Assembly: GCA_902569115.1 (NCBI GenBank)
Contig: CACFTI010000001.1
Coordinates: 62,001-126,000, forward strand
DNA length: 64,000 nt
Direction of reading: 5' to 3'
Source of the DNA: an uncultured Verrucomicrobiota bacterium
GTDB taxonomy: Bacteria > Verrucomicrobiota > Verrucomicrobiia > Opitutales > Seribacteraceae
A program made the translations under genes and the position numbers. This document shows positions 1-64,000 of this stretch, piece after piece. The first letter of the stretch is position 1; every line of letters starts with the position of its first letter. A model generated the notes under the pieces. That model was not told where the DNA came from. It searched no databases and was given only the letters and a program-made list of their open reading frames with translations.

Positions 1-639
1 GCAAAACTTGTGACCCCAGAAGTCGCTCTTAGTTTTGGTATAATGTTGAGTACTCTTGGACTGCTCACACTCTGGGTCTGGACGAACCCCTGGGCCACCC
101 TACTTACTTTCGCCACGCTTCTTATTTACCTTGCCATTTACACCCCCCTGAAGAAGAAGTCACCCATTGCAATTGAGGTTGGAGCCGTTGCCGGTGCCTT
201 ACCTCCTTTAATCGGTTGGGTGGTTGCTGCTGGTTCCCCCACCACTTATGGTCTTATTTTGTTCGGAATCCTATTCGCTTGGCAGCTCCCACACTTTATG
301 GCCATCGCTTGGAATCATCGTAAAGATTATTCGAAGGGCGGGTTTCGCTTTCATAACTTTAACGATCCACTAGGATCCAAGATGGGGCTGAAAAGTTTTC
401 TTTATTCTATTGTTTTAACTGCTTTCGTGTTTGCCCCTTATTTCGTCGAATTGAATCAGTCTGCTCCGGGTTATCTCTATCTAGCTTGCTCCTGTCTGCT
501 CTCCCTCTATTTACTCGTTCCAGCCCTTAAGTTTCTCGTTAATGAAGAACGGGACAAGTCAGCCAAGAAACTCTTTATTGTTACCATTATTTATCTTCCA
601 TTGCTTTTGGCATCTCTCGTCATAGATCGCTACTTATAA
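1..639 (+). CDS. ctaB: Protoheme IX farnesyltransferase (heme O synthase), C-terminal part
   Basis: Integral membrane enzyme of the UbiA prenyltransferase family that farnesylates heme b to heme O for heme a-containing oxidases. The reading frame is open to the left edge, so this is the C-terminal ~213 residues of a protein usually ~290-300 long; the GTG at 10 is internal. Visible are several hydrophobic helices, a YTPLKKK loop, the segment GAVAGALPPLIGW typical of CtaB/CyoE (second conserved cytoplasmic loop region) and HFMAIAWNHRKDY, matching the conserved HF-x-K/R-DDY region. The first Asp-rich prenyl-diphosphate motif must lie outside the window. The next gene, ctaC, starts 5 bases after the stop, so it heads or belongs to the cytochrome oxidase operon. 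Confidence 0.93.
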   Translation, partial: AKLVTPEVALSFGIMLSTLGLLTLWVWTNPWATLLTFATLLIYLAIYTPLKKKSPIAIEVGAVAGALPPLIGWVVAAGSPTTYGLILFGILFAWQLPHFMAIAWNHRKDYSKGGFRFHNFNDPLGSKMGLKSFLYSIVLTAFVFAPYFVELNQSAPGYLYLACSCLLSLYLLVPALKFLVNEERDKSAKKLFIVTIIYLPLLLASLVIDRYL

Positions 640-644
640 TTGCC

Positions 645-2069
645 ATGACATCGCACACCCACCGTTCAAAAATACCTCAACTTGTTTTTTCATTACAAAC
701 TCTTGCCCTGTTCCTTTTGGGTTCCTGTTCTAGAATCGATCATAAGCAGTCTGCCTTAGATCCGAAAGGCTTAGTTGCACAAAACCAATACGACATCTTC
801 ATGCTTTCTGTTTGGATCACCATCTTTCTCTTTTGTGCCGTAGGTGGTTGCCTACTTTTCGTTCTTTGGAAATATCGTGCAAAATCCAAAGAAGAAGCAA
901 TGGAGATTCCTGAACAAATGCACGGTAGTTCGAAAATCGAAACCACCCTGATCATCGCTTCAGCTGTCATTCTTGTTATTCTTGCGGTTCCAACCCTACA
1001 AGGTGTGGTTTTAATGAACCGTGTCCCTGACCCGAACGATCAAGCAACTCTGGAAAAACTCAAGTTGGATAAAAGCCAAATCGAAGATGCCATAACGGTT
1101 AATGTAACCGGTAAACGATTTTTTTGGGTTTTTGAATACCCCCAGTATGGAATAGTTACGGCCAATGAACTAGTTTTCCCAGCAAGCAAAGCAGTCCGCG
1201 TCAATCTTCGCACAGAAGATGTTATCCATTCATTCTGGCTACCTAAGCTTGCTGGTAAGATGGATTTAATGCCCGGCCAAGAAAACTTTTTATGGTTTAT
1301 TGCTGATGAACAAAAAATTCGCTCAGGCATCGACAAGGATGGTAATCCATACGAAGTGGATGCAAAAACAGCGATGCCATCCGTTTTCGATGGCAAAATG
1401 AGGCAAACTATTTTTGCCAAACAAGCTTTCACGGATGAATTTGAAGCAGTCGGGGGTTTATTCTATGGCCAGTGTGCTGAATACTGCGGCAACTCCCACG
1501 CTTACATGTCATTCCGGGCTCTCGCTCAAACAGATGAAGATTTTGAAAAATGGGTCCTGAAATTCCGAAATGCTCAAAACCCAAATTTACAACCCACTGC
1601 ATACTCAGCGGAAAACACATACGAAGAAGGTACAGTCGTTACTTACACAGACGAACAACTTGGAGAGAATAACAGACGTGAATTTCGTGCTCTAAAAGCT
1701 ACCGCAAAAGGGCAGACTCCAGTAACAAAACCAGATGTTTGGGAAAAAGTACACTCAGACGATTATGAAAAAGGGAAAATCCTCTTTGGGACGCAAGGCT
1801 GTGCTCAATGCCACGCGATCAACAAGACAGGAATTGGTGCCAAAGGTCCAAACCTAACCCTTTTTGGCTTACGCACATCACTAGCTGCTGGATGGATGAG
1901 AAATGACGAAGATAGTCTCGATAAGTGGCTTCGCAATTCAAATGAAATAAAATTCGGAAATCTGATGTGGAATGGGGAGGGAATTGATGACCGGCATCCG
2001 TTACGCCAACTTCAAGACGACGATGAGAAAGTGAGTCAGCTTGTGACTTATCTACTTGGACTTAAATAA
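645..2069 (+). CDS. ctaC: Cytochrome c oxidase subunit II with fused C-terminal cytochrome c domain
   Basis: Electron-entry subunit of an aa3-type oxidase, 474 residues. The N-terminus has a hydrophobic signal ending in a lipobox-like LGSC near residue 28, then two transmembrane helices (about 50-75 and 100-125). The CuA site is complete: H195 in the VIHSFW motif, then C277-x-E-x-C281-x3-H285-x2-M288. A cytochrome c domain follows, with heme motif C386-A-Q-C-H390 and a likely distal Met in the C-terminal ~50 residues. This is the caa3 type of subunit II, accepting electrons on a tethered cytochrome c. An insertion of about 40 residues rich in charged residues lies between the membrane-proximal His motif and the CuA loop. 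It lies between ctaB and ctaD in the same operon. The ATG has no clear ribosome-binding site. Confidence 0.96.
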   Translation: MTSHTHRSKIPQLVFSLQTLALFLLGSCSRIDHKQSALDPKGLVAQNQYDIFMLSVWITIFLFCAVGGCLLFVLWKYRAKSKEEAMEIPEQMHGSSKIETTLIIASAVILVILAVPTLQGVVLMNRVPDPNDQATLEKLKLDKSQIEDAITVNVTGKRFFWVFEYPQYGIVTANELVFPASKAVRVNLRTEDVIHSFWLPKLAGKMDLMPGQENFLWFIADEQKIRSGIDKDGNPYEVDAKTAMPSVFDGKMRQTIFAKQAFTDEFEAVGGLFYGQCAEYCGNSHAYMSFRALAQTDEDFEKWVLKFRNAQNPNLQPTAYSAENTYEEGTVVTYTDEQLGENNRREFRALKATAKGQTPVTKPDVWEKVHSDDYEKGKILFGTQGCAQCHAINKTGIGAKGPNLTLFGLRTSLAAGWMRNDEDSLDKWLRNSNEIKFGNLMWNGEGIDDRHPLRQLQDDDEKVSQLVTYLLGLK

Positions 2070-2094
2070 AATTTAATTTTAACAACTACTTATC

Positions 2095-4038
2095 ATGGCA
2101 ATTGAATCCATTAAATACGCATCACCTGAAACGGAATCTAAGCTAGAAACAAAAGCTTTCCCGAGGCCTGGACAACATGCTTCAGGAATTGTTGATTGGC
2201 TCACAACAATAGATCATAAGAAAATTGGTTTGATGTACGGACTGGCCGCTTTGTTTTTTCTAATAGTCGGAGGGATTGAAGCGCTTCTCATTCGGTCTCA
2301 ATTGTGGAGTCACAACATGGAAGTTTTGACCAATCGGCAGTACAATCAAATGTTTACCATGCACGGAACGACCATGGTTTTCCTTGTCATCATGCCTCTG
2401 AGTGCCGCTTTCTTTAATTTCTTCATGCCCCTGCAAATTGGTGCACGTGATGTCGCCTTTCCCAGAATGAACACCTTGAGTCTTTGGTGTTTTATCGCAG
2501 GAGGAATCATTCTTAATCTAAGCTGGTTTTTCACTGGTGGATCTCCAGCTATTGGTTGGTTTGGTTACGCACCACTTACCGATCCTAGGTTTACCGAAGT
2601 CATTGGCGATATGGGACCTGACTTTTGGATTTTCTCACTGCAAATCCTTGGTATTGCATCTCTTCTTGCATCGTTTAACTTCATTACAACCATCATCAAC
2701 ATGAGAGCCCCCGGTATGACTATGATGAGGCTTCCGGTTTTTACCTGGATGACCCTCGTTGTCAGCTTTCTGTTGATTCTTGCGTTACCGGCAATCGCCA
2801 TAGCTTTGGCGGAATTAATGTTTGATCGATCTTATGGAACAAACTTCTTCGATTTCCTCGAAGGTGGTAAGCCACATCTTTGGCAGCATTTGTTTTGGAT
2901 TTTTGGTCACCCAGAAGTTTACATTCTAATCCTCCCAGCTATGGGTATTGTTTCAGAAGTGATACCAGTTTTTTCCCGTAAGCCTCTTTTTGGTTATGGT
3001 TTAGTTGTTTTCTCTGGTGCTCTCATTGGCTTCATGGGTTTTGCGGTTTGGAGTCATCACATGTTTACGACCGGTATGGGTGTGGTTGCCACCTCTGCAT
3101 TCTCTATCCTGACAATGCTTATTGCGATACCAACTGGAGTTAAGATTTTCAATTGGATCGGCACTATGTGGGGTGGAAGAATCCGTTTTGACACCCCAAT
3201 GCTTTTCGCTCTTGGATTTATTACCATGTTTATGATTGGTGGATTCACTGGGATCATGCACTCATCCGTGCCCATTGATGCTCAGCACCAAGACACTTAC
3301 TTTGTGGTAGCTCACTTCCATTATGTTCTCATTGGTGGTGCCTTGTTTGGACTCTTTTGCGGCTTTTACTTTTGGCTACCCAAAATAACTGGTCGAATGA
3401 TGAATGAGAAGCTTGGTAAATTCGTCTTCACCCTAATGTTTTTAGGATTCAATCTCACATTTTTCCCCATGCACTATTTAGGTATGATTGGACAACCCAG
3501 AAGGACTCATAGCTACAATGAAGGGCATGGTTTTGAAGCTTGGAATCAAATTGCCACCGTCGGCTCTTTTATCCTTGGAATTGGTGTTTTCATAGGGGTG
3601 GTACAATTTATTCATTCCTTTTATTCGAAAAAGCTGAAACCTGCTGGCAAAAACCCATGGGACGCTAGATCACTTGAATGGACTTTGTCATCACCGGTTA
3701 AAGATTACAACTTTGCCAGAACTCCAATAATTAAAGCTCGTGACCAAGCATGGGAAAATAATCATGGGGAAAAAGACAACCATTCAGAAAAACAACCGTT
3801 AGACGATCATGGCGTGCACATGCCAGATCGATCATGGTGTCCTCTCGTCACTGCATTTGGACTTTTTGTAATGGCTATTGGTCTACTTTTTCATCAATCT
3901 ATCGATGCATCAGGTGAATTAGCGAGGGACTACACTATTGCGATTGCAGGAGGAGTAATTTTTGTTGTCGGAGTTATCATGTGGGCAATTGAAGGACCTC
4001 GTGGCTATCACCTTTTTCCTAAAGAAAACGAGGAGTAA
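2095..4038 (+). CDS. ctaD: Cytochrome c oxidase subunit I
   Basis: Catalytic heme-copper subunit, 647 residues, in the cytoplasmic membrane. Ligand motifs are all visible: H90 (TMHGTTMVF, low-spin heme a), H272-P-E-V-Y276 (CuB His and the cross-linked Tyr), H321-H322 (CuB), and H407/H409 in VAHFHY (heme a3 and heme a). The glutamate of GHPEVY is the A1-type proton-channel marker. About twelve hydrophobic helices are followed by a hydrophilic loop rich in His, Asp and Glu (residues about 555-585) and two extra C-terminal helices, which makes it longer than a minimal ~530-residue subunit. It starts 25 bases after ctaC and is followed 21 bases later by ctaE. No Shine-Dalgarno sequence is visible before the ATG. 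Confidence 0.97.
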   Translation: MAIESIKYASPETESKLETKAFPRPGQHASGIVDWLTTIDHKKIGLMYGLAALFFLIVGGIEALLIRSQLWSHNMEVLTNRQYNQMFTMHGTTMVFLVIMPLSAAFFNFFMPLQIGARDVAFPRMNTLSLWCFIAGGIILNLSWFFTGGSPAIGWFGYAPLTDPRFTEVIGDMGPDFWIFSLQILGIASLLASFNFITTIINMRAPGMTMMRLPVFTWMTLVVSFLLILALPAIAIALAELMFDRSYGTNFFDFLEGGKPHLWQHLFWIFGHPEVYILILPAMGIVSEVIPVFSRKPLFGYGLVVFSGALIGFMGFAVWSHHMFTTGMGVVATSAFSILTMLIAIPTGVKIFNWIGTMWGGRIRFDTPMLFALGFITMFMIGGFTGIMHSSVPIDAQHQDTYFVVAHFHYVLIGGALFGLFCGFYFWLPKITGRMMNEKLGKFVFTLMFLGFNLTFFPMHYLGMIGQPRRTHSYNEGHGFEAWNQIATVGSFILGIGVFIGVVQFIHSFYSKKLKPAGKNPWDARSLEWTLSSPVKDYNFARTPIIKARDQAWENNHGEKDNHSEKQPLDDHGVHMPDRSWCPLVTAFGLFVMAIGLLFHQSIDASGELARDYTIAIAGGVIFVVGVIMWAIEGPRGYHLFPKENEE

Positions 4039-4059
4039 ATTTAAAATTTCCAATACATT

Positions 4060-4761
4060 ATGAGCGACGCTGCAGTCCATGCCTTAGATCATCACGAGCC
4101 AGTTACAAGCACTGGTATTCCAAACAAAAAAGTCTTAATGTGGGCTTTTCTTGGTTCCGATTGTATGTTTTTCGGCACCCTGATTTCCACTCATTTAATC
4201 TACCGTAAAATTTCAGCCACGGTTGGTGGAAATACTTTGGATGTACGCGATATTTTCGATATTGAACTAACATCTTTCAGTACATTCATACTCCTCGCAA
4301 GTTCTCTTTTTATGGCTCTTGCAGTTTCCGCGATACATAAAGGAAATTTGAAAAGCACTAGATGGATGCTTCTAGGAACAATCGTATTCGGTTCCATCTT
4401 CCTTGCTTGTCAGGTATATGAATTTACACATTTCGTCCACGGAAAAGAAAACAAGAATGGTGATTTAGAACATCAACTTACACTTTCAGCATATGCCGGT
4501 AAAACCTTAGAAGATGGTAAAGATGCGGAATTGAAACCCCATGTGTTTGGCTCAACTTTTTATGTTCTTACAGGAACTCACGGAACTCATGTTGCCATTG
4601 GTGTTTTTTGGCTCTTGGGGTGGTTTGTTTACTCATTTACGGGTAGGATGAGCACCGCTCACGCAATTGATATTGAGTGCTGCGGTTTGTACTGGCACTT
4701 CGTTGATATCGTATGGATTATTATTTTTCCTGTGGTGTATCTAATGGAATATGCTTTTTGA
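4060..4761 (+). CDS. ctaE: Cytochrome c oxidase subunit III
   Basis: Membrane subunit III of the heme-copper oxidase, 233 residues. It starts with a short His-rich cytoplasmic tail and then the conserved helix containing FLGSDCMFFGTL, equivalent to the FxxSExMFF segment of the family (Asp in place of the usual Glu). Five hydrophobic segments follow, with the TGTHGTHVAIG motif typical of COX3 near residue 170 and the last helices CCGLYWHFVDIVWIIIFP, also family-typical. An insert of about 30 polar residues (about 128-155) sits between helices. It lies in the ctaCDEFG operon; the ATG is preceded by AT-rich sequence without a ribosome-binding motif. Confidence 0.95.
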   Translation: MSDAAVHALDHHEPVTSTGIPNKKVLMWAFLGSDCMFFGTLISTHLIYRKISATVGGNTLDVRDIFDIELTSFSTFILLASSLFMALAVSAIHKGNLKSTRWMLLGTIVFGSIFLACQVYEFTHFVHGKENKNGDLEHQLTLSAYAGKTLEDGKDAELKPHVFGSTFYVLTGTHGTHVAIGVFWLLGWFVYSFTGRMSTAHAIDIECCGLYWHFVDIVWIIIFPVVYLMEYAF

Positions 4762-4798
4762 GCTTTAATAGTAATTTAGAACATTTAATCTTTTCCCA

Positions 4799-5506
4799 AT
4801 GAGTGGACATTCAGAAGATCCTGTAGCAGAAGAAAGCCAACGCTTCTTCACATTTTTTAATCTCTCCATGATTCTAGTCGCAATCACTGGGATTGAAATT
4901 GTTATCATTTATGTGCAGACATTCGAGGGATCCACGATAATAGGTGTTCTTTTTGCTACATCCATACTCAAGTTCATAGGGGTTGTTTGGTGGTTTATGC
5001 ACCTAAGGTGGGACAAAATCCTAAATACCGTTTTGTTCCTAATTGGACTTGTCATTGCACTGGGTACATTCTTTGCAGTAATTTTTATGGCTGATGAGCA
5101 TCCTGTAGTTGAGGAATTCAAGGTAACTAAAATCGAAGATGGTTGGAAATCGGGCACAAAATATAAATCAGGAGATTTCGTCGCTGTAGAAGATAAATTT
5201 TACCAAGCATCTGCTGATCATACCGCCGACCAAAATTGGTCTAAGGAAATGTGGAATGAAGTCTCCGGAATCCCACACCTATTCTCCTGGAAGATTAGTA
5301 CGGCTGATTTAATTGAAATTAATTCCAAAAGGCCTGAAAACCCATTCTACTACCAGTACAACCCTTCCCCACAGGACGGGATCGTTGGAAATCGAGTGGC
5401 CGTTCTCGAACAAGAAGGTAAGGCTAAGGATTTCCGGATCAAAGTAAGATCAGAGTCTTTTTGGGTGGATAGAGAAAACCCTTGGGAAGAAAAACGAAAT
5501 AACTAG
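4799..5506 (+). CDS. ctaF: Cytochrome c oxidase subunit IV (prokaryotic type) with a long C-terminal extension
   Basis: 235 residues; the family (COX4_pro) is usually ~90-120. Residues about 20-97 form three hydrophobic helices with the typical VWWFMHLRWD segment between helices two and three. The C-terminal ~135 residues are an extra hydrophilic domain predicted on the outer face. Residues about 116-155 carry the spacing of a carbohydrate-binding module of family 5/12 (W116, Y122, G125-D126, Y135, W147, W152), followed by about 75 unassigned residues rich in aromatic and charged positions. The subunit IV assignment rests on the helices and operon position; the module call is a pattern match by eye. 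It is followed 36 bases later by ctaG. Confidence 0.82.
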   Translation: MSGHSEDPVAEESQRFFTFFNLSMILVAITGIEIVIIYVQTFEGSTIIGVLFATSILKFIGVVWWFMHLRWDKILNTVLFLIGLVIALGTFFAVIFMADEHPVVEEFKVTKIEDGWKSGTKYKSGDFVAVEDKFYQASADHTADQNWSKEMWNEVSGIPHLFSWKISTADLIEINSKRPENPFYYQYNPSPQDGIVGNRVAVLEQEGKAKDFRIKVRSESFWVDRENPWEEKRNN

Positions 5507-5542
5507 AAATTTTGCCCTTTTACGGGGGACAATTAGCTTGGT

Positions 5543-6346
5543 TTGCTTGTGAACTCCCCTGTAAATTTTAGTCATTGGCACACAGAGCCGGCACTTATTG
5601 GAGGTCTTCTCTTCGTTTCCTGGTGTTACGCAATTATCATAGGTCCCTACAGGACAAACATATGTCCTGGCCTTCCCTTCACCAGGAAGCACGCTTATTG
5701 GTTTTTCCTGTCTGTTTTGACCTTTTATTTAGCGGTTGGTTCACCTCTCGATGCGATGGGAGAAAACTTTCTCTTTTCGGCACACATGATCCAGCACAAT
5801 ATCCTCATGTACACCTGTCCGCTCTTTTTTCTTCTCTCCTTGCCTGAACAATTAGTTGACCAAATTTTTGAGAAAAATCCTGTATTGGAAAAGTCGGCAA
5901 AATTTCTCTTTCATCCAATCATTGCGGGTCTCTGCTTTACATTAATTTTTTCATTTTGGCATATTGGTGCATTTTACGAAGCAGCAATTCGCGATAAGAC
6001 CATTCACATGGCGGAACACCTCTCTATGTATTTTAGTTCCATTGCAATGTGGTGGCCAGTTTGCGGACCATCTAAAAGAGTCCCTCCTTTACGATTCGGC
6101 CCTCAAATGCTTTACATCCTGGCATTGATGTTAGGTCAGACTCCAATCTTTGCGTTTCTTACCTTTTCCGAGGATGTTTTATATGACACCTATTTTTATG
6201 CGGAGAGAATCATTAACCTCAGCCCTTTGGAAGACCAAAAAACCGGAGGTGTTTTGATGAAAATCGCGAACATGGCGGTATCTGTTGGTGTTCTTTCCTC
6301 GATTTTTTATCGGTGGTCTACCCGTTCCGCGACTAAATCTGCCTAG
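5543..6346 (+). CDS. ctaG: Cytochrome c oxidase assembly factor, CtaG/caa3 family
   Basis: Polytopic membrane protein of 267 residues, about seven hydrophobic helices, with the family-typical segments SPLDAMGE...[12 protein letters not shown] and [20 protein letters not shown], whose His and Met residues are proposed to handle copper for the oxidase. It closes the cox operon. The start is uncertain: the frame is closed by TAG at 5534, leaving TTG at 5543 (13 bases after a GGGGGA stretch) or GTG at 5549. The stop codon shares the palindrome CTAG with the stop of the convergent pckG gene, so there is no room for a terminator between them. Confidence 0.88.
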
Positions 6347-8157
6347 AGTCGAGAAACCAGAAGTTCTCTTTCAAACAGCATCTCTTTAGGAAGGAACTCA
6401 GATAACTGTAAGAACAGTTCCTCATGACGCAGCGTCTGCATGCGTAAATTATCCGTATCAATTTTCATCAACTCATCCCATTTCTCATCAGTAAAATCAA
6501 GACCAGCCCAGTCAAGGTCCTCTTTATTTGGAATCCAACCCAAGGGCCCTTCATGTGCCCTACCCTGCCCGTTTGATCTTTCCACAATCCATCTTAGCAC
6601 TCTCATGTTATCGCGAAAACCAGGCCACATAAATTTACCTTCCTCATTTTTTCTAAACCAATTAACATGGAATATTCTTGGTTTTTCATTCAGTGCCTTA
6701 CCCATCTTGATCCAATGACGAAAGTAATTCCCCATATTATATCCGCAAAAGGGAAGCATAGCCATTGGATCCCGGCGAAGGTTACCCTGAGCTCCTTCTG
6801 CAGCAGCAGTCGTTTCCGATGCCAGGGTTGCACCTAAATACACCCCATGGTTCCAATTGAATGACTGATAAACCAAGGGGATATCGGACATTCTACGCCC
6901 ACCAAAAATAAAGGCAGCCACCGGTACACCATCAGGGTTTTCCCACTCGGGATCGATCGTTGGGCATTGGGATGCGGGTGCGGTAAATCTAGCATTAGGA
7001 TGAGCTGCCGGTGTTGCAGAGTCAGGAGTCCAATCATTTCCTCGCCAATCGATAAGTCTAGCAGGGGGTTCTTCAGTCAAACCCTCCCACCAAACATCCC
7101 CGTCTTCCGTCATCGCAACATTGGTAAATAAAGTGTTCGCCTTCATCGAATCCATAGCATTGGGGTTAGTTTCCCAGGATGTGCCAGGCGCCACGCCAAA
7201 AAAACCAGCCTCTGGATTGATTGCTCTCAATTCACCCTTATCATCAGGCTTCAACCAGGCAATATCATCCCCTACAGTTGACACCTTCCACCCTTCCATT
7301 GAATCGGGTGGAATCAGCATGGCCATATTGGTCTTGCCACACGCACTGGGGAATGCCCCCGCAACATAGGTCTTCTCCCCTTTTGGACTCTCGACTCCAA
7401 GAATAAGCATATGTTCCGCCATCCACTCGTTGTCGCGGGCCATACAGGAGGCAATACGAAGGGCTAGGCATTTCTTGCCTAAAAGGGCATTCCCACCATA
7501 TCCACTACCAAAGGAAACGATGGTCCGCTGTTCCGGGAAATGAACGATATAGGTATTATCAGGATTACAAGGCCATGGAACATCTTCAGCTCCCTCCTCC
7601 AGCGGACAACCGACTGAATGAAGACAGGGAACAAAAAAATCTTTTTCTCCTAAAAGATCTAATACCTGTTTTCCCATCCGGGTCATAATCCTCATGTTCA
7701 AAACCGCATAAGGGGAATCTGTAACCTGTACACCAAACTGTGAAATAGGAGATCCGAGTGGCCCCATGCAAAAAGGTACAATGTACATGGTTCTTCCTGT
7801 CATACACCCCTTGAACAGTTTCTTTAACTTTGCCCGCATCTTTCGAGGTTCTTCCCAGTTATTGGTTGGGCCAGCATCATCTTTTCCGTAACTGCAAATA
7901 AAGGTACGGCTTTCCACCCGAGCCACATCTCTCGGGTCCGAACGAACCAAAAAACTATTGGGACGCTTCTCCTCATTAAGTTTGATCATCGATCCGCTAT
8001 CAACCATCAATCCGCAAAGCTTATCCCACTCCTCATCAGAACCATCACACCATTCGACTCTTTCTGGCGTGCACATGCTAATCATTTTATGCAGCCATTT
8101 TAGTAGTGCCACATTACCAGTTTTGGATCGATCAAAGTTACTATTAATTTTTTCCAT
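6343..8157 (-). CDS. pckG: Phosphoenolpyruvate carboxykinase (GTP)
   Basis: Cytosolic enzyme converting oxaloacetate plus GTP to phosphoenolpyruvate, CO2 and GDP; the gluconeogenic step. The length of 604 residues is normal for the GTP-dependent family. The family signature around the reactive cysteine is intact (FPSAC273GKTNM, which also supplies the P-loop), with the [10 protein letters not shown] segment upstream and the downstream [29 protein letters not shown] region. It is encoded alone, convergent with ctaG (4-base overlap at CTAG) and divergent from carA (125-base gap that should hold both promoters). ATG start, no obvious ribosome-binding site. Confidence 0.97.
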
Positions 8158-8282
8158 TACTCGGATTTGCTAGGGGCAGAGTCACTCTATGTCAACCCTT
8201 CGGAAAAATTTCAGCAGGAATCAAGAAATTCAATCCAATTGAGTTGCCAAAAATCAAAGTTCCTTTTACCTCATTTGGATAG

Positions 8283-9461
8283 ATGAGCATTTTCAAAAAA
8301 GAACGCACGGCAGTGATTGCATTAGAAGATGGAAGCGTTTTTAGGGGCTTCTCTTTTGGTGCTAAAACGACAGTTGTTGGAGAGGGAGTTTTTAACACGG
8401 GTATGACCGGATATCAGGAAACCCTCACCGACCCTTCCTACTTTGGTCAGATCGTGACCATGACGAGTCCTCAAATAGGAAATTACGGGACAAACCTGAA
8501 TGATGAAGAATCCAACGGTCCTAAAGTTTCCGGCTTTGTCGTTCGGGAACTTAGCCCTGTCACCAGTAACTGGCGGTCTACTGATTCCCTGAGCGATTAC
8601 CTTGAAAAAAATGGAATACCTGGAATCGAAGGAGTCGACACTCGGGCCATCACCAAAAAGCTGCGCACCGCAGGCTCCCTGAAAGCTTGCTTAAGCACCG
8701 AAGGTATAAGTGACGAAGAAGCAGTCAAAAAAGCACAGGACAGCGACAGTATAGTCGGTCAGGATTATGTAAAAGAAGTCAGCTGTTCCGAATCTTTCGT
8801 TTTTGATGAAAGTGGCGAACAAAGTATTCCCTTTACGGTCACCGGAACGAACTTGAAAAATGCGTCCACACCTGAAGAAACTCACCGACTGGTTGCCTTT
8901 GACTTTGGTGCCAAGAATGCAATCTTCAAAAATCTCCGCCGACACGGTTTTGAAGTGATTGTACTTCCTGCCACGGCAAGCGTTGAGGAGGTAAAATCTC
9001 ACTCGCCTGACGCAGTTTTTCTTTCCAATGGCCCAGGAGATCCATCCGCACTCTCCTATGCACATGAAACTATCCGGGAGCTTTTGGAAGAATATCCAAT
9101 TTTTGGAATATGCCTTGGTCATCAAATCCTGACGCATGCCATAGGGGCATCCACTTATAAATTGAAATTTGGCCACCGGGGAGCCAACCAACCCGTTCGA
9201 AATCAGGAAACAGAAAAGGTATCTATTACTTCACAAAACCACGGGTTTGCCGCCGAAAAAGAAGCCTTGGAAGCATGTGGTGCCATTGTGACGGAATACA
9301 ACCTAAACGATAAAACCGTTTCTGGCATGCGTCTGGCGGACAAACCTGTATTCTCGGTCCAATATCACCCGGAAGCTGCCCCGGGCCCGAATGATGCCCA
9401 ACACCTATTCGAAAGCTTTCATCAGTTAGTAAGCGACTGCAAAGCTAAAATTGCTTCTTAG
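8283..9461 (+). CDS. carA: Carbamoyl-phosphate synthase, small (glutaminase) subunit
   Basis: 392 residues. It hydrolyses glutamine and delivers ammonia to the large subunit for carbamoyl phosphate, precursor of arginine and pyrimidines. The N-terminal CPSase small-chain domain shows ALEDGSVFRGFSFGA and the VFNTGMTGYQETLTDPSY signature; the class I amidotransferase domain carries nucleophile C277 (GICLGHQ) and the H362/E364 pair (YHPEAAPGP). The carB partner is not in the window. The ATG is preceded by GGATAG. The HDAC-family gene starts 14 bases downstream and may be co-transcribed. argH and pyrG, other users of the same pathways, occur at 52 and 57 kb. Confidence 0.97.
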   Translation: MSIFKKERTAVIALEDGSVFRGFSFGAKTTVVGEGVFNTGMTGYQETLTDPSYFGQIVTMTSPQIGNYGTNLNDEESNGPKVSGFVVRELSPVTSNWRSTDSLSDYLEKNGIPGIEGVDTRAITKKLRTAGSLKACLSTEGISDEEAVKKAQDSDSIVGQDYVKEVSCSESFVFDESGEQSIPFTVTGTNLKNASTPEETHRLVAFDFGAKNAIFKNLRRHGFEVIVLPATASVEEVKSHSPDAVFLSNGPGDPSALSYAHETIRELLEEYPIFGICLGHQILTHAIGASTYKLKFGHRGANQPVRNQETEKVSITSQNHGFAAEKEALEACGAIVTEYNLNDKTVSGMRLADKPVFSVQYHPEAAPGPNDAQHLFESFHQLVSDCKAKIAS

Positions 9462-9475
9462 TTCTCTGTCACTCC

Positions 9476-10426
9476 ATGACAGAAAAGTTGTGCGGTTTGA
9501 TCTACGATCCCATTTTTGCGGATCACCTCACGGGGGCCGGTCACCCCGAGCAACCCAAAAGAACAACTCATACCTACGAAGTTCTCCTGCAGGAAGGGCT
9601 GATTGAAAGATGTGTTCCACTTGACGCCAAAGCTTGTGATGAAAAGCATCTCAGTTTAGTTCACCATGCGGAATACCTAAAGATCGCAAAACAAGATACC
9701 CAATCCGGGAAAAATTCCCTTTCAACAGGTGACACTCAGATATGTGAAGGTTCTTGGGGTGTTTCCCTACGGGCAACTGGTGGCTTGATTAACGCTATAG
9801 ATGAAATTTTTAGCGGTCGAATCGAGCGGGCCTTTTCTCTTTCTCGCCCTCCCGGTCATCACGCCACACCATCCAAAGGAATGGGCTTTTGCCTGTTCAA
9901 TCATATTGCCATTGCTGCCCGTTATGCACAGGAAAAATATAAAGTCGGTAAAGTTCTGATAGTGGATTGGGATGTGCATCATGGGAATGGGACACAGGAT
10001 ACATTTTATGAAGATGAGTCCGTTTTCTTTTTCAGCACCCATCAATCTCCCTGGTATCCGGGAACAGGCACCTCGAATGAAAAAGGACGAGGCAAAGCTC
10101 TCGGTACCACATTGAATGTTCCCTTGCCTGCTGGTAGCGGGAGAGAAGAGGTCGTGGAAGGAGCATTCGGGCAGGACTTAGCCAATAAAATTGAGTCTTA
10201 CAGACCCGAGTTAATTCTGATCTCTGCAGGATTTGATTCCAGAGCAAATGATCCCCTCGGCCAATTCACTCTGTCCGATCAAGATTTTTTCGACCTCACT
10301 ACCATGCTCATGCGAACGGCAAAGGAATGTTGTAATGGTCATCTCGTCTCAGTACTTGAAGGTGGCTACAACCTAGATGGATTGGCCCGTGCCTGTACCA
10401 GTCACTTAAGGGCTTTAACTGCTTGA
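9476..10426 (+). CDS. Histone deacetylase family protein (AcuC/HDAC-like deacetylase)
   Basis: 316-residue zinc amidohydrolase of the arginase/deacetylase fold. The catalytic set is complete: tandem H128-H129 in RPPGHHA, zinc ligands D166 and H168 in DWDVHHGNG, and D254 in SAGFDSR, plus the C-terminal EGGYN motif lining the active site. Bacterial members deacetylate acetyl-lysine (AcuC on acetyl-CoA synthetase) or small molecules such as acetylpolyamines; nothing in the sequence picks the substrate. It directly follows carA (14 bases). The stop is followed by about 165 bases of AT-rich sequence before a strong terminator at 10593. Confidence 0.93.
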   Translation: MTEKLCGLIYDPIFADHLTGAGHPEQPKRTTHTYEVLLQEGLIERCVPLDAKACDEKHLSLVHHAEYLKIAKQDTQSGKNSLSTGDTQICEGSWGVSLRATGGLINAIDEIFSGRIERAFSLSRPPGHHATPSKGMGFCLFNHIAIAARYAQEKYKVGKVLIVDWDVHHGNGTQDTFYEDESVFFFSTHQSPWYPGTGTSNEKGRGKALGTTLNVPLPAGSGREEVVEGAFGQDLANKIESYRPELILISAGFDSRANDPLGQFTLSDQDFFDLTTMLMRTAKECCNGHLVSVLEGGYNLDGLARACTSHLRALTA

Positions 10427-10592
10427 AAATGCAACCGCAAAATTTTTTTAAGAAAAAATTGGAATTTCAATAAAAGTGGAATTACCTTGGGATATTATTA
10501 AGATATTTCCAGTTAATGACCTGCACCTTCTTCACATAAAACAATAACTACCCGTAAAGGTAAGGATTGCAGCTTAATTTCAAATAATCTTT

Positions 10593-10622
10593 AAAGCACC
10601 GGAAATCCGGTGCTTTTTTTTT
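10593..10622 (+). terminator. Rho-independent terminator
   Basis: A perfect 10-base-pair stem (AAAGCACCGG / CCGGTGCTTT) with loop AAAT, running into nine T residues. It lies 166 bases after the stop of the HDAC-family gene and 62 bases before fucU. It may end the carA transcript after a long 3' untranslated region, or a small RNA encoded in 10430-10592. Confidence 0.88.
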
Positions 10623-10684
10623 GGTCCCTTCAAAATGCCGAACACTTGACGTTCTCATCCTCTGCAAGTAATTCCAATAAGTAT

Positions 10685-11137
10685 ATGCTACGCGGAATAT
10701 CACCCTTACTCAGTCCTAAATTATTAGAAACCCTTTACCGGATGGGTCATCACGATGAAATCATCTTCGGAGATGCCCATTTTCCCGGTGAGAGTTGTAA
10801 CGACAACATCATCCGTGCAGACGGCCTTCGAATTGATGATCTACTCGATGCGGTTCTCCCACTCTTTGTCCTGGATCATGTAATAGATCAACCGGTCATG
10901 ATGATGGGTCCTCTGCCTGAAGATAAAGCCGACCCTAAGATTGCAGCTGATTATCAAAAAGTGCATGACGGATACGATGAGATTGTGAAAAAGCATTATC
11001 CAGACACTGCCCCGATCGCCCAAGTTGATAAATATGACTTCTATGACCGTACGCGCAAAGCCTTCGCCGTGGTAATGACGGGAGATACCCGAATCTACGC
11101 CAACCTTATCCTCGCTAAAGGGGTTACTACTTGGTAG
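10685..11137 (+). CDS. fucU: L-fucose mutarotase (RbsD/FucU family)
   Basis: 150 residues. It interconverts the alpha and beta anomers of L-fucose so that isomerase or dehydrogenase can act. The whole protein follows FucU closely: start MLRGISPLLSPKLL, then MGHHDEIIFGDAHFP with the catalytic H22 region, IRADGL, and the C-terminal segments FYDRTRKAFAVVMTGD and YANLILAKGV. The frame is open further upstream to 10610, but that extension overlaps the terminator at 10593-10622 and is not FucU-like, so the ATG at 10685 is chosen. A lipoprotein gene begins 8 bases after the stop. No fucose isomerase or kinase is in the window; a fuconolactonase-like gene lies at 50.0 kb. Confidence 0.92.
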   Translation: MLRGISPLLSPKLLETLYRMGHHDEIIFGDAHFPGESCNDNIIRADGLRIDDLLDAVLPLFVLDHVIDQPVMMMGPLPEDKADPKIAADYQKVHDGYDEIVKKHYPDTAPIAQVDKYDFYDRTRKAFAVVMTGDTRIYANLILAKGVTTW

Positions 11138-11145
11138 GCGAATCA

Positions 11146-11709
11146 ATGCTAAAAAGACTATATGCCCTTTGCTTAACCCCTCTCATTTCATTTTGGAGTG
11201 GATGTTTTGATGATACTTTTGATCTAACGGAGGCTACTGATCTAACCGACCCTCAGGAGTATAACTCGAACCAAATATTCTTTAAATACCCCAAAAACTG
11301 GGAGATTTCCTCAGATAGCAACACGACTGCATTTCATAACATCTACATGCAAACTCAGGGTGAAGCTATAGTTATTTACCAATCCTATCCATCAGATGTG
11401 GCCGAAAGTCTAACAACTTTTTCGAAAGATTTTTCTGAAAAAATGACACAAACTGAAATTCCTTTAGGAGAAATTTCGAAATCCGAATTAAAAGCGATTC
11501 CCAAGGTGGCAGGGTTCGAAGGTATCGAAGAGAAATTTAATATTTCCATAATTGGCATCTCCGTTCCCCATAAACGTATTTTCCTATCCAAGAAGATAGC
11601 TGACCGACAGGTTTTCCTAATTTATCAGTCTGCTATTGAGGATCATCCCCAAACAGAATCAGGCTTTTATTTAATAAGGGATACCCTCAAAGAATCGGAG
11701 GGAAGTTAA
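11146..11709 (+). CDS. Small lipoprotein of unknown function
   Basis: 187 residues from the ATG at 11146 (a TTG at 11131 would add five residues but overlaps fucU). The N-terminus LKRLYALCLTPLISFWSGC is a short signal with a lipobox-like SGC, so the mature protein should be a lipid-anchored periplasmic or outer-membrane protein starting CFDDTFDL. The rest is a single domain of alternating hydrophobic residues (FFKYPKNWEIS, AIVIYQSYP, RIFLSKKIADRQVFLIYQS), resembling the PsbP/LpqN/DUF-type folds that start with a YPxxW segment. I do not recognise a family. It follows fucU by 8 bases and ends 3 bases before the convergent SDR gene. Confidence 0.7.
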   Translation: MLKRLYALCLTPLISFWSGCFDDTFDLTEATDLTDPQEYNSNQIFFKYPKNWEISSDSNTTAFHNIYMQTQGEAIVIYQSYPSDVAESLTTFSKDFSEKMTQTEIPLGEISKSELKAIPKVAGFEGIEEKFNISIIGISVPHKRIFLSKKIADRQVFLIYQSAIEDHPQTESGFYLIRDTLKESEGS

Positions 11710-11712
11710 CTT

Positions 11713-12534
11713 TTACCCGCGGGATTTTCCTCCGGAAATATTTACGGTCGTGCCGTGCAAATAACTTGCCCGTTTAGATGCAAGAAATACAACCAAATCA
11801 GCGACTTCACTTAATTTACCGGAACGCCCCAAGGGAATAGAAGAGGTGCTTCCGTACTTGGAGCGTAATTCATCCACGGAAATCCCTCTAGTGTAGGCAA
11901 GTGATTGCTCGTAAGCTTCACTACGCATACCCGTAGTTTCCATGATACCGGGAGCCACACCAATCACTCGTACACCCTGTGTGCCGAGCTCTTTAGCCCA
12001 CGAACGGGTCACATTCTGATTGGCCGCCTTGGTCGCAGCATACACGCTTTGCCCTTCACTTCCTTCAAGACCTGATTCGGATGACATGTTGATTAGGACA
12101 CCTCCATTCGCTTGTTTCAACATCACTCTGGCGGCAGCCTGAGCACACAGGAATTGGCCTTTCACATTGACCGCAAAAACCTTATCCCAAATATCCTCGG
12201 TCAATTCCTCTTTACCTGCCGGATCGACTAATAGGCGGGGAACATTAATTCCGGCGTTGTTTACCAAAGCATCGACGGAACCAAATGCGTCCAAAGTAGA
12301 CTGAATCATTTGGTCCACATCTGCTTTATTAGTTACATCACAACGGGCAAAACGAGCTTCCCCCGGACCGGCATTTGATGCTTCGTCTGCTGCCTTCTGC
12401 CCAGCTTCTTCCGAGAAATCGGCTATCATTACTTTCGCACCCACTTCAACAAATCCTTTGGCTACGGCCAAACCGATTCCGGCGGCACCTCCCGTAATGA
12501 CTACCACTTTGTTTTCCAAATCAGTCCATTCCAT
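11713..12534 (-). CDS. SDR-family oxidoreductase, sorbitol-6-phosphate 2-dehydrogenase-like
   Basis: 273 residues, NAD(P)-dependent classical short-chain dehydrogenase. Seen: start LENKVVVITGGAAGIGLAVA (TGxxxGxG cofactor loop), NNAGIN, the active-site Ser in MSSESG and the YAATK catalytic pair. An Asp at the end of beta-2 (ADFSEE) favours NAD. The N-terminal pattern WTDLENKVVVITGG resembles sorbitol-6-phosphate dehydrogenases of the SorD/GutF type, but assignment to this substrate is an inference helped by the polyol-like neighbours. Last gene of a nine-gene minus-strand run; AAGGAG stands before the ATG, 25 bases after the previous stop. Confidence 0.85.
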   Translation of the reverse strand: MEWTDLENKVVVITGGAAGIGLAVAKGFVEVGAKVMIADFSEEAGQKAADEASNAGPGEARFARCDVTNKADVDQMIQSTLDAFGSVDALVNNAGINVPRLLVDPAGKEELTEDIWDKVFAVNVKGQFLCAQAAARVMLKQANGGVLINMSSESGLEGSEGQSVYAATKAANQNVTRSWAKELGTQGVRVIGVAPGIMETTGMRSEAYEQSLAYTRGISVDELRSKYGSTSSIPLGRSGKLSEVADLVVFLASKRASYLHGTTVNISGGKSRG

Positions 12535-12559
12535 AGTTTTATCTCCTTGAATTTTTAAA

Positions 12560-14383
12560 TTAAGTTAAATTGAGAGGGTGTGGTAAACCATACCCTTTAT
12601 AAAGTGCTTCTTCGACTTTTCGCGACCAGCATTGTCCATTTGAATCAAGTTCCTTGGCGGCTTCGGTCAATGCACGGAAGACATGCTCCGGCTTTCCCTC
12701 TGACGCTTCACGAAATGCATCTGAGGAAATCTCGACATAGGGCAAATCTTCTAATTCAGTGAATGAATAAAAGGACCCGAAAGGCTGTTCCGCTTCCACT
12801 TTTTCCATCATTTGGGGAACCGAGGACAACCCGCAAACGCCTTTGACCATCCAGTCAAAACTCACAGGGTTATTTGCCTGTTCTATCATATCATCGGAAT
12901 GAGGCTCAGAGGTGTTGGTCATATGCCAAGGAACATTTTTTCCGCAAATCTGGTGCCTGGTTACATAATGAGCCTGCCTTGATCGGATCGGGGCTGTCAG
13001 GTTGCCGTCAATGAAATTGACCGCGGCAGAACGAGCCAGTCGCGATTCAATCGCTTCATACCGGTCCTCCGCCTGCTTGCCAGTGCCACCAATGAAAACA
13101 TCCGTAAGTGGGGTATCGTCTTCAGCTTTAATCAATCCCGCAGGCAATGCCTGTTGATCTTCCGTAAATACATGAGTGCCATCTGGCAGCTTTTGAAGGT
13201 AGGTCAGCAGTCGCTCTTCCATACCCTCAAATCCGAGAAAACCTACTTTAGCCTCTCGGGCAATTCCGCGATAACGGGCAGGATCATTGGGAGCTACATT
13301 ATGGTGCATTGCCAAAAAGTTTTGTGAGACTTCCTCCTCTACACTTTCATAAACGGGTGCTGCTGCTATAGGCATTTCGATTAAAAGATCGGGATCGACC
13401 GCACCGGCATAGCTGTTTAAATTTCCACCATCCGCAAGAATTGAAACTGCCTGCTCGTAGGTCTCCTGCGAGGCATAATTCGTCCAGATCACGTCCGATT
13501 TTCCATACTCAGTCAATTTATCGATAATTGCAGGATCCTTCCGGTCGACCAAAACCACACGGGTACCCCTTTCCCTCAAATCGCGGATCAGGGCATACTT
13601 TTCCATCTCATCCAATTTTGATTTGGAACCAGTGACATAAACGACCTTCGGTAATTCATCATCCGCGACACTCGCGACAATTGTAAGATTAATCATCGCC
13701 ATCCTTGCCGTACCCGAAAGGTAAGTCACGATTGCACGGGGAGGTACTCCGTAAGCAAACTCTCCCTGCTGATCAATTGTGAAAATATGTTTATTGGTAC
13801 CGTAATTACAGGCAAAAGGCTCCGCATGAGCCAGTGATATCAAACTGGTATTCTCATGGGGAGAGACACGATTGAACAAACTTCCAAAGCCCTGCGAGCT
13901 GACAAAATCGGGTGCTCCGGCAGGAATACGGTTAAACTGACGCAATCCACCCAGATACCGGTATGAATAGCCGAGGGCGGCGAGCACACCATCAGAAACG
14001 GGCTCAAATTGCAGAGGATCAATCGGTTCACTGGCATGGCCGGGTGTGATAACCACCAAGTCCCCTACTTCTACTTTAGAGCCCTCAGGAGCCTGTAGCA
14101 CAATCTGAAGGGTTTCATGACCCAAGGCGATACGATCTGCTCCAGATGGCACCCGGGCATGTGCGTCGAATTGGCGAATAGCCTTTGCATCCGATGCGCA
14201 GCGGCAATTGCCCAGGCTTGCGAGAAGAAAGTCCCCTCCCCCAACACTTGAATCCGGCAAATCATCTTGGAGAAGCTCAATCCGGTTTGGACCGGTTAGA
14301 AAAACTCCACGATGAGTCTTTTGAGCTGCCTCGAGCAGCTGATCCGAACGTTGCAAAAGGGTTTGAGCCATTGGTTCGCTCAT
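12560..14383 (-). CDS. Long zinc-type alcohol dehydrogenase-like protein (sorbose-1-phosphate reductase-like)
   Basis: 607 residues; typical medium-chain dehydrogenases have 340-410. Near the N-terminus the catalytic-zinc pattern is visible: NCRCASD (Cys ligand), then RIALGHETLQIV (His-Glu), and LAHAEPFACNYG (Glu/Cys region). The four-cysteine structural zinc loop of classical ADHs is missing, as in SorE-type sugar-phosphate reductases. The cofactor domain has MEKYALIRDLRERGTRVVLVDRKDP as a probable beta-alpha-beta unit but no clean GxGxxG. About 200 extra C-terminal residues have no assignment. It lies 37 bases after the E1 gene, with an AGAGGAG ribosome site, and is followed by the SDR, so the two dehydrogenases may act in sequence. 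Confidence 0.75.
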   Translation of the reverse strand: MSEPMAQTLLQRSDQLLEAAQKTHRGVFLTGPNRIELLQDDLPDSSVGGGDFLLASLGNCRCASDAKAIRQFDAHARVPSGADRIALGHETLQIVLQAPEGSKVEVGDLVVITPGHASEPIDPLQFEPVSDGVLAALGYSYRYLGGLRQFNRIPAGAPDFVSSQGFGSLFNRVSPHENTSLISLAHAEPFACNYGTNKHIFTIDQQGEFAYGVPPRAIVTYLSGTARMAMINLTIVASVADDELPKVVYVTGSKSKLDEMEKYALIRDLRERGTRVVLVDRKDPAIIDKLTEYGKSDVIWTNYASQETYEQAVSILADGGNLNSYAGAVDPDLLIEMPIAAAPVYESVEEEVSQNFLAMHHNVAPNDPARYRGIAREAKVGFLGFEGMEERLLTYLQKLPDGTHVFTEDQQALPAGLIKAEDDTPLTDVFIGGTGKQAEDRYEAIESRLARSAAVNFIDGNLTAPIRSRQAHYVTRHQICGKNVPWHMTNTSEPHSDDMIEQANNPVSFDWMVKGVCGLSSVPQMMEKVEAEQPFGSFYSFTELEDLPYVEISSDAFREASEGKPEHVFRALTEAAKELDSNGQCWSRKVEEALYKGYGLPHPLNLT

Positions 14384-14420
14384 CAGTTATCTACTCCTCT
14401 TTGGACAATTTATATGAGAA

Positions 14421-16874
14421 TCAAACCCCGCCACGCTGACGCTTAATCAACTCACCAGTGGTTGGGTTGGTGGTTAATTGATGGCCGGGCAAAGGAAGAA
14501 TCCGATCATGAATTGCATCAATCATCCAGGAAGGTTGTGGAAAGAAATCACTCTCCACTTCCGCACAAGGAGTAATCCAGTTACGGGAACCCACCACAAC
14601 GGGGGGAGCATCGAGATCATCAAAAGCAAGCTGGCTGATCTTGGACCCAATATCATGCAACACCGAACCCCGCTCGCATGCATCTGAAGAAAGCAAAACC
14701 TTTCCGGTTTTCTGTACGGAAGCAATCAACGGATCATAATCCAACGGACTGATGGAACGGCAATCAAACACATCACAGGTGACTCCATACTTCTGCTCTA
14801 AAAAATCGGCAGCTTCCAATGCTCGGTACATGGTGGCTCCAACTGTGATCAAAGTAATATCTTTTCCTACCCTTCGCTGGGCTGGAGGACCAAAAGGAAC
14901 TTCATAATACTCGGCAGGGACTTCTTTTTCGAAAAGTTCACCGATATCGTAAAGTCTTTGACTTTCGAAGAAAATAACAGGATCACTTCCGGCAAGTGCG
15001 GTATTCAGCATACCCTTTGCATCATAAGGCGTGGAAGGAAAGACCACTTTCAACCCAGGAATGTGATTTACCAATGCACACCAATCCTGAGAGTGCTGCG
15101 CCCCGTATTTTGAGCCCACCGATACCCGCAAAGTGACCGGCATTTCCAAAATACAGGCGGACATACTTTGCCACTTTGCCAATTGGTTGAAAATTTCATC
15201 ACCTGCACGGCCCATAAAGTCACAGTACATCAACTCAACCAAGGCACGTCCCCCTTCGAGTGCATACCCGCATGCGGTGCCCACGATCGCTGCTTCCGAA
15301 ATCGGTGAATTGAAAAGGCGATGATATGGAAGCGATTCGGTTAACCCGCGGTAGCAGGCAAAAGCACCGCCCCAGTCACGATTTTCTTCTCCGTATGCAA
15401 CCATGGTCGGATCCGTTTCAAAACGGTGTAAGGCGGCTTCGAAAATAGCATCCCGGTATTGAAAGACTTTGTTCTTCGAAACAGGCTTTCCGTGAATCAC
15501 CCCTGCCCTCGACTTTTTGGCCAAGGCCTGAACGCGGGGATTCTCGTCATGAGCAAGCAGCAATTCTGGCTTACGCTCCGGGTCATAGCTTTCACGCTTA
15601 CGACTGGAGAACATCAGTCCCGCAATCTTCTCGGATGGAAGCCTTGGAGAGACTTCCAAGTCCGATGCCAGCCCAAATGCCTTGGTCATGGCTGCAACCA
15701 CATCACTCTTGCGTGAGGCTATCGCTTCCTTGTTCAATATTCCCGCATCGCTCAATTCCTTGGCATAAGAATTAATCGGGTCAAATGATTGCCATGCCTC
15801 AATTTCCTCCTTAATTCGATAGGAAGAAGCGTCGGAAGGCGAATGTCCAGAATAACGATAAGTAACGGTCTCCAGCAGAATGGGGCCTTCGCCTTTTTCG
15901 ATCAGTTCCCTCTTCCGGCGAATTGCATCAGCCACCGCCAATGGGTTATAGCCATCAACTCTTTCCGCATGCATGGATTGCGGGTTTACCCCGGCACCCA
16001 CACGGGCAAGATAATCAAAAGCCATGGTTTCACCGGCAGTCTGTCCACCCATGCCGTAAAAGTTATTCATGAAATTGAAAATGATCGGCAAACCACCCTT
16101 CATCGATTCATCCCATAATTCATGGAATTGACGCATCGAAGCAAAATTCATCGCTTCCCAGGTAGGTCCGCAACCCATGGACGCATCTCCAATATTGGAA
16201 ATGACCAAGCCGTTTTTTCGATTCACTTTTTTGAAGAGAGCAGCCCCGGTGGCGATATCAGCCGAACCACCCACAATCGCATTATTGGGAAGAATGCCAA
16301 ACGGAGGGAAGAAGGCATGCATCGATCCGCCCAATCCACGATTAAATCCATTCTCGCGACCGAAAATCTCGGCCAAAGCACCATAAAGAAGAAAATCCCT
16401 GGCTAGCTGTTTCACATCGGACGCCCCATCTTTTTCAACAACCCGGAAGCAATCACCTCCGAGAAAGTCTTTCATAATGGTAAGCAGGCTGTCATCATCT
16501 AGCTTACGAATGGCTGACATCCCCTTGGCAAGGATTTCCCCGTGTGAACGGTGAGATCCGAGAATATGATCATCCACATCCAGAAGAAACGCCTGCCCGA
16601 CCGCTGAGGCCTCCTGACCGATAGAAAGGTGAGCGGGACCCTTGTGATCATACTCAATACCCTCGTACGAGCCCTGCGTCTTGATGCTTTGCAGCATGCT
16701 CTCAAACTCACGGATCAGGAGCATATCTTCATAGATTCCGAGGAGAGCTTCTTCTCCATAGGTTGCTTTCTCCTTGGCTAGATCATTCTGATATTGATTC
16801 AAGGGAACTTCCGCAAAAGGAATGCTCCCCGCTTGGCGTTCTTTGGTAGGTTCTACAATTTGTGACTTCGGCAT
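14421..16874 (-). CDS. Fused E1 alpha-beta subunit of a 2-oxoacid or acetoin-type dehydrogenase complex
   Basis: 817-residue thiamine-diphosphate enzyme. Residues about 40-420 are the E1 alpha half: [30 protein letters not shown], then G229-D-A231...N270-N271 as the diphosphate-Mg motif, and the loop [16 protein letters not shown]. Residues about 465-810 are the beta half: [24 protein letters not shown] with the cofactor-activating Glu, [12 protein letters not shown] and YGAQHSQDW. Oddities: the third Gly of GDG is Ala, the motif has about 14 extra residues, and about 45 extra residues lie after AKG (about 120-165). The neighbouring E2 and E3 genes show that it works in a complete complex; the substrate is unknown. 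Pyruvate, branched-chain oxoacids or an acetoin-like hydroxyketone are possible. Confidence 0.88.
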
Positions 16875-16910
16875 AGCGAAAAAGGTTTAAGGATTATGAC
16901 TTGAATAAAA

Positions 16911-18257
16911 TTAACGAACGGCCATGAAGACGTCCTTGATGATTTCGGAGGTCGTTGGATGTGGGAATACAATTTCTTCAATCTCTTCTTCCCGAAGTTC
17001 CGTCTCCAACATGGCGGTGGCTCCAAAAATCATTTCGGAACATGCACCACCGACCATATGCACTCCTAAAAGTCTGCGGGAATCGGCCTCGAGGACGACT
17101 TTGCAGAATCCGGTTTCATCTGGATTTTCAGCAATGTAACGGGCATTGATTGCCATCGGTATCCGGCCGACTTTCACCTTCATACCGCGAGCCTCTGCTT
17201 CTTCTTTGGTCAACCCAACCACCGCTACTTCCGGGCTGGTGTAGACCACGGCTGGCATTGAATCATAACGCATATGATCCTTGCGGCCGGTAATATTATT
17301 AACCACGACTTCTGCCATTCGGCTGGCGGCATGGGCCAGCCAGGCCTGCCCGGTGACATCACCTGCTGCCCAAAGCCCGGGAATATTGGTGGCTCCACGA
17401 TTATCCACCCGGACACCCCCACGATCATCAATATCGAGTCCCAATTCTTCGAGACCTAAATTTTTAGTATTTGGTCTTCTTCCGGTTGCCACGAGTACCA
17501 GATCCGCTTCCAATTCATTGGATCCGGAATCATCCGCATAGCTCACCTTGTCTGCACTGATCGATTCGACCTTAGCTCCAAGATTAAAAGTGACGCCCTT
17601 CTTGGCCAATCCCTCTCGTAAACTTGCGGAGACTTCTGGATCTAAATTCGGGCAGATTTCAGGCATCGCTTCGAGAACCGTTACCTGCACCCCAACCGAA
17701 GCATACATGCATGCAAACTCACAACCAATGACTCCTCCGCCAACCACGACCAAATGATTCGGAAGGGTCTCACGTAAAAGTATGCCGCTTGAATCGACCA
17801 CATGTTCAAGATCGACTCCGGGAATCGGTGGGATGGCGGGTGAGGATCCGGTGCAAAGCAAAATGTCGGTAGCCTCATGAGTTTCCCCATTAATTTCCAC
17901 TTGTGAATTCGGAAGCAATTTAGCTTCCCCTTCGACCACATCCACTTTGTATTTTTTCATGAGGCCGGCAATACCATCCCTCATCTTATTCATCACATTG
18001 TTTTTATGTTCGTGGGCCTTGGGGAAATCAAAAGTCAAACCTTCGGCCTCAACCCCAAAGATCGAACCATGCTTGGCATGATGATAAGTCTTCGCAGCCT
18101 GTAGTAGAGTTTTGGATGGCACACATCCCTCGTTCAAACATACGCCGCCCAGTTTACTCTTTTCAACAAGTAATACTTTCTTTCCCACCGAGGCGGCTTT
18201 TTTGGCGGCAACATACCCTGCGGGTCCTGCACCGATTACAGCAAAATCATATTTCAT
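16911..18257 (-). CDS. lpdA: Dihydrolipoyl dehydrogenase (E3)
   Basis: 448-residue FAD disulfide oxidoreductase that reoxidises the dihydrolipoyl arm of E2 and passes electrons to NAD. Seen in order: FAD-binding GAGPAG near residue 10, redox pair C40-LNEG-C45, NAD-binding GGGVIGCEFACMYASVG near residue 170, second FAD motif AAGDVTG near 310, and the C-terminal HPTTSE with the active His-Glu dyad. Position 11 bases after the E2 gene and 36 before the E1 gene marks it as the dedicated E3 of this complex. No ribosome-binding motif stands before the ATG. Confidence 0.95.
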   Translation of the reverse strand: MKYDFAVIGAGPAGYVAAKKAASVGKKVLLVEKSKLGGVCLNEGCVPSKTLLQAAKTYHHAKHGSIFGVEAEGLTFDFPKAHEHKNNVMNKMRDGIAGLMKKYKVDVVEGEAKLLPNSQVEINGETHEATDILLCTGSSPAIPPIPGVDLEHVVDSSGILLRETLPNHLVVVGGGVIGCEFACMYASVGVQVTVLEAMPEICPNLDPEVSASLREGLAKKGVTFNLGAKVESISADKVSYADDSGSNELEADLVLVATGRRPNTKNLGLEELGLDIDDRGGVRVDNRGATNIPGLWAAGDVTGQAWLAHAASRMAEVVVNNITGRKDHMRYDSMPAVVYTSPEVAVVGLTKEEAEARGMKVKVGRIPMAINARYIAENPDETGFCKVVLEADSRRLLGVHMVGGACSEMIFGATAMLETELREEEIEEIVFPHPTTSEIIKDVFMAVR

Positions 18258-18268
18258 AAATTTTTAAA

Positions 18269-19630
18269 TTATTCGTTGGTTATTGAAAGGGGTTGTCCAG
18301 GATTCTCTTCGAGCTGACTGACCAGAGTCTGCAGAAACCTGGCGGCCGGAGCACCATCCACCGCCTGGTGGTCAATGGTTAAGCTCAGCGGAAGGAATTC
18401 AGCATATTCGACTTCTCCGGATTCCAGGCGTTTTGGTTTCAGTTCAATCCCACCCACTCCAAGAATGGCAACCTCCGGCACATTCAGCACCGGTGTGAAT
18501 GTGGAAACACCGAGCATCCCGAGGTTGGTCAGGGTGCAGGATCCTCCGGAGAGATCGTCCGGCTGGATGGTTCCTTCGCGGCAGGCAATCGCCAGTTTTT
18601 TAATCTCGGCAGACAGGGCTTCCAGGGAAAGTTCGGACGCCTCCTTGACGACGGGAACCATTAATCCACGCGGAGAATCCACCGCGATACCGAGGTGGAC
18701 TTTTTCAAACACCGCGAAACGGTTGCCGAGGAAATGAGCGTTTAATTCAGGATGGGCACCCAGTGCCTGAATTTGGGCATAGGCGATCAGATCATTGATT
18801 GAAATCTTGGACTTACCCGCCTCCACTCTTTCCTTGCGATAAGCCTGAGCAGCGGTCAGTTCAAAATGAGTATTGAGTGTTAACTGGGCCGAGGTTTGCA
18901 GGGATTGAATCATCCTTTCAGCAACGAGCTTGCGAATTCCCTTCACCGGCTCGACTTTGGCACCCTCAATCGCACCGGGCTCCCTCATGTCGGATGCAAG
19001 AGCCATACCAGCAAGTCCTTTTCCGCGGATGGGAGCTTCAAGACCGTCCCTTGCTTTGGAAACGGCACTGGCGGATAATCGTGGTCGGCCGGATATCACC
19101 GCTTCCACATCCCGCTCAATCACTCGGCCGTTTGGACCGGTTCCATCTAGAGTTTCGGGATCGAGGCCGTGACGAAAGGCAAGCTTGCGTGCTCTTGGGC
19201 TCACTCCTGCACTCACTCCACCCGTTGCCATCGTACTCGCAGAAACAGGGGTTGCAACATTGTCCGATGACGCAGGTGCAGCTGCTTCCGTAGCCTGAGG
19301 GGCGGAAGAAGGCACTTCGGTAGCAGCCGGTGCCGGTTCAGGAGCGGAGGTTGCACTCCCGTTGTCCGGGCGAAATTCCTCAACATCTTCACCGTCGTTT
19401 CCAACAACCGCGACATTGGCCAAGACTGGCACATCATCATCCGCCTCCCAGAAAAGGGCGAGAACTGTGCCGGCGGCGGTTGATTCCAAGTCAAAACTTG
19501 CTTTGTCGGTCTCGATCACCGCAAGGACATCTCCTTCCGCGACCTGATCTCCAACATTTACTTTCCACTCGGTCAGAATACAACTTTCCACCGATTGTCC
19601 TTGTCGAGGCATAATTATGGGTTCAGCCAT
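18269..19630 (-). CDS. Dihydrolipoamide acyltransferase (E2)
   Basis: 453-residue core of the dehydrogenase complex. Lipoyl domain at residues 1-80 with the lipoylated K43 in ETDKAS; an Ala/Pro/Ser/Thr-rich linker about 90-140; a peripheral E3/E1-binding domain about 145-180 (SPRARKLAFRHGLDPETLDGTGPNGRV); catalytic domain about 225-453 with H421 and D425 in DHQAVDGA. It transfers an acyl group from E1 to CoA. It follows the DeoR regulator by 30 bases with AGGAAA upstream of the ATG. The acyl specificity (acetyl or other) cannot be read from the sequence. Confidence 0.93.
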   Translation of the reverse strand: MAEPIIMPRQGQSVESCILTEWKVNVGDQVAEGDVLAVIETDKASFDLESTAAGTVLALFWEADDDVPVLANVAVVGNDGEDVEEFRPDNGSATSAPEPAPAATEVPSSAPQATEAAAPASSDNVATPVSASTMATGGVSAGVSPRARKLAFRHGLDPETLDGTGPNGRVIERDVEAVISGRPRLSASAVSKARDGLEAPIRGKGLAGMALASDMREPGAIEGAKVEPVKGIRKLVAERMIQSLQTSAQLTLNTHFELTAAQAYRKERVEAGKSKISINDLIAYAQIQALGAHPELNAHFLGNRFAVFEKVHLGIAVDSPRGLMVPVVKEASELSLEALSAEIKKLAIACREGTIQPDDLSGGSCTLTNLGMLGVSTFTPVLNVPEVAILGVGGIELKPKRLESGEVEYAEFLPLSLTIDHQAVDGAPAARFLQTLVSQLEENPGQPLSITNE

Positions 19631-19660
19631 GAGTAATTTCCTATTTCAGTATTATTAATT

Positions 19661-20440
19661 TCAGGGCAAACGAACTTTGATTCCCCGTTTGCGCAAAGTT
19701 TTGGTAAAGTGTTTGGGTATCGCCGGATCCGAGATCAAAATATCCACCTGATCCCAGTCGGATACCCGGGCAAAGGAAACCTTGTCCGCCTTGGTGGCAT
19801 CAGCGAGCAGAATTACTTGCCCCGCATTTTCCGAAACCACTCTTTTGACATAGGCTTCATTTGGATCCGTGGTGGTGATTCCATTCTTAAGACAGAAACC
19901 CATGGTTCCCATGAACGCCTTATCCACCCGGATTTGTTCAAGAACGACCGTACTCAATGGACCGACCATCGTCTGACTGATTCGGCGGAATTCGCCTCCG
20001 GTAAAAATAACCCGGGGTCCGCTATCCGCTAATTCCTCCATCGCCCGCACGGAATTGGTGACCACCGTTATGTCCGTCCGTTGCTTGAGAAGTCTCGCAA
20101 GAAATAAAGTGGTGCTTCCCCCGTCCAAAAAAACGGATTCCTCATGCCCAACCAAGGTTAGTGCATCCTCGGCGATTTTCTTTTTCTGTTTGCCTGCGAG
20201 ATTGGTCTTGTCATCAAAAACAGACTCCTCGAGCCGGCTTTCCATGGATACGGCTCCTCCATGGACCCGCTTAACCTTTCCCTCCTCTTCCAGGATTTCC
20301 AAATCCCGACGGATGGTCGCGACTGAAACCTTGAGGTTTTTCCGTAAATCTTCCACCCGGGCAACCCCTCCCTCGCGAACGAGGTTACGAATACGATCCC
20401 GTCTCTCAGGGGCAAGGGCTGGATGGGCTTCTTGAATCAT
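19661..20440 (-). CDS. DeoR/GlpR-family transcriptional regulator
   Basis: 259 residues. N-terminal winged helix with the DeoR signature (RRDRIRNLV, VARVEDLRKNLKVSVATIRRDLEILEEEGKVKRVHGGAV) and a C-terminal sugar-phosphate-sensing domain of the ISOCOT fold (VFLDGGSTTLFLARLL, TVVTNSVRAMEEL, IFTGGEFRR, DKAFMGTMGF). Family members usually repress sugar catabolism and respond to a phosphorylated intermediate. Its place inside the nine-gene run, between the kinase/phosphoesterase/dehydrogenase genes and the E2-E3-E1 genes, suggests it controls this operon. Repeats upstream of its own start (20443-20483) may be its operator. Confidence 0.92.
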   Translation of the reverse strand: MIQEAHPALAPERRDRIRNLVREGGVARVEDLRKNLKVSVATIRRDLEILEEEGKVKRVHGGAVSMESRLEESVFDDKTNLAGKQKKKIAEDALTLVGHEESVFLDGGSTTLFLARLLKQRTDITVVTNSVRAMEELADSGPRVIFTGGEFRRISQTMVGPLSTVVLEQIRVDKAFMGTMGFCLKNGITTTDPNEAYVKRVVSENAGQVILLADATKADKVSFARVSDWDQVDILISDPAIPKHFTKTLRKRGIKVRLP

Positions 20441-20442
20441 AA

Positions 20443-20483
20443 TGATCGATTTCGATTGATTTTGATCGTTTCTGAATGAAACG
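20443..20483 (-). promoter_or_regulatory. Candidate DeoR operator: phased TTTCGAT-type repeats and an inverted repeat
   Basis: On the + strand TTTCGAT (20450-20456), TTTTGAT (20460-20466) and TTTCTGA (20469-20475) recur at about 10-base steps, and CGTTTC-TGAAT-GAAACG (20467-20483) is a perfect 6-base inverted repeat. Tandem TTTCG-like repeats at one-turn spacing are common for DeoR-family operators. The site begins 2 bases upstream of the regulator's ATG and occupies the 81-base gap to the preceding gene, which would fit autoregulation and separate control of the E2-E3-E1 half. Function is inferred. Confidence 0.45.
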
Positions 20484-20521
20484 CAACCCTGAATGGGTAA
20501 ATTTGGACAGAATTTTCGAAC

Positions 20522-21736
20522 CTACAAAACAGGGGTAAGAATATTCTTCCGTATTGATTCCATCTCTTCTCCCCCTGCTTGGTCATGCCAGGCCAAATCC
20601 AGGGCAACCTGTAGAGTTTGGGTATTTTTCGTCATCTGGATTTCCTCCAATCCCTTGCGGGCGACTTCCAGCATTCTTTGAGGGTTTACACCCGCATCTA
20701 CCGCATACCGGATCGATCCAATCAAACGGTCATCCCACCCAAGCTTACGAATCGGATCACGGGTAACCCGATCGATCGGATCCCGTAAATAAGGATTAAC
20801 CATCCGCTGAAGAGCATCTTCTGCATATTCAGAAAAACCAGTTTCAGAAAATAAACTGTCAGGAAACCCGGAAAATTTATATCGAAGTCCGACTCCCGCC
20901 TCCTTGACAAACGCCTCTTTTGCCCAATCCATCAATGCCGGGTCCTGTCTGACCTCATGCATAAAGCTCATTCCCTGTTCCCTCGCCTTGATACCCAGGC
21001 AATAATGAATTGCGTTATGACCATGAAACTTGGTTAAGGCAAAAGGATCCAGATCCAGCTTTGGGATAAACCGGGTTATTCCGCGATCAAACCCGCTGGG
21101 TGTTTTCTCCTCAATCAAAATTTGATCAAATGCCTCAACCAAAAATGATTTCGAGGAGCCAGGAGTGACTTCCGCTAATTTCTCTTCGGCAATTCTTTTC
21201 GAATCCGTCACCACCGAGCACATCTTGGCGATCACGGTTTCCGAAAAGCTTACCTTCCCATCCAAAGATGTTGAAATATACTTGTTGCAGGCTTCCTGTA
21301 AGCGGGCAGCAGCCCGCCCGTCATTTTCAGCGGCATAGACCACCGCCGGGGAGCTATCTGATTTATGCAGTTTTTTCTGCAAGCCTTCCGCAAGGAGGGA
21401 AGCCACTGATGCCTTTCCTCCTGCATCATAGAGGGTATAGCTGGGCAGGGCGGTGCATAGTTCATTGGCGGAAGCAATCGCATTCACCAGTTTTTCCCTT
21501 TCCTCAGGGATCAAAGGATTAAGAATTTCCAATCCCGATACTTCCACCAGGCGGACATGATCCGGCTCAGCGACATTGCAGGCATAAGTTCCCGCAGACT
21601 GCCGAATCTGCTCAACGGCAGTGGAATCGATTTCAGAAACCACCAAACGGGAGAAATTCCCTGACCTGTAAGCTTCAGGAAGAAAAAGACCTCCCTGAAT
21701 GGCCCCAAAACCGAAGCCTACGAAAGTCTTACCCAC
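20522..21736 (-). CDS. Mannitol-1-phosphate 5-dehydrogenase-like polyol-phosphate dehydrogenase
   Basis: About 404 residues. N-terminal Rossmann segment FVGFGFGAIQGGLFLPEAY corresponds to the GxGxxxRG loop of mannitol dehydrogenases, and the C-terminal domain carries KFHGHNAIHYCLGIKA, which matches the catalytic Lys/His-Asn/His region (K-x-x-x-HN-x-H) of the long-chain polyol dehydrogenase family. It would oxidise a sugar-alcohol phosphate to a ketose phosphate with NAD. The frame allows TTG at 21745 or GTG at 21736; AGGA lies 10 bases before the GTG, so that start is preferred. It follows the PHP gene by only a few bases, so the two are tightly coupled. Exact polyol unknown. Confidence 0.78.
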   Translation of the reverse strand: MGKTFVGFGFGAIQGGLFLPEAYRSGNFSRLVVSEIDSTAVEQIRQSAGTYACNVAEPDHVRLVEVSGLEILNPLIPEEREKLVNAIASANELCTALPSYTLYDAGGKASVASLLAEGLQKKLHKSDSSPAVVYAAENDGRAAARLQEACNKYISTSLDGKVSFSETVIAKMCSVVTDSKRIAEEKLAEVTPGSSKSFLVEAFDQILIEEKTPSGFDRGITRFIPKLDLDPFALTKFHGHNAIHYCLGIKAREQGMSFMHEVRQDPALMDWAKEAFVKEAGVGLRYKFSGFPDSLFSETGFSEYAEDALQRMVNPYLRDPIDRVTRDPIRKLGWDDRLIGSIRYAVDAGVNPQRMLEVARKGLEEIQMTKNTQTLQVALDLAWHDQAGGEEMESIRKNILTPVL

Positions 21737-21748
21737 GTGAGGCAAGTC

Positions 21749-23071
21749 CTATGCAGACATTATCCGCTCAGCCAACGAAATCACTTCTTCACTACCGAGA
21801 GTGTCCGACAGATCATTCTGCAAGGCTTCATCTCCACGGGGAGAAAAGATTTCCCCAAAACGGGCATAAAATTCATTTTTGGCGGACACGCTGGCGAACT
21901 GATCATCCGCCCAGGGGCTCAGATAACCCATCCCGGCATGTCTCTGCAGAGTGGAATGGGCGTGCAAAATTCTCGATCCTTCCAAAAAGTATGGATGCAT
22001 CGGCTTGAGCTCGTCCGAATCAAAGTCGTCGACAAATTTTTGTCCCGGGCTGTTCATCTCGGTACCGCCAAGAAGGGGCATATTCAAATCCTTGCAGATC
22101 TCCACCACCTTTTGAAGGTTGGTTAATTTTTGATCCTTCGTACCAGGATTGTAGTTGCGGTCTGGAATGATATTGAAAACGGCCACACCGGTGGAACGGG
22201 CCACCTCGAGCAACTCTTCGATCGCTTCTTCCCCGGCAGAGCATCCGTCCAGCCAGGTCATGGTGGGCAAAGCTCCGCATTGCAGCACAAATTCATTCAT
22301 TTCAGCCATGTTGGGGAAGGATCCTGAGTCAGGCTGCACATACCCTGCCCCCCCCTGTTTCATAGTCTTCGACCGGATCAGATCGGTCATGCCCCGCCCA
22401 TCCGGAACATCCTTTAAATCTTCAGCGGCCACGCCGAGTTTTTCACTCCAAAAATTTCGCAAAGCACTTTCCTCGGGATACTGGGAAGCGGCTTTCCGCG
22501 CATAAGCCAGGCAAAGATGGCGTTCGGTGGCGTTACCCTTGGGAACCAAAGGCATCACATCCTGCTCATAATTTAATTCCAAGGGCGAAAGAAAAGCATT
22601 CACACGCTCGACCATAGCCCGGTTTCTTTGCTCAGAGGTTTGTCTCATCCCATCAAGAAATGTCTGTGCATCCGTCGGGATCTCGGTAGTGGTAAAGCCG
22701 CTACCCATGTGGTAACTAATTCCCGGTTCTCCCGGAGAGTTGATCACCCGGTCGGAAAATTCGGGAACAAATACCCGTGACTCAATCCCCACACAGGCCT
22801 TTAAATCAAGCAAACGGCTGGCTTGCCAAAATTCTTCCAATCCGTCGAGAACATCAAAGTCCACGATACCGCCCATCTCCAAGCCCGCCTTTTTTGCCTC
22901 CAGGGCAAAACGGCTGGGTGAATATCCTTTGTAATTGAAAGAATAAAAGGTGTGGGCATGCGCGTTTACCCAGGTAGTGGGAGGCGGGAAATCGGACTCC
23001 GCGGCTTCTTTTCGCAAAGCTTCCGCCCGGACGTTTGAATCAAAATGGCTGCAGGGATCTTCCGAATTCAT
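21749..23071 (-). CDS. PHP-domain metal-dependent phosphoesterase
   Basis: 440 residues. The N-terminal metal motif is NAHAHTFYSF (HxHxxxS type, about residues 36-45), followed by ALEAKKAGLEMGGIVDFD and further His/Asp residues such as HAHSTLQRHAG near residue 375. PHP proteins hydrolyse phosphomonoesters (histidinol phosphate, sugar phosphates, nucleotides). At 440 residues it is longer than the common ~280-residue PHP phosphatases; the middle 150 residues are unassigned. Its stop is within a few bases of the polyol-phosphate dehydrogenase start and it follows the PfkB kinase by 56 bases, so a phosphorylated sugar, polyol or lactone is the likely substrate. Confidence 0.8.
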   Translation of the reverse strand: MNSEDPCSHFDSNVRAEALRKEAAESDFPPPTTWVNAHAHTFYSFNYKGYSPSRFALEAKKAGLEMGGIVDFDVLDGLEEFWQASRLLDLKACVGIESRVFVPEFSDRVINSPGEPGISYHMGSGFTTTEIPTDAQTFLDGMRQTSEQRNRAMVERVNAFLSPLELNYEQDVMPLVPKGNATERHLCLAYARKAASQYPEESALRNFWSEKLGVAAEDLKDVPDGRGMTDLIRSKTMKQGGAGYVQPDSGSFPNMAEMNEFVLQCGALPTMTWLDGCSAGEEAIEELLEVARSTGVAVFNIIPDRNYNPGTKDQKLTNLQKVVEICKDLNMPLLGGTEMNSPGQKFVDDFDSDELKPMHPYFLEGSRILHAHSTLQRHAGMGYLSPWADDQFASVSAKNEFYARFGEIFSPRGDEALQNDLSDTLGSEEVISLAERIMSA

Positions 23072-23127
23072 AATATCCTACCCTTGATCTCGGAAAATGA
23101 GCCGAAGCTCAAGGACGAAAAGTTTTT

Positions 23128-24168
23128 TTACGATTCGTCTTCGCCGATTCCAAATTCCTCAGCCAGGGCAAGACACTCATCCAAAGAACGTAATCCATCG
23201 GTACAGGTGGGATCGGACATGCAGGCCGTTGCGGCGCAGGTACCGGTCAGCAAGGATTTCTCGAGGGACCAATTTTCATGAACTCCGTAAAGGACTCCTG
23301 CACAGAAAGCATCCCCGGCCCCGGCAGCCCCCTTGATATATCCCTTGGGTAAGGCGAGCGATCCATGCCATACCTTTTCTCCCTCTTTCGACTGGGCATA
23401 GGAACCTTCGGGGAAGTGAATGGCGACTAATTCCCCAACACCCAGCTCGAACAGTTTACTGGCGGTTTCCTCGATTCCATCATTTAAAAGTTTTCCATCT
23501 TCGCGTACCTGCACACCGGTGACTTTACTGCCTTCCACTTCATTAAGAATGCAGACATCCACCTGTTTCAGGGCCGGTCCAATAATAAGGGCAAACCGGT
23601 CACTATCCTCACTGACCACATCGATACTGGTTTTCATACCAGCCGCCCGGGCTTTAGCCAAAAGAGCGGCTCCCACCGTGCCATGCTCCGGGTCTTCCTG
23701 ATCAATCGCATCGAGGAGCAGCAAATACCCAAGATGAAAAATCTTGGCTGAACTGGCCGCGAAATCGATCTCGGATCCATCCCAGGTGGCATTGGCTCCC
23801 CGGTTATGAAAGAAAGTTCTTCTTCCCCCTTCCCGCTCAGTCATCACATCGGTGTAGGAGGTGCTGGTGCCGGGAGATACGGAAATAAACTTAGGATCAA
23901 TCTTATGTTTACGACAGTCCTCAATAATGTATTCACCCAAGGCATCCTGCCCGACCAGTCCCGCTCCCTGCAAGGGAAAGTCTGCCCCCATCTTGGCGAG
24001 ATCGAGGAGTACATTGTAGGGAGAACCACCGGTCCCCTGAGATTGATCGAAAATATTGGCGAGTTGTTCGTGCTTGGGATAAACATCAATGATCTTTACC
24101 TGATCAATGATCCAATTTCCTCCGGCAAGCATTCCGGAGCGGGCATGGTTTTGGGTATCTGAGCTCAT
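23128..24168 (-). CDS. PfkB-family carbohydrate kinase
   Basis: 346-residue ribokinase-fold sugar kinase. N-terminal GTGGSPYNVLLDLAKMGADF with the substrate-binding Gly pair, GLVGQDALGEY, and the C-terminal anion-hole/catalytic-base motif GAAGAGDAFCAGVLYG (Asp base present; the usual DTxGAGD begins with Gly-Ala here). It phosphorylates a sugar, ketose or sugar acid with ATP. First gene of the nine-gene run, divergent from the GlcG/HbpS-type gene with an 84-base gap, so the operon promoter should lie there. No transporter gene accompanies it. Confidence 0.88.
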   Translation of the reverse strand: MSSDTQNHARSGMLAGGNWIIDQVKIIDVYPKHEQLANIFDQSQGTGGSPYNVLLDLAKMGADFPLQGAGLVGQDALGEYIIEDCRKHKIDPKFISVSPGTSTSYTDVMTEREGGRRTFFHNRGANATWDGSEIDFAASSAKIFHLGYLLLLDAIDQEDPEHGTVGAALLAKARAAGMKTSIDVVSEDSDRFALIIGPALKQVDVCILNEVEGSKVTGVQVREDGKLLNDGIEETASKLFELGVGELVAIHFPEGSYAQSKEGEKVWHGSLALPKGYIKGAAGAGDAFCAGVLYGVHENWSLEKSLLTGTCAATACMSDPTCTDGLRSLDECLALAEEFGIGEDES

Positions 24169-24252
24169 AGTTTTTCTTATAAAAGGAGGTTACAGGAAAA
24201 AGGAGTATCTACCCTAGGAAGGGCTTTTTTCTTTGCATGGCAAGGAAAACAT

Positions 24253-24753
24253 ATGCTTCGTAATATCATGAGATTTATTTTTTTCACCTTTTTATGTTTT
24301 GCTCTGATCTCGTACGGGGAAATAAAATTAGAAGAAATACCGAGATTAAACACCACCACCGCCCTCAAAATTCTGAGTGCCTGCCATCAGGAATCAGTGG
24401 ATCAAAAAGTGGAAGTGGCGATTGTGATCGTAGGAATAGACGGTAGGATTCTCGCCAGTTCCAAAAGTGAAAAAATGGATCCGGGCCTCTATGATTTTGC
24501 CAAGTTCAAAGCCGAAACCTCCAACTTCAAAGGAGTGGCCACTGAAGATTTGCCCGCCCGGAACGGCAGGGACCTGGAAATCATGGATATTGGCAGTTTA
24601 AAAGTTATCCGCGGAGTCCAAGGGGGTATTCCACTTTATTATCAGGGCCATGTGGTTGGGGCTATTGGCGTAAGCGGGGCCAAACCGGAAATAGATAAGG
24701 CGATTGCCGTCAAAGGAATCGAGGACCTTAAAGAGTTAAAGGCACACAAATAA
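24253..24753 (+). CDS. Exported GlcG/HbpS-family protein
   Basis: 166 residues. A signal peptide occupies about residues 1-22 (IFFTFLCFALISYG), so the protein is probably periplasmic. The rest fits the GlcG/HbpS (haem-degrading/haem-binding) domain: TTTALKILSACHQES, VAIVIVGIDGRILASSK, IMDIGSLKVIRGVQGGIPLYYQGHVVGAIGVSGA and ending in the predicted last helix. Some members bind haem or cobalamin; others sit by glycolate genes with unknown role. AAGGA stands 6 bases before the ATG at 24253. Divergent from the PfkB operon and convergent with the PPK2 gene 49 bases on. Confidence 0.85.
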   Translation: MLRNIMRFIFFTFLCFALISYGEIKLEEIPRLNTTTALKILSACHQESVDQKVEVAIVIVGIDGRILASSKSEKMDPGLYDFAKFKAETSNFKGVATEDLPARNGRDLEIMDIGSLKVIRGVQGGIPLYYQGHVVGAIGVSGAKPEIDKAIAVKGIEDLKELKAHK

Positions 24754-24802
24754 GAAGTAAAATACCTCGCGGGTAACAGGAACAAAAGAGCCGTTACCGG
24801 GA

Positions 24803-26296
24803 CTACTTGGATCTCTGGGCGATCCTTTTTTCGATCGCGGCGATGGTTACATCCAATGCCCTAATCCGGGCAAAACGCTTGCAGTTTCCTTCGATAATTG
24901 TCCACGGGGCATATCTGGTGTGCGTGCGTAAGAACATCTCCTCCACCGCTTCCTCATAAGGTTTCCATTTTTCGCGGTTCCGCCAGTCTTCCTCGTGTAG
25001 TTTCCACTGCTTTTTGGGATTCTCCTGGCGTGCCTGGAAGCGCCGTAATTGTTCATCCTGATCGATGTGAATCCAAAATTTGACAATCGCGGTTCCGAAA
25101 TGATGGAAATTCTCCTCCATCTCATTGATCTCACGATAGGCCCGTTTCCAGTCCTCTTTGGTGCAAAAACCCTCGACTCTTTCCACGAGTACACGCCCAT
25201 ACCAGGAACGGTCGAAGATTGTGACATGGCCCGCCTTGGGAAATTCGTTCCAAAACCGCCAGAGATAATGATGGGCTTTCTCCACATCATTGGGGGCCGC
25301 AGTAGGGATCACCTCGTAGCCTCGTGGGTCCATCTGTTCAGTAAGTCGTCGAATATTTCCACCTTTCCCAGATGCATCCCAACCTTCATAAACCATGATC
25401 ATGGGGATTCGCTGGCGATATAACTCGTGGTGCAAATATTCGATCCGTTCCTGCCGGACAGCGAGCATTTCACGGTATGTTTCCTTGCTCAAAGTCTGGG
25501 ATAAATCAGCCTTCTTCAGGGAAGGCGCGGATCGGAAAAGAGGTAATCGTCCCACCGGCATGACCGGAACGGCCTTCGCCTTCTCCTGGTTCACCCGCTT
25601 GGTTAAGCCGGTAACCATTTTACTTAGTGCCTGGGCAGCGGCCTTCCGGCCATCCTTGGCACTGATCTTGATCCATTTGAAATCCTCCTGCTCATCGGTC
25701 TCATCAAACATGATCTCCACCGCTATCTTATAATCGGCATAGCGGGCATGACGGGCAAGCACCGCATCATTTACCCGCCAGGCCGTGGCCGGATTTCCCT
25801 GCATTGCCGCAAGACGGGAAGCCTGTTCTTTCTTACTTATATCGAGAAAGATCTTGAAGAAGACCGTTCCCCCATCGCGCAATTGTCTTTCAAAAGCACG
25901 CACATCGGCATAGGCTTTTTTTAATTCTTCTTCACTCAGGGTACGATTAATCGTATAATCGAGCAGGTTACGGTACCAACTACGATCAAAAATGGCCATC
26001 CGATCAGCAGATGGCGTACGACGCCAGAAACGCCAGAGGAAAGGACGTAGTTGCTCGTCGCGGTTAGGCGAAGCAATACAGGATACCTTAAAACCACGAG
26101 GATCAAGGGGCTGGATGATACGGTTGATAAGGGTGCCCTTTCCAGCAGCACTCAACCCCTCGACGATGATCAGGACAGGAATACCAAGCTCGCGGCTTTT
26201 GCGTTGAAGATAAGCAAGCTCTTCGCCCAATTCATCAATTTTTTTACGGACTAATTTATCGGATTTCCCGGTGCTCTTTTCGATTGTGCTGCTCAT
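24803..26296 (-). CDS. Tandem-domain polyphosphate kinase 2 (polyphosphate:AMP phosphotransferase type)
   Basis: 497 residues made of two PPK2 domains. Domain 1 (about 10-225) has P-loop EGLSAAGKGT and lid segment DRSWYRNLL; domain 2 (about 260-497) has EGWDASGKGG and DRSWYGRVLVERVEGF, with a further LWRFW segment in each. Two-domain PPK2 proteins are class II enzymes that phosphorylate AMP to ADP using polyphosphate. Length and tandem layout agree with this class. The gene is alone, downstream of the porin, from which a strong terminator (26366-26393) separates it. Confidence 0.92.
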   Translation of the reverse strand: MSSTIEKSTGKSDKLVRKKIDELGEELAYLQRKSRELGIPVLIIVEGLSAAGKGTLINRIIQPLDPRGFKVSCIASPNRDEQLRPFLWRFWRRTPSADRMAIFDRSWYRNLLDYTINRTLSEEELKKAYADVRAFERQLRDGGTVFFKIFLDISKKEQASRLAAMQGNPATAWRVNDAVLARHARYADYKIAVEIMFDETDEQEDFKWIKISAKDGRKAAAQALSKMVTGLTKRVNQEKAKAVPVMPVGRLPLFRSAPSLKKADLSQTLSKETYREMLAVRQERIEYLHHELYRQRIPMIMVYEGWDASGKGGNIRRLTEQMDPRGYEVIPTAAPNDVEKAHHYLWRFWNEFPKAGHVTIFDRSWYGRVLVERVEGFCTKEDWKRAYREINEMEENFHHFGTAIVKFWIHIDQDEQLRRFQARQENPKKQWKLHEEDWRNREKWKPYEEAVEEMFLRTHTRYAPWTIIEGNCKRFARIRALDVTIAAIEKRIAQRSK

Positions 26297-26365
26297 TGAA
26301 AATAATTGACCTTACCCATGCCGAAAATCCATAGACTTGGCAAGTTAGGAGACTTTATCAGGTAT

Positions 26366-26393
26366 AAAAAAACCCTGCCAAGGTCGGCAGGGT
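26366..26393 (-). terminator. Rho-independent terminator of the porin gene
   Basis: On the minus strand an 8-base stem (ACCCTGCC / GGCAGGGT) with a six-base loop is followed by six to seven T residues. It lies 26 bases after the stop of the porin gene at 26419 and before the PPK2 gene, so it ends the porin transcript. Confidence 0.88.
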
Positions 26394-26418
26394 ATTGTTA
26401 AAAGCACTTAAAGTTTAA

Positions 26419-27465
26419 CTAGAAAGTAAGGAGACCTTCCAAATACAACTCATTAAGATTACCCTCACCACCGGTAAGAAGATCACGTTGAGAATGACTG
26501 TATTCAAAATTAAAATAAAGATTACTGGTTACCGTAAAAAGTAATGCAAGGGTGAATCTATTCGCAGATTCGTACTTTAAAATATCAATCTCATTATCCT
26601 CATAGGAATACCTTAATGTCCCTGCAACCCAATCGGTGAAAGAATAATTAGCCATTACCATGATGTCCCATAAAGAATATCCAAAATAGTTGTAATTATC
26701 ATATTCCAAAGCAAGGGTCAGGCTGTCGCCTGAATAATTAACAAAGGTATTCACTTGAGAAATGGAATCGTCCATATCTTCAACATCTTCGTAGGCAAAT
26801 CCAAGACGAGCTTCCAGACCAGGTACAATCATCATGGAAGCGGCAATATCGATGGCAACACCTTCTCCAAGATCACTGTTAATATTTAATGCATCTTCAA
26901 CCTTACTAGCAAAGCCGTAGGTATCGTGCAAACCAAGTACTAATCCAAACTGTCCGTTGTTAAAATTCAAACGCATTCCATCTACATACGAACTGGTTAA
27001 TCCACCTATCGTGTAGGCTGGTGTGACCGCATACAAACCGGGTGCTTCATCGGCATCAAAACCAAGTACCGTAACCTGACGACCAAATGTGATGGATAAA
27101 TCCTGGTTGAAGTTATATCGACCAAAAGCTTGCTCCAATTCTACACCAGATCCTGAAGCGGTATCTAAGTGAATTTCAGCAGTGATCGGGGAAAAATCCA
27201 GTAAGAAATCGAGATCTGCGTCAGTTCCAAAATCTACGACTTCACCGTCACCATCTGCATCAGTGTAACCAAAAATAAAATCCACATACCCTCTTAATTT
27301 CACTCGATTACCCAGTGATATACCATTATAAGCAATAGTCTCATTTGCTCCCAATGAGGTGCCCTCTGAAGCATAAGAGGTTGCAACAGCGGAACCACCC
27401 GGGATTTGAGCTGTCAAGGTATTGATTGAAAATAATGCGAATAAAAGTGAAATCAAGTATTTCAT
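26419..27465 (-). CDS. Outer-membrane beta-barrel porin, BBP2-like
   Basis: 348 residues with a signal peptide (about 1-20, LLFALFSINTLTAQ). The mature protein has short alternating amphipathic strands throughout, aromatic girdles (YDNYNYFGYSLWDIMV), the strand-rich segment KLRGYVDFIFGY and the motif FGRYNFNQDLSITFGRQVTVLGFDADE that matches the BBP2/OmpL-like porin family, and ends in Phe (LYLEGLLTF), the BAM recognition signal. An acidic stretch DADGDGEVVDFGTDADLD near residue 70 may bind calcium. It is monocistronic: candidate promoter at 27499-27527 and terminator at 26366-26393. The transported solute is unknown. Confidence 0.85.
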   Translation of the reverse strand: MKYLISLLFALFSINTLTAQIPGGSAVATSYASEGTSLGANETIAYNGISLGNRVKLRGYVDFIFGYTDADGDGEVVDFGTDADLDFLLDFSPITAEIHLDTASGSGVELEQAFGRYNFNQDLSITFGRQVTVLGFDADEAPGLYAVTPAYTIGGLTSSYVDGMRLNFNNGQFGLVLGLHDTYGFASKVEDALNINSDLGEGVAIDIAASMMIVPGLEARLGFAYEDVEDMDDSISQVNTFVNYSGDSLTLALEYDNYNYFGYSLWDIMVMANYSFTDWVAGTLRYSYEDNEIDILKYESANRFTLALLFTVTSNLYFNFEYSHSQRDLLTGGEGNLNELYLEGLLTF

Positions 27466-27498
27466 AAAAGTATATTACAATTTAGGGATGAGAATTCT

Positions 27499-27527
27499 AC
27501 TAAAGAGAAGTTTCAAAATCTCGTCAA
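27499..27527 (-). promoter_or_regulatory. Candidate sigma-70 promoter of the porin gene
   Basis: Minus strand: -35 TTGACG (27527-27522), 17-base spacer, -10 TTTAGT (27504-27499; four of six positions match the consensus). The predicted start of transcription lies about 25-30 bases before the porin ATG at 27465. No other promoter-like pair of similar quality was seen in this 108-base gap. Confidence 0.4.
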
Positions 27528-27573
27528 CAATCGAAAACTATCAATCTTAATAGACTTTATATTCGAACCAACT

Positions 27574-28413
27574 TTAGTTGGGTTGCGTAATTCTCTTTAA
27601 TTTTTCTCGAATAAAAGAGGGGAGCTTTTCAATTTGTTCATCGTTATCAATGGATCCTTCAAAAATAATTTCACCGTTGGGTTTGGTAAATTTCAAAAAT
27701 TTTAATCCATATTTCTGTGAATATTCAAGAGTCCCGTCTTCATCAGTTATTTTGGTGAAATTCTGCTGGGAAGAATAGGAGAAACTTTGAATATCACCAT
27801 TCGTTGAACCATGAATTGGATGATCTGGATCGATAAGACCATTGTCTGTAAAATTAAGATTGGAAATTCCAGGAAGCTGTGACAATCCATGACTTTTCAA
27901 TAAATCCCAAATAGAGGATTTGTGGTTGCGAAATAGATTATCAAAGTTTTTCTCAAAAGGACTTTCAAATGGAAAATTCTGGTCCTGATACAGTTGAGAT
28001 TCAAACTTTTGATCATCTGACCTGCGGGAAGTTTCTGAAAGAATAACATCCAGGAGCATGGGTTTCCCCTTGCGTAAAATTTTAAGTTTTACCCGATCAC
28101 CGTTACTTTTCATTCGAACGAGTGCTTTTAGTTGATTGGAATTAACCAAGGTTTGGTCGTCCATCTGGAGGAAAATATCATAAAGCTTTACACCTGCCCG
28201 ATCTGCAGGGCTATCGGGAGAAACCTGATCGATACTCAAATAGATACCTTTGGGTAGGTTTAATTGTTCGCTCATTGCCTCAGGTAATGTGGAAGAACTG
28301 ACTCCAAGGAAAGTAACCTTTTCAATCTTCTGACTCGTCTTAGAAAATACACAAGTTGAAGACAGACAAAAATAAGCAAAGGCAAGTTTCGTGATAATAG
28401 AAAAAAATTTCAT
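27574..28413 (-). CDS. Secreted PDZ-domain protein
   Basis: 279 residues from the ATG at 28413 (a TTG nine bases upstream would add three residues). Signal peptide about 1-25 (IITKLAFAYFCLSSTCVFS). A PDZ domain covers about 30-125: FLGVSSSTLPEAMSEQLNLPKGIYLSIDQV, SPADRAGVKLYDIFLQMDDQTL and the HtrA/DegQ-like RMKSNGDRVKLKILRKGK. No protease domain is present, so it is a free periplasmic PDZ protein. The C-terminal half is hydrophilic, with a motif IHGS-like segment (DHPIHGSTNG) similar to PIHGVS in the neighbouring anti-sigma candidate. It is the third gene after the sigma factor and may sense or scaffold for it. Confidence 0.8.
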   Translation of the reverse strand: MKFFSIITKLAFAYFCLSSTCVFSKTSQKIEKVTFLGVSSSTLPEAMSEQLNLPKGIYLSIDQVSPDSPADRAGVKLYDIFLQMDDQTLVNSNQLKALVRMKSNGDRVKLKILRKGKPMLLDVILSETSRRSDDQKFESQLYQDQNFPFESPFEKNFDNLFRNHKSSIWDLLKSHGLSQLPGISNLNFTDNGLIDPDHPIHGSTNGDIQSFSYSSQQNFTKITDEDGTLEYSQKYGLKFLKFTKPNGEIIFEGSIDNDEQIEKLPSFIREKLKRITQPN

Positions 28414-28483
28414 TATTGGCAATTTTTGTGTTGTTAAGCCACAAACAAGCGAAAAAAACTATACAAGCGGCAAACTGAAGGGT

Positions 28484-29068
28484 TTAATATAGATCCAGGT
28501 CGATCAGAATAATCTCCTGACGAGGTTGTGTTGAAAGAATACGTTTATTCGTAGCCGGGTGTTGCCAAAGGATTTCATCGATATAATGCATTCGAACCTG
28601 ACGAGCAGGTAGTCGACCGGGTATAGAAATCACACCCTCATCAATTCGGTCCAGTAGTCTTTCCTGAAAAGTAGGCAACCAACCTCCCACAGGCATACCG
28701 GATTGTGCTTCCAGTTCTGCAACGGAAACTCCGTGAATAGGGCTTTCGGGATCTTCGTAAGGAGAAACCTGGGGTGCAGTAGAACGAACCGATGATGGTG
28801 CAAATTGTTCGTTCCCACTGTTTCCCCAAAAATAGACACTTAGAAAAGCAATCACTAAGGAAGCAGCGATGCTGAAACCTAACCAAGGAAAGAAGGTTAG
28901 GTTCGATTTAACTGGGGCAGACGAAGACTTTATTTCCTCAGGCAATTGACGCATCGCCAAATTCCCGGCATCCCCCAAACCCTGCTCGATGCGATCCGTG
29001 AGTTGGGGAGATGGACTTTTGGGTAAAAGAGATTTCAGCTCCTTTTCGATGGATTCAAATTCCTTCAT
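28484..29068 (-). CDS. Single-span membrane protein, candidate anti-sigma factor
   Basis: 194 residues. N-terminal cytoplasmic part of about 75 residues (FESIEKELKSLLPKSPSPQLTDRIEQGL), one transmembrane helix about 76-97 (FPWLGFSIAASLVIAFLSVYF), and a periplasmic C-terminal part of about 95 residues. There is no zinc-binding HxxxCxxC motif. It overlaps the ECF sigma gene by 4 bases (ATGA), the usual arrangement for sigma/anti-sigma pairs; the role is inferred from this and the topology. The periplasmic part has a PESPIHGVSVAELEAQ segment and ends in a hydrophobic strand EIILIDLDLY. Confidence 0.7.
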   Translation of the reverse strand: MKEFESIEKELKSLLPKSPSPQLTDRIEQGLGDAGNLAMRQLPEEIKSSSAPVKSNLTFFPWLGFSIAASLVIAFLSVYFWGNSGNEQFAPSSVRSTAPQVSPYEDPESPIHGVSVAELEAQSGMPVGGWLPTFQERLLDRIDEGVISIPGRLPARQVRMHYIDEILWQHPATNKRILSTQPRQEIILIDLDLY

Positions 29069-29592
29069 TTAGACGCGAGGTTCGTATTTGGGTCATCCAG
29101 TTCTTCTGGAACCCAATCTTTTAATTTTTGTAAAGCGTAGCGGTAACGCGAAGTGACTGTATTGAGAGACAGATCCAGTGTGCGGGCGATTTCATCGAAT
29201 GTGAGTTCCCCCCAAATTTTCAGAGTAAGTACCTCTTTTTGTTCATTCGGAAGGCGATCGACTGACCGGAGGAGGGCTCTCTGTTTCTCGTCTTTTTCCA
29301 GTGTATATTCGAAAGAAGAAGAAAGTGGAGTGAGCTCGAAAGTTTTCTGTTCACGAATAATACGACGGTCAAGACTGCGAGCCCAATCAATCGCCAATCG
29401 GCGAATGGCCCGATAGACCAAACCGGGAGCCACTTCTCCGGTGTGACCATAAAGTCTCCAAATGCGAACAAATGCTTCCTGTACCAAATCTTCCGCATCG
29501 TGGGGGTTGCGTGCCTGTTGCCTGGCGAAAAGAAGAAGTTTCGATCCGTGACGGGCAAACCAAGATTTCCAAATGGGTTCAGTATTCATCAT
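29065..29592 (-). CDS. ECF-type RNA polymerase sigma factor
   Basis: About 175 residues from the ATG at 29592 (TTG at 29598 also possible). Region 2: FARQQARNPHDAEDLVQEAFVRIWR with the conserved DAEDLVQEAF -10-recognition helix; region 4: LPNEQKEVLTLKIWGELTFDEIARTLDLSLNTVTSRYRYALQKL, a helix-turn-helix for the -35 element. The length and two-region build fit the extracytoplasmic-function group. It overlaps the candidate anti-sigma gene by ATGA and starts an operon with a PDZ protein. Promoter candidate at 29613-29642. Confidence 0.93.
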   Translation of the reverse strand: MMNTEPIWKSWFARHGSKLLLFARQQARNPHDAEDLVQEAFVRIWRLYGHTGEVAPGLVYRAIRRLAIDWARSLDRRIIREQKTFELTPLSSSFEYTLEKDEKQRALLRSVDRLPNEQKEVLTLKIWGELTFDEIARTLDLSLNTVTSRYRYALQKLKDWVPEELDDPNTNLASK

Positions 29593-29612
29593 TTTCAAAA
29601 GTGTAGGCGTTG

Positions 29613-29642
29613 AATATAGAGTAATTTGTTTTCAATTGTAAA
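29613..29642 (-). promoter_or_regulatory. Candidate promoter of the sigma/anti-sigma/PDZ operon
   Basis: Minus strand: TTTACA (29642-29637), 18-base spacer, TATATT (29618-29613); matches five of six consensus bases in each box. The transcript would start about 14 bases before the sigma ATG at 29592. It has sigma-70 form rather than an evident ECF autoregulatory motif. Confidence 0.42.
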
Positions 29643-29901
29643 AAATTTTGCCATCGGGACAAGTAGACTGATTAAAAAAAGTTTTTTCTGCCTTTTTAGG
29701 GAATTTTTAAAAATTGGCATCCAATGTGCAAACTTGGTTTTACAAAAGGGCAAAACAGACTCTTAATGAGTTACACAAACATGCGCGACCTGGGCTGGGT
29801 CGCGCATTTTTGTTTTATAATAATCACTACCAAAAGAAAGACATACCCGAACAGATTGCCTTGTCTTGCCTCCCGGTCCTTTCTATGGATGAAAACATCC
29901 T
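29643..29901 (+). other. Gene-free stretch before eboE with orphan terminator: possible leader/attenuator or small RNA
   Basis: The 309 bases between the sigma gene and eboE hold the sigma promoter on the minus side, then AT-rich sequence with A7 and T6 runs (29674-29688), a C/G-containing core and a strong + strand terminator (29781-29816) with 85 bases left before the eboE ATG. No plus-strand gene precedes this terminator, so it must end a short transcript begun inside the gap. It could be a regulated leader of the ebo operon or an independent small RNA. A short open frame from ATG at 29766 reads through the hairpin but has no family features. Confidence 0.4.
29781..29816 (+). terminator. 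Orphan Rho-independent terminator in the ebo leader
   Basis: A perfect 10-base stem ATGCGCGACC / GGTCGCGCAT with a seven-base loop, followed by TTTTTGTTTT. It is GC-rich in an AT-rich surrounding. It is oriented + and lies between divergent genes. Confidence 0.8.
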
Positions 29902-31083
29902 ATGAAATTAAGCAACCAAGCTCATCTAGCCTACTGCACCAATGTACATCGTGGAAATAGCTGGCAGGAGACATTTGATTCTTTGGAGAATTATGTAATG
30001 AAAGTGAGGGAAGAAGTCGCCCCTGAGCAGAGATTTGCGATTGGGTTGCGATTAGGGGCGGATGCCGCACGCGAATTAGCGGAGCCGAGGGAGCTTTATG
30101 AATTTCGTAAATGGCTCGACCAAAAGAATGCCTATGTTTTTACGATCAATGGTTTTCCCTACGGCAACTTCCACGGCACACGGGTTAAAGAACAGGTTTA
30201 CCGACCGGACTGGACCACTAACGAGCGACTGGATTATACCCTACTGCTCTTTTCTATCCTCGAAAATCTATCGGAACCAGGCGAGGAAGGCAGTGTAAGC
30301 ACCCTACCCGGCTCGTTTAAGGAATTCCTGCCAGGCGAGGAAATTCCCGATATCCTATTGAAAAAAGTTAATGCCTGTGCCCTCGAAATTGAAAAGTTAG
30401 CCGGCCCCAAAAACCTCGACCTACACCTCGGTATGGAACCGGAACCCTTGGGTCTGTTTGAGACCACCCCGGAAACAGTTTCGTTTTTTGATAAATTATT
30501 AGAAAAGGGATCGGACGAAGAAATCATCCGAAAACGGATTGGGGTAAATTACGACTGCTGCCATCTCGCCATCGAATTTGAAGATGCTCACGAAGGACTG
30601 GACTCGCTGGTGAAGCACGGGATTCGGCTGAGCAAACTTCACTTAAGTTCAGCACTGTCTACCAAGCCAACTGAAAACAATTTACTCAGGTTGAAGGATT
30701 TTATTGAACCGGTTTATCTTCACCAGGTGACTCTGGGTAAAGACGGGCAATGCATTCGGCGTATCAAGGATCTTGATACTGCCCTCGAAATGCAAATGGC
30801 AGGAAATCTTCCCGAGGCGGATGAATGGAGAATTCATTTTCATGTTCCCCTGCACGCTTCACCCGGAGGGGACATGGGTGACACCCGCCTTCATGTGATT
30901 GATACCCTCTTCTGGCTGAGTAAAAACCAAAATGCTTGCAGGCATTTGGAAATGGAAACCTATACCTGGGAAGTCCTCCCTGAAAAACTGCAAGCCGGCA
31001 CCGTGGTGGAACAGGTGGGCAAAGAATATCAGTGGACCCTAGAACAAATGGACAAGATCGGGTTCAGTCTCGAAAAAAACTAG
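29902..31083 (+). CDS. eboE: EboE-like TIM-barrel protein (xylose isomerase-like fold)
   Basis: 393 residues. The sequence fits the 'metabolite traffic protein EboE' group: start LAYCTNVHRGNSWQETFDSL, FTINGFPYGNFHGTRVKEQVYRPDW, LHLGMEPEPLGLFET, GVNYDCCHLAIEFED, LSKLHLSSAL, and HFHVPLHAS. His, Glu and Asp residues on several strands could form a metal site as in xylose-isomerase-like barrels. The reaction is unknown. First gene of a four-gene run with eboC (15 bases on), eboD and eboF; the neighbours make the family call much firmer. ATG start with GGATG a few bases upstream. Confidence 0.85.
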   Translation: MKLSNQAHLAYCTNVHRGNSWQETFDSLENYVMKVREEVAPEQRFAIGLRLGADAARELAEPRELYEFRKWLDQKNAYVFTINGFPYGNFHGTRVKEQVYRPDWTTNERLDYTLLLFSILENLSEPGEEGSVSTLPGSFKEFLPGEEIPDILLKKVNACALEIEKLAGPKNLDLHLGMEPEPLGLFETTPETVSFFDKLLEKGSDEEIIRKRIGVNYDCCHLAIEFEDAHEGLDSLVKHGIRLSKLHLSSALSTKPTENNLLRLKDFIEPVYLHQVTLGKDGQCIRRIKDLDTALEMQMAGNLPEADEWRIHFHVPLHASPGGDMGDTRLHVIDTLFWLSKNQNACRHLEMETYTWEVLPEKLQAGTVVEQVGKEYQWTLEQMDKIGFSLEKN

Positions 31084-31098
31084 CCCTCCTCTTTTCCG

Positions 31099-32031
31099 AT
31101 GCCGTCGATTCTACATCTCGCCCTCACTCTTTCCCGCGCATCCAACCTACCCACGGTTTGGACGAACTGTCTGGCCGCGTGGGCAATCAATCAATCAGCA
31201 GAAAAAATCTTTAGGCAAACCCCGGCTTGGCATGACCCCGCCCTCTTTGACTGGGGAGTGCTCGGGTGGCTGCTTCTCGGTGCCAGCTTGGTGTATTCCG
31301 GAGGCTGCGTTTTAAACGATGCGTTTGATCAGAAATTCGATCAGCAATTTAACCCGGACCGTCCAATACCCTCGGGCCAAATCAAGGCCTCCATAGTCTG
31401 GGCAATGGGCACACTCTTTATTGTCGTTGGCGGTGCGATACTTGTTGGCTTGGCAGCGGCCTCGCCTCTTTGGACGGTTTCCCTGATAGCAGTGGTCTGC
31501 CTCTATGACTGGTGTCACAAGAAATGGATTGGTTCGGTATGGATCATGGGGAGTTGCCGAACTTTTTTGTGGTTGGTAGCAGGGTCTGCAGGAAGTGCCG
31601 AAATCATGAATACAGTGATCATTTGTGCGTTGTGTGTAGGCGGATATGTGGTGGGCATTAGCCTATTCGCCAGAAATGAATCGAAAAGAGGAGAGACAGA
31701 TGGATCAAACTCCCTTTCGATTCTTCTTTTGTTTAATCCCTGTTTGCTGACACTGGGATTGATTATTATGTGGAACCACCTCGATCCCACCCGGGTCTTT
31801 TTGCTTAACATCAGCGGCCTTTTTTTGGCTTGGATTGTACTTAACGCTGTTCTGCGAATGAAAAATACCGAGCACAAGGGAGCCATCGGACAGGGTGTAT
31901 CCATACTCCTCGCAGGAATTTGTTCCGTGGATGCCCTGGCGGTCTGCTTCTTCGTTCCGGCCCTCATGGTACCGTGTTATGCCGTTCAATTTTCTGCACA
32001 TATTCTTCAAAAGAAGTTTGCGGCGACCTAA
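31099..32031 (+). CDS. eboC: EboC-like UbiA-family prenyltransferase
   Basis: 310-residue membrane protein with about eight to nine helices. The UbiA Asp-rich motif is visible as LNDAFDQKFDQQFNPDRPIPSGQI-like sequence around residues 73-96 (N-D-x3-D-x3-D), split here only for description; the second loop is VCLYDWCHKKWIGSVWIMG (about 134-152), where the usual YD..K is conserved. UbiA enzymes prenylate aromatic acceptors. In cyanobacteria EboC belongs to the ebo genes needed for scytonemin precursor export, but its acceptor is unknown. It sits 15 bases after eboE and 23 before eboD. Confidence 0.85.
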   Translation: MPSILHLALTLSRASNLPTVWTNCLAAWAINQSAEKIFRQTPAWHDPALFDWGVLGWLLLGASLVYSGGCVLNDAFDQKFDQQFNPDRPIPSGQIKASIVWAMGTLFIVVGGAILVGLAAASPLWTVSLIAVVCLYDWCHKKWIGSVWIMGSCRTFLWLVAGSAGSAEIMNTVIICALCVGGYVVGISLFARNESKRGETDGSNSLSILLLFNPCLLTLGLIIMWNHLDPTRVFLLNISGLFLAWIVLNAVLRMKNTEHKGAIGQGVSILLAGICSVDALAVCFFVPALMVPCYAVQFSAHILQKKFAAT

Positions 32032-32054
32032 GCACGAACATACATTGTATCATC

Positions 32055-33242
32055 ATGCCCTCTCGTTTTGCCACGATTAATCGAAATATTCGGTTGGATT
32101 TTAATCACCGTGTATACTTTACCCGAGACTCGTTTTCTCCAACCAACGAGACTCTGGCCGATATCCTGCAGCCTAAACGCAAGGGACAGCCGACTAAAGC
32201 AATTGTCTATATTGACGAGGGCCTGCTCGACAGCATACCCAACCTTCCAAAACAGATTGAAAGCTATTTCCGTTCAAGGGAAGACCGACTGGACTTAGTT
32301 TGTTCACCCAAGTTTTCTTCCGGCGGCGAGCCTGCCAAAAATAATTTTGATTACATCGAACAAATTTGGAGTGATCTCAATGAGCATGCCATGTGTAGAC
32401 ATTCCTATGTCATCGTCATTGGCGGGGGTGCCGCTCTGGATATGGTGGGCTTTGCCACTGCCACTGCCCATCGAGGTCTTCGACTGATCCGTTTTCCGAC
32501 CACCAGCCTGAGCCAGGGAGATGGTGGGGTCGGCGTTAAGAACGGGGTTAATTATTTTGGAAAGAAAAACTGGGTGGGTACCTTTGCAGTGCCTGATGCA
32601 GTGGTCAATGATTTCTCATTCCTACGAGGGCTGCCAAGCAATCAAAAACGGGCTGGTTTTGTGGAGGCGGTCAAAGTAGCCCTGATCCGGGATCGTTCCT
32701 TTTTCGAACAAATCGAAGAACGAGCGGATGAACTGGCCACTTTTGAAATGGACGCAATGGAACAGGTGATCCGTAAAAGTGCCGCCCTCCATCTTGACCA
32801 CATTGCAACTTCTGGTGATCCTTTTGAAAAAGGTTCTGCCCGCCCCTTGGACTTTGGGCATTGGGTGGCTCATAAACTTGAACAGCTTTCAGACTTCCGT
32901 ATTGGACATGGCGATGCCGTGGCCATCGGTCTAGCGGTTGATTTATTGTATTCTGCCGGTATCGGTTTGGTCAAAGAAGCCACAGCTTATCGGGCAATCG
33001 ACCTGATTGAACGTCTCGGATTTTCAACCTATGATACCATCCTGCATCAGGTCGATAAAGACGACATATCTGTTATACTCAAAGGACTCGATGAATTCCG
33101 TGAGCACCTTGGCGGTGAGCTTACCATTACCTTAATCCAAGGAATCGGGGAAGGTGTTGAAGTGCATGCCATGGACAAGATGCATATTAAATCAGCACTC
33201 GACGAGCTCAGGGAAAGACATCTCGCTATTCCCGCTAAGTAA
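32055..33242 (+). CDS. eboD: EboD-like sugar phosphate cyclase (3-dehydroquinate synthase family)
   Basis: 395 residues from the ATG at 32055. The frame is open back to 31920 but that part overlaps eboC and has no family match. NAD-binding IGGGAALDMVGFATATAHRG, then FPTTSLSQGDGGVGVKNGVNYFGKKN and GFVEAVKVALIRD correspond to the AroB core; zinc ligands Glu (GFVEAVK), His (LDFGHWVAHKLE) and His (IGHGDAVAIGL) are present. AroB itself has SSVGGKTGIN where this has GGVGVKNGVN, so the substrate pocket differs and it is probably not the housekeeping dehydroquinate synthase. It is placed in the ebo cluster, 3 bases before eboF. Confidence 0.87.
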   Translation: MPSRFATINRNIRLDFNHRVYFTRDSFSPTNETLADILQPKRKGQPTKAIVYIDEGLLDSIPNLPKQIESYFRSREDRLDLVCSPKFSSGGEPAKNNFDYIEQIWSDLNEHAMCRHSYVIVIGGGAALDMVGFATATAHRGLRLIRFPTTSLSQGDGGVGVKNGVNYFGKKNWVGTFAVPDAVVNDFSFLRGLPSNQKRAGFVEAVKVALIRDRSFFEQIEERADELATFEMDAMEQVIRKSAALHLDHIATSGDPFEKGSARPLDFGHWVAHKLEQLSDFRIGHGDAVAIGLAVDLLYSAGIGLVKEATAYRAIDLIERLGFSTYDTILHQVDKDDISVILKGLDEFREHLGGELTITLIQGIGEGVEVHAMDKMHIKSALDELRERHLAIPAK

Positions 33243-33245
33243 ATA

Positions 33246-34643
33246 ATGATTAAAAAGGACCATTCATCAGGTCCGCGTGTCGCGATCCTTAATATCGTCG
33301 GACTTTGCAGCAGGCTTCTTGGTGAGTCGACCCCCCGTCTAAGTAAATTCGCTCGGCAATCTGGTAAAAAAGAGTCGATTGTAAAACCGGTAGTGCCCGC
33401 GGTTACCTGCACCGCACAATCCACCTATTTATCAGGCAAGACTCCCGCCGAACATGGCATTGTGGGGAATGGGTGGTACGACCGCATACTCAATGAACAT
33501 CATTTCTGGAAACAGTCAAACCGGCTGGTCGAGGGTAAAAAAATCTGGGAAACTCTTCGCGAAAATCGTCCAGACTTCACCTGTGCCAATCTTTTCTGGT
33601 GGTACAACATGTACTCTAGCGTTGATTACTCCATTACCCCCCGTCCTTTATACCGATCGGATGGGTTAAAAAACTTTGATATTCACAGTCAACCGCTTTC
33701 CATTCGTGATGAAATCAAAAAAGATTTGGGAGAGTTCCCTTTTCCCGCTTTTTGGGGCCCGCGGGCCGGGATCGATTCTTCCAAGTGGATTGCCGATGCT
33801 GCCCGCTGGGTCGAGGAGCGTCATCAACCGGATCTTAATTTAATCTACCTCCCTCATTTGGACTATGACCTGCAAAGATACGGCCCGAATGATCCCCGAT
33901 CTGAGCGAGCCATTAAAGAAATTGATGAGCTAGCGGGATCCCTGATCGAATTTCTTTCTGGGCGTGGTGTGCATTGCATGGTACTCTCTGAATACGGCAT
34001 CACCGAGGTGAACCGTGTCATTTATCCAAACCGTAAATTCCGCCACCAAGGATGGTTGAGCATAAAAGATGAATTTGAACTGGATACCCTCGATTCAGGA
34101 GGTAGTCGTGCCTTTGCCCTGACAGATCATCAGGTAGCTCATATTTATCTGCAGGAAAAAAGTCCGGACTTTTTAGCCAAGGTCAAGGCAACCATCGAAT
34201 CGCTCGATGGGGTGACTATGGTTTTGGAAGGGGACGCGAGAAAGCAAGCCGGACTGGATCATCCGAGAGCGGGAGATCTTGTTGCCCTGGCTGAAGAGGA
34301 TGCCTGGTTCTCATATTATTTTTGGGATGAGGATGAAAAAGCCCCGGAATTTGCCCGCTGTATTGATATACACAGGAAGCATGGATATGATCCGGCTGAA
34401 TTATTTGTGGATCCCAAGATTCCATTTCCAAGCATCAAAGCAGTCCGCAAACTTGTCGCCAAAAAAATGGGCTTCCGGATCCACATGGATTTAATACCGC
34501 TTGATGCAAATTTAGTGAAGGGTAGTCATGGAATTATCCCGAAGGATCAGGCAGACTGGCCGGTTATTTTTGGAAATGGCACACCTGATTCTGAAGTTTT
34601 GGAATCAACGGAGATCCATAACCTGATACTGAATCAATTTTAG
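33246..34643 (+). CDS. eboF: EboF-like alkaline-phosphatase-superfamily phosphodiesterase
   Basis: 465 residues of the nucleotide pyrophosphatase/phosphodiesterase branch. A nucleophile Thr lies in PAVTCTAQSTYLSGKTPAEHG (about residues 55-75); metal-binding segments are LIYLPHLDYDLQRYG (about 200) and VLSEYGI plus LVKGSHGI near residue 425. No signal peptide, so cytoplasmic. In other bacteria the ebo cluster carries an enzyme of this kind; its substrate is unknown. It starts 3 bases after eboD and ends the cluster; 149 bases follow before moxR. Confidence 0.85.
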   Translation: MIKKDHSSGPRVAILNIVGLCSRLLGESTPRLSKFARQSGKKESIVKPVVPAVTCTAQSTYLSGKTPAEHGIVGNGWYDRILNEHHFWKQSNRLVEGKKIWETLRENRPDFTCANLFWWYNMYSSVDYSITPRPLYRSDGLKNFDIHSQPLSIRDEIKKDLGEFPFPAFWGPRAGIDSSKWIADAARWVEERHQPDLNLIYLPHLDYDLQRYGPNDPRSERAIKEIDELAGSLIEFLSGRGVHCMVLSEYGITEVNRVIYPNRKFRHQGWLSIKDEFELDTLDSGGSRAFALTDHQVAHIYLQEKSPDFLAKVKATIESLDGVTMVLEGDARKQAGLDHPRAGDLVALAEEDAWFSYYFWDEDEKAPEFARCIDIHRKHGYDPAELFVDPKIPFPSIKAVRKLVAKKMGFRIHMDLIPLDANLVKGSHGIIPKDQADWPVIFGNGTPDSEVLESTEIHNLILNQF

Positions 34644-34739
34644 ACCCCTTCACCTTCAAGAATATAGTTTAGGAATTGTAGGAATTTTTCTTGCTTTATT
34701 ACTTTTACTCCATTCTCAATGAATTGCCCATAAATATTA

Positions 34740-34765
34740 TGCAAAAAATTAAAATATTTTTTGCA
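34740..34765. repeat. Perfect inverted repeat in the moxR leader
   Basis: TGCAAAAAAT - TAAAAT - ATTTTTTGCA: ten paired bases, six-base centre, ending 27 bases before the moxR ATG. It is AT-rich, with no T-run after it, so it is not a typical terminator; a protein-binding site or a leader hairpin is possible. Confidence 0.55.
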
Positions 34766-34792
34766 CCAACTAAATCATTCAGAAACACAAAA

Positions 34793-35815
34793 ATGAGCTC
34801 TTCCAAAACTAGTCCCGATGACGAAGCCCTGGCCAAAGAACTGGTCGCCTCCTATGAAAAAATAAAGGAGCAAGTCCATCAGGTCATTGTCGGGCAGGAA
34901 AAGGTGCTTGAACAACTCCTCATTGCGATGCTAGCCAAAGGACACTGCCTGCTTGAGGGCGTACCCGGGCTTGCCAAGACCCTCATGATCAGATCCCTGG
35001 CTCAGGCGATAGATCTCAGTTTCCGTCGAATCCAGTTTACCCCGGACCTAATGCCAGCAGACATAACCGGAACCGACATTATTCAAGAAGATAAAAAAAC
35101 CGGCAGCCGGGAACTTGTTTTTGAAAAGGGACCGATTTTTAGTCAAATCATTCTCGCAGACGAGATCAACCGAACCCCTCCCAAAACCCAGGCTTCCCTA
35201 CTGGAAGCAATGCAGGAACATTCCGTGACTATCGGTGGTACCACCTACTCCCTGGATGAACCATTCTTCGTTCTGGCTACCCAAAATCCGATTGAACAGG
35301 AGGGCACCTACCCCTTACCCGAGGCTCAGAGGGATCGTTTTCTTTTTCAAGTGATTGTTGATTACCCAAGCAGGGAAGAAGAGAGGCAAATCATCGAGCA
35401 GACAACTTCCACTTTTGAATCAAAGCTCGAGCCAGTAATCGACGGACCAACTTTACAGAAGTGTCAGGAAACCGTACGGAAAGTTCCTGTGCCTGATCAT
35501 GTCTATGACTATGTGCTCGACCTTGTACGAATGGCCCGCCCCAAAGAAGAAAATGCTGCAAGCTGGGTCAAAGATTTAATTGACTGGGGTCCCGGTCCAA
35601 GGGCATGCCAGCAATTGATTCTCGGAGCCAAGGTACGGGCACTGTTGAATGGTCGATTTGCTGCGAAGGTCGAGGATGTAAAGGCTCTGGCTCACCCGGT
35701 ATTACGGCACCGGATTGTTCCCACTTTCAATGCCGAAGCGGAAGGGATTACGGTGGAATCAATTATCGAGCGATGCATGGAAGCGGTACCGGGAAAAAAA
35801 GAAGCCATCCTTTAA
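34793..35815 (+). CDS. MoxR-family AAA ATPase
   Basis: 340 residues from the ATG at 34793; an upstream extension to 34691 runs through the inverted repeat and lacks family sequence. Walker [10 protein letters not shown] (about residue 58), Walker B ILADEINR followed by [14 protein letters not shown], sensor 1 [23 protein letters not shown], and the C-terminal lid with [23 protein letters not shown]. MoxR ATPases act as chaperones that work with DUF58 and von Willebrand-domain partners. It leads a six-gene operon of such partners: DUF58 starts 21 bases downstream. Confidence 0.95.
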
Positions 35816-35836
35816 AGAATAAATTCCGAATTTCGG

Positions 35837-36760
35837 ATGGCTGCTGTTACTGATTTCCTTGATCCCAAGGATTTGTCCCGACTGGCAAATCATCAGGTTC
35901 TTGCCAAGCGCGTAGTGGAAGGGTTCTGCTCTGGACTACACCGGTCTCCCCACAAAGGTTTCAGTGTAGAATTCAAACAGCACCGTCCCTACACGCAGGG
36001 AGATGAGATTCGCAGAATCGACTGGAAAGTGTTTGCAAAATCAGACCGGTTTTATGTTCGGGAATATGAAGAAGAAACCAACCTTCGATGCCATCTGCTT
36101 CTTGATGCAAGCGGCTCGATGGCCTACGGAGAAAATAAAGAAACTGGAAGTCTTAGTAAACTGGAGTACGCATCAAGACTGGCTGCATGCCTCGCTTATC
36201 TTTCCCTCCGCCAAACCGATAGCGTGGGCCTGACCACTTTTGATTCTCAAATTCGCTCGCAGGTTCCTCCTCGAGGTGGGGCCTCGCACACGCGACAAAT
36301 CATTGATCTACTCGGCAGTACTTCTACTGGAGAAGAGACTGATTTGGGGAAAGTTTTTCATGAAATCGCCCCTAGACTTAAAAAGAGAGGACTGGTGGTG
36401 ATCATATCGGACTGCTTCGGAGATGTTCCCTCGATCCTGAAAGGATTGGCCCACTTCAATCACGCAAAACATGATGTGGTCATTTTTCAAATTTGGGACC
36501 GTGATGAACTGGAATTCCCTTTCCGTTCCTGGACGCGTTTTGATTGTCTCGAAAATTTGGGCCTTAAACATACCGTCGATCCTGCACATCTGAGGGATGC
36601 TTATCTTAAAAACCTTCGTGAATACCGAGAAGAGCTGGTCAAGGGCTGTCACAGGCACCGGGTACAACTTCTCCCTATGACCACTGATGAACCTTACTCG
36701 GTGGGTTTAGCTTCTTTTCTTGCAGCCCGTAGTAAAGCGGGAGTTCCCGTGCATCTGTGA
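35837..36760 (+). CDS. DUF58-domain protein
   Basis: 307 residues. The DUF58 signature GDEIRRIDWKVFAKSDRFYVREYEEE is at about residues 54-80, followed by a von Willebrand A-like core with LLLDASGSM (DxSxS metal site) near 90. No membrane helix is seen. DUF58 proteins are regular partners of MoxR ATPases. It overlaps the next gene by 4 bases (GTGA), which indicates translational coupling. Confidence 0.92.
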   Translation: MAAVTDFLDPKDLSRLANHQVLAKRVVEGFCSGLHRSPHKGFSVEFKQHRPYTQGDEIRRIDWKVFAKSDRFYVREYEEETNLRCHLLLDASGSMAYGENKETGSLSKLEYASRLAACLAYLSLRQTDSVGLTTFDSQIRSQVPPRGGASHTRQIIDLLGSTSTGEETDLGKVFHEIAPRLKKRGLVVIISDCFGDVPSILKGLAHFNHAKHDVVIFQIWDRDELEFPFRSWTRFDCLENLGLKHTVDPAHLRDAYLKNLREYREELVKGCHRHRVQLLPMTTDEPYSVGLASFLAARSKAGVPVHL

Positions 36761-39141
36761 ATTTTTTAAATGGAGCTTTAGCACTCGGGGTTCTGACCGC
36801 ACTGGTCCCTCTGGTTATTCATTTATTCAATCGGAGTCGTTTTAAGGTCATTAAGTGGGGGGCCACTCATTTACTGGAGTCCGTTCTTCGTAAGAACCGA
36901 AAACAAATCCAATTGGAACAATGGATCATTCTGATTATCCGATGCTTAATCCCTGCCCTTCTCGCCCTGACACTCGCCCGACTGGTCGTGATGGACTGGA
37001 ACTCTTTTCTTTTCTTTTTGCTCTTGCCTCTCGCTGCCTTGATTTTCTTAATCATGGTTGCGTTAACCCGCAAAACAAGAATGCTCTGGGGACTGCTTTG
37101 TATCGCCTGCCTTCTAGGAACAGCCCTTGGTGCACTCGGCCTGCTTCCCCAATGGGGAAAAGAAAAAAAGCTCACTGCCGCTTCAGGAGATGTTCCTGCA
37201 AGTACCGTCATTTTATTGGATGACAGTCTTTCGATGAATGCAGTCGACAGTTTTTCCAAAGCCCAGTCTTTCATAACTGGGTTCCTCGGGAATATGCATC
37301 AGCAGTCCGAAACAAGTATTATTCAATTGGGTGGAACCCCGATGCCTATTTTTGAAAAGCCCACTTCCGATTCTCATGCACTTGGTTCGAGAACGGAAAA
37401 CCTCGATGCCGAAAGTGATCGGATTTCCCTGCTCGCCGGATTGGATCAATCGGTCTCCATCTCTGCAGAGGGAAAAAATCTTAAGCGTGAGATCATCCTG
37501 CTCTCTGACTTCAGAAAACAGGATTGGCAAAATTGGGATATCACCGCGACGCAATCCCTTCGCGAAAGATTGTTGGCTCTGCCAAGTAATCCTGCATTCA
37601 CCTGGATAGATCTGGGTAAGGAAGCCAAGAAAAACCTGACCGTCGAAAGCCTTGTTCTTTCATCATACACGGTTGGGGTGGATCATCCAGTTGGGATTAG
37701 AGTAACCGTGCGAAACTTCAGCGAGGAATCCTTTGAGGGAAACCTCCAGGTCCGTCTTTTTGCTGATCTAAATGAGACTGCCATTGATGAAGCCGTTCTT
37801 TCTGTCGGACCAAATGCATCCGCCCAGGTCGGTTTTACTCATCGTTTCAAAACCGCTGGACCCAAGGTATTACATGCAGAAATTCAGGTCGCTGATGACT
37901 TGCCCGAAGATAACCGAAGAAGTGCGGCCATCAATGTAATCGAACAAATTAATGTACTGGTCGTGGATGGAGATCCCTCGCAAGAATGGCTTCGTGGAGA
38001 GACCGATTTTATTAAACTCGCCCTAACACCTTTCGAGGAGAGCGTGCCCAAAAACACTGTACCTAAATTGGGACAAATGAAAGACCTTATTCAAGCAGAC
38101 ATTGTTTCAATTGATCAAATCGATACGAAAAAATTCCTCGATGAATACAGTTTTGTGGTGCTTGCCAATCTTAAGAAGTTAATCACAAAGAAAGCCAAGG
38201 AAATAGAAATTTTTGCGGAGAATGGTGGCGGGGTATTAATCTGTTCAGGCAATCGAATGGACCTCGATTGGTATAATGAAGTTTGGGGACCGAAAGGTAG
38301 CAGTTTTCTCCCCATGCCCATCAGCGGCACCAAGGGTAATCCCCTCAATGAACTTTCCTTCTCAAGAATTTCGAGTTCGTACTTCGACCACCCAGCCCTT
38401 TCAATGTTTAATGATCCACGCAACGGAAGCTTAGCGGAAGCTCAAATCAAAAGATGGATCCTGCTGGACGAATCCACCACCCGCAAAGATCCGTCCGTTA
38501 CCATTCTGGCCAGGCTCACCAACAGTCAACCAATTCTGACGGAGAAAAAATTTGGTAAAGGAGTGGTGATGCTTTGGGGAACATCGATCGATACTGACTG
38601 GACAAACCTTCCTGCGAAGCCAAGCTACCTTCCTTTTGTGCAACAGCTTGCCTCTTATCTTTCTGAGAAGGTACTGCCTCCCCGCACCATAGATGCAGGG
38701 CGGACAATCACCCATTATGTTACGGAAGCCGATCAGGATTCAACTTTTATGCTAAAACTTCCCGATGGTACGGTTCGTAAGCTTACACCTTTTGAAAGAA
38801 AAGACCGATATGTCCTTGAGTTCATGGATACCCGACTTCCCGGGATTTATGAAATGAAAAATGAAAATAACATTGTCGCTAAGTTTGTGGTTATGCCCTC
38901 TTTACCTGAATCCGATTTGGAAAAAGCTCAGGAAGAGCAAATTATTTCCACTGCGGAAAGTTTGAGTGATCAGATCACCCACATAGACGGGACGGACGGA
39001 GAAGGCTGGAAATCATATCTGAAAATGGATGCAGAAAGAAAGTTTGGACGCGAAACCTGGCAAATTTTGCTGCTGGTAGTGATCGGTCTAATCTTCGCAG
39101 AAATTGTACTTCTTCGAAAATTTGGGAGAATTGCACGTTGA
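36757..39141 (+). CDS. BatA-type membrane protein with von Willebrand-like domain
   Basis: 794 residues with a GTG start inside the DUF58 stop (GTGA). N-terminal BatA/aerotolerance region LGVLTALVPLVIHLFNRSRF plus a helix around 55-72 and two more hydrophobic helices about 83-130; then a von Willebrand A-like segment with LLDDSLSMN near residue 150. Around 310-380 is an immunoglobulin-like CARDB-type part (VGIRVTVRNFSEESFEGNLQVRLF), followed by a glutamine-amidotransferase-like part (VLVVDGDPSQEWLRGETDFIKLAL). A last helix ends the protein (ILLLVVIGLIFAEIVLLRKFG). The layout is typical of Planctomycetes-Verrucomicrobia MoxR operons. Confidence 0.85.
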   Translation: MNFLNGALALGVLTALVPLVIHLFNRSRFKVIKWGATHLLESVLRKNRKQIQLEQWIILIIRCLIPALLALTLARLVVMDWNSFLFFLLLPLAALIFLIMVALTRKTRMLWGLLCIACLLGTALGALGLLPQWGKEKKLTAASGDVPASTVILLDDSLSMNAVDSFSKAQSFITGFLGNMHQQSETSIIQLGGTPMPIFEKPTSDSHALGSRTENLDAESDRISLLAGLDQSVSISAEGKNLKREIILLSDFRKQDWQNWDITATQSLRERLLALPSNPAFTWIDLGKEAKKNLTVESLVLSSYTVGVDHPVGIRVTVRNFSEESFEGNLQVRLFADLNETAIDEAVLSVGPNASAQVGFTHRFKTAGPKVLHAEIQVADDLPEDNRRSAAINVIEQINVLVVDGDPSQEWLRGETDFIKLALTPFEESVPKNTVPKLGQMKDLIQADIVSIDQIDTKKFLDEYSFVVLANLKKLITKKAKEIEIFAENGGGVLICSGNRMDLDWYNEVWGPKGSSFLPMPISGTKGNPLNELSFSRISSSYFDHPALSMFNDPRNGSLAEAQIKRWILLDESTTRKDPSVTILARLTNSQPILTEKKFGKGVVMLWGTSIDTDWTNLPAKPSYLPFVQQLASYLSEKVLPPRTIDAGRTITHYVTEADQDSTFMLKLPDGTVRKLTPFERKDRYVLEFMDTRLPGIYEMKNENNIVAKFVVMPSLPESDLEKAQEEQIISTAESLSDQITHIDGTDGEGWKSYLKMDAERKFGRETWQILLLVVIGLIFAEIVLLRKFGRIAR

Positions 39142-42100
39142 ATCCGACTCCTGAGAGCATAAGTATTTTATGGGCCGGAGAATGGTCCTTGTGGCAAACT
39201 CTTCTCGTTGCCCTGACCTCGGCACTGCTTGCATTTTGGATGTATCGTTCGGAAACCAAAAAAGGGACAAGCGGTCCACTCAGGTGGTTACTTCCCACCT
39301 TGCGATGCCTCGCTCTGATTGCCCTGGTTCTGACCTTCGCCGGACCAGTCCTTCAACTTCAAAGGGAGGAAGGTAACCGCGGAAAAATAACTGTGTTTCT
39401 TGATTCATCAGACAGTATGAATCTTAAAGATAAACACTACAGCCCCGGAAAAAAAATTCTTCTTGCACGCGAACATGGATTTCTTCCTGAAGAATCAAAC
39501 TTGGTGGATTACCGAATAATCACGGCTAGCCACCAAATGAAAAAGGTCGCAGATCTACTACGAAAATTAGGAGATGAAGAACCCAAGAATGAAAATAACA
39601 GAATGGTTAGGAAAGAATTATCTTCCACACTGGAAATACTGACAGATATTCAATCTACCTTTTCAAAATTCACCAAGGAAAATGTTCTTCTTGAAGAAAT
39701 TTGGTTTAATCTAGAGGGGATAAACTGGCGTGAGCCTGCAATTCTTAAAAAAATGAATTCCGAAAAGCCGGATCAGAAAAATTACCTCTCCAAATTTGAG
39801 ACTCCGATCAATTTGGGTGACCGCTATATCAGGAAAATCAGTGCCTATCTTACTCCTCCGGAAGATGGAGAATATATATTCTGGCTCAAATCAGATGATT
39901 CTTCCGTATTACAAATCACGCAACCCGAAGCCAAAAACCAACGCATACTGGCAGAAGTAAAGTCAGCCACCGGTAATTCATGGAACACAGCGGTCAAAAG
40001 CGAGAATATCTATCTCCAGAAAAGCACGGTCTACCCAATTGAGATTCTTCACAAAGAAGGTACAGGAGATGATTTTTGTGCGGTTGGCTGGTCGCGACCT
40101 TCAGCCGAAGATGGAAAACCAATTGCAGGCCAATTCTTTTCAGCTCCGGATCGATCTCAGAATGTTCCTTTTGCGCCAGATTTACCAAACGAAATACGAA
40201 ATAAATTTTCCAGTATTTTACGACCAGGTTTACAAAACACATCCCCTGATTTTGAAGACCTTTCTCTGGAAGCGATAAAAATTTCTGCGACCCTGGAAGT
40301 TGCTTTCAATAGCTACGCCCGATCTCTTATGGGCAAAAACTTGATAGCTTTAAATCAGGCAATCAGCGATTTTGAAAAGTTTTCCAGGATCGAGCGGGCA
40401 ACCCGTCTCTTATCGCATCCTCAAAATGGCATTCTAAAAGAATTCGAGGATACTCATCTTCTTGAAATTCGAAACCTTTCAGCCAATGCAACGGAAATGC
40501 TTTGGAATAATTTCTCTGAACCAAATGCATTTGCTATTAAAATTAAGCCCGAGGCTCCTCAAACAAACCTGACGAATGGTCTGCTTACCTCTTTACGGGT
40601 TGATCAGCAGGAGGAAGAAGGAACGCAAACTCGGGGAGCAGCCGTTTTGATTACAGACGGAGGTCATAATCAAGGAGGTTCTCCACTTGAAGCCGCAAAA
40701 CTTCTTTCCATCCAAAATCTTCCCATCTACACGATCGGCTTGGGAAGCAACCAGAAACCACCTGATCTTGCCCTGATAAAGACAACGACACCGGATTCCG
40801 TTTACCAGGAGGATCGAATCCGTGGCACCCTGACACTTAAAGATAATCTTTATCCGGGAACTCCATATAAAATTAAAATTACTGACACCACCAATAAGCA
40901 GGTATGGGAAAAATCTTTAGTTGGAATGGAAAGAGGAATCAGCCAAGTTGACTTCGATTTCCCGGTTAAGGAAATAGTGGAAAGGATATTGTCTCAAATT
41001 CCTGAATCTGAAAAAAAAGCATTTAGGACCATTCCCCTTACTTTCAAGTTGTCAGTTGATCCCATCGAGGGGGAAGCCGAGACAAAAAACAATGAAGTGA
41101 CTTTTTCAATAGATGCGAGCCGCCGAAAGAATCAATTGCTACTTATTGATAGCAGGTCCCGATGGGAAACCCGATATCTCAATAATCTTTTTGACAGGGA
41201 TGAGCGCTGGGAGGTCTCATGTGTGTGGGGAAAACCAGAATCAGGTGGAAGAAAATTACCACGGGGTGATGAAAGCAATGAATTCCCCATTTCTAAAAAA
41301 GCCCTTCTTGAATTTGATTTACTTATTTTTGGTGAAATTGAACCCGATGAATTTTCCAAAGAGGAGCAGAATTGGATCGTAGATTTTGTCACCCAGCGGG
41401 CAGGAGGAATTTTATTTATCGATGGTCCAAGACAAAAACTACGGACCTTTACCGGCAAAGAATCAACCCCAATTGCCAACCTGTTGCCCGTGATATGGAA
41501 AACAGAAGGTTCTAGTTTGGTTAGCCCTCGAGCTTTTGTACGCCCCAAAGAAGGTAACCAGCTCAGTGCTCTCACCCTCGATCCGATCAAGGAACGGAAT
41601 GAGGATGTTTGGAAACACCTCCCCCTGCCTGCGTGGGTATCACCTACAGAAGCATTACCTGGAACAGAAGTTTTTCTCGAAGTTGCAACCAACGACAATA
41701 ACCAATCAGCAAACACCCTTGTGCCGGTGCTTGCCGGAAGATTGATAGGTGCAGGTAAATCCTTTTATCTCGGCTTTGATGAATCGTGGCGTTGGCGTTA
41801 TGAAGTAGCCGATTTATATCATCAACGTTTTTGGAACCAACTCCTGTCCATCGTTATGGAAAAACCCTTTGCCTTAAACCAAGAGCAATTATCTATGGAT
41901 GCTGGTGGAAGCATTCATGATCCCGGAAAAATGATTCCCCTGCGCGTTCGCTTACGCGATGGGCAAGGCAACAACCCACCCCCAGAATACGCCGACGCCG
42001 ACGCATTAATTTGGCAAGATAAGGAAGTTGTTGCGACCGTTCCCTTACAAGGAATGGAATCAACCAATGGTCTATTTGCCGGCGAAGTTTTTGGTCTTGA

Positions 42101-42440
42101 GCCCGGGGATTATCAAATGTCCGTGAGGGCCCCCGACATATTGGATGAAATGGAATTTGCTGAACAAAAGCTACCGTTGAAGGTCAAATCAGTCACCAAC
42201 GAGGAAAGAAACTTCCTTACTTGCAATGAATCTCTGCTTACCGAAATGGCTGATCTCTCAGGTGGCGTATATTTTAACGAAGAGAATTTCCGTCATTTGA
42301 AAGAGGTGCTTCGCCCGATCAGCTCCGGTCGAATAATTATCACCGAAATTATCCTTTGGCAAAGCTTTGGCTGGCTTATTTTTGTAGTTTCCCTCTTAGC
42401 CCTGGAAATGTTTCTGCGCAAGCGAGCTGGCATGTTATAA
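39138..42440 (+). CDS. Large membrane protein with von Willebrand-like domain and a PA14-like insert
   Basis: 1100 residues with a TTG start in TTGA overlap. Two N-terminal helices (about 17-35 and 51-75) and one C-terminal helix (about 1073-1093). A von Willebrand A start, VFLDSSDSM with D89, is separated from its probable later strands (AVLITDGGHNQGG with D507, LPIYTIGLGS) by about 400 residues. Inside the gap, residues about 185-340 look like a PA14 domain (ISAYLTPPEDGEYIFWLKSDD, YPIEILHKEGTGDDFCAVGW). The C-terminal half includes an amidotransferase-like part (LLLIDSRSRWETRYLNNLFDRD, FIDGPRQ). Domain calls are by eye. It follows the BatA-type gene and precedes the giant gene by 19 bases. 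Confidence 0.8.
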   Translation: MNPTPESISILWAGEWSLWQTLLVALTSALLAFWMYRSETKKGTSGPLRWLLPTLRCLALIALVLTFAGPVLQLQREEGNRGKITVFLDSSDSMNLKDKHYSPGKKILLAREHGFLPEESNLVDYRIITASHQMKKVADLLRKLGDEEPKNENNRMVRKELSSTLEILTDIQSTFSKFTKENVLLEEIWFNLEGINWREPAILKKMNSEKPDQKNYLSKFETPINLGDRYIRKISAYLTPPEDGEYIFWLKSDDSSVLQITQPEAKNQRILAEVKSATGNSWNTAVKSENIYLQKSTVYPIEILHKEGTGDDFCAVGWSRPSAEDGKPIAGQFFSAPDRSQNVPFAPDLPNEIRNKFSSILRPGLQNTSPDFEDLSLEAIKISATLEVAFNSYARSLMGKNLIALNQAISDFEKFSRIERATRLLSHPQNGILKEFEDTHLLEIRNLSANATEMLWNNFSEPNAFAIKIKPEAPQTNLTNGLLTSLRVDQQEEEGTQTRGAAVLITDGGHNQGGSPLEAAKLLSIQNLPIYTIGLGSNQKPPDLALIKTTTPDSVYQEDRIRGTLTLKDNLYPGTPYKIKITDTTNKQVWEKSLVGMERGISQVDFDFPVKEIVERILSQIPESEKKAFRTIPLTFKLSVDPIEGEAETKNNEVTFSIDASRRKNQLLLIDSRSRWETRYLNNLFDRDERWEVSCVWGKPESGGRKLPRGDESNEFPISKKALLEFDLLIFGEIEPDEFSKEEQNWIVDFVTQRAGGILFIDGPRQKLRTFTGKESTPIANLLPVIWKTEGSSLVSPRAFVRPKEGNQLSALTLDPIKERNEDVWKHLPLPAWVSPTEALPGTEVFLEVATNDNNQSANTLVPVLAGRLIGAGKSFYLGFDESWRWRYEVADLYHQRFWNQLLSIVMEKPFALNQEQLSMDAGGSIHDPGKMIPLRVRLRDGQGNNPPPEYADADALIWQDKEVVATVPLQGMESTNGLFAGEVFGLEPGDYQMSVRAPDILDEMEFAEQKLPLKVKSVTNEERNFLTCNESLLTEMADLSGGVYFNEENFRHLKEVLRPISSGRIIITEIILWQSFGWLIFVVSLLALEMFLRKRAGML

Positions 42441-42459
42441 ATCATTGGAGAACTAAAAA

Positions 42460-45400
42460 ATGAATCCTAAATTAGATCCGATTATTACCCGCAAACTGAA
42501 TGATTTCAGATCACGCCGAAGAAATCTGATCCTCTTGCGTGGTCTTTGTTCGGGAACTCTTAGTTTTCTTGGCGTCTTTGTCTTGATCGCTCTTCTCGAC
42601 TACTTGACACAAGGAAGAATATCCGGGGATTTTAGGAGCGGGCTTTCCATTATTGGTTATTGCATCGTTTTGGTCACAGTTTGGAAAACCTGCATAAACT
42701 CACTCTTTCAACTTCCCAGTGCTCAAAAATTAGCCCGACTGCTTGAACAAGCATCGCCTGAACTAAAAGAGGATCTACTCTCCGCTGTTGAACTTGGGAT
42801 CTCAAGCCATGATTCTTCCGACTCGGATATTTTTAGAAATCTCGTTCAAAAGCAGGCATCCACCAAAGCAAGTAAGATCGATATTAAAAGTATTCTTCCT
42901 CTTGGAACTCTGAAGTATTGGTTACGCGGAACTGTTGCTCTCGTTGTTTGTACTCTTGCCCTCTTGCAAATCCCGGAATTTGGTAGCGACCTGAAGCTGC
43001 TTATGCAAAGAGCGATCCTGCCAGGTGCAAATCTACCACCAGTTACACTTTATGATGTGGTAATCCTGAGCCCTGATGAAAATGTTACTCATACACCAAG
43101 CAATGAACCGCTACGAGTTGTCGCCCGGATAACACCAAAAAGGGAAGGTATAACTTTCAAAAAAGTAAACCTGGAAACAAAGACAGCTCAAAAGATACGA
43201 AAGGTTGATCTATCTAAACGCAGCAATGAAAAGTATTTTGTTGATTACAATGTGGATGATCAAGCATTTGCATATCGAATCCTTGTGGATGATGCACCTC
43301 AGACTGAATGGAGAAACATGGGAGTAGCTGCCCGTCCTTTTATTGAAAGTTTTCAGAAGGACTTCATTTATCCGGACTACACTGAACTCAAACCCGTTAA
43401 GACAATCGAAAACCAAGGGGACCTGAAAGCATGGGAAGGTACAATTATCAATCTATCGCTTTCGGCAAACCAGCCGATTCGGTCCGGAAGAATTGAATTC
43501 AAGTGGTTGGAGAAAGCGGAAGAAGTGCGACAGATAAAGCCCGATAATGAGAATAATATCCTACGCACTTCAATTCGCATGACTCACCCCGGTACATATC
43601 GGATAAAAAATCTGATTGGAAACCAATTGGGCTGGGAGGGTCGTCCCTCCTCTATTTTTGAAATTACTGTCATACCGGACCTAGCCCCATCTGTAAAATG
43701 GATCGAGCCCCAAGAACGGAAGCTATTGGTAGCTCCAAATGATCTCCTCAGTTTCTCGGCCCTTGCAGAGGACGATCTGGGCCTTGCCCGTGTCGAATAC
43801 CTTATCAAGAAAAACCAAGGCAAATGGGAAGTGTTCCCCATCCCTGAACTCCTTGACCCGAGGGGGCACAAGAAGGCAGTACTTTCATTCAATCTTGATC
43901 TTTTGAAACATAAACTAAAACCCGGCACCCTCGCTCAGATAAAACTACGGGCACAGGATCTAAAAGGATCAAGAACTGAAACGGAAGCCATTGAGCTTTC
44001 CGTTATTTCCAGGGACTTCGATTTAAGCCAGCTACACCTTTTGGAAAAAAAATCCATGGTCCTCGAAAACCTTGAAATGATTAGAACTCAAACCATGCTG
44101 ATGCAGAAGAATTTTCAACCTTCACTCAAGGATTTTCAGCAAAACAAGCTTGATAGAAGTCTTTTTCTGGAAAAATCAAATCAGTTGGAAAATGAATTTC
44201 TACTCACGGCAGAGGAAGCTTATCAGGATAACCTCCGGGCATTAATTTCAATGCCCAGGGGAGCTGATTCATTTCAATTATCAATGCTTGCCCAAGCCCA
44301 TGGACAAATTTTTCATACCTTTGGCACGACCTGGGAGAAAATATGTTCACATGCCAAGAACAGTACTGAAGCGAATCAAGTTCGAGCAAAAGCTAATGAG
44401 CTTTCCCGGGAGGTTATTAATCGACGGATGTCAATATCCGGAAATTTTCGAAATGTAGCTCAGGATTTACTGAATCAGCATGCAGAAACGATTGCGGTCG
44501 CCTACCTAAGGTCTCTTCACAAAAGACAAAATGAATTACTAGACCATTCCGAGCAGGGAAAGACCCTTCCCTTTCTGATTCGAAGGCAAGAAGTGGCACT
44601 AAGCCAATGGAACCCGATTGCCAAAACAATGAGCTACTCCCGTGATTGGCAAAGATCATCAACTCTGAAAAGAATTCAATCGGAACAATTAAAATTGTTA
44701 CAATCAATTGATGAATTAGGAGACGACAGAAAAAAACTCCAAATTCAGATAACTAAGTGGGGTCAAACGATTCAAAATATTCTTCGGGAGACACAACAAA
44801 AACTTGCCTCAAAGTCCCGCGAGTCCTTCCGCCAAAAACCAGAGGAGCTTTACTGGAATCTTCACCGTAATCACTTGCTCTGGCAAAAACTCGATGAAAA
44901 GTGGAAAAAAGCTGTGCAGGCTCAGAAGAAACCAGAAGCTTTAAGTCATGCAGTAATAATTGCATTGTCGCAGTCGGATATTGTTATTTCAGAGACAATG
45001 ATGCTCTCGGAAGTTGAACAATCCAGAAAGGATCAAAACGCAATATTTGTTAAAGATGCAGGACAAACAGGAAGAGCTTTGATCAAAATTCAACAGGAAT
45101 CCCGTGAGACTGACGATTATGCTGAACTTTCTGAAAAATCTTCAAAAATTGCCAGCTCCTTTGACCTATTGCTCTTACAACACCATCTGATTGGGTCAGC
45201 CAATCAAACGCTTTATTTTATAAGGAAAGAGAGTTCCACCTCTTCATCCTGGCAGGGGGCAGAGTGTGCAAGACAATGGGGTCGTGTGGAGTCCGTTTGG
45301 AAACCAATTCTAGATAGCATGTCACGGATGCGCTTACCCAATGAAGTGATTGAAATTATGAAAAAACTTCCTAATCAGAATTACAGAAAAAATATTATAC

Positions 45401-48400
45401 GGGAAATGCAAAACCGTCTGAAATTCGATCAGAAGGAGACTAAACTGATAGTCGAAGATGCTAATCTAGTTTTTCAGGATTTACAAAAGATTATCTCTTT
45501 ATTGAAGGATGAAGTCCGAGAAGCTCGTTCATTTATCAATGAAAATGCCCCGTCCATTGCTGAGTTGGCCAAAGAGCTTGCAGAGGAAACTAAGATCCAA
45601 AAGCAAAAAATTGAGGAAATCAGTGAGAATAATAATCAAGACCTTGTAGATAAGAAGGAGACACTAGATAATCTCAACCAGGAGCAGGAGGAAATCAGTG
45701 CTTCCGTTGAAAATTTTGCTCAGGCTCTCCGACAGGAAGCCAACATTCAAAATCTTTTGGACGAGTACGGCCGGGAAATAGCAAGAGACGCTGACGATGC
45801 GGCGGCCTTGGTGGAGGAGACGGAGTCCAAAATCGCAGAAAAACTAAACGAGGCAACGCAGGGTCAAAATTCAGAAGAAATCGAAAACTTCACAAAGCAA
45901 ACTGTTGAAAAGCAGGAAGAACTCATTGATCAATTAAACCTTATTGCCGAGCATTTTGAGAAACTCGATGAGCAAGAGTCGGTGGCTGCAACCAGAGTTG
46001 AACTTAGAGATTTAGGGGAAAACCTTGAAATCGCCGAACAGCTTGAAGAACAATACGCTCAGGCTGAAAGATTGGCCGATCTTGCCAAACTCGCTCCTGA
46101 AGACTTGCTCGAAGAACTGGAAGAAGAGTTGAAAAGCAATAAAGCGATGCAACAGGAATTATCCGACCTTGCACAGGACACCGTGGAAGATGCTAATGAT
46201 CAACTCGAAGACGCATTGACCAAAGAAGAAAACTTGATTGACGAGCTCGAAAAGGAGAACAAGGAATTACAAAAGCAAAAGCAGGAAATAGCTAAGCAAC
46301 TAAAAGATTTGGCGAAGGAAGCCCAAAAGCTAGCCGAGCAAAAAATTGAGTCCGTTGAGAAAGAAGCGGAAAAGGCACAAGCGGATACGTTGAGCAAAAA
46401 AGCCGAGGATCTCCAAGAAGCTCTGGCTGAAGAGGCTCAGCAAACCGAGGAGGTAATCCAAAGTAAGCCTGATACCCAAGAACTAAAGGATGCTGCATTA
46501 GCCCTTGCCGATGCTCTAGAGGAAACAAGCAACGATTTGCAGGAAATCGCCAACGATCTGAACGAGCAATCTGAACTTGATTCCGAAAGCGCGCTGAAAA
46601 AGGCAGAAGGTGCAGAAAAAATTGCCCAGGAGACCCAGGCAAAAGTCGATTCAATGGAAGAAAAGGCAAATCAACTTCAAAACAAAGCCCAGAAAGCCCA
46701 ACAAGACTCCCTTAAAAAACAAATCGAAGAGGAAAAGGCCAAAGAGGAAGTACTTGAGTCCGGGGATGCTCTCGAAGAAGCCCAGGAACTTGCTTCTCAA
46801 TCACGCAATGATCCGACTCTTCAGGAAAATCTCGAAGAAGCAAAGACTAAACTTGCCCAGAAAAAAGAGAATTTTCGACAGGCACAGGAAAGTGCCTCAT
46901 TGGCCAAAGAAAAAGCGAGCCAATTGACGGAAGAAGCAAACCTTGCCCAAGCGGAAGCCGAAGATGCCAAGCAAAATGCAGAGAATGCAAAACAAGAAGC
47001 GGAAGAGGCAAATGCATTAGCAGAAGCCCTGACTAATCCAAATCTTCAGGACTCCGTCAATGAAGCCAGTAAAAAAGGAAACGAACTCGCCCAGGAAGCA
47101 GCGGAGGAAGCTAATGACCTTAAGCAACTAGCAGAAGAACTTGCTGAAGCCCTCGATCAACTCACGGAGGAAGCGGAAGGAAATGCTGAACTTCTTGCAG
47201 AAGCGGAACAAACTCAGCAAGAACTAGCTGAAGATTTATTCGAAACCTCTCAAGAATTAGCCCGAGCAGCCAGACATGAAGAAAGGCTCGACAATCCATC
47301 CGCTGGTGAAGCTTTGGAGAAGATAGCCGAATCAATCGAAGACACTGCTCTTAATGATCTCCCTGAAACTGCTCAAGCACTGGAAAATCAAGCATTGGCC
47401 AACGAGCTTGAAGACCTTGCGGAAAGCGCAGAGGAATTGGCCGAAGATCTGGCTTCTAATCAACCACACGGGGATGAAGAGATTGCCGGAGAACTAAATG
47501 CTCTAGCCGAAGAAACCACAGACTTGATTGAAGAAAATCCATCTTTCGCGGAGCTTCAAGATCAAGCCGAGGAATTTAGTACGCAAGCGAATCAAACGGA
47601 GGAGAGCCTTTCGCAACTTGCCGAAGATTTGGCTGGCGATGCCCAAGCGGCTCAGGAAGTGGCAGAATCTTCCGGCGAAGCTGCAGAACAGGCGAAAGCC
47701 GATATGCAAGCTGCCCAATCAGAGGCAAATGAAGCAGCCCGTGAGGCTGAAAACCTTGCACAAGCCTCCGAAGAAGCAGCACAAGCCCTGGAAAATGGAA
47801 CAGGCACTCAGAATCAAGCCATTGCCGCTGCTGATAATGCAGCACAACTTGCCGCAGTTGCAGAAAGTGCCGAAGAGGCTTTTGAAAAAGCCCAAGAACA
47901 AGCACAAACGGATTCCAATCTTGCCAATGAATCTATTGCCGAGGCAGAACAAGCGGCAAAACAAGCGGAAGAAGCGGCTGATTTAGCAGCGGCAGCAAAT
48001 GAATTATTGGACCAATTTTCCGAAACTCCACCATCCAATGAATTGGCTAATACTGATCTCCCTAGTGCGGGAATGGCTTTAAATGAAGTCGCAAATGCTC
48101 TCGAAAATCAGTTGGAAGCCCTCGAAAATCTGCAATCAGGAGAAAACATCAACTCATATCCTGACACCACTGAAAGCAAACGGGAAGAATTCCAAGCAGG
48201 ACAAAGTTCAGCAGAATCACCCGAAAATTTTGCTTCCGCCGAAGATGCATTCGATAGCATTACTCCATTCTCGGACCCTGAAGTCAGCGAAGTTTTGGCA
48301 CAAACTCTTGATACACTCGACCAAGCTGTATTCTCCACGGAAAATCCTTTCAACGAACCCGCAAATTCCTTACCCAGTGAATCACCACCTAGTGGCGAAC

Positions 48401-48879
48401 CACTCCAATCCGCTTCTATGGAACCGACCACTCTCGGGGAACACCAAAGTTCTGAGACTTTCCTAAGTGAGCCTGGGGAACACATACCAGGAAATGGACC
48501 CGGATCCGGTGCAGGTTCAATGGCATCAACCCCTTCCGCAAACCAAGCAATCGCTCAAGCACTTCAATCTTTGCAATTGGCCTCGGAAGCTCACGCACAA
48601 CGCATGTCACAACAACGTACTCAATTTATGATGGCTGATGCCCAGGGTAACCAAATAAATTCTTCTGATGGTGAATATCAAGTAAGCCCGGTAGCTGAAG
48701 TTGGTGACTTACCAAAATTTGAACAAGTTATGAATGAAGATGAATGGGGTAAATTACCAGCCAAACTCGCGAAAGATCTAATGGAGGCAGAAAGGGAAAA
48801 AGTTTCTGAAAATTACCGCAATCAAGTTCAAGCATATTTTCAGGCAATGTCGGACAAAGCGAGGACTACCAAAAAATGA
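42460..48879 (+). CDS. Giant DUF4175-like membrane protein with a long acidic coiled coil
   Basis: 2139 residues. Residues 1-175 hold three hydrophobic helices (about 24-46, 60-78, 150-172) in the pattern of DUF4175-type proteins (RRRNLILLRGLCSG). About 180-500 is a beta-rich extracytoplasmic region with Ig-like segments (YPDYTELKPV, FSALAEDDLGLARVEYLIKK). From about 1000 to 1850 the sequence is almost wholly Glu, Ala, Gln, Leu, Asn and Lys in heptads (repeated LAEE, EEAN, AEEL), a predicted coiled coil up to 120 nm long. The C-terminus (about 1850-2139) is Pro/Ser/Gly-rich and ends in a basic helix. A start with GGAG upstream. Overlaps the next gene by ATGA. Role unknown; the MoxR operon suggests cell-envelope work. 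Confidence 0.85.
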   Translation: MNPKLDPIITRKLNDFRSRRRNLILLRGLCSGTLSFLGVFVLIALLDYLTQGRISGDFRSGLSIIGYCIVLVTVWKTCINSLFQLPSAQKLARLLEQASPELKEDLLSAVELGISSHDSSDSDIFRNLVQKQASTKASKIDIKSILPLGTLKYWLRGTVALVVCTLALLQIPEFGSDLKLLMQRAILPGANLPPVTLYDVVILSPDENVTHTPSNEPLRVVARITPKREGITFKKVNLETKTAQKIRKVDLSKRSNEKYFVDYNVDDQAFAYRILVDDAPQTEWRNMGVAARPFIESFQKDFIYPDYTELKPVKTIENQGDLKAWEGTIINLSLSANQPIRSGRIEFKWLEKAEEVRQIKPDNENNILRTSIRMTHPGTYRIKNLIGNQLGWEGRPSSIFEITVIPDLAPSVKWIEPQERKLLVAPNDLLSFSALAEDDLGLARVEYLIKKNQGKWEVFPIPELLDPRGHKKAVLSFNLDLLKHKLKPGTLAQIKLRAQDLKGSRTETEAIELSVISRDFDLSQLHLLEKKSMVLENLEMIRTQTMLMQKNFQPSLKDFQQNKLDRSLFLEKSNQLENEFLLTAEEAYQDNLRALISMPRGADSFQLSMLAQAHGQIFHTFGTTWEKICSHAKNSTEANQVRAKANELSREVINRRMSISGNFRNVAQDLLNQHAETIAVAYLRSLHKRQNELLDHSEQGKTLPFLIRRQEVALSQWNPIAKTMSYSRDWQRSSTLKRIQSEQLKLLQSIDELGDDRKKLQIQITKWGQTIQNILRETQQKLASKSRESFRQKPEELYWNLHRNHLLWQKLDEKWKKAVQAQKKPEALSHAVIIALSQSDIVISETMMLSEVEQSRKDQNAIFVKDAGQTGRALIKIQQESRETDDYAELSEKSSKIASSFDLLLLQHHLIGSANQTLYFIRKESSTSSSWQGAECARQWGRVESVWKPILDSMSRMRLPNEVIEIMKKLPNQNYRKNIIREMQNRLKFDQKETKLIVEDANLVFQDLQKIISLLKDEVREARSFINENAPSIAELAKELAEETKIQKQKIEEISENNNQDLVDKKETLDNLNQEQEEISASVENFAQALRQEANIQNLLDEYGREIARDADDAAALVEETESKIAEKLNEATQGQNSEEIENFTKQTVEKQEELIDQLNLIAEHFEKLDEQESVAATRVELRDLGENLEIAEQLEEQYAQAERLADLAKLAPEDLLEELEEELKSNKAMQQELSDLAQDTVEDANDQLEDALTKEENLIDELEKENKELQKQKQEIAKQLKDLAKEAQKLAEQKIESVEKEAEKAQADTLSKKAEDLQEALAEEAQQTEEVIQSKPDTQELKDAALALADALEETSNDLQEIANDLNEQSELDSESALKKAEGAEKIAQETQAKVDSMEEKANQLQNKAQKAQQDSLKKQIEEEKAKEEVLESGDALEEAQELASQSRNDPTLQENLEEAKTKLAQKKENFRQAQESASLAKEKASQLTEEANLAQAEAEDAKQNAENAKQEAEEANALAEALTNPNLQDSVNEASKKGNELAQEAAEEANDLKQLAEELAEALDQLTEEAEGNAELLAEAEQTQQELAEDLFETSQELARAARHEERLDNPSAGEALEKIAESIEDTALNDLPETAQALENQALANELEDLAESAEELAEDLASNQPHGDEEIAGELNALAEETTDLIEENPSFAELQDQAEEFSTQANQTEESLSQLAEDLAGDAQAAQEVAESSGEAAEQAKADMQAAQSEANEAAREAENLAQASEEAAQALENGTGTQNQAIAAADNAAQLAAVAESAEEAFEKAQEQAQTDSNLANESIAEAEQAAKQAEEAADLAAAANELLDQFSETPPSNELANTDLPSAGMALNEVANALENQLEALENLQSGENINSYPDTTESKREEFQAGQSSAESPENFASAEDAFDSITPFSDPEVSEVLAQTLDTLDQAVFSTENPFNEPANSLPSESPPSGEPLQSASMEPTTLGEHQSSETFLSEPGEHIPGNGPGSGAGSMASTPSANQAIAQALQSLQLASEAHAQRMSQQRTQFMMADAQGNQINSSDGEYQVSPVAEVGDLPKFEQVMNEDEWGKLPAKLAKDLMEAEREKVSENYRNQVQAYFQAMSDKARTTKK

Positions 48880-49994
48880 GGGGTGTGTTTAAATTCCATC
48901 TGAAAAGCAGAGCAAAGATCCTCACGATTCTTCTATTCAGCTTAACATTTCACACAGGCAAATCGCAACCTGTCGAACAGTTCGAATCAACTGAATGGAA
49001 GAATCCATTCAAACCGGATGAAGTGGATAAAGCCATTGAATCAGGTATCCAGTTTCTTTTGAGCAATCAAAAGAAAGATGGGGCGATCTATGATAGAGGG
49101 AACCCTACTGCAATCACAGCCTTATCAGTTATGTCGCTTGCAGCGGTTGGTCACCTACCGATTCATCCCAATGAAAATGGCAGAGCTATGGCCAAAGCAC
49201 TTGAATTTATACTTCTTGAAAAAAATCAAGATGAAGTTGGCTATTTTGGCAAACACGGAGGCCGTATGTATGGCCATGGTATTGTCACCCTAACCTTAGC
49301 TGAATTGTTGGGGATGGGAATGGACGAAAAGACTGATAGATCCATTCGGGAGAAATGCCAAAAAGCGATTGATATGATTCTCCGATCACAAAAAGTTCGT
49401 AAGAATCCGTCACAACAAGGAGGGTGGCGATATAGTCCCGATGCAAGAGATGCTGATTTGTCAGTGACTATTTGGCAATTAATGGCTTTGCGTTCAGCCA
49501 AAAACTCAGGCCTTGTCGTCCCTGGAGCAGCCATTACCGATGCGATCGAATACTTAAAACGATCTTACAAGTCGAAGCTCGATGAACAAGGTGCTCCCAT
49601 TGATAAAAAGTCAGGGTTTGCATACCAACCCGGGGGACACCCAGAATATACAACGACTGCAGCTGGCTTGCTGGCCATGCAAGTCTGTGGACAATACGAG
49701 TCACCTTTTGTTCTAGGGGCTGCTGATTGGCTTCTCGATAATGCTCCAAAGACCAATCGGAAGTTTTTCTTTTACGGTACTTATTACTATGCCCAAGCCA
49801 TGTATCAGCGTGGCGATGAACACGCGGAGAAAGCCCGCAAACTGGTGGAGGAAATTCTTCTTCCTATGCAAAAAGATAACGGAGCCTGGCAAGGAGGAGG
49901 CTCAGAATCAGGTACAGGGGAAGTATACTGCTCATCTATGGCCATGTTGGCTCTTGCCGTAAAATATCATTACCTGCCAATTTATCAGCGTTAG
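48876..49994 (+). CDS. Secreted prenyltransferase/squalene-oxidase repeat protein
   Basis: 372 residues with a signal peptide (about 10-30, ILTILLFSLTFHTGKS). The rest is an alpha-alpha toroid: repeats such as GIQFLLSNQKKDGAIYD, AITALSVMSLAAVGHLP, GGWRYSPDARDADLSVTIWQLMALRSAKN, EYTTTAAGLLAMQVCG and GAWQGGGSESGTGEVYCSSMAMLALA, typical of the prenyltransferase/squalene cyclase repeat group. The catalytic DxDD of cyclases is absent, so it is probably a binding or structural protein, as in other members of such operons. Last gene of the MoxR operon; overlaps the giant gene by ATGA and ends 4 bases before a convergent gene. Confidence 0.87.
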   Translation: MRGVFKFHLKSRAKILTILLFSLTFHTGKSQPVEQFESTEWKNPFKPDEVDKAIESGIQFLLSNQKKDGAIYDRGNPTAITALSVMSLAAVGHLPIHPNENGRAMAKALEFILLEKNQDEVGYFGKHGGRMYGHGIVTLTLAELLGMGMDEKTDRSIREKCQKAIDMILRSQKVRKNPSQQGGWRYSPDARDADLSVTIWQLMALRSAKNSGLVVPGAAITDAIEYLKRSYKSKLDEQGAPIDKKSGFAYQPGGHPEYTTTAAGLLAMQVCGQYESPFVLGAADWLLDNAPKTNRKFFFYGTYYYAQAMYQRGDEHAEKARKLVEEILLPMQKDNGAWQGGGSESGTGEVYCSSMAMLALAVKYHYLPIYQR

Positions 49995-49998
49995 TGAT

Positions 49999-50847
49999 CT
50001 ACAATCGTAAGGCTTTCTCGTTCAATCCGTAAACTTGAGTAGCCACCTCCCCTTCGATCAAGCTTTGTTCATTTTCACTAAGCTTGGAAATGAACTCACG
50101 ACAAATTTCAACCCATGGACCATATTCAATAGCCAATCTTGCAACCGGCCAATCCGAACCGAACATCATTCTTTGCGGACCAAAAGCGTCGAGAGTAATC
50201 TCCATGTAAGGAAATAAATCGTCCTTTTTCCAACTTCCCCAGTCTGCCTCTGTGGCAATTCCGGAAAGTTTACAGGAAACATTTTCTCGCTTGGCTAATT
50301 CATACATTTGCGATTTCCATGGCTCGATTAGGGAATCTCCAATCCTTGGTTTGGCGATATGATCCAATACGAATACTTGATTCGGATGCCGGTCAACAAA
50401 CTCAATAGATGGAGCGAGCTGTCTTTCATAAATTAAAATATCATACACCCAGCCATGCTCTTTGATCAAACTGACTCCCCGGTTAAAATGTTCTCCAAGA
50501 ATAAAATCATCATCTGGTTCATCCTGAACGACATGGCGAATCCCCTTAAGTAAATTATTGTCAGAGTATTTATCCATTAAATCTCCAACATTCGCATCTG
50601 CTAAAGGAAGCCACCCCACAACTCCCAAAATAAAATCATGCGCCTTAGCATGATCAAGCAAGTCATCTGTTTCGCGTAAAGATTGATCCGCCTGCACGGA
50701 GACAACACCATCAATCCCAACAGCAGAAATCTCACTCCTCAAATCTGGAGGCTGGTAATCAACCTTCAGAATATTCATTTCATCATTCATCCATGAATAG
50801 GTCTTGGGGTCATATTGCCAAAAGTGATGATGAGAATCTATTTTCAT
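49999..50847 (-). CDS. Amidohydrolase, L-fuconolactonase/rhamnonolactonase-like
   Basis: 282 residues of the amidohydrolase-2 family (COG3618 type). The start MKIDSHHHFWQYDPKTYSWMN with HxHFW, DGVVSVQADQSLRETDDLL, GIRHVVQDEPDDDF, FVLDHIAKP, NVSCKLSGI and MMFGSDWPVARL match sugar-lactone hydrolases such as fuconolactonase; the last Asp (GSDWP) is the catalytic one. It probably hydrolyses a sugar-acid lactone in the cytoplasm. It begins 2 bases after the stop of the LIM/DA1 peptidase gene. The fucU gene at 10.7 kb would suit fucose as its source, but the two are 39 kb apart. Confidence 0.83.
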   Translation of the reverse strand: MKIDSHHHFWQYDPKTYSWMNDEMNILKVDYQPPDLRSEISAVGIDGVVSVQADQSLRETDDLLDHAKAHDFILGVVGWLPLADANVGDLMDKYSDNNLLKGIRHVVQDEPDDDFILGEHFNRGVSLIKEHGWVYDILIYERQLAPSIEFVDRHPNQVFVLDHIAKPRIGDSLIEPWKSQMYELAKRENVSCKLSGIATEADWGSWKKDDLFPYMEITLDAFGPQRMMFGSDWPVARLAIEYGPWVEICREFISKLSENEQSLIEGEVATQVYGLNEKALRL

Positions 50848-50849
50848 AT

Positions 50850-51905
50850 TTATTGTAAGGTTGGAGGTTTTGACTTTCTTTTCATTTCGGCAAGCAGAGC
50901 TGGCCAGCCAAGAACTGAAAGGCGTTGTTTCATCCTCCGGTACCCTGCTCCATAAACAGGGTTGTCACTCTGCTTCATGTTTTCAAGAATAATTGAGGCA
51001 AGCTTCCCTTTCTCTTTGAAAAGAGTTGCTTCCGAAACAAGGTTGCAAAAGCCCTCAACCACCGCAGGGATATCCTCAATAAATCTCTCATTAAGCCATA
51101 TATGGGCATATTCGTGAGCCAATACAGATGAACATTCAATGTGAGGCATTCCATGAAGGATAAAAATATCGTGATCAAATGTTGTACGAGTAAATTTTCC
51201 ATCGCTAACAATTTTATAGCTTGTAAGGGTCAAGCCCCGAAGATTGCCACGAGCATTAATTTTTAGTGCCTGCTTATCAATAACCTGCTTTGCCACTACA
51301 CGAATATTCACATTCCCCTTAGGAAGAGAAATTCCTAATGAAGACAAAGTTGGCCACACTCGCCTTCTTACTTCCTCCATTCTTTTTACATCATATACGC
51401 CATCGGACGCACAGGATAAACAATTGATTCTTCCATCCTTTAAAATTTGTTTAGTCGAAAGCATTCGAGGTGAAATTATTTTTGAGCAAGAATCACATAC
51501 TTTTGCTTTATGAAAGTGGTTCGAATGAACTAATCCGCCCCATTCATCTCTCTTTAATTTTTCACCACCTTGAAATCCTTCATTGCAAACTAAGCATGTA
51601 AAACATTGCTCATGAAATTTATAAGGGCCAGCTTCTTTAATTGGAGAATTCCCAAGCCTTTCTGAACAACGGTGACATCTTAATATCCTTGACCAATCTC
51701 GTATAAATTGTCGATCAGATGGAATAAAGCGGTTGATCAAAAATCGATATTCCCGTTCCTCAATCCTAATGCCCACCTCATCACCTTCAACTTCAAAAAG
51801 TTCGCCTAATTGCGTTTTACCCTCAACCGTTGTCCACAACCTGTTCGCTGCAAATGGAGTAGAAAAAGTCAGAATTAAGCAGAGCAAATATGGTATTCGT
51901 CCCAC
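50850..51905 (-). CDS. Secreted LIM-domain, DA1-like zinc metallopeptidase
   Basis: 351 residues from a GTG start. Signal peptide 1-20 (LLCLILTFSTPFAA). Residues 22-71 form an SHD1-like small domain (LWTTVEGKTQLGELFEVEGD). A complete LIM zinc pattern follows: C77-x2-C80-x17-H98-x2-C101-x2-C104-x2-C107-x19-H127-x2-H130, then a second zinc pattern C137-x2-C140-x21-C162-x2-C165. The C-terminal DA1-like peptidase has H264-E-Y-A-H268 with E284 in VVEGF, the gluzincin set. Plant DA1 has LIM, LIM-like and peptidase parts in the same order but with ubiquitin-binding motifs in front and no signal. This is the same architecture, exported. It is 15 bases after argH; substrate unknown. Confidence 0.85.
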   Translation of the reverse strand: MGRIPYLLCLILTFSTPFAANRLWTTVEGKTQLGELFEVEGDEVGIRIEEREYRFLINRFIPSDRQFIRDWSRILRCHRCSERLGNSPIKEAGPYKFHEQCFTCLVCNEGFQGGEKLKRDEWGGLVHSNHFHKAKVCDSCSKIISPRMLSTKQILKDGRINCLSCASDGVYDVKRMEEVRRRVWPTLSSLGISLPKGNVNIRVVAKQVIDKQALKINARGNLRGLTLTSYKIVSDGKFTRTTFDHDIFILHGMPHIECSSVLAHEYAHIWLNERFIEDIPAVVEGFCNLVSEATLFKEKGKLASIILENMKQSDNPVYGAGYRRMKQRLSVLGWPALLAEMKRKSKPPTLQ

Positions 51906-51920
51906 GATTTCCGTTTTCAG

Positions 51921-53327
51921 TTAATCGGATAAAATAGAATTCCAATGGGCAATTCTTGAAGCTATCTGTTTCGGGCCGGGCATCCCGGGTTTTTCTCGCA
52001 TCGAGAATGCCCTCTTCAGATCGAAAACTTCCCGCCAATCATTTGTGAGAAATTCAGAAATTTGCTTTGCATCCTCATCGGGAATTTCACTTAAACGAAT
52101 ACCTTGAGACTCAGCAAGCCCCACTAGTTCTCCAACCACATGATGGGCCTGCCTGAAAGGAAGGCCTTTACTGACAAGAAAATCCGCTAAATCCGTCGCA
52201 AGAAGCAAGGGGTCTGACGCGGCCAGTTGACATTTTTTCTCGTTGAAAACAGTTTCTTCCATGCATCCTTTGACCACAGCCAGGCACAAAGACAACTGAT
52301 CATAGCTATCAAAAACAGGTGGCTTGTCTTCCTGTAGATCGCGATTGTAGGTCAAAGGAAGGCCTTTAACTAAGACCAGCAGGTTTGTAAGATTCCCGAC
52401 AATCCTGCCGGTTTTCCCCCGGATTAATTCATAACAATCAGGATTTTTTTTCTGAGGCATTAACGAGGAACCCGTGGTAAAAGAATCCGGCAGTGTGACA
52501 AACCCGAATTCCGATGAATTCCAAAGAATAAAGTCTTCCGCAAGCCTAGACAAATGAACAGCAGTCATGGAACAGGCACTTGCAAATTCCAAGAATAAAT
52601 CACGGTCTGCGACCGCATCCATGCCATTGGCAGTCAAGCAAGCATTTCCATCATCATCCACGAACCCTAGGATCTTAGCGGTATATTCGCGGTCCAAAGG
52701 AAGAGTGCTACCGGCAATTGCTCCAGATCCTAATGGGCAGGCATTCGCATGCTTAGCAACGACTGAAAACCTCTCATGATCTCGACCTAATGATTCGATA
52801 TGGGCAAGCATATGATGCCCGACCGTAACTGGTTGTGCCCTTTGCAAGTGAGTGTAACCTGGAATTGGAAGGGACGCGTATTTCTCAGCAATAAATAATA
52901 GCGCTTGCATTGCACCTTCAAGACTGACTTGCAAATTAGAACAAGCGTCCTTGAAAAAGAGTCGCATATCTGTTGCTACCTGGTCGTTTCGACTTCTCCC
53001 AGTATGCAGTTTGTCCGCTGCCTTAGTTTTTCCACGCAACGCCTGCTCTAAATTCATATGAACATCTTCCATCTCAAGTTTCCAAGGAAAATCATCCTTA
53101 AGAATCTCTTCCTGTAACTCTTGAATTCCAAGTTCAATCTCCTTTAACTCTTCTGCGGAGATAAGGCCTACATAAGCAAGCATAGCCGCATGCCCGAGAC
53201 TTCCCTTTAAATCATATGAAGCGAGTCTTTTATCAAATGATACGGATTCTCCGAATATTTGCATCAGGGCGTCTGGTCGGGATGAAAATCTCCCGCCCCA
53301 TGTGGCATGCTTTGTTTCGTTTGGCAT
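51921..53327 (-). CDS. argH: Argininosuccinate lyase
   Basis: 468 residues, normal length; splits argininosuccinate to arginine and fumarate, last step of arginine synthesis. The fumarase/aspartase superfamily signature GSSLMPQKKNPD, with the catalytic serine loop, lies at about residues 285-297; other landmarks are WGGRFSS at the N-terminus, EDVHMNLE, HTGRSRNDQVATD and the TGYTHLQ-equivalent PGYTHLQRAQPVT. Start ATG without ribosome-binding motif. The DA1-like gene follows 15 bases after the stop. Confidence 0.97.
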   Translation of the reverse strand: MPNETKHATWGGRFSSRPDALMQIFGESVSFDKRLASYDLKGSLGHAAMLAYVGLISAEELKEIELGIQELQEEILKDDFPWKLEMEDVHMNLEQALRGKTKAADKLHTGRSRNDQVATDMRLFFKDACSNLQVSLEGAMQALLFIAEKYASLPIPGYTHLQRAQPVTVGHHMLAHIESLGRDHERFSVVAKHANACPLGSGAIAGSTLPLDREYTAKILGFVDDDGNACLTANGMDAVADRDLFLEFASACSMTAVHLSRLAEDFILWNSSEFGFVTLPDSFTTGSSLMPQKKNPDCYELIRGKTGRIVGNLTNLLVLVKGLPLTYNRDLQEDKPPVFDSYDQLSLCLAVVKGCMEETVFNEKKCQLAASDPLLLATDLADFLVSKGLPFRQAHHVVGELVGLAESQGIRLSEIPDEDAKQISEFLTNDWREVFDLKRAFSMREKPGMPGPKQIASRIAHWNSILSD

Positions 53328-53395
53328 GATAATATATCATCCAAAGGTTCGGCCTTGCCGCAACCAAATTTCAGTTACTAGCCCAAACAGCTTGC

Positions 53396-54148
53396 TTAAG
53401 CAAAAATAGACTTAATTTTCGCTTTAGCGTGATCCCGGTTCAGTTTCGCAATGTAATCAAGGGATATATCTTTGGGGCAAGCAGCAGAACATTCGCCGTA
53501 ATTTCTGCAATTGCCAAAACCGGCCTCATCCATGGCAGAAACCATAGCAAGCACTCGCTTATCTTTCTCTGCTTGCCCTTGCGGAAGCATGTTAAGGTGC
53601 CCCGCTTTCGCAGATGTGAAAAGCATGGCGGATGCATTTTTACAGGATGCCACACATGCACCACATCCGATACACGCAGCAGCATCCATTGCCTTGTCAG
53701 AATCGTCTTTCGGTACAGGTAATGCGTTACCATCAGGTGCGCTGCCAGTGCGAACAGTGATAAAACCTCCGGCCTGGGTAATGCTGTCAAAGGCAGAGCG
53801 ATCAACCACTAGATCTTTGACCACAGGAAACGCCTTTGCCCGAAACGGTTCGATGGTGACTGTGTCGCCGTCTTCAAATTTACGCATGTGGAGTTGGCAA
53901 GTTGTAGTGGAGTTTTCAGTGCCATGTGGAAGCCCGTTAATCGTAAGAGAGCACATGCCACAAATACCTTCGCGACAATCATGATCAAAAACAACTGGTT
54001 CAGTACCTTCTTCCAAAAGCTGTTCATTTAATTGATCCATCATTTCAAGAAAGGACGAATCCTCTGAGACATTGTCTAAGGTGTGAGTTTCAAAGCGACC
54101 TTCATCATTTCGGTCGTCTTGCCTCCAAACTTTGAGAAACAATTTCAT
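53396..54148 (-). CDS. sdhB: Succinate dehydrogenase/fumarate reductase iron-sulfur subunit
   Basis: 250 residues. Carries all three cluster motifs: [2Fe-2S] C58, C63, C66, C84; [4Fe-4S] C149-x2-C152-x2-C155 and [3Fe-4S] C159, C204, C210 with C214 returning to the 4Fe set. It passes electrons from SdhA to the membrane subunit. Its length and the [11 protein letters not shown] region are those of the type found with one cytochrome b subunit. 8 bases after sdhA. Confidence 0.96.
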
Positions 54149-54155
54149 ATTTAAA

Positions 54156-56072
54156 TTATTTGTAGCTACGCACAGCCAATTTCACATTATCATATGTTAA
54201 CTTTTCCTGGTGACGGTCGGGGGTCTTACCATCACCATCAAATTCCCATACGGCAGCATGTGCAAAGTTTTCATCGTCCCGAACTGCTTCGCCGTCTTCG
54301 GTTTGATGTTCTTCGCGAAAATGCCCCCCACAGGACTCGTTACGCTCAAGAGCATCGCGACAAAGCAACTCTCCAAAATCCAAAAAGTCACGTACACGCC
54401 CAGCACGTTCAAGCTCTGCATTTAAATTATCACCTGAACCAGGAACCAAAAGGTTTTTATTAAAATCATCGCGAAGATCCTGAATTTGACCGATCGCTTT
54501 ATTTAAACCTTTTTCATTCCGAGCCATACCTGCATATTCCCACATGATCTGCCCGAGTTCTTTGTGATAGGAACGGGAGGAGCGCTTACCTTTGGAAGAA
54601 ACCAACTGATCTACCCTTTCCCGAACTGATTCCATGACTTCCTTAACTTCCGGGGAGTCTGGGCTGATCGCACCCGCACCTGATTTAGCCAGATAGTCGC
54701 CTATGGTGTATGGGATAACAAAATAGCCATCGCTCAGTCCCTGCATTAAGGCACTCGCCCCAAGACGGTTTGCACCATGGTCCGAGAAGTTTGCCTCTCC
54801 AAGTGCAAAGCAACCGGGAATGGTTGTCATCAAATTATAATCAACCCATAATCCACCCATGGTGTAGTGAATAGCTGGGTAGATGCGCATTGGGCGCTGG
54901 TACGCGTTCTCTCCCGTAATCCTCTCGTACATTTGGAAAAGGTTTCCGTATCTTTCACGAATAGCACTTTCTCCAAGGCGAGTTATAGAGTCAGAAAAAT
55001 CAAGATATACGCCTCTTCCTCCAGGCCCTACCCCTCGGCCTTCATCACAAGCTTCCTTAGCGGATCGACTGGAAATATCTCGTGGTGCTAAATTACCAAA
55101 ACTAGGGTATTTTCTTTCCAAATAATAATCCCGATCAGCTTCTGCAATGTCATTGGGGTTTTTACCGGTATCTTCCGCATTTTTGGGGACCCAGACTCGA
55201 CCGTCATTACGTAAGGATTCCGACATCAAGGTGAGTTTGGATTGATGATCTCCTGCCACCGGGATGCAAGTTGGATGGATTTGAGTAAAACATGGGTTCG
55301 CAAACCCTGCACCGCGACGATACGCACGAAAGGTGGCCGTAACATTACAGCCAATTGCATTGGTCGAAAGGTAATAAACATTACCATAACCACCCGTGCA
55401 CAAAAGCACCGCATCCGCGGTCCATGCTTTGGTTTCTCCAGTGGCAAGATTACGGGTGATAATTCCTTTGGCGTGTCCATCCACAACAACAATATCCAGC
55501 ATCTCTTGCCGAGTGTGCATTTTCACCTGCCCAGCGGAAATTTGACGACTTAGTGCACTGTATGCACCTAATAAAAGTTGCTGGCCGGTTTGACCGCGGG
55601 CATAAAAAGTTCGGCTCACTTGAGCCCCACCAAAAGAACGATTGGCCAATAATCCACCGTATTCACGAGCGAAAGGGACACCTTGGGCTACACATTGGTC
55701 GATTATATTGGTACTTACCTGAGCAAGCCGATAGACATTCGCCTCTCTTGAACGAAAGTCACCACCTTTGACAGTGTCATAAAAAAGTCGATGGATACTA
55801 TCTCCGTCGTTTTGATAATTTTTGGCCGCATTGATTCCCCCCTGTGCCGCAATAGAGTGGGCACGCCTCGGGGAGTCCTGATAACAAAAACAGTCTACAT
55901 TATATCCCAACTCACCAAGAGTGGCGGCTGCGGAGCCACCTGCAAGCCCAGAACCAACGACAATGACCTTGTATTTTCTTTTATTGGCTGGGTTAACCAG
56001 TTTGGATGAGAATCGATGATTGTCCCACTTGTCTGCTAAAGGGCCTTCTGGAATTTTGGAATCAAGGTTCAT
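54156..56072 (-). CDS. sdhA: Succinate dehydrogenase/fumarate reductase flavoprotein subunit
   Basis: 638 residues from the ATG at 56072 (a TTG at 56096 would add eight residues and overlap sdhC). FAD-binding [19 protein letters not shown] near residue 40, covalent-flavin H72 in [24 protein letters not shown], substrate-site residues in TQIHPTCIP, and [12 protein letters not shown] followed by the [25 protein letters not shown] segment. The protein is of the type B group seen with Bacteroidetes, Chlorobi and Verrucomicrobiota, usually coupled to menaquinone. Operon order sdhC-sdhA-sdhB. Confidence 0.96.
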
Positions 56073-56092
56073 AATTTGGGATTTTGGGTAAG

Positions 56093-56824
56093 TCAATTAG
56101 AGGCAAGTGTTTCCGTACTTGCGGTAATATCAAATATGGTAATAATACCCCAATTTTGGGCCAAGACAAGTAGTGGGACAATGGAAAATCCTGTAAAAAT
56201 GAGCCATGCATAAGCCTTTGCAGTAAGCTCCAGCTTACCTCGCCAATTTTCGGATCGAAAGCCTAAGGACTGAAATGCACTGCTAACGCCGTGGGCCAGA
56301 TGTCCGCAAAGTAAAAACATAGCGACAATATAAAAAACAGATATCCAAGTGTGCTGAAATCCAGCGAGAACCATAGAATAAACATCATGGATTTCATTGG
56401 AATCAGGCGAGCCAACTACAGTCATCATCTCACTATACTCAGGATAGATCGTGCGGATCGTAAAATGGAGTAAATGAAAGACAATAAAAGCGAGCAAAAT
56501 GGATCCGGTAAGCCCCATCCTTAAGGAGGCAAGCCCGGCTCTTTTTGTTGTCTCGATGTAGTTTTGATTCGGACGAGCCCGTCGATTCTCTTTAACTAAT
56601 TGATATGCCGTGATGGCATGAATAATAACAGCTGCGAGAAGAAATAAACGCGATCCCCATAGAATGGGTAGAGGAAGCGACTGTAAAGCATGGGCATATG
56701 CGTTTATCTTTTCCTGCCCCATCAGTATTTGTAAGTTGCCCGCCATGTGCACAAAAACAAAGCCGATAAGAACAAGCCCCGATAAGGCCATAAGGTATTT
56801 TTTTCCAATAGAGCTAGTAAACAT
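56093..56824 (-). CDS. sdhC: Succinate dehydrogenase cytochrome b subunit
   Basis: 243-residue membrane anchor with five helices. Conserved His residues in the helices ([53 protein letters not shown]) are those that ligate two hemes b in the type B family (b556/b558). It is the only membrane subunit, as expected for type B. First gene of sdhCAB, divergent from pyrG with a 201-base gap. No ribosome-binding site is obvious. Confidence 0.94.
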
Positions 56825-56999
56825 TTTAATTCAAGTAATGATCAGTTTTTAATCTATCTATTTTGATGACGAGGGAAAATGTCTTAAAATTTAGTTGTAT
56901 AAGGAATTTCAATTAGAGAGATTAATAGTTGTATTCTCTGTTTTAGGATTTTCAAGAGTACATTTCGCTGTGAACAAAAGATCATTGCATGAAAAAATT

Positions 57000-57016
57000 T
57001 CCATGTCATTCATGGA
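57000..57016. repeat. Inverted repeat just before pyrG
   Basis: TCCATG - TCATT - CATGGA, a perfect 6-base inverted repeat ending 9 bases before the pyrG ATG. A hairpin here would include the only GGA that could serve as a ribosome-binding site. Confidence 0.4.
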
Positions 57017-57022
57017 TTTTAG

Positions 57023-58654
<1,632 letters not shown>

Positions 58655-58731
58655 GGCATTTTTAGGGTACTACATACTCTTATTTAGTTTTAGCTTTTCC
58701 CGGTTGGCGAAAGCTATCATTGTCATTGATT

Positions 58732-59610
58732 GTGATTATTGATGCACATACGCACCGATATGCGGACGAAGTAATTGCCGATCCCGTAAAATTTGCTCTT
58801 AGCCAAAAGGAAACCCACTGGCTAAAATTAGTAACACCTACTCAGGGAAAGGGATTGCAGGGCTGGTCCGATCGAAAAGAAATGCTTTCCCAAATGAAGA
58901 CGGATGGGGTTGACCGTGCAATTCTTCAGGGTTGGTATTGGGAGAATCCCCAGAGTTGTGTTTGGCAAAATGACTGGCATGCAAAATGGATCCGAGAGGA
59001 TCCTCAAAATTTTATTGGATTTGTAAGTATTCACCCCTCCATAACAGATCCACTTGATGAATTGAAGAGAAGACAAGACCAAGGATTTTCAGGTATGGGC
59101 GAATGCCATCCCTGGGTACAAGGGTCTACACTTAGAGACGCAGCTTGGATGCAATGTATGCATTTTGCCGATAACGCAGGATGGCCCGTTACCTTTCATG
59201 TAACTGAACCAGTCGGGCATGACTACCCTGGAAGGGTTTCCACTCCTTTTGATGATTTTCTTTGGCTTGCACAGGAGATTCCAACCCTGAAAATTATTCT
59301 GGCACATGCTGGTGGTCTTTTTCCTTTTTATGAACTAAACCCAAAAGTCCGCCCAGATTTACAAAATGTTTTCTACGATCTGGCCGCATGCCCTTTGCTT
59401 TACGACCCACAAGTGTATCGCCAATTAATTGATGTTGTTGGGTATGAAAAGATTATTTGGGGAACTGATTACCCCCTCCGTATAATGCCCAAAACCCAAG
59501 AGAAACCTGATTTCGCCTCCTTTAAAAATTTACTTCATAATGAGGCTAAATTGACTAGTAAAGAGGCCAGTGCGATATTTGGAGGTAATATCTTATCCAT
59601 CCTGCCATGA
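58732..59610 (+). CDS. Amidohydrolase family protein (COG2159-like)
   Basis: About 292 residues. The start IIDAHTHRYADEV (HxH zinc motif) is followed by DRAILQGWYWENPQ, FIGFVSIHPSI, MGECHPWVQGS, VTFHVTEPVGHDYPG, ILAHAGG and IIWGTDYPLR with the catalytic Asp. This is a metal-dependent hydrolase or decarboxylase barrel; the substrate is not evident. Start choice: TTG 58720, TTG 58726 or GTG 58732; the GTG gives the usual short N-terminus before the HxH motif. Overlaps the ABC ATPase gene by ATGA. Confidence 0.8.
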   Translation: MIIDAHTHRYADEVIADPVKFALSQKETHWLKLVTPTQGKGLQGWSDRKEMLSQMKTDGVDRAILQGWYWENPQSCVWQNDWHAKWIREDPQNFIGFVSIHPSITDPLDELKRRQDQGFSGMGECHPWVQGSTLRDAAWMQCMHFADNAGWPVTFHVTEPVGHDYPGRVSTPFDDFLWLAQEIPTLKIILAHAGGLFPFYELNPKVRPDLQNVFYDLAACPLLYDPQVYRQLIDVVGYEKIIWGTDYPLRIMPKTQEKPDFASFKNLLHNEAKLTSKEASAIFGGNILSILP

Positions 59611-60242
59611 GGATAGAACTTAATCATGTGGTGCCGTATCCTTTACCCAAGGAAATAATACGGTCCTCAGATGTTTGGGATACCAAGTTGTGCTTCAAAC
59701 CTAATTCGGCTAATTTAGTATCTGCTCAATCAGGCATGGGGAAATCTACCTTGCTCCACTTGTTATACGGAATGCGAAAAGATTTTTCAGGGATTCTGTC
59801 GATTGACGGAAAAGACTCATCGACTCTCTCAAGGGAAGATTGGATTAACATTCGTAAAACATCCATTAGCCTCCTCTTTCAAGACCTCCGCTTATTTCCG
59901 CATCTCACAGCGCTTGAAAATATCAATCTTATCCCGGTGGCCAATCCAAACGCTCCAGTAGTTGAAGAAATGGCCGATCAGCTCGGTATCACCGCTTTCC
60001 TTCACCAGTCAGTAGTCACACTTTCACATGGGCAAAGGCAGCGGGTTGCTTTGGTGCGGGCTCTTCGAAAACCTTTTCAATTGCTTCTCCTCGATGAGCC
60101 TTTCAGTCATTTAGACGAAGTGAATCAAAGTAAGGCCAGTTCTTTAATCAAAGGGTTAGTTCAAATAAACGGAGCCAGTCTGATTCTATCAACACTAGGT
60201 TCAGTTCCAGAAATCCCATTCGACCAAACTTATTCTTTGTGA
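59607..60242 (+). CDS. ABC transporter ATP-binding protein (LolD/FtsE-like)
   Basis: 211 residues. Walker A SGMGKST near residue 46, Q-loop LLFQDLRLFP, signature LSHGQRQRVALVRALR and Walker B LLLLDEPFSHLD. The short length and the partner permease with FtsX-like helices put it near the LolD/FtsE/MacB group. Overlaps the amidohydrolase by ATGA and the permease by GTGA, so the three are coupled. The ATPase is otherwise complete. Confidence 0.9.
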   Translation: MRIELNHVVPYPLPKEIIRSSDVWDTKLCFKPNSANLVSAQSGMGKSTLLHLLYGMRKDFSGILSIDGKDSSTLSREDWINIRKTSISLLFQDLRLFPHLTALENINLIPVANPNAPVVEEMADQLGITAFLHQSVVTLSHGQRQRVALVRALRKPFQLLLLDEPFSHLDEVNQSKASSLIKGLVQINGASLILSTLGSVPEIPFDQTYSL

Positions 60243-61633
60243 AAGATACTTTTTCCAATTCTAAGCTAGGATCATGTCTTGTATCACGAGGACCGCGTCG
60301 AGAACTCTTGATCGCTTCTTTCGGATGTTTCATTGGAACAACCCTGCTTCTCCTTGCCATTCAAATTTATCAGGATGCAACCATATACCTTGAAAATAAT
60401 GAAGGTCCCAAAAATTATTTTACAATCAACAAAAAAATCGAAGGCGGAGCTCTGCTCAACCTTGCCAAAAAAGAAGAGTCATTTGACAAACAAGAACTTG
60501 ATACCATTAGGCAACTAACAGGAGTTAAAAGAATTGGGGGATTTGTAAGAAATAAATTTCCAATCACTTTATATATCTGGCCATCCGGTAAAATTGGATT
60601 CGGAGCAGCCGCTAAAACCGATTTATTTTTTGAGTCGATTCCTGATGAATTTCTCGACTTCATACCCAAGGAATGGGAATGGGAAGAAAATGCCTCGATT
60701 GTTCCAATCATGGTACCGAAATTTTATTTAGATCTATGGAACTTTGGACTGGCTCCTTCCCGTGTCGAATATCCGGCTCTGTCCACCGATGCGGCCAAAG
60801 GGATGCCAATCGAGATATTTATAGGCAAAAATAAAGAAACAACCCTGAACGGTCGTTTTGTTGCTTTTAGCAAAAGAATAAACAGTGTTCTGGTACCAGA
60901 AAGTTTTCTCAATTGGGCTAATCAAAAATTTGCTCAGCCTGACAGTGGAGACTTTTATTTTTTGTGGAAAGAAGGCACCATCGATGGACCTCCAAGGTCA
61001 CGATCTGACCTTTCCAAATTACAAACTCTTCCCGATTTTAAATCGTGGGAAATTTCCCCACTTGGCAATCCAGCCTCTCGTTCTTCCATTTCCTCCCTGC
61101 TACAGAAGCAAGATTCAGATAACGAACCTTCGAGGATCATCTTGGAAATTACCGATACCCCCTCTCCTGCTCTGCTCGAATATATAGATAGAAATGAATA
61201 TGAGCTTAATCGAGAATTCCCTGATCAGGATCTAATTAAAAAGGCCTTACAAGGAGTTTTTGCAGGCGTGATCGGAATCGGCATTCTTTTATCTCTCCTT
61301 TCGATCGCAACCTTCGCTACAAGTTTCAAACTAGTCGTGTCTCAATCTTCCGAGTATGTAAAAAACTTACTTTTATTGGGATTTTCTCCCGGTCAAATTT
61401 CTCAGATTTTTTACAAAAGGTTCCAAAAGCTTTTTATCTACATTATATCAGGATCATTTGTCGTGTGCCTTTTATCCAAATATTTTTTATGTCAGACAAC
61501 TTTTGAGTTCGGAATTAATATAGAATCCAACCTTTCTGAGTATACCGTCGTGTTTACGGTTCTTTATTCCATTGTTTTTCTGGTCGTTAATAAAACCAAT
61601 ATAAGTAACTCCGTGCTTAAGCTCGATAAGTAA
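60239..61633 (+). CDS. ABC transporter permease, FtsX/MacB-like
   Basis: 464 residues from a GTG in GTGA overlap. One N-terminal helix (about 20-45, LLIASFGCFIGTTLLLLAI), a periplasmic region of about 290 residues, then three helices (about 341-365, 405-425, 440-458: GVIGIGILLSLLSIATFATSF, LFIYIISGSFVVCLL, VVFTVLYSIVFLVV). This four-helix FtsX layout belongs to mechanotransmitting ABC systems such as LolCE or MacB that move substrates from the periplasm rather than across the inner membrane. LLLLGFSPGQISQIFYKRF is the conserved cytoplasmic coupling segment. Substrate unknown. Confidence 0.82.
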   Translation: MKDTFSNSKLGSCLVSRGPRRELLIASFGCFIGTTLLLLAIQIYQDATIYLENNEGPKNYFTINKKIEGGALLNLAKKEESFDKQELDTIRQLTGVKRIGGFVRNKFPITLYIWPSGKIGFGAAAKTDLFFESIPDEFLDFIPKEWEWEENASIVPIMVPKFYLDLWNFGLAPSRVEYPALSTDAAKGMPIEIFIGKNKETTLNGRFVAFSKRINSVLVPESFLNWANQKFAQPDSGDFYFLWKEGTIDGPPRSRSDLSKLQTLPDFKSWEISPLGNPASRSSISSLLQKQDSDNEPSRIILEITDTPSPALLEYIDRNEYELNREFPDQDLIKKALQGVFAGVIGIGILLSLLSIATFATSFKLVVSQSSEYVKNLLLLGFSPGQISQIFYKRFQKLFIYIISGSFVVCLLSKYFLCQTTFEFGINIESNLSEYTVVFTVLYSIVFLVVNKTNISNSVLKLDK

Positions 61634-61665
61634 GGTCTTGTCCCTCAAGATCTTGTATTTGCTGG

Positions 61666-64000
61666 TTATAGATTATTATTTTCTACCTTCATCACCAACT
61701 CGTCACCCTTAATTGAAAATGTGACATTGCTGCCTTCCTCAACTTCTCCGGCAACCAGTGCACGTGCAAGTTGAGTCTCTACTTGTTTTTGTAAAAACCT
61801 CTTTAATGGACGGGCTCCGTAAGTCGGATCATAACCTTTTTCACCTATCCATTTTTTGGCTGAATTTGTAAACACGACTGAAACTTTCCGGTCCTCCAGC
61901 CTTTTATTCAGAGAAGAAACCAGCAGATCGACAATCTCAGTTATTTCTTCAAGTGAAAGGGGTTTAAATAATACTGTATCGTCAATTCGGTTAAGAAACT
62001 CGGGGCGGAAATGATCCCGAAGGTCTGCCATCACCGAATCTCGGGTAGATTCCGAAATTTCATTATCAATTAAGTTGTCCTGCAAGTAACGACTTCCGAC
62101 ATTTGAGGTCATAATGACTACCACATTTTTAAAATCTACAGTATGCCCCTGAGAATCAGTTAACCTTCCATCATCCATCAATTGAAGAAGTACATTGAAG
62201 ACATCCGAGTGTGCTTTTTCGATCTCGTCGAAAAGAATAACTGAATACGGTTTCCGTCGAACGGCCTCTGTCAGCTGCCCGCCTTCTTCGTAGCCCACAT
62301 ATCCGGGAGGTGCCCCAATCAATCGGGCAACCGAATGTTTTTCCATGTATTCAGACATGTCAATTCTAACGACATTGTCCTCGCTATCGAAAAGGCTCTC
62401 AGCCAAGGTTTTAGCAAGCTCGGTCTTCCCTACCCCCGTTGGTCCCAAAAATAAGAATGATCCAATAGGGCGATTGGGGTCTTTAATACCAGCCCGTGCT
62501 CGCATTATAGCCTCTGCCACGGAATCAACCGCTTCGTTTTGCCCGATTACGCGCTCATGTAAGATACTCTGCAATCTAAGGATTTTTTCTCTTTCCCCTT
62601 CGATCAGTTTAGTAACCGGAACCCCAGTCCATCGAGCAACAATATCCGCAATTTCTTCGGCAGTAACCTCTTCCTTAAGAATCGCATCCTCGTTTTTATC
62701 GGCGTTTTCAAGCTCCTCAAGCTCAGCTTCCAAGGTGGGTAATTTCCCATGTTTAAGTTCAGCGACGAGATTTAAATCATATGCACGTTCAGCTCGTTCC
62801 ATTTCCGCACGAGTAGACTCAATTTGCTCGCGGAGTATACGAACATTATCAATTCCTTTCCTTTCATTTTCCCATTTACGCTTGATAGTCTCCATCTTAT
62901 CACGGGCATTTCCAAGATCTTTTCGTAATGATTCCAGACGATCTTGACTGGACTTGTCCTTTTCCTGCTTCAGTGCAGTTTCCTCAATTTCTAGCTGAAG
63001 AACCCGTCGGCTAATTTCATCAAGTTCAGATGGCATACTGTCAAGTTCGGTACGAATCATTGCACAGGCTTCATCAACCAGATCGATTGCTTTGTCTGGA
63101 AGAAAGCGGTCAGAAATATAACGGTTGGACAGAATTGCAGCATTCACCAAAGCCTCATCTCTAATATTGACTCCGTGATGAATTTCAAAACGTTCACGTA
63201 AGCCCCTTAGAATCGAAATCGTATCTTCAACATTTGGCTGATCAACAAGCACGGTTTGGAAACGCCTCTCCAGGGCGGCATCCTTTTCAATATTCTGGCG
63301 ATATTCATTTAAGGTGGTTGCACCAATACAGTGAAGTTCTCCCCGAGCGAGCATTGGCTTCAGCATATTTCCAGCGTCAATCGCTCCTTCGGCTTTTCCA
63401 GCACCTACAATCGTATGCATTTCATCAATAAAAAGAACAATTCTTCCCTCCGCCTTACTTACTTCGTTTAAAACTGCTTTCAATCGTTCCTCGAATTCCC
63501 CACGAAACTTAGCCCCGGCTAAAAGTGAACCCATTTCTAGAGTAAATATTGTCTTATCTTTGAGACCTTCGGGTACATCACCTCGGACGATTCTTTGTGC
63601 AAGACCTTCGACAATAGCTGTTTTACCTACGCCAGGTTCTCCAATAAGCACAGGGTTGTTTTTGGTCTTTCTGGAAAGAATTCGGATAACCCGACGGATC
63701 TCCGAGTCTCGGCCAATCACAGGATCCAGTTTTCCGGATTTTGCCTGTTCAACAAGATCAATTCCATACTTCTTAAGTGCACGAAACGTATTCTCAGGAG
63801 TTTTGGAAGTGACTTTTTGACCGCCGCGTAGCCCCTTGAGGGTTTCGAGAACCTTTTTTTCCGTAATCTCAAAGTTTTTCAGAAACTGTTTAAAGGTTGC
63901 CGGCTTTTTTACCTGGGCTAAGCCGAGAAGTAGGTGCTCAGTGCTAACATAATCATCCTGCATCTCTTTGGAAAGTTGCTGGCTTTTTTCTACTGATTCC
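61666..64000 (-). CDS. clpB: ATP-dependent chaperone ClpB, N-terminus cut by the window edge
   Basis: About 777 residues visible; the frame continues past 64000 ([19 protein letters not shown]) so about 85 residues of the N-terminal domain are missing. Seen: end of the Clp-N domain (STEHLLLGL), first AAA module with [18 protein letters not shown], the coiled-coil M domain (LEEIE/ELEELEN region about 400-510), second AAA module with [16 protein letters not shown] and [10 protein letters not shown], and the Clp D2-small C-terminus. Lack of the IGF/L-type loop and presence of the long M domain make it the ClpB disaggregase rather than ClpA/C. Convergent with the permease gene, 32 bases apart. 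Confidence 0.95.

Follow-up and report, generated by a model that had tools for sequence, protein, structure and literature searches.

A LIM-bearing DA1-like peptidase of Verrucomicrobiota with an SHD1-like domain and a predicted export signal

Introduction

What does a LIM domain do on a bacterial peptidase of the DA1 type, and in which compartment would such an enzyme act? The question is raised by a gene of the window, that is, the whole 64,000-nucleotide stretch of DNA from an uncultured Verrucomicrobiota bacterium that was analysed here. In plants, DA1 restricts the size of organs and seeds, and there is no agreed account of how the LIM-like region exerts its control over the protease. 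In the parts of Dong et al. (PMC5322733) used here, the LIM-like region of the DA1 family is described with four CxxC/H pairs and the active site of plant DA1 with the spacing HExxH-x15-E; the C274Y substitution, which lies in the third CxxC/H pair of the LIM-like domain, is described there as abolishing both ubiquitylation and peptidase activity.

Results

The gene (50850..51905), located like its domains and both flanking genes on the minus strand, encodes a protein of 351 residues with the layout SHD1-LIM-C4-DA1-like peptidase, and starts with a GTG that is the earliest start codon past the upstream in-frame stop. Pfam identifies its neighbours as argH (argininosuccinate lyase, 51921..53327), directly upstream with a gap of 15 bp, and an Amidohydro_2 gene (49999..50847), directly downstream with a gap of 2 bp. 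The order argH, DA1-like gene, amidohydrolase is retained in the family with short or overlapping gaps: argH is immediately upstream in all six family loci with enough flank, the window included, and Amidohydro_2 downstream in five of these six. Purifying selection on the gene is strong, dN/dS being about 0.08: four pairs gave ratios from 0.075 to 0.097, with the window pair near saturation at synonymous sites. Because these ratios are below 0.1 and the predicted fold is confident, the open reading frame is more than a product of chance; the gene is real and was correctly read from the sequence.

Examination of the protein with Pfam places it above the curated cut-offs of two families, with 40.1 bits against 25 for the DA1-like family (PF12315) and 29.3 bits against 22.9 for the LIM family (PF00412). 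The LIM domain (residues 77-130, 51516..51677) gives, as an isolated fragment, 33.5 bits with PF00412 (E 4.9e-8) over profile positions 1-55 of 58, and contains eight ligands at LIM spacing, C77 C80 H98 C101 and C104 C107 H127 H130, for two predicted zincs. It is followed by a putative C4 zinc site (C137, C140, C162 and C165; residues 137-165, 51411..51497) and by a DA1-like gluzincin peptidase domain (residues 170-344, 50874..51398), which carries the active-site motif H264-E265-Y-A-H268 (51102..51116), a predicted third zinc ligand, E284, at HExxH-x15-E spacing (51054..51056), and near the C-terminus a YGxGxR block (residues 318-323, 50937..50954) that corresponds to the last part of the DA1-like profile. 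Searched as a separate fragment, the C-terminal region aligns to positions 168-212 of this profile (E 0.0065), so the likeness to DA1 extends beyond HExxH. Furthermore, PF12315 is matched by all 42 aligned relatives in the phylum.

The sequence-only reading had reported a full LIM ligand set, a second four-Cys set and HEYAH...E284, in the order found in plant DA1. The eight LIM ligands are indeed all in place, the peptidase residues have exactly the numbering given, and the domain order is upheld by Pfam and by the structure matches described below. The second set stands in so far as its four cysteines are present, but it corresponds to no more than half of the LIM-like set in plants; because just two CxxC pairs come after the LIM domain, the total of predicted structural zinc sites is three. 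The protein thus resembles plant DA1/DAR, a ubiquitin-activated peptidase (PF12315), in having a LIM domain, then CxxC pairs, then an HExxH-x15-E peptidase, and the Pfam DA1-like model covers both its active-site and its C-terminal YGxGxR regions. It differs by having two CxxC pairs after the LIM domain, where the parts of PMC5322733 used here describe four CxxC/H pairs for the plant proteins, and by having a signal segment and an SHD1-like domain where plants have ubiquitin-interacting motifs; moreover, no ubiquitin system is expected. The claim that ubiquitin-binding motifs are replaced would presuppose a direction of evolution; as to their absence, it agrees with a Pfam search up to E 1, in which no UIM family matched, and residues 22-74 have instead a predicted SHD1-like fold. 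The protein belongs to the DA1-like family of Pfam but, having two pairs instead of four after the LIM domain and no detected ubiquitin-interacting motif, it is not plant DA1 proper.

An AlphaFold model of the full-length protein, built on 42 sequences, has a mean pLDDT of 94.1 and a pTM of 0.88. Two points, both named beforehand, on which the reading could fail were examined in the models. The first was whether the Cys/His set forms a LIM fold: in the predicted model it does, residues 73-144 matching LMO2 with Z 10.1 and an rmsd of 2.1 over 65 residues. The second was whether the HExxH lies within a gluzincin fold, and here too the models uphold the reading. The C-terminal part of the full-length model aligns to metallopeptidases, with the SHD1, LIM and peptidase matches in the expected chain order, and a peptidase-only model (pLDDT 95.4) retrieves zinc metallopeptidases, some of them receptor-bound, in nearly all of the 50 matches listed, together with two bacterial lipoproteins to which no function is assigned. 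These matches, which include IRAP (M1), ACE/ACE2 (M2), vibriolysin (M4), Grimontia collagenase and MATCAP, are mostly M1/M2/M4-type gluzincins or MATCAP and have modest scores (Z 7.8-9.4 over 136-163 residues). Foldseek returned no PDB match with E < 0.001 for either the full-length or the peptidase-only model; since Foldseek alone was not significant, the fold assignment is drawn from a second look with VIA-align together with Pfam. The window peptidase shares with M1 aminopeptidases, M2 ACE, M4 vibriolysin and MATCAP the catalytic fold and the HExxH with a downstream Glu, but its identity to them is low, about 8-14%. No M1, M2, M4 or MATCAP gluzincin is known to have an attached LIM or SHD1 domain. 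Sequence searches of the PDB gave no DA1 entry among the matches, which makes these small bacterial proteins candidates for the first DA1-type peptidase structure.

The N-terminal domain (residues 22-74, 51684..51842) had been called SHD1-like. In the predicted model, residues 20-74 match the SHD1 domain of yeast Sla1 (2hbp) with Z 8.8 and an rmsd of 1.7 over 55 of 66 residues, so that a common predicted fold covers the whole domain; however, the window domain has no direct above-threshold Pfam score with PF03983 (SHD1), and the binding of short NPFxD-type peptides is a function of the yeast SHD1. A profile of the family N-terminal domain (A3) finds proteins in 35 of 103 genomes of the order, one of which, L072 (E 2e-11), itself passes the PF03983 cut-off (E 9e-8). 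Given this indirect link and the structural match, the designation SHD1-like is well founded. As the domain occurs in every tested member of the window's family and in none of 47 other DA1-like proteins, it is a family-specific addition.

Conservation singles out the same residues. Among 18 orthologues, the LIM ligands, the C4 cysteines and H264, E265, H268 and E284 are all invariant with the exception of C107, which is replaced by Thr or Ser in two of them (L039 and L040), a change that may impair or abolish their second LIM zinc site. When 42 diverse sequences are compared, no variation is seen at C77, C80, C137, C140, C162, C165, H264, E265, H268, E284 and G285, or at Y318, G319, G321 and R323 of the C-terminal block. 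The C4 set is thus as strictly kept as the active site, whereas the remaining LIM ligands vary.

The predicted signal segment (residues 1-20, 51846..51905) is a hydrophobic stretch with a Kyte-Doolittle maximum of 2.35, is helical from residue 4 to 20 in the model and is followed by no further transmembrane segment; orthologues have an equivalent stretch ahead of a conserved R-x-[WF]. By a simple hydrophobicity measure, which is not a signal-peptide predictor, a strongly hydrophobic N-terminus is found in 41 of the 42 DA1-like proteins of the neighbourhood set, the figure for conserved genes next to them being 43 of 159; a later membrane-like segment occurs in only one of the 42. The single exception, L053, has a start codon apparently called too far upstream. 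These counts speak for export being a property of the DA1-like family in Verrucomicrobiota. As to the earlier claim of a signal peptide and a location outside the cytoplasm, the single N-terminal hydrophobic segment with none later is confirmed, while export itself is a prediction.

Cys-rich zinc fingers are unusual in an oxidising compartment, and this counts against an exported enzyme. The many Cys zinc ligands, together with the fact that the window protein has no clear-cut small-x-small cleavage site, would rather suit an N-terminus that is an uncleaved anchor or is not used at all, with the enzyme staying cytoplasmic or at the inner membrane, its cysteines reduced and loaded with zinc. 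We regard this alternative as rather unlikely in the face of two observations: 41 of 42 relatives keep the single N-terminal hydrophobic segment while the remaining N-terminal region diverges, and SHD1-like domains of the order are often preceded by similar hydrophobic N-termini.

Discussion

Taken as a whole, the protein is likely to be an exported DA1-like zinc metallopeptidase in which the C4 part belongs to the catalytic unit, the LIM and SHD1-like domains are non-catalytic and control is independent of ubiquitin. Its site of action is most likely the envelope or the extracellular space, where it would act as a putative zinc endopeptidase. The N-terminal signal segment would probably take the protein across the inner membrane. 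Judging from fold and conservation, H264, H268 and E284 of the gluzincin domain would coordinate a single catalytic zinc and E265 would serve as general base; as far as can be told, catalysis would be like that of the protease core of DA1. The C4 site beside the peptidase is placed in the catalytic unit because its phylum-wide invariance equals that of the active site and because the plant C274Y protein, in the parts of PMC5322733 used here, loses activity, C274 being equated with the C137/C140 pair by order only and not by alignment. The LIM and the family-specific SHD1-like domains may direct the enzyme to its partners or substrates, proteins that lie in the envelope or are extracellular. 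Since no ubiquitin-binding motif is in evidence, control would probably be exerted by location, zinc supply or substrate presentation and not by ubiquitin. A bacterial family that retains no more than the protease core and the C4 module, with a predicted site of action beyond the cytoplasm and apparently no role for ubiquitin, would reveal what catalysis as such requires.

The genomic neighbourhoods do not favour any particular substrate. A comparison of 48 loci revealed no partner gene travelling with the DA1-like genes across the phylum; the neighbours that do occur, among them argH, a transketolase-type gene and a MraY-type gene, are each specific to a lineage, and as none recurs phylum-wide, they give no hint of the substrate. 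In the distant lineage f23, a DA1-like gene (L118:7425-8423) also lies 27 bp downstream of an argH homologue. In another subgroup of the class, seen in five genomes (L134, L136, L137, L138 and L142), the DA1-like gene is flanked by a transketolase-type gene on one side and a conserved gene of about 200 codons on the other, and the encoded proteins have an extra conserved C-terminal region beyond the peptidase. NCBIfam, PHROGs and PADLOC returned nothing informative, and a phage or defence role therefore has no support.

In the sister lineage f93, genes for an ABC ATPase, an FtsX/MacB-type permease, a His-rich predicted lipoprotein and a DUF3299 protein precede a multi-LIM DA1-like gene (L052:801-6055 and L053:1434-5628). 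This upstream cluster resembles ZrgABCDE, a Zur-controlled zinc uptake operon, and is suggestive of a link between DA1-like genes and zinc, as seen in two genomes of one genus. It could be argued from the position of this multi-LIM homologue that the zinc-finger part is mainly zinc-responsive or zinc-holding, and that the enzyme takes part in envelope zinc homeostasis and is active only with sufficient zinc. We hold this to be improbable: the ZrgABCDE-like context was seen only in those two genomes of a single genus, the window's family has argH and amidohydrolase neighbours instead, a Zur-like palindrome is no commoner near the f93 operons than expected by chance, and the DUF3299 gene of the window genome sits on another contig. 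An exported peptidase with a catalytic C4 part and non-catalytic LIM and SHD1-like domains is the reading that we retain.

Of 388 Verrucomicrobiota genomes sampled, 37 contain DA1-like peptidases; the orthologue of the window protein is present in most of the genomes sampled from its family, and in every one sampled from its genus. The closest relative, from the uncultured Verrucomicrobia genome AG-891-C06, is the only one in the named genome collection. In a tree of the peptidase, the window's family forms one clade (98/90) whose sister is f93, where several LIM-type units stand ahead of the peptidase, and both together form a clade (100/98); such a tree fits long vertical inheritance. Searches of plasmid and viral sequences gave no relatives of the DA1-like protein. 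That the gene was recently captured from a plant or another eukaryote, or is a contaminant, as the rarity of LIM domains might suggest (PF00412 matches in 4 of 289 genomes of the phylum), is strongly disfavoured and highly improbable in view of orthologues in identical gene order in most sampled family genomes, of a tree that unites them in a single clade next to another family of the order, and of a closest match that is 75% identical and lies in a Verrucomicrobia genome with the same gene order. The phylum has few canonical LIM matches because the tandem CxxC...CxxC fingers of most relatives miss the threshold of the LIM model.

The opposite direction can be entertained as a tentative and somewhat doubtful proposal: the unit of zinc finger and DA1 peptidase may have arisen in bacteria, exported and free of ubiquitin, and may have passed later to plants, where it stayed cytoplasmic and came under the control of ubiquitin. 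If so, the C4/LIM-like module would ancestrally serve catalysis and not ubiquitin signalling. Bacterial relatives were already noted in 2017 by Dong et al. (PMC5322733, citing Burroughs et al. 2011), who mention Roseiflexus DA1-like proteins with LIM-type CxxC/H pairs. Compared by description only, these resemble the window protein in being bacterial, DA1-like and endowed with such pairs, and differ in that export and SHD1 are absent from their description in the parts of that paper used here. While bacterial LIM-type relatives of DA1 were therefore known, the secretion signal, the added SHD1-like domain and the extent to which a predicted secreted form occurs in the phylum are new: within the limited literature searched, we found no description of the exported SHD1-bearing form or of the spread of predicted secreted DA1-like peptidases in Verrucomicrobiota.

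Two further genes of the window deserve mention. An ORF of 2139 codons (42460-48879) has a marginal DUF4175 match (26.7 bits against a cut-off of 27.3) and a very long Ala/Glu/Gln-rich region that is probably coiled-coil, and is followed (48876-49994) by a gene for a predicted exported toroid protein resembling prenyltransferases and squalene cyclases.
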